Assembly (NCBI GenBank): GCA_021738505.1
Contig: JAIPBW010000024.1
Span: 1-40,722, forward strand
DNA length: 40,722 nt
DNA from: Bacteroidales bacterium
Lineage (GTDB): Bacteria > Bacteroidota > Bacteroidia > Bacteroidales > PWNQ01
Reading direction: 5' to 3'
Notes under the pieces: generated by a model
The model's input: the letters and a program-made list of their open reading frames with translations, nothing else
Told to the model about the DNA's origin: nothing
The model's database searches: none
Shown: positions 1 to 40,722 of the stretch, piece by piece
How positions within the stretch are numbered: position 1 is the first letter of the stretch
Layout: each line of letters starts with the position of its first letter
Position numbers and translations under genes: made by a program

Positions 1-379
1 TTTGGTTTTATGGTGCAAAATAATAAAAAATAACTTATAATTACCTATATAACAATCTAATATATGCTAATTTTATCAACAAATTTATCAACAGTCATAC
101 TATAAATTTGCTTGCTGGACTTTTCGGAGTGGGCTCAATCATCCTTGTAGGATTTGTGTTTGACTCAGCTTGTGCAATTTATAGCACACAATGATAGATT
201 TTATTGGATATCAGATAGAGCTAAAAACGTGAGTTTCTATCGTCTAAATCGCTCATAAAGACCACAACCTCTTCTTGTCAGACAATCAATCATTCCAATC
301 CAACACATTAACACGAAACCAATACCAAATATAATCCAAAAAAGAAGAAAAAGCAACCTTTGGAAAATTGCGGTTAATC

Positions 380-1483
380 TTATTCTACTAAAGAGATAAT
401 TTTATGAAAAATACCTGTATTCTCATATATCCCGGTGAAATTTTCAGCTCCGGGACCAAAGGCATACACAGGAACTAAAGAAGCAGTATGTCCGCCGGTT
501 GCAAAAGAAGGACTTAAGCGATCATAATCTTTATTCTTTTCATAATCTGTACTAAGCGCATATCCACCTGTTTCGTGATCTGCTGTTACAACAACCAATG
601 TATTTTTGTTTTCTTCTGCATATTTTTTAGCTACTTCGATCGTTTTTTGAAAATCCAGCACCTCAGATACCATATAATCATTATCGTTATAATGCCCTGC
701 CCAGTCAATCTGAGAAGCTTCAATCATCATAAAAAAGGGGGCTTCTGCCAGGTCAAAATATTCAAGTGCCTTGCTGGTAGCATCAGCCAAAAAGCGACCT
801 CTTTGGTCAGCAACAGGCATAGCTTCATCAGATAACATAAATCCATATTTTTTGCCTGGTTTTAGCGGATCAAAAGCATTTAACTCATTGGTGTCAATAT
901 GAAAATTCCTTTCACGGAGACTATCCATTAAATTTAAACCATCCGAACGATCGGTAAAAAACCGATATCCTCCGGCAGCAAAAAAATCTACAGGAGAATT
1001 ATGCAATTGCCTGGCAATTTCAAATTCACTCTCTCTGTCCTTTACATGAGCATAGAAAGCGGCAGGCGTGGCATGTGTTATAGATGAGGTTGCTAAAACA
1101 CCAATCTTATGAGAAGCAGATAAACGCTCACTAATATTCGGGGCTTTAATGGAGTCAACAGTAACTCCGATGGCGCCATTATATGTTTTTTCTCCGATAG
1201 CAAACGCCGTATTTCCGGCACCGGAATCGGTTATCTTATGGCTTGCTGATGATGTTTTGATGAGTCCAATATGCTCAAAACCGGGAAACACCGATTTCTC
1301 ACTGTAGTAAAATGTCAGGGAAGCTTCCTGTAAACCCATTCCATCCCCAATTAATAAAATAACATTCTGTGGTTTCTGCTCATTAACGTCATTTGACTTA
1401 TTATCCTGAATGTCTTTATTCTGGCACGATACCCATATAAATACAGGTAACATAATAACAGATACTATCTTCCAATTCTTCAT
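380..1483 (-). CDS. Alkaline phosphatase family protein, probable lipoprotein/exported
   Basis: ORF with N-terminal signal and Cys (FIWVSC); motifs IGDGMG, DSGAGNTAFAIGEKTYNGAIG, VTADHETGG, GGHT typical of alkaline phosphatases. Confidence 0.93.
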   Translation of the reverse strand: MKNWKIVSVIMLPVFIWVSCQNKDIQDNKSNDVNEQKPQNVILLIGDGMGLQEASLTFYYSEKSVFPGFEHIGLIKTSSASHKITDSGAGNTAFAIGEKTYNGAIGVTVDSIKAPNISERLSASHKIGVLATSSITHATPAAFYAHVKDRESEFEIARQLHNSPVDFFAAGGYRFFTDRSDGLNLMDSLRERNFHIDTNELNAFDPLKPGKKYGFMLSDEAMPVADQRGRFLADATSKALEYFDLAEAPFFMMIEASQIDWAGHYNDNDYMVSEVLDFQKTIEVAKKYAEENKNTLVVVTADHETGGYALSTDYEKNKDYDRLSPSFATGGHTASLVPVYAFGPGAENFTGIYENTGIFHKIISLVE

Positions 1484-1802
1484 TAGATAAAATTTTACAA
1501 ATGTTCTTTTAATATACTGGTAATATTTTCAATCCCCGCTTCGGAATAACATAAATTTCTACTTTCCGGGCATAAGAATGATGGGTCAAAAATAACGTTT
1601 ACTAAGGTTTCTTTGTTTCTGATGGTTTAAGTTTAAGTAAAACCTTCCCGGGATCACTATAAAGAATTACTCTAAAAAAGAAAAATAATTCGTCAACTCA
1701 TTAATTTTCATTAATTTCGCTCAATAAATACCCCATGCTTATTTAAAATGAGTATAAATTTACTGTTATTCTAATAACAATGTTATTTTTTTAACAATTT
1801 TA

Positions 1803-1834
1803 TTTGGTAAATAGCAAATCAACCTTTACTTTTG
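1803..1834 (+). promoter_or_regulatory. Bacteroidetes-type promoter of the hydrogenase operon (TTTG-N20-TACTTTTG)
   Basis: TTTG at 1803-1806, 20-nt spacer, TACTTTTG (TAnnTTTG) at 1827-1834, upstream of the ORF at 1906. Confidence 0.6.
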
Positions 1835-1905
1835 TTTGCAAAATAACAGGATAAATTATCCTTGAAAACAAAGTATTTAGCAATATATTATGGAGGTAAA
1901 ACATT

Positions 1906-2307
1906 ATGGCTAAAATTAAATCACTGGACGATCTGAAGAAAATGAAATCCGATCTCCAAGACAAAATCAACATTCGCGAGCAAGGGGAAAATCCCGATGC
2001 TCACGTCCAAATTAAAGTAGCAATGGCTACCTGTGGAATTGCTTCCGGAGCAAAAGAAATTATGGACTATTTAGTTCAGGAATCTGAAAAAAGATCTCTG
2101 GATACGGTTATTACCCAAACCGGATGCATGGGCTATTGTCATTCGGAGCCGACTATAGAAGTAACGCGCCCCGGTGAAGAGCCTGTGATCTACGGTGATG
2201 TAGACACTAAAAAAGCAGATGAAATTCTGGAAAAACATGTAAAACGTGGTGAATTGGTCGATGGTATCATCCCGGTTACACACAGAACCATTGACGAAAC
2301 CAAATAA
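1906..2307 (+). CDS. hndB: NADH/NADP-reducing hydrogenase HndB-type [2Fe-2S] thioredoxin-fold subunit
   Basis: Cys pattern MATCGIASGAKE...TGCMGYCHSEP; first gene of the hydrogenase operon; SD-like ggaggt upstream. Confidence 0.85.
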   Translation: MAKIKSLDDLKKMKSDLQDKINIREQGENPDAHVQIKVAMATCGIASGAKEIMDYLVQESEKRSLDTVITQTGCMGYCHSEPTIEVTRPGEEPVIYGDVDTKKADEILEKHVKRGELVDGIIPVTHRTIDETK

Positions 2308-2324
2308 TCAGGAGGAAAATTAAT

Positions 2325-4118
2325 ATGGTAAAGCATAAAATGCACCTGTTGGTATGTGGCGGAACCGGTTGTTATGCATCTGCCAATGGTGACTTAGCCA
2401 AAGCATTAAACGAAGCCTTGGAAATCAGCGGACTGCAAGATGAAGTTCAGGTAGTCACTACAGGATGTTTCGGCTTCTGCGAAAAAGGACCTATTGTCAA
2501 AGTATTACCTGACAATACGTTTTATGTAGAAGTTCAACCGGATGATGCTGAAAAAATCATTCAGGAACACGTAATCAAAGGGAGAAAAGTAGATAAACTG
2601 CTTTATACCGATCCCGATAAAAAAGAAAAAATTGCGGACTCAGCACACATGGATTTTTACAAAAAACAAATCCGTATTGCCCTTCGCAACTGTGGTGTTA
2701 TTAATCCGGAAGATATAGACGAATATATTTCCCGCGATGGTTATCAGGCTTTAGGTAAAGTCCTTGGCGAATTAGGCCCACAAAAGACCATTGACACTAT
2801 CAAAGACTCCGGCTTACGCGGACGCGGTGGCGGAGGTTTTCCTGCAGGACTCAAATGGCAATTTGCTAAAAACAACGAATCGGATGAAAAGTATGTCGTT
2901 TGTAATGCCGACGAAGGAGACCCCGGTGCGTTCATGGACCGCTCCATTTTAGAAGGAGACCCGCATACCGTTATTGAAGCTATGACGATTAACGGCTATG
3001 CGATAGGCGCAAATACCGGACTGGTTTATATTCGTGCAGAATATCCCCTGGCCATTCGCCGTCTAAAATTCGCTATTAACCAGGCTCGTGAATATGGATT
3101 GCTTGGAGAAAACATCATGGACAGCGGTTTTGATTTTGATATTCAACTGCGCTATGGGGCCGGAGCTTTTGTTTGTGGAGAAGAAACAGCACTTATCCAT
3201 TCCATGGAAGGTGAACGCGGAGAACCCACAGTAAAACCTCCCTACCCTGCCGAATCCGGTTTTCGTGGAAAACCCACCAATGTTAATAACGTAGAATCAT
3301 ATGCCAATATACCCGTTATCATTAATCAGGGAGCAGACTGGTTTGCAAAAATCGGTAACAAAAACTCCACGGGTACAAAGGTCTTTGCCCTTGCCGGAAA
3401 AGTAAATAATGTAGGCTTAATCGAAGTTCCCATGGGAACAACCTTACGCGAAGTAATCTTCGAAATCGGCGGTGGCATAAAAGATGGCAAGAAATTTAAG
3501 GCCGTTCAGACCGGAGGCCCTTCCGGTGGATGTCTGACAGACAAGCACCTGGACACCCCCATTGACTTTGACAACCTGGTTAAAGTAGGCTCAATGATGG
3601 GCTCCGGAGGAATGATCGTTATGGATGAAGACGATTGTATGGTATCCGTAGCGAAATTTTACCTGGACTTTACGGTGGAAGAAAGCTGTGGAAAGTGTAC
3701 TCCATGCCGTGTCGGAAACAAACGCCTCTATGAAATCCTCGATAAAATCACTCAGGGAAAAGGCGAGCCGGAAGACCTGGATAAATTACGAAATCTAGGT
3801 ACCGTCATCAAAGAGACTTCTCTTTGTGGCCTTGGACAAACTGCTCCCAACCCTGTTATTTCCACTATGGAAAACTTCTGGGAAGAATACGAGCAACACG
3901 TCACCGATAAAAAATGTGCAGCTGGCAGTTGTAAAAATCTGATGCAATATCACATCATCGAAGAAAACTGTGTCGGTTGTACAGCATGTGCCCGCAAATG
4001 TCCTGTAAACTGTATCAGCGGCGAGAAAAAACAAGTACATAAGATCGATCAGGACCTCTGTATCAAATGTGGTAACTGCATGGACGTGTGTAAATTTAAT
4101 GCTGTTGAGATCATTTAA
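2325..4118 (+). CDS. hndC: NuoF-like hydrogenase subunit (HndC), N-terminal 2Fe-2S domain and C-terminal 2x[4Fe-4S]
   Basis: GLRGRGGGGFPAGLKW, NADEGDPGAFMDR, ESCGKCTPCR, and C-terminal CVGCTACARKCPVNC / CIKCGNCMDVCKF. Confidence 0.93.
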   Translation: MVKHKMHLLVCGGTGCYASANGDLAKALNEALEISGLQDEVQVVTTGCFGFCEKGPIVKVLPDNTFYVEVQPDDAEKIIQEHVIKGRKVDKLLYTDPDKKEKIADSAHMDFYKKQIRIALRNCGVINPEDIDEYISRDGYQALGKVLGELGPQKTIDTIKDSGLRGRGGGGFPAGLKWQFAKNNESDEKYVVCNADEGDPGAFMDRSILEGDPHTVIEAMTINGYAIGANTGLVYIRAEYPLAIRRLKFAINQAREYGLLGENIMDSGFDFDIQLRYGAGAFVCGEETALIHSMEGERGEPTVKPPYPAESGFRGKPTNVNNVESYANIPVIINQGADWFAKIGNKNSTGTKVFALAGKVNNVGLIEVPMGTTLREVIFEIGGGIKDGKKFKAVQTGGPSGGCLTDKHLDTPIDFDNLVKVGSMMGSGGMIVMDEDDCMVSVAKFYLDFTVEESCGKCTPCRVGNKRLYEILDKITQGKGEPEDLDKLRNLGTVIKETSLCGLGQTAPNPVISTMENFWEEYEQHVTDKKCAAGSCKNLMQYHIIEENCVGCTACARKCPVNCISGEKKQVHKIDQDLCIKCGNCMDVCKFNAVEII

Positions 4119-4136
4119 AGAAAGAGGATTAGTAAA

Positions 4137-5909
4137 ATGCAAGAAATGATTAAAATCACAATAAACGGAAAGCCTGTAGAAGTAGAAAAAGGAACGACCA
4201 TCTATCAGGCTGCCAAGAAAGTAAACATCAACATTCCGGTACTATGCTATATGGAACTGGAAGATATGGGCGTAAAACATAATCCCGGAGGATGCCGTGT
4301 TTGTGTTGTTGAAGTAGAAGGAGCTGCCAACCTGATGCCTTCCTGTGTGACTAAATGCTGGGACGGCATGGTTGTAAAAACCAGCTCTCCCCGCGTACTA
4401 AACGCTCGTAAAACGGTTGTAGAACTTATTTTGTCCGACCATCCGTTCGACTGTCTGGTTTGCGCCAAAAACGGAACCTGTGACTTACAGAAGATGGCTC
4501 AGGACCTTGGAATAAGGGAAATTCATTATCAGGGAGAACAATCTACCTATCGCGAAGATACTTCTCCTGCGATCATCCGTGAAATGGACAAATGCATCAA
4601 CTGTCGTCGCTGTGAGACTATGTGCAACGACGTTCAGACGGTAGGAGCCCTTTCCGGAATTAACCGTGGATTTGAAGCTGTTGTAGCGCCTGCTTTTGAA
4701 CAAAATCTGGAACACTCACCTTGTACCTACTGCGGACAATGTGTTGCAGTCTGTCCCACAGGAGCTCTCACAGAGGTAGACCATTCCAATCACGTTTTAC
4801 GTGCCCTTGCCGACCCCAAGAAAAAAGTCGTCGTGCAAACAGCACCTGCTGTACGTGCAGCCCTTGGTGAGGAATTCGGCATGGAAGCCGGATCGCTCGT
4901 CACAGGTAAAATGGTCAGCGCGCTCAGAGAACTCGGCTTCGACTATGTGTTTGACACAGACTTTGCAGCCGACCTTACAATTATGGAAGAAGGAACAGAG
5001 TTACTGAACCGCCTGAACAAACACCTTAGTGGAGATAAAGAAGTTAAACTTCCCATCCTCACTTCTTGTTGCCCCGGCTGGGTAAGTTTCTTTGAGCACC
5101 ATTTCCCGGAAATGACAGATATTCCTTCTACTGCACGATCACCGCAACAAATGTTTGGTTCCATTGCAAAGAATTACTTTGCGGAAACCATTGCAACAGA
5201 ACGTGAAGACCTTGTTGTTGTCTCGATTATGCCGTGTGTAGCGAAGAAATATGAACGCTCACGCGAAGAATTTTCCGTCAATGGTGACTCCGATGTAAAT
5301 TATTCCATAACAACACGTGAACTGGCCCATTTGATTAAGCAATCCAATATGGACTTCCACTCACTCGAAGACAAAAACTTCGACAGTCCGTTAGGAGAAT
5401 CTACAGGAGCAGGCGTTATTTTCGGTACCACCGGTGGTGTTATTGAAGCGGCCACCCGTTCAGCCTATGAAATGCATACCGGCAAACATCTCGACAAAGT
5501 AGACTTTGAAGAGTTACGTGGCATGGAAGGCATTCGTGAAGCATCAGTAGATTTCGACGGACAAGAAATAAAAATTGGTATTGCTCATGGACTTGGCAAT
5601 GCGCGTAAATTACTGGAAGATATCAAAGCAGGAAAATCCGATTTTCATGCAATTGAGATCATGGCTTGCCCCGGCGGATGCATTGGCGGTGGTGGACAAC
5701 CATTACACCATGGCAACTCGGAAATACTTAAAAAACGACAAAAAGCGATTTATCAGGAAGATGCCGGAAAGAAAATCCGTAAATCTCATGAAAATCCGTT
5801 CATCCAGAACCTTTATAAGGACTATTTAGGCGAACCGGGTGGCGAAAAGTCGCACGAATTGTTACATACCAAATATTTCGATCGCAAAAAGCGGTGGATA
5901 AAAAAATAA
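4137..5909 (+). CDS. hndD: [FeFe] hydrogenase catalytic subunit, NuoG-like N-terminus (HndD)
   Basis: H-cluster motifs TSCCPGW, MPCVAKKYE, MACPGGCIGGGGQP; 2Fe-2S and 4Fe-4S N-terminal motifs; start may be at the second Met (MIKITING). Confidence 0.96.
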   Translation: MQEMIKITINGKPVEVEKGTTIYQAAKKVNINIPVLCYMELEDMGVKHNPGGCRVCVVEVEGAANLMPSCVTKCWDGMVVKTSSPRVLNARKTVVELILSDHPFDCLVCAKNGTCDLQKMAQDLGIREIHYQGEQSTYREDTSPAIIREMDKCINCRRCETMCNDVQTVGALSGINRGFEAVVAPAFEQNLEHSPCTYCGQCVAVCPTGALTEVDHSNHVLRALADPKKKVVVQTAPAVRAALGEEFGMEAGSLVTGKMVSALRELGFDYVFDTDFAADLTIMEEGTELLNRLNKHLSGDKEVKLPILTSCCPGWVSFFEHHFPEMTDIPSTARSPQQMFGSIAKNYFAETIATEREDLVVVSIMPCVAKKYERSREEFSVNGDSDVNYSITTRELAHLIKQSNMDFHSLEDKNFDSPLGESTGAGVIFGTTGGVIEAATRSAYEMHTGKHLDKVDFEELRGMEGIREASVDFDGQEIKIGIAHGLGNARKLLEDIKAGKSDFHAIEIMACPGGCIGGGGQPLHHGNSEILKKRQKAIYQEDAGKKIRKSHENPFIQNLYKDYLGEPGGEKSHELLHTKYFDRKKRWIKK

Positions 5910-5936
5910 GCGTTTAACACCTAAAACTTAAATGCC

Positions 5937-6428
5937 ATGTCAAGTGTAAAAGTAGAGATACATCAGGAAGATGTAGACAAAATACAAGAAATAGCAAAAT
6001 CTTATAATAATGATCCGGAAGCGCTGATTAATGCATTGCACGCAACGCAAGATCACTTTGGTTATCTTCCGGCAGAAATTCAGGAAATCGTAGCCGAAGA
6101 AATGAATGTTTCTTCAGCTAAGGTATATGGAGTAGTTACTTTTTACTCATATTTCACTATGACGCCTAAAGGACGCTATCCAATATCTATCTGTACCGGA
6201 ACAGCATGTTATGTTCGCGGAGCGGAAACCGTCCTGGACGAATTCAAACGACAACTGGAACTCGAAGTTGGAGAAACTTCGGAAAATGGTAAATATTCTA
6301 TTAATTGTCTGCGTTGTGTTGGAGCATGCGGACTGGCTCCTGTTGTAATGGTAGGAGATAAAACTTATGGCCGGGTTTCTCCGGACGGCGTTAAGGATAT
6401 TATCGCCGAATACGAAGATGCCGAATAA
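5937..6428 (+). CDS. hndA: NuoE-like 24 kDa [2Fe-2S] hydrogenase subunit (HndA)
   Basis: YGVVTFYSYFTMTPKGRYPISICTGTACYVRGA ... CLRCVGACGLAPVVMV typical of NuoE. Confidence 0.94.
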   Translation: MSSVKVEIHQEDVDKIQEIAKSYNNDPEALINALHATQDHFGYLPAEIQEIVAEEMNVSSAKVYGVVTFYSYFTMTPKGRYPISICTGTACYVRGAETVLDEFKRQLELEVGETSENGKYSINCLRCVGACGLAPVVMVGDKTYGRVSPDGVKDIIAEYEDAE

Positions 6429-6451
6429 CCATTTACCTCCATCAGAATGGA

Positions 6452-6482
6452 AAAGCCTCGCATTTGCGGGGCTTTTTTTTTA
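6452..6482 (+). terminator. Rho-independent terminator of the hydrogenase operon
   Basis: AAGCCTCGC-attt-GCGGGGCTT hairpin followed by T8. Confidence 0.85.
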
Positions 6483-6599
6483 TAGGATATTCTCAACTTC
6501 CCATCCAAACAATAAAATGCAACAGCATCCCCGTTTTCTGCCGGTTTCTATTAAGCAGAAATAAAATAACATCATCCTGATCGGAATAGAGTAAAAACA

Positions 6600-6791
6600 T
6601 TACGACCCACTGTCGCTATATGGAAATTTACGCAATATTTGAAAAATCCAGGAGACAACAATAAACCCGGCTCCGGATATTATTGGAGGCCATACAATAT
6701 CTCCTCCACCCTGAAAAATACCAAAATAAATGAGTAATAATCCAAAAACAAGCATTAGAATACTTGCAAAAGAAAGAGCTGTTTTACGCAT
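6600..6791 (-). CDS. Small membrane protein, two predicted TM segments
   Basis: 63-aa hydrophobic ORF with coding-like composition. Confidence 0.5.
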   Translation of the reverse strand: MRKTALSFASILMLVFGLLLIYFGIFQGGGDIVWPPIISGAGFIVVSWIFQILRKFPYSDSGS

Positions 6792-6945
6792 AAATTATTC
6801 CTTTTTTTGATTTGTAAGTGTAACAAAGCCTACAATTGTTTGTTTACACTTTGGATTCAATATGTTCTTTTACAAGCATATTTATAATAATTTGTTCAAA
6901 AAAACAGTCGATTAGTTTAAAACAAAATAGTTAATACCGTGTTAA

Positions 6946-9366
6946 TTGATAAATAAACCTTATTATCAAATGCAGAGAAGAATTTTAATAACCATCAGCT
7001 TCGTTATAGCCTTAATCTTTCAGGTCAATGCTCAAAGTGGGACAATCAAAGGAAAGGTTTATGATAAAAACACGAATGAGCCTATTCCATTCACGAATAT
7101 AGTTATTTACGGGACCAACATAGGATCAACAAGTGATCTGGAGGGCAACTTCACGTTCACCGGGCTGAAGCCGGGCTTTAAACGTCTGGAGGCAACAGCA
7201 GTGGGATATGGCAAGACCATTACGGAAGAATTTCAGGTGACCAACGCAAAAACAGCAAACATTAATATTGCCATGGAGCAAAAATCCCAGGAGCTTGAAG
7301 AAGTTACCATTGAAGTCTCACCTTTTAAAGAGAGAGAAGAGAGCCCGGTTAGTTTACGAACGTTAACCGTTTCGGAAATTGAAAAAAACCCGGGAGCCAA
7401 TCGTGACATATCACGCGTTATTCAGGCTTTTCCGGGTGTGGCTTCCAGTGTATCATTTCGCAATGATGTTATTGTTCGTGGAGGCGGCCCGGCAGAAAAT
7501 AGCTTTTACCTTGACGGCATAGAAATCCCGAATATTAATCACTTTGCTACACAGGGAGCCTCAGGAGGCCCCATTGGCATTATCAATGTGGATTTTATTC
7601 GTGAGGTAGATCTTTATTCAGGAGCTTTCCCTGCTAATCGTGGAGGAGCTGTAAGTTCAATACTTGAGATTCAGCAGATCAATGGAAATCAGGAAGCTTT
7701 TTCAGCCCGGGCTACCCTGGGAGCCAGCGATCTTGCACTAACCCTCAATGGCCCGTTAAGTGAAAATACAAGTATAATATTGTCAGCCCGAAGATCCTAT
7801 CTGCAGTTTTTGTTTGATATCATTGGGTTGCCATTTTTACCGGTCTATAATGATTTCCAATTCAAAACAAAAACTAAAATTGATAAGAAGAACGAACTTT
7901 CTTTTGTTGGCCTTGGCGCTATTGATAAATTTTCATTGAATACGGGAATTGAAAATCCTGATGAAGAGCAACAATATATTTTAAGGGAAACGCCCGTAAA
8001 CGAACAGTGGAACTATACTATTGGTTCTATCTACCGTCATTACGGTGAGAAAGGATACACCTCAGTTTATTTGTCCCGAAACATGCTTAACAACAGTGCT
8101 TATAAATATCCGGAGAATGACGAAAGTCAATCAAAAAACCTCGATCTGGTTTCTCAGGAGATTGAAAACAAACTTCGCGTCGAGCAAAATGAAACACGAA
8201 ACGGGTATAAGTTGATCTATGGTGCCGGGATAGAATACGCTAAATTTAACAATGATCTTTTCCAGAAAATTTTCCTCCCTTCAGGTATGAAAGATACTTT
8301 GGATTACTATACCGAATTAAAAATGTTTAAGTGGGAAGCTTTTGCCCAGGTTAGTAAGAAATTCTTCAAAGAAAAGCTTACATTATCGTTTGGAACCCGC
8401 ATGGATGCCACGGACTATTCATCCTCTACATCCAATATGCTCGATCAGTTTTCTCCAAGATTTTCCGCTTCTTATGATTACACATCAGAGCTGTCCTTTA
8501 ATTTTAATATCGGAAGATATTATCAGCTTCCGGCTTACACAACCTTAGGCTATCGAAACAATGAAGATAAGCTTGTCAATAAAGACAATAACATAAAATA
8601 TATAGCCGCAGACCATATTGTTGGCGGAATAGCCTGGTATCCACAGTCGGATGCTAAAATAACACTGGAAGGATTTTATAAAAAGTATTCAGATTATCCG
8701 TTTTCGTTGGATGACTCCATTTCTTTAGCCAATCGCGGAGCAGATTTTGGTATTGTGGGCAATGACCCGGTAAAAAGCATTTCGGAAGGACGCGCTTATG
8801 GATTGGAATTGTTAGCACGCGATCGTTCCACGATTCTGGACCTGAATGCAATTCTTTCTTACACCCTGGTGCGCAGTGAGTTTAAAGATAAAAACGGAGA
8901 GTACAAACCTTCGTCATGGGACAACATTCATCTTCTTAATCTTACGCTCAGAAAAGAGTTTAAAAACAATTGGGATGTAGGCCTCAAATTCCGCTTCGTC
9001 GGCGGTTCACCCTACACACCATGGGACATCCAGCGTTCCCGGATCAAACAAGCCTGGGACGTACGCGGAGGCGGAGTCCTGAATTACAACCGGTTAAATG
9101 AAGAACGTTTAAACGGTTTTCAGCAATTGGATATCCGTGTGGATAAAGCCTGGTTTTTTGATACCTGGTCACTCATGTTGTACCTTGACATTCAAAATGC
9201 ATACAACTATAAAGCGAAAACGGAACCCAATCTTATCAGGGAAAAAGATGAAAATGGCGACCCTATCATTATCGAAGAAAACGGAGTTAAAAAATATAAA
9301 TTAAAAAAACTAAAAACAACTGCAGGTACCGTCCTTCCAACAATCGGTATAATGATCGAAATTTAA
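6946..9366 (+). CDS. TonB-dependent receptor with N-terminal CarboxypepD_reg-like domain
   Basis: Signal peptide, GTIKGKVYDKNTNEPIPFTNIVIYGTNIGSTSDLEGNF, plug-like segment DVIVRGGGPAENSFYLDGIEIPN, beta-barrel C-terminus; true start possibly the internal Met at 6970. Confidence 0.9.
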   Translation: MINKPYYQMQRRILITISFVIALIFQVNAQSGTIKGKVYDKNTNEPIPFTNIVIYGTNIGSTSDLEGNFTFTGLKPGFKRLEATAVGYGKTITEEFQVTNAKTANINIAMEQKSQELEEVTIEVSPFKEREESPVSLRTLTVSEIEKNPGANRDISRVIQAFPGVASSVSFRNDVIVRGGGPAENSFYLDGIEIPNINHFATQGASGGPIGIINVDFIREVDLYSGAFPANRGGAVSSILEIQQINGNQEAFSARATLGASDLALTLNGPLSENTSIILSARRSYLQFLFDIIGLPFLPVYNDFQFKTKTKIDKKNELSFVGLGAIDKFSLNTGIENPDEEQQYILRETPVNEQWNYTIGSIYRHYGEKGYTSVYLSRNMLNNSAYKYPENDESQSKNLDLVSQEIENKLRVEQNETRNGYKLIYGAGIEYAKFNNDLFQKIFLPSGMKDTLDYYTELKMFKWEAFAQVSKKFFKEKLTLSFGTRMDATDYSSSTSNMLDQFSPRFSASYDYTSELSFNFNIGRYYQLPAYTTLGYRNNEDKLVNKDNNIKYIAADHIVGGIAWYPQSDAKITLEGFYKKYSDYPFSLDDSISLANRGADFGIVGNDPVKSISEGRAYGLELLARDRSTILDLNAILSYTLVRSEFKDKNGEYKPSSWDNIHLLNLTLRKEFKNNWDVGLKFRFVGGSPYTPWDIQRSRIKQAWDVRGGGVLNYNRLNEERLNGFQQLDIRVDKAWFFDTWSLMLYLDIQNAYNYKAKTEPNLIREKDENGDPIIIEENGVKKYKLKKLKTTAGTVLPTIGIMIEI

Positions 9367-9394
9367 ATAAATTTATCGACAAAAACCAAGACAC

Positions 9395-10156
9395 ATGAAT
9401 ACACTAAGAACCAATACTTTTTACCTCTTCCCGGTATTATTTGCCATATTGTTGAATAGTTGCAAGTCGACAGACCAGGATCAAAAGCCGGTTTTTGAGA
9501 ACATCAGCAAAAATCCAAACGCAACCGGGCAGCTTTTGGAAATCAAGGTAGTTGAAGGTCCCGAGCATAATCATCCTTTAATGGCCTTTTGGCTGGAAAG
9601 TAAAGACGGGGACTTCATACAAACATTGTTTGTAGCCCGGTCTATCGGAAAGGGCGTATTTGAACATGGTAAAGCCGAAAAAGGTCAATGGATGCCCGGG
9701 GAAATTCAAAGACCCGCTGCACTTCCAGTCTGGAGTCATCGTCAGCAAAAGAAAAAAAATAAATACGGCAATTATTTACCGACACCAGAAAACCCGATAC
9801 CTGACACCTACACCGGAGCTACACCAAAACAAAGTTTTGTGTTAAAAGTAAGACCCGATAATAGAATAGCCAGCCCTGTTAGAATAAGGATGGAAATCAA
9901 TCAGGCTTTTGATTGGAATGAACACTGGACCAATGACAAATTTCCCGGCGCACAAGAATACAAAAATTCCGCTCAGCCAGCTATTGTTTACGAAGCATTG
10001 ATTAATCCGAAAGTCACGGATTCAACATACACTTTAAAACCTATCGGACACGCGCATTATGCAGGAAAAAACGGTAAAATTTATGAAGACCTATCTACAA
10101 TTACTACAACCCAAAAAATAGTCCGCCGGGTTACCGTTCGTGTGAAAGAAGAATAA
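9395..10156 (+). CDS. Lipoprotein of unknown function, likely co-transcribed with the TonB receptor
   Basis: Lipobox ILLNSCKS; immediately downstream of the receptor. Confidence 0.7.
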   Translation: MNTLRTNTFYLFPVLFAILLNSCKSTDQDQKPVFENISKNPNATGQLLEIKVVEGPEHNHPLMAFWLESKDGDFIQTLFVARSIGKGVFEHGKAEKGQWMPGEIQRPAALPVWSHRQQKKKNKYGNYLPTPENPIPDTYTGATPKQSFVLKVRPDNRIASPVRIRMEINQAFDWNEHWTNDKFPGAQEYKNSAQPAIVYEALINPKVTDSTYTLKPIGHAHYAGKNGKIYEDLSTITTTQKIVRRVTVRVKEE

Positions 10157-10326
10157 AATCTGAGGAAACAGAAGGAATTAAGTGTTAACCAGCAGAAATA
10201 TTTTAAATAGAATCTGTTCTTTTAATTGGTTATTTATTGATGTGTGCCGGTATTACTTTCGTAATTCGCGCTTCATTTGCTGACCATTTCGTAACGCAGG
10301 CTCCAAAGATCAAATAGGCAGGCAAA

Positions 10327-10977
10327 CTAATCATTAGCTTTTTTCCGTAACATCGGGACGAATTTGAAATACCCATGCTCCTCTCCTTCCAGCGTACCAT
10401 CACTTTGCTTAACAATCGTTTTCATCACCTGCGTATCACTTTCCCCCAGAGGAATAACAAGAGTCCCGCCAACTTTGAGCTGGTCAATTAATTTTTTAGG
10501 TATAACAGGAGCTGCAGCAGTAATGATCATTTTATCAAAGGGGGCAAATGTCGGCAATCCTTCAAATCCGTCACCATAAAATATTTTAACCCGGTAATAA
10601 TTCAATTTGTTTAAAATCTCACGTGCTTTCAAGTAAAGCTTGCGATGCCGCTCTATAGAAAATACTTTAGCCCCCATTTCAGCAAGCACACAAGCCTGAT
10701 AACCCGAGCCTGTTCCTACTTCCAAAATTTTATCTCCTTTCTCAACCTGCAATAATTCCGACTGGAAGGCAACCGTATAGGGCTGGGAAATGGTTTGATC
10801 AGAACCAATAGGAAAAGCTTTGTCTTCGTATGCATGCTCAACAAAAGAAGAATCCATAAATACATGTCGGGGAACCTGCTGCATAGCTTTTAAAACCTTC
10901 TCGTCAGAGATTCCCTTTTCGCGAACCGTTTCAACCAACTTCAGCCGCATCCCTTTATGCCTGTAAGAATCAACCAT
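10327..10977 (-). CDS. pcm: Protein-L-isoaspartate O-methyltransferase
   Basis: VPRHVF, TISQPYTVAFQSELL, ILEVGTGSGYQACVLAEMG, ITAAAPVIPKKLIDQLKVGGTLVIPLG. Confidence 0.94.
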   Translation of the reverse strand: MVDSYRHKGMRLKLVETVREKGISDEKVLKAMQQVPRHVFMDSSFVEHAYEDKAFPIGSDQTISQPYTVAFQSELLQVEKGDKILEVGTGSGYQACVLAEMGAKVFSIERHRKLYLKAREILNKLNYYRVKIFYGDGFEGLPTFAPFDKMIITAAAPVIPKKLIDQLKVGGTLVIPLGESDTQVMKTIVKQSDGTLEGEEHGYFKFVPMLRKKAND

Positions 10978-11101
10978 GGATTATCGTTTTGAAAATGTGA
11001 ATAAAGTCGTTTATATTTTCTGCGAAATTAACAAATTTACCCTGCTAATAAACCATACTTTTGTTAACACTTACAATAAAAAATAAACAAAAAACAAGCT
11101 G

Positions 11102-12067
11102 ATGAAAATCGGAATATTAGGCGTCGGATACATTGGAAAAATTCATTTAAAATGCCTGAACAACTTACCCAATTTCGAGATTGTCGGCTTTTACGACATT
11201 GATGATATCAGATCAGAACAAATTGCTTCGGAATTCGGGATCAAAAGGTATAAAAATTACCTGAACCTCATTGATGACTCTGAAGCCATCAGTATCCTCA
11301 CGCCAACATCCACGCACTTTGAATATGCAAAGGCAGCCATCACACGCAGCCGTCATGTATTCATCGAAAAGCCTCTGGTTGATGATGCGCATCAGGCAGA
11401 GGAATTGATCAAACTGGCCGAAGAAGCCGAAATCAAAGTACAGGTAGGCCATGTAGAGCGTTTTAATCAGGCCTTTATATCAGTAGAGAAACATTTAGAC
11501 AATCCGATGTTCATTGAGTCGCATCGTCTTTCGGATTTCACCACCCGTGGTCTGGATATCCCTGTCGTCTACGATTTAATGATTCATGATATTGATATCA
11601 TTCTGGGTGTTGTCAATTCTTTTATTAAACGGATCAGTGCCTCAGGAGTTCCGGTAATCAGCAACACACCTGACATTGCAAATGCCCGGATTGAATTTGA
11701 TAATGGAGCCGTTGCTAATTTGACCGCCAGTCGGATTTCAATGAAGAAGATGAGAAAAACACGGTTTTTCCAATCAAACGCTGTAATTAACGTAGACTTT
11801 CTCAGTAAGAAATCGGAGATCATCAAAATGCAAAACAATTCTCTGGAAGAAACTCCCCAACCTCAAAAATCACTTTCCATTCCCGGTATCCATAACAATA
11901 GTTTTAACATTTATGAGCCTGAGATAACGGAAATAAATGCCATTCAAACGGAACTGGAATATTTCTATAAATCTATAAAACAAGATAAGCAGCCATTGGT
12001 CAGCATTAATGATGGATACAATGCTTTATATGTTGCTCAGAAAATCATGGAAAAAATTGAAATATAA
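11102..12067 (+). CDS. Gfo/Idh/MocA family oxidoreductase
   Basis: N-terminal GILGVGYIGKIH, ITRSRHVFIEKPLV, GHVERFNQA. Confidence 0.9.
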   Translation: MKIGILGVGYIGKIHLKCLNNLPNFEIVGFYDIDDIRSEQIASEFGIKRYKNYLNLIDDSEAISILTPTSTHFEYAKAAITRSRHVFIEKPLVDDAHQAEELIKLAEEAEIKVQVGHVERFNQAFISVEKHLDNPMFIESHRLSDFTTRGLDIPVVYDLMIHDIDIILGVVNSFIKRISASGVPVISNTPDIANARIEFDNGAVANLTASRISMKKMRKTRFFQSNAVINVDFLSKKSEIIKMQNNSLEETPQPQKSLSIPGIHNNSFNIYEPEITEINAIQTELEYFYKSIKQDKQPLVSINDGYNALYVAQKIMEKIEI

Positions 12068-12190
12068 GGTATGGGGTTAAGTCGTTTTCCAGTTTTTACA
12101 TTATTCCCGAATTAATGCTTATTTTCGCGCCTCGCTGCAATAAAAAAAATGATGCAGCGTTTTTGTTTTATTATTTAGATCCAAGAGCGA

Positions 12191-13075
12191 ATGTATATTT
12201 TCAATCGTATAAAAATAATTCTATTTTTTATTTTATTTGCCGGGCTCTGGGGCTGCGAGATCATTGATCCGGAAGACCCTGTGCCAGGTTATATTTATAT
12301 TGAAGACATAGAAACACAAACAACTGCCGGAGAAGGCACAGCCCGGCAGAATTTTTCAGAAGCCTGGGTTTTTCTGGATCAGGACCTTGTCGGTGCTTTT
12401 GAACTCCCCGCACGTATCCCGGTAATTGCTGAAGGGAAACATACGATCGGCGTAAAACCCGGGATTAAAATAAACGGCATCTCTTCTACACGCTCGGGCT
12501 ATCCGTTTGTGGAGCAATATGAAACAGAAGTAGATATCGAAAAAGAAAAAATCGATACGCTTCACCCTAAAACACACTATTTTGACGAAGTCAAGTTTCC
12601 ATGGAACTCTGCCGGTCAGGAGGATTTTGAACAAGGAGGCGTTTCGTTAGATTCCACCAAGGAAAGCGATGTACAAATTATCCGTCAGGGAACTACAGTT
12701 TTCGAGGGCAACCAATCAGGCCTGATAGAACTGGACAGTGCCGGCATGAAATTTCAAATTGAGTCAACTACGCTTTTCCCTTATCCGGGTCAAAATGTCC
12801 CGGTATTTTTGGAATTGCATTATCAGGCAGATAATAGTTTTGTTGTTGGGACTAAACTTTATCTCAACACAGGGAATATTAAACAAAACCCAATTCTAAT
12901 TGTAAGGCCACACAAAGATACCTGGAATAAGATTTATATCAATCTTACTCCTACTCTTACAAGAGAAAACCGAACAACAGAATATCAAATCTATTTTTCA
13001 GGCAATGTTAATCAGGATATGAATAATGCCAAAATCTATTTGGATAACATTAAACTTGTAACGGCCGGAAGTTAA
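12191..13075 (+). CDS. Lipoprotein of unknown function
   Basis: Signal peptide plus lipobox LFAGLWGCE. Confidence 0.7.
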   Translation: MYIFNRIKIILFFILFAGLWGCEIIDPEDPVPGYIYIEDIETQTTAGEGTARQNFSEAWVFLDQDLVGAFELPARIPVIAEGKHTIGVKPGIKINGISSTRSGYPFVEQYETEVDIEKEKIDTLHPKTHYFDEVKFPWNSAGQEDFEQGGVSLDSTKESDVQIIRQGTTVFEGNQSGLIELDSAGMKFQIESTTLFPYPGQNVPVFLELHYQADNSFVVGTKLYLNTGNIKQNPILIVRPHKDTWNKIYINLTPTLTRENRTTEYQIYFSGNVNQDMNNAKIYLDNIKLVTAGS

Positions 13076-13084
13076 AATAATAAG

Positions 13085-14497
13085 ATGAACAGGAGAATAC
13101 AGGTATTTAAATATGTTTTATCGGACTATATCGCAGCAGCACTTGCATGGGGTATATTTTTTATTTTCCGCAAATACTACGTAGATCCCACGGCATTTTA
13201 TTGGGATGCTGTTTTTAGCGATGACAAATTTTATATTGGTATTTTCCTTATTCCGGCCAGCTGGGTGGTATTTTATGCCCTTGTCGGAACCTACAGAAAG
13301 ATTTACAGAAAATCACGGCTAAAAGAGTTAGGTCAAACACTGCTTACGTCATTTATCGGAATTACGGTTATCTTTTTCTCCCTCATTCTGGATGATATTA
13401 TCATCTCTTATAAAGGCTATTATCAATTTGTCTTAGTACTGTTTTTACTACATTTTGTACTGACATTTACCGGTCGCTTTATACTCTCGTCCATAACTGC
13501 ACATAAGATCCATTCGCGAAAAATCGGATTTCCAACCCTGATCATTGGCTCCAATGGAAATGCAACTAAAATCTATAAAGACATTGAAGCTCAGGAAAAG
13601 TCATCCGGAAATAAGTTTGTAGGCTTCGTCCATGTGAATGGGGCTGACAACTTCATGCTCGAAAAACATCTGCCTCATCTAGGGCATTATCAGGACATAA
13701 AACAGATCATTCAGGATTACGGTATAGAAGAAATCATCATTGCTATTGACCCGGAAGAACATCAGTCCATATTCAAGATCATCACCGAACTACAGGGCAC
13801 CAACGTTGTAATAAAAGTAATCCCGGGTATGTATGATATTTTGCTGGGGTCTGTAAAAATGACGTCTATTTTTCATGCTCCGCTCATTCACATTTATCCG
13901 GATCTAATGCCGGAATGGCAAAAAAGCCTTAAACGAATTATTGATATTGTTGCAAGCATAATAGCTCTGATCGTGTTGCTCCCGGTCTACATTATTACCG
14001 CCGGTATAATTATATCTACTTCTAAAGGTCCGATATTTTACTCCCATGAGCGTATCGGTTTGCATGGAAAGCCGTTTACGATGCATAAATTCCGGTCTAT
14101 GTTTCAGGATGCGGAAAGCAAAGGGCCACAGTTATCATCGGAAAACGATCCGAGGATCACGCCATTCGGGCGTTTTATGCGTCAGGTCAGGCTGGATGAA
14201 ACCCCACAATTCTGGAATGTACTTATCGGAGATATGTCTTTGGTGGGTTATCGTCCGGAACGCCAATATTACATTGACAAAATTATGGAACGGGCTCCCC
14301 ATTACCGTTTGCTGTTTAAAATTAAACCCGGCATTACATCCTGGGGACAAGTGAAATTCGGATATGCTGAAAACGTTGATGAAATGGTTGAAAGACTGAA
14401 ATATGATATCCTCTATTTGGAAAATATGTCGCTGGCAACGGATTTCAAAATCATGATCCACACAATTCTGATTGTGATCATGGGACGCGGAAAATAA
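13085..14497 (+). CDS. Polyprenyl glycosylphosphotransferase / sugar transferase
   Basis: N-terminal TM bundle; C-terminal KRIIDIVASIIALIVLLPVYIITA..GPIFYSHERIGLHGKPFTMHKFRSM...RQVRLDETPQFWNVLIGDMSLVGYRPER...KPGITSWGQV. Confidence 0.95.
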   Translation: MNRRIQVFKYVLSDYIAAALAWGIFFIFRKYYVDPTAFYWDAVFSDDKFYIGIFLIPASWVVFYALVGTYRKIYRKSRLKELGQTLLTSFIGITVIFFSLILDDIIISYKGYYQFVLVLFLLHFVLTFTGRFILSSITAHKIHSRKIGFPTLIIGSNGNATKIYKDIEAQEKSSGNKFVGFVHVNGADNFMLEKHLPHLGHYQDIKQIIQDYGIEEIIIAIDPEEHQSIFKIITELQGTNVVIKVIPGMYDILLGSVKMTSIFHAPLIHIYPDLMPEWQKSLKRIIDIVASIIALIVLLPVYIITAGIIISTSKGPIFYSHERIGLHGKPFTMHKFRSMFQDAESKGPQLSSENDPRITPFGRFMRQVRLDETPQFWNVLIGDMSLVGYRPERQYYIDKIMERAPHYRLLFKIKPGITSWGQVKFGYAENVDEMVERLKYDILYLENMSLATDFKIMIHTILIVIMGRGK

Positions 14498-14550
14498 GAT
14501 CTCAGAACAATTAAAACCTATCCTCCCCGGAACACTAATTTCAACAATAG

Positions 14551-14665
14551 TCATTTATTGTCATTGGTTGTCATTAGTAGTCATTTGTTGTCATTAATTG
14601 TCATTGATGGTCATTAGTTGTCATTGGTGGTCATTTGTTGTCATTGGTAGTCATTTATAGTCATT
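14551..14665. repeat. Tandem decamer array, 12 copies of TCATT at exactly 10-nt spacing (consensus GTCATTDRTD)
   Basis: TCATT starts at 14551, 14561, 14571 ... 14661 with no phase slip; each preceded by G. Confidence 0.95.
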
Positions 14666-14724
14666 TCCTATACTTCTGTGTCCGGCTGCCGTCAAATATA
14701 ACCGTCTCAGAAAGCCATGAAGTA

Positions 14725-14961
14725 AATGACTTAGAAATAGTAAAGCAAAATGGATGCGCTAAGCGCAAATGACCTTGGTAAAACAGAGAAAGGTTTCACA
14801 AGGTAAACTACAAATGACATCTGTCGAAGACGGATAAATGACGCGAAGCAAATGACAGATAGGGATAAAAGCAAGAAAACATAATAATGACATTATCAAT
14901 ATTTTGAAAAGGTTAAACATCTGAAACCTCCATGTTTGCCTTAAGCACACAAGCAAATGAC
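14725..14961. repeat. Irregular cluster of 7 AATGAC (reverse complement of GTCATT) motifs
   Basis: AATGAC at 14725, 14768, 14813, 14837, 14851, 14883, 14956. Confidence 0.75.
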
Positions 14962-15086
14962 TAAAGTAAAGCTATAGCATGGGGTTCCCCCGCAGATATG
15001 ACGGGATAAACATAGTACCATTAAAATCAATTTAGACATCTGAAACAAGCCTTCAGCACATAATCTGCATATCAAACGTTTTTACC

Positions 15087-15683
15087 TTATAAAACTCCGG
15101 CTTCAATCATCTGCACAATAGTTTCAATGCGCCGATCAAATTCATCATTTTCGGGATCGTATCCTTTTTTAAGATTATAGCCAAACAGTCGTCCTAAACC
15201 TTGCCAAAAGCCGGCCATCAAACGCCCGCGCATATCTTCCAATATTCTATAGGAGGTATGCGAGGTCTCTCTGTCAATTAACTTGATTAAAATTCGACCC
15301 TGGGTAAATTTCAGTTTTTTAAGTTCATCTTCATAGCGTCTTTTGATCTTTTCTTCTACTTTTTTCGCTATTTCTCTACGCTCCCTATATCCATCGGCGC
15401 TATCCAACTTGGCCTCTACTTTCTGAAACTCCATTCCGGCTAATTTCGCATAAGGATAAACTTTTTTTACATGCCTTGCAAGCCGGTAAAACTTTCTTTT
15501 CTCGCGTTTGCTTTCAAATTCCAACGGCGGAAATACAGTAATGGATTCCAAATTGATTATTGCTGTCGTATCTCCGTTTTCTACGTGAGCAGGTACCAGG
15601 TTTTCTCGTCCCCGTTGAGAATATCCCTCAAGCCAGAAAGCGAATAAAAACAAGAATATCAATATTTTCAGGCAATTTTTCAT
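15087..15683 (-). CDS. DUF4294-type exported protein
   Basis: Signal peptide; REKRKFYRLARHVKKVYPYAKLAG; KLIDRETSHTSYRILEDMRGRLMAGFWQGLGRLFGYNLK typical of this Bacteroidetes family. Confidence 0.85.
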   Translation of the reverse strand: MKNCLKILIFLFLFAFWLEGYSQRGRENLVPAHVENGDTTAIINLESITVFPPLEFESKREKRKFYRLARHVKKVYPYAKLAGMEFQKVEAKLDSADGYRERREIAKKVEEKIKRRYEDELKKLKFTQGRILIKLIDRETSHTSYRILEDMRGRLMAGFWQGLGRLFGYNLKKGYDPENDEFDRRIETIVQMIEAGVL

Positions 15684-15882
15684 TCAACAGTACCTTCTTC
15701 TTTTAAAACGAAAATTAATGTTTACTAATTATTTTTCTGATTAATATGTCGAAAATTATGCCAATATTACAAAAAATATCAATAAAATTATTAGGGCCCG
15801 AATAAACATTTAGATGCATTTTTTCACCAGCATAAACCCGACAATAATCTATGTCTATTAATTGCCAAAGGCATTATGCCAC

Positions 15883-15916
15883 AAAAAAACGTCCGGAACT
15901 ATTACATTCCGGACGT
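15883..15916 (-). terminator. Rho-independent terminator downstream of clpX
   Basis: ACGTCCGGAA-N8-TTCCGGACGT, 10-bp perfect stem, followed on the minus strand by T7. Confidence 0.9.
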
Positions 15917-15945
15917 CTTGAATTATAAAACATTTTAAAATTTGC

Positions 15946-17205
15946 TTAAGCCACCTTGAGTTTAGCAATATTGGTTTTTTCCAATTGCTTATGCACGTAG
16001 TCAATGTCCACGCGTAATTCGCGTTGCTTATCAGATTTTTGAGAAGGCATGTCAAACATGGCATCATTGAGAATGGCTTCTAACATAGAACGCAATCCAC
16101 GAGCTCCCAATCCATATTCTATCGCTTTATCCGCAATAAAATCATAAACTCCTTCTTCAAAAGTAAGTTTAATATTATCCAGTTCAAACAAATAAATAAA
16201 TTGCTTGATGACTGAATTTTTGGGCTCGACCAGAATTTGCTTCAGTGTTTCTTTATCCAATGGGTTCATAAAACTAACCACCGGCAAACGACCGACAATC
16301 TCTGGTATCAGACCGAAACTTTTCAGGTCTTGCGGGGCCACATACTGCAACAGATTTTTTGTATCAATAGCTTCTTTTTGATCTTCCGCTTTAGCAAATC
16401 CAATTACATTGGTGCGCAGGCGGTCAGCAATTTTTCTTTCAATACCGTCGAAAGCGCCACCGGCGATAAACATTATATTTTCGGTATTGACTTTTACCAT
16501 CTTTTGTTCCGGATGTTTTCGTCCACCTTCGGGCGGTACATTCACCGTTGTTCCTTCGAGCAACTTCAGCAGTGCTTGTTGCACGCCTTCTCCGGAAACA
16601 TCACGTGTAATCGATGGATTATCACTTTTACGGGCAATTTTATCGATCTCGTCAATAAAAACAATACCTTTCTCTGCTTTTTCCGGCTCATAATTAGAAG
16701 CTTGCAACAGGCGGGAAAGAATACTTTCCACATCTTCACCCACATATCCGGCTTCGGTAAGAACCGTAGCATCCGCTATACAAAAGGGAACCTCCAACAT
16801 CTTAGCTATAGTGCGCGCCATCAACGTTTTGCCGGTCCCTGTTTCTCCTACAAGAATAATATTGGATTTTTCAATTTCCACATCCGAGTCGGATTCCTTA
16901 TTATTTTTCTTGCTCAGCTCAATAACCCGCTTATAATGGTTATAAACAGCTACGGATAACACACGCTTCGCCTGCTCCTGCCCGATAACATACTGGTCAA
17001 GATATCCTTTGATCTCATGAGGACTTTTGAGCGTTAATGAACCGGTATCATCAACTTTATCACTGCTCACTTCTTCCTGTACAATCTCATATGCCTGGTC
17101 CACGCAATAATCACAAATCTGTCCCTCTATGCCGGAGATCAGCATATTGACATCTTTGCGCTCTCTGCCACAAAATGAACAATGTTCACTATTTTTTTTG
17201 GCCAT
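15946..17205 (-). CDS. clpX: ATP-dependent Clp protease ATP-binding subunit ClpX
   Basis: Zn-binding [15 protein letters not shown]; Walker [29 protein letters not shown]. Confidence 0.97.
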
Positions 17206-17251
17206 AAATTAATTCTGAATATTTCAAGCGGAAGTTTTATGATTCCACTAA

Positions 17252-17950
17252 TTATTTCTCGTCGCTTTTCTTATTACTCCTGTTCAGGACTTCGTCAATC
17301 ATACCATATTCCTTGGCTTCTTCAGCAGTCATCCAGTAATCCCTGTCGGAGTCTTTTTCAATTTTCTCATAAGACTGACCGGAATGCTTGGAGATGATTT
17401 CGTAAAGCTCCCGCTTCATTTTCAAAATCTCCCGGGCTGTAATCTCGATATCTGAAGCTTGTCCCTGTGCGCCGCCCATCGGTTGATGGATCAACACTCT
17501 GGAGTGAGGCAATGCTGTTCTTTTGCCTTCGGTTCCGGAACATGAAATCACAGATCCCATGGAAGCTGCCATGCCTGTGATGATCGTTGCAACGTCCGGA
17601 GCAATATATTGCATAGTATCATAGATACCAAGGCCTGCATAGACAGAGCCCCCCGGAGTATTCAAATAAACCTGAATATCTTTGCTGGAATCCGTAGACT
17701 CCAGGAATAACATCTGAGCCTGAATAATATTAGCTACAGTATCGTCAATAGGTACTCCCAAAAAGATAATGCGGTCCATCATCAAACGGGAAAATACATC
17801 CATCTGGGCTACGTTCATCTGCCGCTCTTCAATAATCGTCGGATTTATATATCCGGAGACAGCTGATGAATATTGATCATAAGCCAGACTGCTAATGCCT
17901 TTATGTTTTACGGCATAATTGCGAAATTCGTTGTTATTGGTATTGCTCAT
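17252..17950 (-). CDS. clpP: ATP-dependent Clp protease proteolytic subunit ClpP
   Basis: YLNTPGGSVYAGLGIYDTMQYI, GMAASMGSVI, ALPHSRVLIHQPMGGAQGQASDIEI. Confidence 0.97.
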   Translation of the reverse strand: MSNTNNNEFRNYAVKHKGISSLAYDQYSSAVSGYINPTIIEERQMNVAQMDVFSRLMMDRIIFLGVPIDDTVANIIQAQMLFLESTDSSKDIQVYLNTPGGSVYAGLGIYDTMQYIAPDVATIITGMAASMGSVISCSGTEGKRTALPHSRVLIHQPMGGAQGQASDIEITAREILKMKRELYEIISKHSGQSYEKIEKDSDRDYWMTAEEAKEYGMIDEVLNRSNKKSDEK

Positions 17951-17952
17951 AA

Positions 17953-19341
17953 TTAATTTTTCTTATTTTTTTCCTGAGCTAATGTAACAAATTCATCGTA
18001 AGAAATGTTCTTTTCGTTTATTGTTACTTTTTCTTTGAACAAGTCTGTAAGTTTCCGCTGATATAACTCGTCATAAATCCGGTTGGTTTGTTCTTTATTT
18101 TGCATGACGGTTTCCACCAGCTGATTCATCTGATCGCTCATTTCGTCAGTATCCGGCATTCCCATTTGCATTGCCAGCAATTCCTTAATGCGGCCTTTGA
18201 CCTCATCTTCTTTCACTTCCAGCTCATGATCGGCAATCAGTTTATTTTGTAGCAATTGCCATTTCATGCCTTCGGCATACTGCTCATAATTTTCTTCAAT
18301 ATCTTTTTCTGAGAGACGTTCATTTTCTTCAAGATTGCGGTTATTTTCTTTTAACCAGCGCTTCATAAAGTCTTCCGGCAATTTGATGTCGGCCATTTCT
18401 TTAATCTTATCCACCACATCATTAAAGAACATTCTTTCGCTTTCGTTCACCATAGAATCCATGGAGTCTTTGCGGATGCGTTCGCGCAGTTCTTCTTCTG
18501 TCTGAATATTGTCGCCCTGATACACTTTGTTAAACAATTCTTCATTCAGTTCGGCAGGCTCAACACGTGTAATACTGGTAATTGTAGCGCGATAATCTGC
18601 TTTGAGTTTTTCCTCATCCTCTTCAGAAACGCCAAGCATCGTTGCCACATCTTTGGCATTTTTGAAAGTCCGCATAGGATTCCAGTCGATAGAGTCTCCA
18701 ACTCTGGAACCTAATACCTTTTTCTTATATGTTTTTAATTCGATTTTATCAACAGCAAAAGGTGCATTATTTTCCACACCTTCCTCTACAACATTTCCTT
18801 CGCCATCCAGTTGCTTGAAATCAGCGTAGACCACATCATTTTCTTCAACAGTCTCCGGATAGGTGCGTTGTCCATAATTTTTGCGAATGTCTTCCAGGTA
18901 GTTATCTACCATTTTATCATCCACATCTATATTGTAATAATCGGCTTCAATGTTTTCGTCCAGAGTAATGTTAATTTCTGGTTGCAGAGCTATATCAAAA
19001 TAAAATTCAAACTCTGTGTCATTCTCTACGTCAAACTTAGCTTGTTTATCTTCGCTAGGCAATGGGTTTCCAAGTGTCTGCAATTTATTTTCCATGATAT
19101 AATTGCTCAGTGCGGAAGACAACATATTATTGACTTCGTCAACAATCACAGCATTACCATACATTTTCTTGATCATTCCCATCGGTACTTTACCCGGGCG
19201 AAAACCAGGCATTTGGGCTTTCTTTTTGTATTCTTTAAGTTTTTTCTCTACCGCTTCCTTGTAATCCTCTTCAGTAATTTCGACTTTAAGAACTGCCGTT
19301 AGTTCGCCGGTATCTTCTTTTGTGATGTTCATATCTCTCAA
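17953..19341 (-). CDS. tig: Trigger factor
   Basis: N-terminal ribosome-binding GFRPGKVPMGMIKKMYG; synteny with clpP-clpX; start possibly at the second Met (19332). Confidence 0.92.
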   Translation of the reverse strand: MRDMNITKEDTGELTAVLKVEITEEDYKEAVEKKLKEYKKKAQMPGFRPGKVPMGMIKKMYGNAVIVDEVNNMLSSALSNYIMENKLQTLGNPLPSEDKQAKFDVENDTEFEFYFDIALQPEINITLDENIEADYYNIDVDDKMVDNYLEDIRKNYGQRTYPETVEENDVVYADFKQLDGEGNVVEEGVENNAPFAVDKIELKTYKKKVLGSRVGDSIDWNPMRTFKNAKDVATMLGVSEEDEEKLKADYRATITSITRVEPAELNEELFNKVYQGDNIQTEEELRERIRKDSMDSMVNESERMFFNDVVDKIKEMADIKLPEDFMKRWLKENNRNLEENERLSEKDIEENYEQYAEGMKWQLLQNKLIADHELEVKEDEVKGRIKELLAMQMGMPDTDEMSDQMNQLVETVMQNKEQTNRIYDELYQRKLTDLFKEKVTINEKNISYDEFVTLAQEKNKKN

Positions 19342-19447
19342 TGGATTTTAATGGTACTACTTGTCCCGGACTTCCGGGCTACAACAATGGCATGCTTATT
19401 TTATCTTTTCAAACATGCTAAATTTAAGGATATTTATTTAATATCAA

Positions 19448-19478
19448 ATTAAACAAAACCCGGGCTGTTAACCCGGGA
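19448..19478 (-). terminator. Terminator of the tRNA-Leu transcript
   Basis: Minus strand CCCGGG-TTAACAG-CCCGGG followed by TTTTGTTTAATTT. Confidence 0.75.
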
Positions 19479-19483
19479 TCAGG

Positions 19484-19565
19484 TGCGGATGGAGGGACTC
19501 GAACCCACACGTCCGAAGACATCAGATCCTAAGTCTGACGCGTCTACCAATTCCGCCACATCCGC
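19484..19565 (-). tRNA. tRNA-Leu (anticodon TAG)
   Basis: Cloverleaf: acceptor GCGGATG/CATCCGC, anticodon loop CTTAGGA, variable arm, GGTTCGAGTCC T-arm. Confidence 0.95.
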
Positions 19566-19800
19566 AGTATTGTTTCGGGGGTGCAAATATATAAAAAATC
19601 AAATTATCAGCACATAAAAGCCAAAAAAATTAATTTAAGCTGTATTATTCATGCATTAGGTTTAGGGTACCCAAAAAACACGGAAACATCAGTGTATTTC
19701 CGGGTTTCCCCTCTTAACAAGTGGAACATATGCCCTGAAATTAATGCACTTCTAAACACAAAAGAATATCTGTTTTTATGAATGATACAGGTGATGCCTG

Positions 19801-20187
19801 TTACAAATCGTTGATCACCCCTTCCAATAATCGCTTAATCTCCTTTGCGATATTAATGACTTCCTCATTATCCACGGCTTGCATGGAAGCCACCGGATCA
19901 ACAGCTGCCACACTGGTATTGCCATCTTCCGTTTCCTGAACTACAATATTACAAGGCAACATCGTTGCGATCTTATCCTCTGCCTGAATAGCCTTGTAAC
20001 CCAGAGATGGGTTGCAGGCGCCCAAGACATTATACCTCCGGAAATTCACATCAAATTTCTCCTTAAACTTTTCCTGAAAATCAATCTCTGTTAATACACC
20101 AAATCCGGCTTCAGGCAATTTATCTTTTAATTCTTCAATGGTTTCATCAAACCCTGCTTGCTTTACTTTTTCAATATAATACTTCAT
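19801..20187 (-). CDS. DUF302 domain-containing protein
   Basis: GFGVLTEIDFQEKFKEKFDVNFRRYNVLGACNPSLGYKAIQAEDKIATMLPCNIVVQE. Confidence 0.92.
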   Translation of the reverse strand: MKYYIEKVKQAGFDETIEELKDKLPEAGFGVLTEIDFQEKFKEKFDVNFRRYNVLGACNPSLGYKAIQAEDKIATMLPCNIVVQETEDGNTSVAAVDPVASMQAVDNEEVINIAKEIKRLLEGVINDL

Positions 20188-20331
20188 AAGTATCGTTTTT
20201 TATAAGTTATACATCATTTCTTTTGAACCATATAACATTGATCTTACAATTCTTGTTCACTTGAACATAAGTGCGGAAAAACAACCGGAAATGAAGATAT
20301 CCCGGAATAGTAAGCTCTATACAATAGTAAA

Positions 20332-20369
20332 TGTGCGAAAAATTAACGCAGAGGTTAATTTTCCGCACA
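20332..20369. repeat. Long imperfect inverted repeat in the DUF302/baeRF intergenic region
   Basis: TGTGCGaAAAATTAAC-gcagag-GTTAATTTTcCGCACA; 15 of 16 positions pair. Confidence 0.85.
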
Positions 20370-20409
20370 GGTAAATGGATCCTATTGTTTTTAAAACAAC
20401 ATTCCAATG

Positions 20410-21603
20410 TCAAACCTTATCCGGTATGGCATATCGATACAATGCAATTATATCCGACTCTTCAAGGGGCATATTTTCCGAGTCCAACAAAAAGACGGCT
20501 CCATTATGCAAGAATGTTTGTACTGCGGCCATATTCATTAGAGCCGCATTATCATCAGTCTTTTCGCTATCCAACTGCACATTATGAGCTTGTCCGTCGT
20601 AAGAGCCATATTGCTCTTTCCCTTCATTCAGGAATAACGCTTCCACCCGGCCTTCAAAAGCAGCCGGAAGGATATCCGCATAATTCTTCGCCACATAATC
20701 AGTAGCTTGCTTTTCTTTTATCTGATCATAGTATTCCCTCAAACTCTTCATAAAATACGGCTCCATTTTTTCCCAGGCAAGCTGATGTATCGTCTGAATA
20801 TCGAGTCCTTCGGGATTTCTTTGCACATAATCGGAGTATACATATTTGTAGTCAAATACTTTGTCAAGTTCGCCTTTATGCTGCGCTTCGGTAAACAACA
20901 ACAATGGTATTTCTTCATTATTCAGCAACTCCGTCAAACCGTTGTTCACAGCCTGCATAAAAGCTGTTATTTCTTCATCTTTATCATCTTTTCCGGAGCC
21001 ATGACCATGCATAGCATCTTTCATGCGTCCACCCTGATCGGGACGGCTTTGCAGCGTTTTTTGTTCATAATCGTACCCTACGACATCTTGTACATTTTTA
21101 GGTACCAGATCATCAATTTTTATTTCGTTGATGCTAAACCGGCTTGCCTCATAGAGTTTGACCTGCTTTAAATTTAGAGCCAGAATATAAAATCGTCTGT
21201 CATTGTTAAACAAAGACAACACAGGTTTTAAGTAAAAGTGATCATGCACATAATAACTTTCTCTGAACCTTATCGGCAACGAAAAATATTCCAGGCCATC
21301 AGCATTTAAAAACAAGGCGAGGCCATCCAGTTGACGACGCCAGAAGTTTCCGTCTTCCATAAGGTCTGTCAATGGTTGCAGGTAATCTTTAATTTTCTTC
21401 TCGTTCCATTCGTACTTTTTAAATTCTTCTTTCAACGCCTTTAAGATGTTTTTAAAGCGGATCTGTTGTTTCTTCTCTATCTCAATACCTGTTCTCATGG
21501 TAGGCAAAAAAATCGAAACACAAAACGGCTGATGCACCTTTGCCAATTCCCGAACTTTTGCCTCCGAAATAATACCTGTTGTGTTACGTTCTTTCATTTC
21601 CAT
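20410..21603 (-). CDS. Bacterial archaeo-eukaryotic release factor-like (baeRF family) protein
   Basis: CVSIFLPTMRTG N-terminal motif; FYILALNLKQVKLYEASRFSINEI; C-terminal GRVEALFLNEGKEQYGSYD typical of baeRF proteins. Confidence 0.7.
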   Translation of the reverse strand: MEMKERNTTGIISEAKVRELAKVHQPFCVSIFLPTMRTGIEIEKKQQIRFKNILKALKEEFKKYEWNEKKIKDYLQPLTDLMEDGNFWRRQLDGLALFLNADGLEYFSLPIRFRESYYVHDHFYLKPVLSLFNNDRRFYILALNLKQVKLYEASRFSINEIKIDDLVPKNVQDVVGYDYEQKTLQSRPDQGGRMKDAMHGHGSGKDDKDEEITAFMQAVNNGLTELLNNEEIPLLLFTEAQHKGELDKVFDYKYVYSDYVQRNPEGLDIQTIHQLAWEKMEPYFMKSLREYYDQIKEKQATDYVAKNYADILPAAFEGRVEALFLNEGKEQYGSYDGQAHNVQLDSEKTDDNAALMNMAAVQTFLHNGAVFLLDSENMPLEESDIIALYRYAIPDKV

Positions 21604-21776
21604 TTTCGATTATTTTTTTGTTTTCCAATTGTTAAAACATACATAAAAAGCAATTGTTTAGTCATTTATACAATGATTAGAATTTAAAAATCATATAAAT
21701 TAATACATACACACTAGCAATCATTAAACGTTTAAATTTTGTACTTTTGCCCACTTTTTAGGAGGAATACTATATT

Positions 21777-23354
21777 ATGACATTAAAGCAGGAAATACAG
21801 AAACGCAAGACCTTCGCAATCGTCAGTCACCCTGACGCCGGGAAAACCACACTTACGGAGAAGTTTCTTTTATTCGGCGGAGCCATACAGGTCGCCGGTG
21901 CTGTAAAGTCCAACAAGATTACCAAAACGGCTACTTCGGACTTTATGGAGATAGAAAAGCAAAGAGGGATTTCCGTAGCGACCTCTGTGATGGGCTTTGA
22001 ATACAGGAATTATAAGGTAAATATCCTTGACACTCCGGGACACCAGGATTTTGCCGAGGATACATTTCGCACGCTGACGGCTGCCGACAGCGCTATTGTA
22101 GTTATCGATGCCGCTAAGGGAGTAGAGCCCCAGACGCGCCGCCTGGTAGAAGTTTTGCGGATGCGTGATACACCTATCATTGTTTTTGTCAATAAACTCG
22201 ACCGCCCCGGGAAAGACCCTTTTGAACTTATGGATGAAATTGAGGAAACCCTAAATATTAAGGTTCGACCTTTAAGCTGGCCTATCGGAATGGGAAATGA
22301 TTTTAAAGGTGTTTATGATATTTATAGCCAAAAGCTCAAGTTATTCCGCCCTAACGAAAAGTCAGATGATGAAAACAGTTTTGTCTTTGAAGACCTTGAT
22401 GACGCCGAACTGAATGAAGCCATGGGTAAAGACATCAGCACGTTAAAAGACGATCTGGAATTGGTAGATGGAGTATACCCTGAATTTAAACACCAGGAAT
22501 ATCAATCAGCCAATATCACCCCGGTTTTCTTTGGAAGTGCTCTGAATAACTTTGGTGTGCAGGAAATTTTGGATTGCTTTCTGGACATAGCCCCTAACCC
22601 ATTAGGCGGCAAAGCAGAAGAACGCACCGTTAAGCCTGAAGAGAATAATTTCTCCGGGTTTGTTTTTAAAATTCACGCCAACCTGGATCCGAACCACAGG
22701 GATAGAATTGCTTTTGTCCGCATAAATTCAGGGATCTTTAAGCGTAATCAGTTTTATCATCATGTACGTCAGGATAAGCAGATCCGCTTTGCTTCACCTA
22801 CCGCATTTATGGCCTCGAAAAAATCGGTTATTGATGAAGCATATCCGGGTGATATTGTTGGACTTCATGATACAGGACACTTTAAGATCGGAGATACCCT
22901 TACCGAAGGCGAAAAGATACACTTCAAAGGCATGCCCAGCTTTTCACCGGAATTATTCAAGTATATCGAAAATGCTGACCCGATGAAATCCAAACAGCTT
23001 CACAAAGGCATCGACCAATTGATGGACGAAGGTGTAGCTCAGCTGTTCACCGGACGCACCTCAGGACGAAAAATCATCGGAACCGTAGGACAATTGCAGT
23101 TTGAGGTGATACAATATCGTTTATTGCACGAATACGGCGCCAAATGCCGTTACGAAGACATTAGGTTATACAAGACCTGCTGGATAACTTCCGATAACAA
23201 AGAAGTATTAAATGACTTTATAGACCGCAAATCCCGGAACATGGCAATCGATAAAGAAGGACGGGACGTTTTTCTGGCTGAGTCTCCTTTTGCCCTGCAA
23301 ATGGCGCAGGAGAAATATCCCGAGATAGAGTTTCACTTTACGAGTGAGTTCTGA
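21777..23354 (+). CDS. prfC: Peptide chain release factor 3
   Basis: GTPase motifs [71 protein letters not shown]. Confidence 0.97.
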
Positions 23355-23447
23355 TGTAATGTCTTACAAAGAAACCGCCCTGCCATATTTAAACTGCCCT
23401 GTCATATTATTTTTCTGTAAATTTTTCTGACATAAGTTGTAAGCATT

Positions 23448-23455
23448 TATCTTTG
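23448..23455 (+). promoter_or_regulatory. Candidate -7 element (TATCTTTG) upstream of sdaA
   Basis: TAnnTTTG 18 nt upstream of the ATG; -33 element not convincing. Confidence 0.4.
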
Positions 23456-23472
23456 CGGCAAATTTTGAACAT

Positions 23473-24678
23473 ATGCAATCACTAAAAAAACTATACAGAA
23501 TTGGCAAGGGCCCTTCGAGCAGTCATACTATGGGGCCACACAAGGCAGCACTGCAGTTTCTCAAGAAACATTCGAAAGCCAATCATTATCGCGTTACTTT
23601 ATATGGCAGTCTGGCCGCAACAGGCAAAGGCCACCTTACCAATAAGGTTATTGAAGACGTATTTGAGAACCATACGATTGAGATAGTATGGAAACCTGAG
23701 ATTGTCCTGCCCAAACATCCGAATGCTCTAAATTTTGAAGCGTACGATAGCTCCAACACCTTGATTGAATCCTGGACGGCCTATTCCTTAGGTGGCGGAG
23801 CCATTATTGATGACAACACAAATCTGGAAGAGGACAATATCTATCCCTTAAGCAAGATAGATGAGATCCTGAAATGGTGTCACTCGAATGGCAAACAATT
23901 GTGGGAATATGTAGATATCCATGAAGATCCTGAAATATGGGATTATTTGGATGAGATTTGGTCTGTAATGCAAAAGTCTATCAAACGGGGCATCGAGACC
24001 GAAGGCACGCTGGAAGGAGGATTAAAATTACCCCGAAAAGCAGCGCATTATTATCAAAAGTCACAAAACTTTTCCGGACAGGTCCGTCGTCGCGGGATGT
24101 TGTTTGCCTATGCTCTGGCGGTATCAGAAGAAAATGCTGCAGGCGGAGAGATCGTTACAGCCCCCACTTGCGGAGCCAGCGGCACATTACCTGCTGTCTT
24201 AAAATATCATAGTCAGTTTAACAAACAAACACGAAAAAACATCCTGAAAGCCCTTGCAACCGCAGGTTTATTTGGAAATGCCGTAAAACACAATGCCTCC
24301 ATTTCCGGTGCTGAAGTAGGCTGCCAGGGCGAAGTAGGAACCGGATGCGCCATGGCTTCCGCAGCCACCACAAGACTTTTCGGAGGCTCTATTCATCAGA
24401 TCGAATATGCGGCTGAAATTGCTATGGAACACCATTTAGGACTTACATGCGATCCTCTGCTGGGGCTGGTACAAATCCCCTGCATCGAACGCAATGTGTT
24501 TGCCGCAGCCAGAGCCCTTAATCACGGGAACTTTGCACTGCTGTCTGACGGAAGACACCGCATATCTTTCGATCAGGTTGTGGACTCCATGAATGCCACC
24601 GGAAAAGACCTGTCGAGTTTTTATAAAGAGACATCAAAAGGCGGGCTGGCATTACTGAAAGGACTGGCAGAAGAGTAA
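23473..24678 (+). CDS. sdaA: L-serine ammonia-lyase
   Basis: GKGPSSSHTMGPHKAA; TAPTCGASGTLPAVLKY; GAEVGCQGEVGTGCAMA; EIAMEHHLGLTCDPLLGLVQIPCIERN. Confidence 0.96.
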   Translation: MQSLKKLYRIGKGPSSSHTMGPHKAALQFLKKHSKANHYRVTLYGSLAATGKGHLTNKVIEDVFENHTIEIVWKPEIVLPKHPNALNFEAYDSSNTLIESWTAYSLGGGAIIDDNTNLEEDNIYPLSKIDEILKWCHSNGKQLWEYVDIHEDPEIWDYLDEIWSVMQKSIKRGIETEGTLEGGLKLPRKAAHYYQKSQNFSGQVRRRGMLFAYALAVSEENAAGGEIVTAPTCGASGTLPAVLKYHSQFNKQTRKNILKALATAGLFGNAVKHNASISGAEVGCQGEVGTGCAMASAATTRLFGGSIHQIEYAAEIAMEHHLGLTCDPLLGLVQIPCIERNVFAAARALNHGNFALLSDGRHRISFDQVVDSMNATGKDLSSFYKETSKGGLALLKGLAEE

Positions 24679-24742
24679 CTTCGTGTCGGGTATTTAAAAA
24701 GTCGCTTATCCATTTTATTGCTTAGACTTCAAGGTATTTCCA

Positions 24743-24773
24743 TTTGTCAGACCGGAAAAAATCTGTATTTTTG
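24743..24773 (+). promoter_or_regulatory. Promoter of tRNA-Ser (TTTG-N19-TATTTTTG)
   Basis: TTTG 24743-24746, 19-nt spacer, TATTTTTG 24766-24773, just upstream of the tRNA 5' end. Confidence 0.75.
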
Positions 24774-24777
24774 CATC

Positions 24778-24866
24778 GGAGATGTGGCAGAGTGGACGAT
24801 TGCGGCGGTCTCGAAAACCGTTGTCCGGTTTATTCCGGACCGGGGGTTCGAATCCCTCCATCTCCG
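24778..24866 (+). tRNA. tRNA-Ser (anticodon CGA)
   Basis: Acceptor GGAGATG/CATCTCC, anticodon loop CTCGAAA, long variable arm, GGTTCGAATCC T-arm. Confidence 0.95.
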
Positions 24867-24867
24867 C

Positions 24868-24940
24868 AAAACAGTTTGGAGCAAGAGTATTGAGCGAGAG
24901 TTTTGAGCTGCGCCATTGTACTTTTGCTCCAAATTGTTTT
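24868..24940. repeat. Inverted repeat immediately downstream of tRNA-Ser
   Basis: AAAACAGTTTGGAGCAA ... TTGCTCCAAATTGTTTT, 17-bp arms with one G-T wobble, 39-nt loop. Confidence 0.85.
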
Positions 24941-25161
24941 GTCCCTAATTACTCACACTCAAACTCAATTCTCGTTATGTTTGATTTTGAAAACCTTGAA
25001 GTATACTCTAAATCTAAAATATTCAACCAAACGATTTTTAGATTAATCCAAAGTCATAAATATGATAGGATAACCAATTAAGAAGAGCCTCCAATATATT
25101 CAGCAGAAATGTTATCTGATCTCATTAACATTTTATATATATTTGCTAAAATTTACGGCTC

Positions 25162-26064
25162 ATGCGTTATATCCGCTTATTAATTATCATTATTTTTTCC
25201 ATCATCATCAAATTTTCACTTGGCCAGAATGCGACATATCCCGGGCTGGTACAATTAAATCCATATGTGGTTAACCCTGCTGCTATTTCAAGCACAGAAA
25301 ACCTGGAAATGATGCTTTGTGGTTCATATTTCGAAACCTATATAGAAAACAAAAATAATATGGGTTTTACTGCTGATGCGCGTTATTCACCAAAGAAAAC
25401 AAGCAGTAGTTTGATGCTCCGCTATAACATAGACTATGAACATAAGTACCGCTATTCTGAAGATATCAGGCTTGGATATGCTTACCAATATAGCATCAAA
25501 GAAAACAGGAGCATTAGTGCCGGCGTCAGTTTATCGCATTACGACTACGAATACGACTTTACCGTATTCGATCTCCCTGGAACGGATTATCAAAAATTCA
25601 CAGGCGATGGTTTAGCAATATCGCCCGGTATATTGATAAAAATTAATCGCTTTAGCATCAGCGCAAGCTCCCGTTTACACTTTAACGTAAAAAACGTCTA
25701 TGATTATGAATTAAAAGAAGACCTTATTAATGTCCAAACTCCTTTCTGGGCAAAAGAAAACATCACTATCGCCCATAAAATCAGGGTTTCACCATCAGTT
25801 GAACTTAAGCCTTATATCCGATACATTGCTGCCGAAAACCACATCTTAAGTTATATTGTGCAAGAGTTTTGGGATTATGAGTACGGCTGCAGATTCCGCT
25901 ATAAAAGCAAGCTTGAGTCAGGTGCTGGATTTACGATGCATAGCTTTTATCTGTATAGTAGATACCAGGTTAGTAATCTCGTTGATGTTGCAGCAATGTT
26001 AAGTTATAAGGAGTATGATCTTGCACCACTCCGGGTGTCATGCCAATTGGGTTTTCAGTTTTAA
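25162..26064 (+). CDS. PorP/SprF family outer membrane protein
   Basis: QNATYPGLVQLNPYVVNPAAISSTENLEMMLCGS typical N-terminus; barrel-like repeats. Confidence 0.85.
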   Translation: MRYIRLLIIIIFSIIIKFSLGQNATYPGLVQLNPYVVNPAAISSTENLEMMLCGSYFETYIENKNNMGFTADARYSPKKTSSSLMLRYNIDYEHKYRYSEDIRLGYAYQYSIKENRSISAGVSLSHYDYEYDFTVFDLPGTDYQKFTGDGLAISPGILIKINRFSISASSRLHFNVKNVYDYELKEDLINVQTPFWAKENITIAHKIRVSPSVELKPYIRYIAAENHILSYIVQEFWDYEYGCRFRYKSKLESGAGFTMHSFYLYSRYQVSNLVDVAAMLSYKEYDLAPLRVSCQLGFQF

Positions 26065-26623
26065 TGTTTTTTATAAGCACATTAAACAAGCTTATCCCAA
26101 AGCTTCTGCAAAGCTCATCTTCTTAATTGAAATGAATCAGCTCTTTCTGAAAAAAATTCTTTCCTTTGACAAAATTCCCCAAAGGATGATTGCGCAGCTT
26201 ATTACCGGACTTAGCTTTGCTTTAAAAAAGCGAAATATAATATTCCCGTTTGATTTTTACTGTTCCTTAATATGCTTCCAGGGCAGACAAATATTCGCAA
26301 CTGCGGTTAGCTGGAAAAGCAAGCCGCATGTAGCAGTCTTAATGACATGTGTATCCATCGGCAAGGAGTTTTCCCGTTTATTCTCTTCTGTTAAAGAAAT
26401 TGAATTATGAACCATGGTATGATTAGCCGGCGGGCGGAATACACGCGAACATAATTATCAAGAAGCTTAAAAGCTTGTGCAGCGGGAGTATTACTAGTTA
26501 TGGCCAGCTCCCCCGAATAAATGACAGGATAAACATCTGACCTGTTTAGTGTTTGTTCTTAATGGTCAAGTTCAAAGTTTACCCCGCATTTATCAGGGGC
26601 TTGCGAAAATTTTAAACCGCAGT

Positions 26624-26641
26624 ATCCGCCAGCCGGCGGAT
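26624..26641. repeat. Short GC-rich inverted repeat ATCCGCC-AGCC-GGCGGAT
   Basis: 7-bp perfect arms downstream of the large T9SS protein gene (3' side on the minus strand). Confidence 0.6.
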
Positions 26642-26695
26642 TAGAGGATTTAAAATTTGAGCAACAACCCAGAAACCGGACATTATTGACAGACA

Positions 26696-29600
26696 CTAAT
26701 TAATAATGAGTTTCCGCGTCACCGACTCACCGTTCTCTGTCTTAATTTGTATGAAATAAATTCCCTTTTCCAGGCCGGGAGTAAAGTTATAATTCCTTTT
26801 ATCGCCGATGGATATTGTTTTGAGTAAACGGGAACTCACATCATAAATTTGAATCTGCCTGAGGCCATCTCCGGCCTGAATATTCAGGCTGGTTTCATTA
26901 AGCGGATTGGGAAATACTTTCACCTCAGCTTCTCCGGACATATTCACCACAACTATTGGAGAATAATGGAATTCTCCATTAAAATCATACTGTTTCAAAC
27001 GGTAGTAATTGTTGCCGTTAATCGGATGATTATCAATAGAGGAATAGTGCTTCAGTGAGTTGGAATTTCCGGATCCGTCTACTTTTCCGATGATTTCCCA
27101 GTTATCAACATCGGCCGATCTTTGGATGCTGAAATAATCATTGTTTATTTCGCTTGCAGTAGTCCAATGGAGTTTCACCTTATTGTCCTGTTCCGAGGCA
27201 CGGAAATCTAAGAGTTCCACCGGGAAAGGGTCCGTATCCCCATTACCTTCTCCAACTGCAAACCAATCACCGGCAGAGAAGTCCACGTTATTGAAAGTCA
27301 CTGTAGAGCCTGAAAAATTGTTCATGGGGATTTTCGAAGCATTTTCAAAATCACCGTCATCGGAATCAATCATCAGCACCAGGGCACCGAGGCTGTTATA
27401 CGTCCAGCCGGATAAATCAACTCTGACTGTCACCAGCCCGACATTGCCGGTCTCATCCACACGCCATACACGGGGCATAAAATTCCCAACACCATTGGGT
27501 GTGCCGGTCCAGGGCACGGTCAAGGAATTAATATCTCCATCAACAGCAGTGTTATCATCACCCCAGAACAAATAATCACCGTCTCCCAGGGAGCTGGCGT
27601 TATTTATACGCACGCGGCTTCTGCCTTTGCTGTCAGTATGCATGTTTGAAGAATTTTCCCTGCCAATTCCGCTTACATTGTGATAATAATGGGGATGGGT
27701 GGAATTGTCTTTGTCATAGGCATACATATCGTTTGCGCTGAGCGCAATATCATATTTCGACGAAAGATAATTGTGAATGATTTTCCGCTGTGCCGGGTTG
27801 ATTTCCATATTAAAAATGATAAGCTCTGCAAAATCACCGTTATATGTTTGTTCGCTTTCGTAATTGGCGTCTATTCCATCCTGCTCAGCTCCCAATGCCA
27901 GACATCCGCCCTGAGTTATTTCAAAAGTGGAACCCGGATTAACGGTAACTGGTGAACCTCCGTTTAAAAAATTATCGGATTGGTCATCGGAAGTATTCCA
28001 GGTACTTGTTACTATATTGAAATTGTTATCAGCAATGTTGAGCCCGGAATTTGTGTTGTGATTTGAACGATAAACCGTCAGGTCAGAACTGTTGATAAGC
28101 AAATAATCATTGAGATTGGCGCTGGAAGCATAGGATATGATTCCGTCCATATTGGAATTATTATTCTTATTCACAAAGATAGTTGTAATCTCACCCGTCG
28201 GGAAATCATCAAAACTGTTATGCACCAGTCTGTTTTTGTCCTGATCAAAGCGTGCCACGGGAAACCCGTTAACCACTCCGGAATAATATGCCGGGCGGAA
28301 AGAATTGTCCGGTTGGGAAAGATTGTTTGAATTCCCGGAAATGTCATCCCAGGTTGCAATACGGTCTCCGTCGTTTAAGCCCGGAATGTCTTCGGCTCTT
28401 GTCCATAATTTTACATATTCCGATTTGCCTACTCCGCCGGGGCCCTCATAACCGATAATATCGTCATTTTCAATGGTGTGAGTATGTTGATCATTCGTAC
28501 CGAGTCCCGCATTAACCGGGGAACTCATACTCAAAACCACAGTCTCATTTGTCTCAATATCATTATCGTCAAAAATGTTTAAGGTAAAATTGCCGGTGCT
28601 GTTACCTGCTTTGATTTCAAATACCGGGGAAGGAATGCTGTAATCCGTATTTAAAGTTGCCGAACCGGATGAAGCTATATCCACCTGGATATCTTTTTCA
28701 CTGGCAGCCGAAAGTGATATACCGATGCTCCGGCTGGCATTATTTTCAGTAGCAGAAGAAGATGTGGACGCAAACTCAATATCCGGCGCTACGTCATCAT
28801 CTTCGATGGTATATGTATGAGCAGAAGGAGATTGCAGGTTGCAGTTTTGCGGATTGGAAAGAGATATGACAATGGTTTGATCGTATTCATCCGTATTATC
28901 ATTAATGATGGAAAAATCAATGGTGGCAGTGGTAACTTCGGGATCAAAGGTAAGCTTTCCCGAACTAAAGCTATAGTCTGCTGTTTCTGCAGTCCCGCCG
29001 GTAATATCGTAATCGACATAGGTATTTGACGTATTGTCTGCTGCCGACAAGCTTACAGCAAGACTCACGTTTGTAACTGATTCCGTGGCTGAAGAGGCTG
29101 AGGCATCAAAACTCACTTTACGGGAGTTGTCATTATCATAGATCGTATGGGTAAATTCATCGTTGGCTCCCAGACTTACGCCTGTTGAAGGATTGGAAAG
29201 CTGGATTTTAAATGTTTCACCTGGTTCCGCGTCAGAATCATCCACCACATTTATACTGATGGTGGTTTGACGATCACCGGCTGAGATTGTGGCTGTATTC
29301 CCGGATACAGCTGTGTAATCGTCACCGGAAGTGGCTGAGCCTGCTACAGTGGAATAATCCACTGATGTATTTCCGGATGAGATGTAATTTATTGAAATGG
29401 TAGCGGATGCATCGGAGTCCTCCAGAGCAGAACCTGCAACGGTTTCAAATTCGATATACGGATCAATGGAGACAATCGTTACATAATCTCCGTCATTGAT
29501 ATCCACGTTATTGGCTACATAATCCGAACCTGAAGCAGCAAGCTCATAAATTTCAGCACCGGAACTAAAATCACCGTCATTATCCACCATAATTCCCCAT

Positions 29601-30769
29601 TTGGTGTAATTCCCGGATAAGGCCGGCAGAGAGGAATTGTCCACAGTTACACTAACTGTCCCCATACTTCCGGTTTCATCAAAACGCCATTCACGGGAAA
29701 TCCGCTGCACATTGGCCGGCGTGTTGGTAGTGGTCCAGGATGAAACTCCGGCATCATCATGTGCAAAAAGCAAATACTCATTATCCGAGTTCATTCCGGA
29801 GGGAGCGGAAAGTTTCAGCATCCCTGCAGATTGAGCCTCCGTATGCGTATTGGAAGAATTGTAGCGACCTATTCCGGCCAAATCATGAGCATAAGCAAAA
29901 TCATATGCATAACGATCATTGGAAACAGAAAGATTATATTTATTGGCCAGATAATTGGCCAAAATTACCCTCTGCGCAGAATTCAATGCCATGTTATATC
30001 CGATAACTTCCAAAAACTGTCCGTTATGTGTCTGGCTGGATACATATCCACCGTTGGGGCTGTCCTGTTCGGCGCCTATGGAAAGGCATCCATTGGCTGT
30101 AATGGATTGCCCGCCGGAGAGCGTGGATGTATAATCCTGGTTACCGTCAATCCAAAACTCCATATTGCCTCCTGAGCTTTGCCAGCTTCCGTCAATAATG
30201 TGCCAGTTGTTATCGTTCACGGAAAGAGATGAAGTTGTCGTGTTTTGGGAAACATACATCTTCAAATTATCCGAATCATAATACATAAAGTCGTTATCAA
30301 CGGCGGAAGATGAAGCATAGGAGACCATTCCGTCACCGGACTGTCCGTCATTTCTGTTCAAAACAATAAATGTGATTTCCGATGTTGGGAAAGAGGCGAA
30401 ATTATCCTTTACCAGCCGGTTATTCGGAGTCTCAAAACTCACAGCCGGAAACGTATTCTGTATGTTAGACCGAAAGTAAGGTCTGACAGTACCACTGGAT
30501 GAGAGATGATTGGAGTTACCCGAAGCATCAGTCCATTGGGATATACGGTCTCCGTCGCTGAATCCGCTCAGGTCATCTACCTTTAACCAAAGGAAGTTGT
30601 TGGAAGAGTTGCCCACTCCTCCGGGGCCGGTCTGCGCAAATACTGATATCGAAAATAATGTGGCAAGTATTAATAAATATAACCTCATAGTGTAAGTTTT
30701 TATTAACAAATTATTTACAAAAACCCTACCACAAACACAAAGCACTGTTTTAGTAACACTTATATCCAC
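26696..30769 (-). CDS. Large T9SS-secreted protein: two LamG/concanavalin-like modules flanking three Calx-beta repeats, C-terminal sorting domain
   Basis: Calx-beta signatures (e.g. FASTSSSATENNASRSIGISL..ETNETVVLSMSSP.. HTHTIENDD); C-term VKVFPNPLNETSLNIQ...YDVSSRLLKTIS...KGIYFIQIKTENGESVTRKLIIN; true start probably MRLYLLILATLF at about 30688. Confidence 0.9.
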   Translation of the reverse strand: MDISVTKTVLCVCGRVFVNNLLIKTYTMRLYLLILATLFSISVFAQTGPGGVGNSSNNFLWLKVDDLSGFSDGDRISQWTDASGNSNHLSSSGTVRPYFRSNIQNTFPAVSFETPNNRLVKDNFASFPTSEITFIVLNRNDGQSGDGMVSYASSSAVDNDFMYYDSDNLKMYVSQNTTTSSLSVNDNNWHIIDGSWQSSGGNMEFWIDGNQDYTSTLSGGQSITANGCLSIGAEQDSPNGGYVSSQTHNGQFLEVIGYNMALNSAQRVILANYLANKYNLSVSNDRYAYDFAYAHDLAGIGRYNSSNTHTEAQSAGMLKLSAPSGMNSDNEYLLFAHDDAGVSSWTTTNTPANVQRISREWRFDETGSMGTVSVTVDNSSLPALSGNYTKWGIMVDNDGDFSSGAEIYELAASGSDYVANNVDINDGDYVTIVSIDPYIEFETVAGSALEDSDASATISINYISSGNTSVDYSTVAGSATSGDDYTAVSGNTATISAGDRQTTISINVVDDSDAEPGETFKIQLSNPSTGVSLGANDEFTHTIYDNDNSRKVSFDASASSATESVTNVSLAVSLSAADNTSNTYVDYDITGGTAETADYSFSSGKLTFDPEVTTATIDFSIINDNTDEYDQTIVISLSNPQNCNLQSPSAHTYTIEDDDVAPDIEFASTSSSATENNASRSIGISLSAASEKDIQVDIASSGSATLNTDYSIPSPVFEIKAGNSTGNFTLNIFDDNDIETNETVVLSMSSPVNAGLGTNDQHTHTIENDDIIGYEGPGGVGKSEYVKLWTRAEDIPGLNDGDRIATWDDISGNSNNLSQPDNSFRPAYYSGVVNGFPVARFDQDKNRLVHNSFDDFPTGEITTIFVNKNNNSNMDGIISYASSANLNDYLLINSSDLTVYRSNHNTNSGLNIADNNFNIVTSTWNTSDDQSDNFLNGGSPVTVNPGSTFEITQGGCLALGAEQDGIDANYESEQTYNGDFAELIIFNMEINPAQRKIIHNYLSSKYDIALSANDMYAYDKDNSTHPHYYHNVSGIGRENSSNMHTDSKGRSRVRINNASSLGDGDYLFWGDDNTAVDGDINSLTVPWTGTPNGVGNFMPRVWRVDETGNVGLVTVRVDLSGWTYNSLGALVLMIDSDDGDFENASKIPMNNFSGSTVTFNNVDFSAGDWFAVGEGNGDTDPFPVELLDFRASEQDNKVKLHWTTASEINNDYFSIQRSADVDNWEIIGKVDGSGNSNSLKHYSSIDNHPINGNNYYRLKQYDFNGEFHYSPIVVVNMSGEAEVKVFPNPLNETSLNIQAGDGLRQIQIYDVSSRLLKTISIGDKRNYNFTPGLEKGIYFIQIKTENGESVTRKLIIN

Positions 30770-30972
30770 ATTAAGGATTGAGATTATCCCACTCCGGGAA
30801 AATATTTACAATTTATATACGAAATGATTGCAGAACAAACACCATACCTGTCTCCTTACCACTCCTTCACAACACTATTAACATCAGAAAACATAAAGCT
30901 GAAATTCTGATTTGTGAAAAGTTTTGTTTAGATTTGTTTAGCAGAAAACTAAAAAGCCCGGTAAAAAACGAC

Positions 30973-31395
30973 ATGGAACAAAGAGATTTATTAAAAGATC
31001 AAATTGAACAACTTGGTAAAGTTTTGGCTAAAATCCTGTCTGACTTTCCTGGATTGAAATCGAGCAATAATGTTGCTCGAGGCATTGAAATTTCAAACGA
31101 GCGTTTGCAAAATGAAGCAAATATCAATATTGATAAGTTAATCACTCTCCACAAAGCAGAATTGGCAGAATATGTCAAGAATCGAAAGCTGACAGAAGGT
31201 CATTTGGAAACTTTATCTGAATACTTGAAAGAAGCAGGAAAAGCTATAGCTGAGAGCAATAAAAATGAAGCACAATCATATTTAGCTAAAGCAATAGAAC
31301 TTCTTGATATTGCTGATGAAACTTCAAAAACAATGTCGTTTGATCGAGTCAATAAAAAGAATAAAATTAAAACCGTGCTCCAGGAATACATATAG
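30973..31395 (+). CDS. Conserved small helical protein of unknown function
   Basis: In-frame internal start MEQRDLLKDQIEQLGKVLAKILSDF preferred over the ORF-track start at 30778 (upstream part looks non-coding). Confidence 0.7.
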   Translation: MEQRDLLKDQIEQLGKVLAKILSDFPGLKSSNNVARGIEISNERLQNEANINIDKLITLHKAELAEYVKNRKLTEGHLETLSEYLKEAGKAIAESNKNEAQSYLAKAIELLDIADETSKTMSFDRVNKKNKIKTVLQEYI

Positions 31396-31447
31396 CTTAT
31401 GCAGGTGAAATGCTAAATTCAGGAAACAACAATATTAATACCCGTTG

Positions 31448-32146
31448 TTATTTCTCCAAATGCGATAAAACATATTTCTTATAAGTTCGCGAAATCGGAA
31501 GTTCTTTTTCTTCAAGAAAAACGGATTCTGAATTAAAAGATTTAATCTTACTGGTTGCCACCAGAAAGGAATTATGAATTCTGATAAAACCAAATTTCTT
31601 TAAAATGTCTTCCATATTTGATAAAGAATCGTGTGTTATAATTGTTTCATCGGCACAGACTACTTTTACATAGTCTTTCAAACTCTCGATGTAATCAATT
31701 TTCAAAACATCAATTTTGTATGTTTTTCGATTGGCTTTAACGTTTATGAAACTTTGATTGTCGTTTATAATTTCATTATGACAAACCGGGTTATTCTTTC
31801 TTTCATAGAATTTATTAATGGCCATAACAAAGCGATCAAACGAAATAGGTTTTAATAAATAATCAATAACATCTAACTCAAATGCCTCTACAGCATAATT
31901 GCGATAGGCCGTGGTGAAAATTACTCCGGGATTAATTTTCCTCCGCTTCAAAAATGATATTCCGTCAATCTCAGGCATTTCGATATCCAGAAAAATCAGG
32001 TCTATACTTTCTTTACGTAATAGAACCATAGCCTGCAAGGTATTCTCACATTCGCCTATAAGTGCCAGATCAGGCATTTTTGCTATGTGAGTTTTAACCG
32101 CTTCCCTAGCCAAAGGCTCATCGTCAACTACAAGACATTTAATCAT
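31448..32146 (-). CDS. LytTR family response regulator
   Basis: CLVVDDEPLAREAV, FLDIEMPEIDGISFL, DYLLKPISFDRF; C-terminal LytTR KIDYIESLKDYVKVV..IRIHNSFLV. Confidence 0.95.
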   Translation of the reverse strand: MIKCLVVDDEPLAREAVKTHIAKMPDLALIGECENTLQAMVLLRKESIDLIFLDIEMPEIDGISFLKRRKINPGVIFTTAYRNYAVEAFELDVIDYLLKPISFDRFVMAINKFYERKNNPVCHNEIINDNQSFINVKANRKTYKIDVLKIDYIESLKDYVKVVCADETIITHDSLSNMEDILKKFGFIRIHNSFLVATSKIKSFNSESVFLEEKELPISRTYKKYVLSHLEK

Positions 32147-33203
32147 TTCTTAAATTTATTGGTATGGATAAAAATACTAAATATTGCATCTGTTTTTCAA
32201 ATATATCAAGTTGATATTTTTCCTGATATAGCAAATCCAGGCGTTTCTTAACATTCATCAAGCCTATGCCATTGGTTTTATTTGTTATTTTATTCTGCGG
32301 TTTACTATTTGCAACATGAATATTTAACCCCTCATTTGTTTCTTTTATGGAAATATTTATCCATGATTTTTCCATGGATTTTGCTACTCCATGTTTGAAA
32401 GCATTTTCAATAAATGGAATAATTAACATGGGAGGAATTTGAATATCTTTCGATTTTAGATCGGTATTAAAATCAAGGTCTACTCGATTTGCGAATCGGA
32501 TTTTTTCAAGATCAATATAGTTCTTAATGATATTTATTTCGTTGGAGATAGCAATTTCAGGGGTATTAATCCGGTAAAGAATATAATCCAAAATATCGGA
32601 AAGCTTCATCACTGTATTTGCTGTTTGATCCGATTGTTTCATGGCTAATACATAGATACTATTTAGAGTATTAAATAGAAAATGTGGATTAATTTGTGTT
32701 TTCAACACTTGTAGTTCTGCTTCAACTTTTTCTTTTTGCACTTTTTGTTCCCGGAAATCCTTCTCGTTCCATCGTTTGTAGAACTTTATGGCAATGGCAA
32801 TGAAAACCACAAAAAACAGATTAAAAAAGAGCATTACGATATCGATCATTTCAGGAAACAACCGGTAACCATCAGATAGTAATTTTATAACTAATAACAA
32901 AGTGAGCAATAGCTGGATATAGAAAAACATGACAATGGTTACAAAAGCAAATGCAAAGAACTTTTTTTTCTCGTTTTTTAGTAAGAGATTTGGAATTAGA
33001 TGGTAATTAAATGCATATGCCGTTATGATTGCTACTAATAAGTTAATAATCGATGCACCAAATGTATAGCTGTTGATCTCGCTATATCTTTTATAGTAAA
33101 AGAAGTAAAAAAACCATACACAACCCCAAAAGATTATGTGCACAGACACTCTGGTTATATTTTTTACTGAAAGATCCATTGTTTTGGAATCCAATATCGG
33201 CAT
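32139..33203 (-). CDS. LytS-like sensor histidine kinase
   Basis: TM segments; QINPHFLFNTLNSIYVLA; PPMLIIPFIENAFKHGV; GIGLMNVKKRLDLLY; overlaps response regulator by 8 nt. Confidence 0.95.
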   Translation of the reverse strand: MPILDSKTMDLSVKNITRVSVHIIFWGCVWFFYFFYYKRYSEINSYTFGASIINLLVAIITAYAFNYHLIPNLLLKNEKKKFFAFAFVTIVMFFYIQLLLTLLLVIKLLSDGYRLFPEMIDIVMLFFNLFFVVFIAIAIKFYKRWNEKDFREQKVQKEKVEAELQVLKTQINPHFLFNTLNSIYVLAMKQSDQTANTVMKLSDILDYILYRINTPEIAISNEINIIKNYIDLEKIRFANRVDLDFNTDLKSKDIQIPPMLIIPFIENAFKHGVAKSMEKSWINISIKETNEGLNIHVANSKPQNKITNKTNGIGLMNVKKRLDLLYQEKYQLDIFEKQMQYLVFLSIPINLRND

Positions 33204-33413
33204 AATTCCATTATAAAGATATAAATTTAGCTAATATACATTTTTAGTTATGCAATACGCAAAATAATGACGTATTTTTGCATTAATAGAGCTTAAAATG
33301 TAAATTTTATGTATAAAATGGTGCATCAGATAAATAAAAATTTTGGACTTGATTTTTGATTTAGGTTTGAAACATTCAAATTAAAATTAATGTCTAACTA
33401 AAATTTATCAATT

Positions 33414-33797
33414 ATGTCAATGTTCGAATTTTTATTTACAACACTTTCCGGTTTCACCTTCTTATTGATTGGATTATCTGTATTGGGTATAATTATTTAT
33501 GGCCCCTTTTTAAGCTTTAAGCTTTATCGATCTAAAAAGAAAGAGATAAACAAGACCAATATTGACGCTATGCTGGTTTTGGGCGTAGTAGTATTTATTT
33601 CCGGAATTCTTAATCAAATTGCAGGAATGATTGAGGCGCTTGAAACAATGATTGAAACAACTGACATTTCACCTCAGTTAGTGATGAATGGATTAATTGA
33701 ATCTTTCAAAATTCCTGTATTTTGTGCTTTTATGTTAATCATATCATTAATCTTTTGGTATTTTAACAAGAAGAAATGGGAAACACTAAACAGCTAG
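33414..33797 (+). CDS. Small membrane protein, MotA/ExbB-like TM organisation
   Basis: 127 aa, three apparent TM segments; upstream TATTTTTG element at 33273. Confidence 0.55.
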   Translation: MSMFEFLFTTLSGFTFLLIGLSVLGIIIYGPFLSFKLYRSKKKEINKTNIDAMLVLGVVVFISGILNQIAGMIEALETMIETTDISPQLVMNGLIESFKIPVFCAFMLIISLIFWYFNKKKWETLNS

Positions 33798-33992
33798 CGA
33801 TCTAATCCTAAACATTTCATCTGATGAGACCTCAGATAATCCCTCAGGAAAATATTTTTATGCTGGTGGAATTATTGTCGCAATTTTGGTAATGATTATC
33901 CCTCAATTTTTCATAGGAAGGGAAATATATAAAATTGAAAGAGGAAAAAATAACTCTTAAAATTAAGGATCAATCACCCTGTGATCCGTGAA

Positions 33993-34022
33993 CCTCTTGT
34001 CCCGGCTATCCGGGACAAGAGG
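33993..34022. repeat. Perfect inverted repeat CCTCTTGTCCCGG-CTAT-CCGGGACAAGAGG
   Basis: 13-bp perfect stem, 4-nt loop. Confidence 0.9.
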
Positions 34023-34231
34023 TGATTAATTTGGAACAAACTTCGCCAGCTAAACCGGCGTTATTTCGTCAGGTAAAACAATCTCTGGCTCTCTGGAGTT
34101 TCCAAGCCTCTCGCCTGCCTTTTCAAAAAAATAACTTCATAAAACCCACAACAGGCAGGACGAACAATCTATCTGACTACCTTTAGCATGTCACAATACC
34201 AACAAAATCAGAAAAATATAAATAATAAATC

Positions 34232-34261
34232 TTGATTTATTAAAAGTTATGTTTAAATTTG
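34232..34261 (+). promoter_or_regulatory. Promoter of the 1226-aa protein gene (TTG-N19-TAAATTTG)
   Basis: TTG at 34232-34234, 19-nt spacer, TAAATTTG at 34254-34261. Confidence 0.5.
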
Positions 34262-34386
34262 CTAAGGGGAAACGTAAGATTCCAAATAAAAAACAATGAA
34301 AGGTATTTATTTAAATAGAATGCGGGTTATACACAACACATGTGAATATATAAACAAGTTACTTCATACCTCAAACAAAAAAAAAG

Positions 34387-37300
34387 ATGAAATATACACT
34401 ATTGTTGACGTTTCTCTTCGTTGCGCTATGCGTTAGTTCACAAGAAACACCGACCTGGATCACGCAATTCGAAGAATCCAAAGTTCAACTCATTGACGTC
34501 GAAAACTTTTCAAAAGACAAGTTGATAGCCATCAAAAAATATTCGAAAAATTACCGTTTGATCACGATCGATAAATCCAATGGAGACACAACAGAAATAC
34601 TTAGATTAAAAGGAGGCTACCATTTTCAAACAACACAAGTCGAAGTTGACCATAGCGGAAATGTGATCGTTGCCGGTACGTATAGAAAGGAGATGAGCAT
34701 TGAAGCTTACCAACGATTGAGCGACAATAATGTTACCAAAACATTTCTGCTTAAATTCAAACCCGGACAGGCAATAGACACCACGAACATCAAGCATTTC
34801 AATGCTCTGGAAACCACTCAGCTGGGCATTCTGCCGGGCAATGAGATCGTATTAAGTGGATTCTTTCGCTACAAAGCAAACATAATGGGACAAGCGTTAA
34901 AAGCAGGGTTGGACGATGTGTTTATCATGAAACTTACACCGCAACTGGAACTGGACTGGATCAAAAACTATGGATCTGGTGGAGATGAACATGTTACGGC
35001 CATGCACATTGCCCAGGATGGAAATATTGTCATTTCTGCAAAGATCAACAGGGATTTCGACCTGGGCGAAGGTCATCACATAAAACTGGAAAAAGGCGTG
35101 CTTCATGGTGCCGCTCTTTGGAAAATAGATCCTGCGGGTCGTATAATCTGGCATCATGTATTTGGGGCTTACAGTTTTGGAAAAGTTAACATTGAAGCGA
35201 TCACTGCTAACAAAAACCACCTTTTTCTCGGTATCTATTCCCAACGTGGCTGCTTGTTTAATCAGGACACAATCCATTCCATGGGAAGAAAAGATGTGTT
35301 GATCGCAAAGATTGATCAAAATGGAAAAAACAGTGCTTTGCTCTCTCACATTAAAAGTCCACACGACGTTTTTATTGCCGGGCTCGGCCTTCACAACAAC
35401 ACATTACATCTGGCGGGATCCTTCAAAAAACGGGTTCATATCGGCCATAATCGCTATTACGCCGCTGGAGACACCAATCGTTTAAATCATGACATCTATT
35501 ATTTTACATTGAATACAAATTCCCTGCAGCATGATTTTCAAGCGATCGGATCGGATAAGTATGAAGATTTACAGACACTCACCGTAGATGATCGCCATGC
35601 ATATTTCACCGGTAACTTTAACAAGGAATTTTCATGGGGATCTTTTGATTTAAAGAACACGAAATATACCAACGGTGGTTTTATGGCTGCATTACCGTTG
35701 GCGCCTTTAGCCGGCAACCCTGACCCAAAGGAAGAACCCGTTCCTGATAATGAACCTGATACCCAGAAATGTCCCGACCCTTCCAGACCAACTATATTAT
35801 CGATTGATAAGTATACAAATAGTCTGAACGTATTCTGGAGAAAAGTAGATCGTGCCGATCACTATGAGTTGATCGTCTCCGAGAATGTTACCATGACAAA
35901 ACCGGTGTTCAAATCAATGAAGATAGCCCCCACAGAAGACCCTTCATTTCGCATAAAAAAGCTCCAACCGGATCATAGTTATTATGTGCGGGTCTTTGTG
36001 GAGATCAATTGTGAAAACAAGCGCGCGAAATCTATGACAATTGCAGCAAAAACAAAATCTGTGGAAGATGAAGAAGATCCAAATGAGGATCAGGATCAAA
36101 ACGAAATAACGATCGATTGTCCAACACCTCCTCAACCAGTATTCAGACATATTGAGGCTAAAAACACCGGGTTTATTGCACAGTGGTATTCTGTTCAACG
36201 TGCCGCACATTATGAGTTTTATGTGTCTACGCAAGCAAACTTCGCTGATACCATTTTTAGAAATACACAAATCAATGCAACCCTGTCCCCCAAACAAACT
36301 GTATCTCAATTACAGAATGAGCGGGCTTACTTTTTCAACGTGATCGTCCAGAATGACTGCGGTAAGCGAAGTCGCTCAAGAACCCGAAAAGTTAAAATAC
36401 CGTCAAAAGAAGAGTCTCCAACAAATGCCTGTCTCCCTCCCCGGCCAGAGATTACTGATGTACAGGTCAAAAACTATGAATTTACCGCATATTGGAAACC
36501 TATTCCTGAAATCAAATACTATGACCTATACGTTTCAAAACATGAAGACTTTTCGGATACGATCTATCAATCGAAACATCTTTATCCCACCCAACAAACC
36601 GTTCACACAGTTTCGAATTTGTATCCTAAAAAGAACTACTATTTTAATATCGTGGTCTCGAAGAAATGTGATAATCAAATCGAATACGCCCGGTCATCAA
36701 CCCGGTCGGTCACTACTACATGCATTGATGATACCATCATTATGGAAAACCTCGATGGAGAAGTACAATTCCAACTCGTCGACTGTGAAGGAAAAGTAAA
36801 ATGTATGGGAACCCTGGTGAACGATACGGTTTTCCTCATTGGAGAATGTACGGACGATGATCCCGGGACACTGAATATGGGAGAAAAGCCGGAGTCTACA
36901 CTTCTTGGTCCGATCGACCTCACCTTAACAAGCGAATGTACTGAAGGACAGCGACCCGTTCCGGTCAAAGAACCTGGAAAGCCAACACGATACGAATGTG
37001 TCGAATTGCCTGAACCTTATGGACTGGACCACTCTTGTTATGATCTTCCAACGGATGAGGAGCGACTCATCTGCCTCGCCAATGAAGGCGTAAACAAAGT
37101 GGAGAAAATTATGGCTAAAATGGATGAGATGCGCAATGAATTGGCCTCCATGGATTATGATGAATCCTCTACTGAAGCAGAGAAACAATCACTTGAAAAA
37201 AAGGCAAAATACCTCGTTGAACGATTTGAAGCATTGAAAGATACTTTGGATATCATACGGGAAGACTATGAAAAGCGACTCAATGCCATTACGATCAAAG

Positions 37301-38067
37301 GGAATATTTCGATCGAAGCCAAAAATCAGGGGACAGGATTTACTATTGGGCCTAACCCCATTGCATATACTGTTCGCTGGAATAAGTATGATGATGCTTT
37401 TGAATATTCAGGGCCTCAATTGCTCTTAGAAATGAACGTTTCTAATTTCCCGCGAAAAACAGTTAGAGGTTTTGCAAATAAAATAAAGATAGAAACAACA
37501 CGTAGCTTCAAAATGGCCGTTCTTGACGAGCACGGGGACACGATCGGAGGCGTGGGCACTCTCTCAGTCTCTCCATGTATTCAGGTAAGAGGAACGATTA
37601 TCTTCAATCTGGCGGCACTAAATAAATTCGAGAAGATGAGTCATGTTGTATTCTGGGACCCCGGCTATAAATCGTATGACCCAAAATACTGGCGCGAATG
37701 TAAGCCCGGTAATCTTGCCTCAAAACACAAAAAAGAACGGTTTGAGCAGGATATCCTTTCCGACATTGACCTGGATGAGATCAGCAACATAGAACTTCAT
37801 ATTTTCCTGAGCCTAACGAATCGATTAAAGAATGTCAACTATTCAGATCCGTTTGAGGCGTATGACCAGGCCATAGCAAGAATGGCACCCGTTTACTTCG
37901 AGTTCTATGCAGATCCCCAGTTGACGTTTTCCATTCTTCAGGGTATACGAAGTGAAGTCGCAGGTAAATTTAATAAATACTTCTATCACAATGGAATCAA
38001 GATCTATTATGGATATAAGGAATTCAACGCTGAAACCGGGAAGAAAATCAAAGAAGTGCTGGAGTGA
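34387..38067 (+). CDS. Secreted 1226-aa protein: beta-propeller-like N-terminus, about three FN3-like repeats, Cys-containing linker, coiled coil, unknown C-terminal domain
   Basis: Signal peptide; repeats such as NSLNVFWRKVDRADHYELIVSENVTM..DHSYYVRVFVEINCENK, NTGFIAQWYSVQRAAHYEFYVSTQANF..AYFFNVIVQNDCGKR, YEFTAYWKPIPEIKYYDLYVSKHEDF..NYYFNIVVSKKCDN. Confidence 0.8.
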   Translation: MKYTLLLTFLFVALCVSSQETPTWITQFEESKVQLIDVENFSKDKLIAIKKYSKNYRLITIDKSNGDTTEILRLKGGYHFQTTQVEVDHSGNVIVAGTYRKEMSIEAYQRLSDNNVTKTFLLKFKPGQAIDTTNIKHFNALETTQLGILPGNEIVLSGFFRYKANIMGQALKAGLDDVFIMKLTPQLELDWIKNYGSGGDEHVTAMHIAQDGNIVISAKINRDFDLGEGHHIKLEKGVLHGAALWKIDPAGRIIWHHVFGAYSFGKVNIEAITANKNHLFLGIYSQRGCLFNQDTIHSMGRKDVLIAKIDQNGKNSALLSHIKSPHDVFIAGLGLHNNTLHLAGSFKKRVHIGHNRYYAAGDTNRLNHDIYYFTLNTNSLQHDFQAIGSDKYEDLQTLTVDDRHAYFTGNFNKEFSWGSFDLKNTKYTNGGFMAALPLAPLAGNPDPKEEPVPDNEPDTQKCPDPSRPTILSIDKYTNSLNVFWRKVDRADHYELIVSENVTMTKPVFKSMKIAPTEDPSFRIKKLQPDHSYYVRVFVEINCENKRAKSMTIAAKTKSVEDEEDPNEDQDQNEITIDCPTPPQPVFRHIEAKNTGFIAQWYSVQRAAHYEFYVSTQANFADTIFRNTQINATLSPKQTVSQLQNERAYFFNVIVQNDCGKRSRSRTRKVKIPSKEESPTNACLPPRPEITDVQVKNYEFTAYWKPIPEIKYYDLYVSKHEDFSDTIYQSKHLYPTQQTVHTVSNLYPKKNYYFNIVVSKKCDNQIEYARSSTRSVTTTCIDDTIIMENLDGEVQFQLVDCEGKVKCMGTLVNDTVFLIGECTDDDPGTLNMGEKPESTLLGPIDLTLTSECTEGQRPVPVKEPGKPTRYECVELPEPYGLDHSCYDLPTDEERLICLANEGVNKVEKIMAKMDEMRNELASMDYDESSTEAEKQSLEKKAKYLVERFEALKDTLDIIREDYEKRLNAITIKGNISIEAKNQGTGFTIGPNPIAYTVRWNKYDDAFEYSGPQLLLEMNVSNFPRKTVRGFANKIKIETTRSFKMAVLDEHGDTIGGVGTLSVSPCIQVRGTIIFNLAALNKFEKMSHVVFWDPGYKSYDPKYWRECKPGNLASKHKKERFEQDILSDIDLDEISNIELHIFLSLTNRLKNVNYSDPFEAYDQAIARMAPVYFEFYADPQLTFSILQGIRSEVAGKFNKYFYHNGIKIYYGYKEFNAETGKKIKEVLE

Positions 38068-38523
38068 CGAGTGAATAGTGAAAAGTATCTCCAGATAATA
38101 GATACGGCCCTGTCACATACTAAGAACTCGAAGTTCATTACTCACAGTCCAAACTGTTTTGCGAAGATTTAGGGGCCGGCCGCTCATGATCACCTTGAGT
38201 CAGTAGACAATTGCAACAGGGCAGGCAATGTTGATCGTTAGATTCATTTTGCCTTATAATTTATTCCGGTTAAGGTTATCCCATTAGAATACCAATAAAA
38301 TCAGAAACTAAAACACCCCATAGCCTATTATAAGCTTAGACCAAGTTGTGTTTCAACCATCCCTCCTCATAATTTTAAATAACTTTTAATCATAAAATCT
38401 TAACATTCGAAATTTTTACATAAATTTGTGAGTGAAGGACTTTGATAAAAAGATTAAAGCCTTATTAACACCTAACGGTAAGCTTAATCCGAAAAATAAA
38501 GAGGGTGGAATAGAAAAGTAATG

Positions 38524-38541
38524 TTTTGTTTTAAAACAAAA
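38524..38541. promoter_or_regulatory. Perfect 18-bp palindrome, candidate operator of the downstream XRE-containing operon
   Basis: TTTTGTTTTAAAACAAAA, about 44 nt upstream of the first ATG. Confidence 0.5.
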
Positions 38542-38584
38542 TATGATTAAAAAATGTTAAAAATAAACCTGTAGGTTGATTTTT

Positions 38585-39127
38585 ATGAATATAGTAACTA
38601 TATTTGCAAATAGATTATACGCTATTCAATTTGACAATGAGTCTGAAAATGAACTTGCACGAATAGTAAATATGTGGAAAGATGTAGAATATCTTTTCAA
38701 TTATTTTGATAGCAACAGAGAATATTTTGATAATTCATACTGGAATGGAGTTACTATTGAATATGCAACTGATAAAACCCTTGAACTGCTGGATGATATA
38801 TACGACACACTAATTAAATGTGCAGCAGATAATACAGAATCAACTTTAGATGCTATATTTTACCCACTAAGTGATAATCTAAACAGCGGACAACTAATTT
38901 TAGGAAAAAGCAAATTAAAAAAAGCACAGAACTGGTTAAGATTTTATGCATTAAAAGTAGAACCGAATGTATATGTTATAACCGGAGGTGCAATTAAGTT
39001 AACCCATAAGATGCAGGATCATCCTGATACGACTCAGGAATTAATGAAGTTAAATAAATGCCGTGATTTTCTTATTCAAAATGGAATAATAGACCTGGAT
39101 GGGTTTACTGAAAATAATGAGGATTAA
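38585..39127 (+). CDS. Candidate toxin of a TAC-like operon (RelE/HigB-like C-terminal half suspected)
   Basis: ATG at 38585 preferred over the track's TTG at 38576; C-terminal RFYALKVEPNVYVITGGAIKLTHKMQDHPDTTQELMKLNKCRDFLI resembles RelE/HigB-like beta-sheet/helix pattern; directly precedes an XRE gene. Confidence 0.65.
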   Translation: MNIVTIFANRLYAIQFDNESENELARIVNMWKDVEYLFNYFDSNREYFDNSYWNGVTIEYATDKTLELLDDIYDTLIKCAADNTESTLDAIFYPLSDNLNSGQLILGKSKLKKAQNWLRFYALKVEPNVYVITGGAIKLTHKMQDHPDTTQELMKLNKCRDFLIQNGIIDLDGFTENNED

Positions 39128-39131
39128 AACT

Positions 39132-39602
39132 ATGTCTAAGAAACTTGATAAAATAAATAGTATTGCCCGGAAAAGTGGGAATAGTATTATTGAAGAAGCA
39201 AAAGCTCAAAAACAGAACCGGCAATGGATAAAGAAATCGCGCAAGATTGCCATACACATTCTCAGTGAGATAAAAAGACAAAAGCCGAATAATGGAATGT
39301 CTCAGAAAAAGCTTGCTGAAAAAATGGACGTTAGTCCACAGTACATCAATAAAATAGTTAAAGGAGAAGAAAATCTGACATTGGAAACAATATCCAGAAT
39401 TGAAGAAGTATTGGGGGTTGAATTATTCAATGTTGACCTGCCTCAAAGCAACATGTATGTAGAACCCTATAAATCAGACTATCAGCATATTACTTCTCCC
39501 TCAAAGGTACAAGATGGCGATAGAGCAAATTTTGACAATATTATCGATTTTACATCCTATAACGATTCCGATGATGATAAACCCTCAGGAACCTATGGAT
39601 AA
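39132..39602 (+). CDS. XRE-family HTH protein, candidate antitoxin with C-terminal extension
   Basis: HTH MSQKKLAEKMDVSPQYINKIVKGEENLTLETISRIEEVLGVELF; start 39132 preferred over the track start at 39099; 4 nt after the upstream stop. Confidence 0.85.
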   Translation: MSKKLDKINSIARKSGNSIIEEAKAQKQNRQWIKKSRKIAIHILSEIKRQKPNNGMSQKKLAEKMDVSPQYINKIVKGEENLTLETISRIEEVLGVELFNVDLPQSNMYVEPYKSDYQHITSPSKVQDGDRANFDNIIDFTSYNDSDDDKPSGTYG

Positions 39603-40047
39603 AAAAAAGGATCAACAAATAAATTTCAGGCTTGAACGAGTAACAACTGAGCAATTCTCTATTGACGAGGAGGTCTATGATGAAGCGGGAAGCAAAAGCA
39701 AGATTAACTTAAATGTTCGCTTTAATTATGCTTTAAATTCCGAAAGTAAAATTGTTTCTGTTTTTACCGGTTTCAAATTTGAGATGAACGGCGTTTCATT
39801 TTTGATCATTGAGGCTGGTGGACATTTTTTAATCAAAGAAGAAGACTGGAATGATATGCTTAGCCCTGAAAACAATAAAATAACTTTGCCAAAAGGCTTT
39901 GTGCAGCATATGGCAATGATCACAGTAGGCACAACTCGTGGAATTCTCCATGCAAAAACAGATGGAACAGAATTCAATAGGTTCCTTATCCCAACAATTA
40001 ACCTTACAGAGATCATCAGAAAAGATGTGGTGCTGGAAGTAAATTAA
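39595..40047 (+). CDS. SecB-like protein, candidate chaperone of a TAC system
   Basis: MDKKKDQQINFRLERVTTEQFSI.. / FKFEMNGVSFLIIEAGGHFLI / LPKGFVQHMAMITVGTTRGILHAKTDGTEFNRFLIPTINLTEII resembles SecB layout; ATG at 39595 overlaps the antitoxin stop by 8 nt. Confidence 0.65.
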   Translation: MDKKKDQQINFRLERVTTEQFSIDEEVYDEAGSKSKINLNVRFNYALNSESKIVSVFTGFKFEMNGVSFLIIEAGGHFLIKEEDWNDMLSPENNKITLPKGFVQHMAMITVGTTRGILHAKTDGTEFNRFLIPTINLTEIIRKDVVLEVN

Positions 40048-40662
40048 GGTATTAAGAAAACCTTAGCAATTGAGCTTGCACCTAAGAATATCAGCATTTC
40101 TAAATTATCTGTCTTCCTTCAATAGAAGTTGACAAGCAATTATGTGAGAATAATTACAGCACTGATGATAACGATACACAGCTTAGAAGGTGGAATGTAA
40201 ATCGTTTCCTGAATCAAATGATGGATTTGTTGCATATTCCGGAGCAAGTTGTGCCACTCATACCGGGGGAATTGTGCCAGGCAAAAAACAAGCCCCAGCA
40301 TAATTTCCGGCACTCCTGCAGTATCCAAGCCTCTCTCCTACTCTTTTTGACAAAAACAAATCTGCCATGCAATATTTTTTCATTACCTTTACAGAACAAA
40401 TCCAGCAAGGACAAATAACCTGAACTTGAAATGGGTTTTATACTAGCTGTCGTTGACTGCATGCAAGTGTTTCAGAACAAAACAAAAATTGACAAATAAA
40501 TTCAAATGTAAAAGAATGGATTATCAATAATAATGTTTAATTGATTTTAGGTCACTGCAATTGATAATAGTGTTAAGGAATCGATATAATACTCCCCAAA
40601 ATTAAGACCATTTGTTAAATTGAAAAATAAATGAGAATTTAGAACCATTAAAAAGGAGTATT

Positions 40663-40722
40663 ATGAAAAAAGCAACAAGAAGAAAATTCACACCGGAGTT
40701 TAAGGCAAAAGTAGCCATAGAA
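40663..40722 (+). mobile_element. 5' fragment of an IS3-type transposase OrfA, truncated by window end
   Basis: MKKATRRKFTPEFKAKVAIE is a typical OrfA (HTH) N-terminus; SD aaggag upstream. Confidence 0.85.

Follow-up and report, generated by a model that had tools for sequence, protein, structure and literature searches.

The three genes at positions 38585-40047 of a 40,722-nucleotide stretch of Bacteroidales DNA (hereafter the window) constitute, by their anatomy, a genuine toxin-antitoxin-chaperone (TAC) operon, whose family is new and whose kind is already known. We consider it likely that the operon encodes a translation-blocking toxin (T), its antitoxin (A) and a SecB-like chaperone (C) on which A appears to depend, and that it probably serves in abortive defence against phages. 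In terms of sequences and structural models, the TAC reading is supported by the gene set, the fold of C, the fold and conserved residues of T, the association between antitoxin tail and chaperone, an operator-like site and the restriction-modification (R-M) neighbourhood of the relatives. TACs have been characterised mainly in Proteobacteria and Mycobacterium; the present operon belongs to a branch that is widespread in Bacteroidota, where T has relatives in 28 of the 395 genomes sampled and a broader scan yielded over 500 candidates. Neither the toxin nor the chaperone of this branch matches a family in Pfam or NCBIfam, and its plasmid member bears the annotation 'hypothetical protein'.

All three genes lie on the plus strand. 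The toxin gene (38585-39127, 180 aa) is separated by 4 nt (39128-39131) from the antitoxin gene (39132-39602, 156 aa), which overlaps the chaperone gene (39595-40047, 150 aa) by 8 nt (39595-39602). An earlier note on this DNA had described the same tight packing, and its coordinates hold in the window; the place that it gave for the first protein is also right, while the length of 181 aa includes the stop codon. The same genes, order and packing recur at 43 distinct loci, which excludes a chance set of reading frames. The operon is preceded by the gene of a 1226-aa protein and followed by an IS3-like element; the note had placed the latter about 0.6 kb downstream, and by visual reading of the sequence an IS3-like OrfA indeed starts at 40664 (MKKATRRKFTPEFKAKVAIE). 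No defence or R-M genes adjoining the operon are in view in the window. Pfam matches elsewhere in the window include trigger factor, a Clp protease and an AAA_2 (ClpX-type) ATPase, probably at 15946-19341 on the minus strand, as placed by size and order only. ClpXP degrades the antitoxin of one studied TAC; this cluster, about 19 kb from the operon, is probably ordinary housekeeping.

Relatives of C were present in 51 of the 395 Bacteroidota genomes. In the wider scan, at least 576 T relatives emerged from 84,980 species genomes; only the nearest 80 were kept, so that the sample leans to close relatives. Annotation of the loci by T, A and C profiles yielded 43 distinct T-A-C and 62 T-A loci. 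The three-gene linkage, a check set out for the operon, is thus conserved, and the proposal of a divergent Bacteroidetes TAC branch was judged right. Furthermore, the distances of T, A and C correlate with one another (Mantel r 0.50-0.66). A mainly phage-borne origin was rejected, as T relatives were found on just 4 IMG/VR contigs and one phage record. Single-sequence searches of PDB sequences, Pfam and viral contigs with the window protein P0003 gave nothing, and neither did profile searches of PDB sequences; isolated sub-threshold matches to Pfam RIF2_lid, SMP_2 and Cas9_PI2 were not common to the homologues and were discarded.

The AlphaFold model of T (pLDDT 90.4) comprises a strand pair, a helical stretch (approximately residues 23-100) and a RelE-like core of three strands and a C-terminal helix, which agrees with the RelE/HigB-like C-terminal half previously noticed in the first gene. 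The fold of this gene had been named beforehand as a test, and a toxin-like fold was found: the top six Foldseek matches in the PDB are all chains of S. pneumoniae HigBA (6af3/6af4), with E 0.03-0.15 and a probability of up to 0.94. None of 23 T homologues matched the gp49/HigB family PF05973 of Pfam, and alignment of the T profile with gp49 toxins (hhalign) gave P 0.0024, at a score of 24.8 with one null score near it at 24.0. Residues K110, R119, T133-G134-G135, I137 and K138 are invariant in 45 T sequences. In the profile alignment with gp49, R119 is paired with the arginine of YR and K138 with the first of the lysines in the THGxxKKT motif, and the spacing of 9 residues between K110 and R119 is that of the gp49 pair R55/R64. 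Via the gp49 positions, K110, R119 and K138 would be the counterparts of R68, R77 and K95 in HigB-TAC, all of which are required for toxicity (PMC9098466). The HigBA-like fold, the gp49 profile match and the invariant basic residues thus make T a likely toxin, of a divergent and enlarged gp49/HigB type (RelE/BECR superfamily), with modest support from fold and residues; by analogy it would act as an mRNase. Identity with the ADP-ribosyltransferase of CmdTAC was rejected, because the T model matches HigB and no such transferase, and T matches no PD-T4-9 model. Broken toxin genes, either split or with stops, lie next to seemingly intact antitoxins at three loci (L057, L059 and L137), as expected if the toxin is costly. 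In a Cytophagales MAG (L062:4001-4861) toxin and antitoxin are fused in one 286-aa reading frame.

The second gene had been taken for an XRE helix-turn-helix (HTH) protein, and A indeed carries this domain at residues 53-98 (Pfam HTH_3, E 1.7e-14; HTH models of PADLOC PDC-M64, 5.4e-16). The antitoxin tail, the operator-like dyad and the chaperone-less sister systems described below go beyond the earlier note. The tail of A comprises residues 99-156 (58 aa; 39426-39599, plus strand), and the median number of residues after the HTH is 58 in T-A-C antitoxins versus 6 in T-A antitoxins. We defined an aromatic tail as at least 30 residues with at least three F, W or Y, a criterion chosen after the tails had been inspected, and found one in 40/43 T-A-C versus 3/51 T-A antitoxins (non-redundant loci; Fisher p 2e-19, uncorrected for kinship). 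The exceptions are tails without a chaperone at L103, L113 and L133, and C with a short tail at L056. This association rests in part on related loci. On the toxin tree the T-A-C or T-A label changes 14 times on the best tree and at least 7 times on well-supported branches, and of 7 independent pairs drawn from supported branches, about 5.9 have the aromatic tail on the side with C and 0.3 on the opposite side (median sign-test p 0.03). Tail length alone was not significant in the phylogenetically independent sign test (p 0.125), because the chlorobial T-A antitoxins retain long non-aromatic tails of 35-65 residues without an adjoining C; aromatics make up 2.1% of these tails versus 11.0% of the T-A-C tails. 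Outside Chlorobia, tails of at least 30 aa without C are rare (three loci). The association between tail and chaperone is strong, though the aromatic criterion was not pre-registered. Experiments on other TACs established that the SecB-like chaperone is bound by a C-terminal chaperone-addiction (ChAD) tail, in which W and Y residues are critical, and that this tail makes the antitoxin depend on the chaperone (PMC5105189, PMC6377645). The repeated co-change of tail and chaperone, over at least 7 state changes, is what is expected if the tail of A is a ChAD region, and by analogy this candidate would have the same role. The antitoxin at L008:788-1504 has a tail of 144 residues, far above all others, and belongs to a T-A-C unit followed by a methyltransferase gene resembling type III R-M.

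Sequence models of SecB miss C, and fold comparisons recover it, which places it as a distant SecB member by fold. The cut-off of Pfam SecB (PF02556) was reached by none of 21 C homologues, nor in 16 genomes; some known TAC chaperones likewise stand outside this family (PMC4257090). The AlphaFold model, built with 30 homologues, has a pLDDT of 94.5 and shows four long strands and a long helix. Its best Foldseek matches in the PDB are E. coli SecB (1qyn; E 3e-4, probability 1.00, TM up to 0.60/0.66), Rv1957, the M. tuberculosis TAC chaperone with its bound ChAD peptide (5mtw, probability 1.00), and streptococcal proteins without an assigned function. The SecB-like nature proposed for the third gene is thus borne out by the structure; when the two structures are aligned, C and E. 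coli SecB are approximately 10% identical. A profile of 37 C homologues aligned end to end with 8 SecB proteins over 122 columns (hhalign, P 0.0059), and none of 60 column-shuffled controls did as well. The parallel previously drawn between the C motif FVQHMAMITVGTTRGILHAKTDGTEFNRFLIPTINLTEII and a segment of SecB reappears as the same pairing in this profile-profile alignment. In addition, C matches PADLOC PDLC04763 at 5.6e-10.

Immediately upstream of the operon, an 18-bp operator-like dyad (ATAAACCTGTAGGTTGAT; 38563-38580, plus strand) ends 4 bp before the toxin ATG and represents a candidate antitoxin site. Its consensus AWMAACYTRTARGTTGAT lies next to the toxin start, usually 3-4 bp before it, at 61 of 87 non-redundant loci (allowing up to 3 mismatches) and in 2 of 435 control stretches of equal length taken from these loci. 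It is common to T-A-C and T-A forms across the phylum, including Chlorobia, and the copy in the window is the sole zero-mismatch site of the host genome. The dyad is probably the site at which A binds and regulates its own operon, and this binding would lead to autorepression. The fixed distance to the start codon is unusual for a plain operator; the dyad may overlap the promoter of a leaderless mRNA, or may block translation as well as transcription. The host genome holds a second near-match (contig C69, L196), which was set aside because its surroundings lack toxin-antitoxin genes. The perfect 18-bp palindrome TTTTGTTTTAAAACAAAA (38524-38541) is the only gap-free one with arms of at least 9 in the window and would be a weak candidate for a second regulatory site. 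Compared with shuffled versions of this AT-rich stretch it did not reach significance (p 0.07), and it was rejected as a conserved site, since it was not seen at other loci.

Among the known systems, HigBA1-Rv1957 of M. tuberculosis shares with the window operon the toxin-antitoxin-SecB-like order, a HigB-like toxin, an antitoxin with a C-terminal extension and the SecB fold (5mtw); this order had been likened to that of HigBA-Rv1957-type TACs, and the direct match to 5mtw agrees with the comparison. It differs in that the window toxin, at 180 aa, is enlarged in its helical part and unmatched in Pfam, the window chaperone falls outside Pfam SecB and the sequence of the antitoxin tail is unrelated, although ChADs vary anyway. 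E. coli HigBAC, which senses a lambda tail protein and acts in abortive infection (PMC11980606), likewise combines a HigB-type toxin, a HigA antitoxin and a SecB-like chaperone, but in another host phylum and with a toxin to which that of the window is only distantly related. CmdTAC (PD-T4-9; PMC11618068) is also a three-gene TAC, in which the chaperone is SecB-like and the C-terminal part of the antitoxin is long and unstructured; unlike T, however, CmdT is an mRNA ADP-ribosyltransferase. Solitary E. coli SecB resembles C in fold and in the end-to-end profile alignment, whereas C is bound in an operon to a toxin-antitoxin pair. The architecture is shared with PADLOC PDC-M64, whose models are matched by A and C at 5e-16 and 6e-10, but by T only weakly (7.7e-5 over 49 residues, 112-160). 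A literature search on PDC-M64 found nothing. Distant C genes of Bacteroidota follow other toxins, including HigB_toxin PF09907 (L151, L153) and proteins that strongly match the PDC-M64 toxin models (PDC-M64B), at 2e-75 to 1.5e-22 (L146-L148). PDC-M64 is thus itself TAC-like, and within this group the window system forms a toxin branch of its own. At L145-L153 distant SecB-like genes come after HigB_toxin (PF09907), DUF4268-like and unnamed proteins; judging from these gene orders, the toxins that precede related chaperones have been exchanged.

RNase activity, neutralisation, addiction, repression, the trigger and defence are all inferred, and the mechanism of titration, RNA cleavage and abortive infection is transferred from CmdTAC, MqsRAC and HigBAC, the TACs with reported anti-phage activity. 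We propose that T would block translation, most likely as a ribosome-dependent mRNase of the gp49/HigB kind, and that A would bind and neutralise it while its HTH domain would act on the dyad ahead of the toxin start and so repress the operon. The aromatic tail would bar A from folding or from surviving proteolysis unless held by C. Titration of C, which in studied systems is brought about by a phage capsid or tail protein, would then lead to the loss of A and the release of T, and the cell would halt translation, probably as an abortive anti-phage defence. A link of the window operon to phage defence is plausible by analogy with the neighbours of its relatives and with PDC-M64, which PADLOC lists as an uncharacterised defence candidate. 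Type I or III R-M genes adjoin 10/43 T-A-C and 3/62 T-A loci (many with a flank of 1.5 kb only), type I R-M provides the commonest domains among 125 flanking proteins, and four loci (L011, L053, L078 and L116) are flanked by an HsdS-like gene on one side and an HsdR-like gene on the other.

The same operon might instead work mainly in self-maintenance or stress response, with the R-M genes of its relatives hitch-hiking or being stabilised by it. TACs were first described as stress modules (PMC4257090), the module is accessory (0 of 2 same-genus genomes searched, 14 of 198 genomes of the order), three plasmid records carry T relatives, and the window copy adjoins an IS3-like element and no defence neighbour. 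Nevertheless, the four loci placed between HsdS- and HsdR-like genes and the candidate status in PADLOC favour defence, as does the anti-phage activity reported for three other TACs, and we regard a main role in maintenance or stress as unlikely. It is quite unlikely, in turn, that T is a toxin of the same superfamily directed against a target other than mRNA, for instance a gyrase poison, its enlarged helical part having changed the target. The large helical stretch and the weak sequence similarity to gp49 would fit such a change, and the ParE-type relatives that share this fold include gyrase inhibitors (PMC11980606); yet the basic residues K110, R119 and K138 are invariant, the first two being spaced as in the gp49 toxins, and the nearest fold is that of HigB, whose family consists of ribosome-dependent RNases.

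In Chlorobia, a close homologue of C stands alone, apart from any T, and the T-A antitoxins keep tails with no adjoining C, as would be the case if C were a general SecB-type chaperone that neighbours the toxin-antitoxin pair by chance and the tail had another role. This appears very improbable, given the rarity of long tails without C outside Chlorobia, the low aromatic content of the chlorobial tails and the correlated distances of T, A and C. The solitary C relatives (18 loci) have no adjoining toxin and no Pfam SecB match, and, when the tree is rooted with TAC chaperones that are more distant, they nest within the chaperones of the T-A-C loci; they may represent the general SecB of green sulphur bacteria. 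As a tentative reading, which we hold possible and would not press, one toxin family would have switched chaperone control on or off at least 7 times, with the SecB gene and the addiction tail moving together and the operator unchanged, and the stand-alone SecB-like protein of green sulphur bacteria would descend from, or have given rise to, this toxin-bound chaperone. As near relatives exist with and without the chaperone, nature supplies matched pairs (L011/L053 and L116/L078, each of the four loci lying between R-M genes), a way into how toxin-antitoxin pairs come by, or part with, a chaperone with a possible role in phage sensing. The solitary genes (L009, L012-L015, L017 and L019-L030; genus g60) often lie beside murB-like or nitroreductase-like genes. 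This genus is probably Chlorobium, as Chlorobium ferrooxidans (L106) holds a T-A pair of the same kind as that of L033. A lone SecB-like gene at L150:2992-3474 comes right after an alanine dehydrogenase-like gene, and neither a toxin nor an antitoxin was seen on the same strand.
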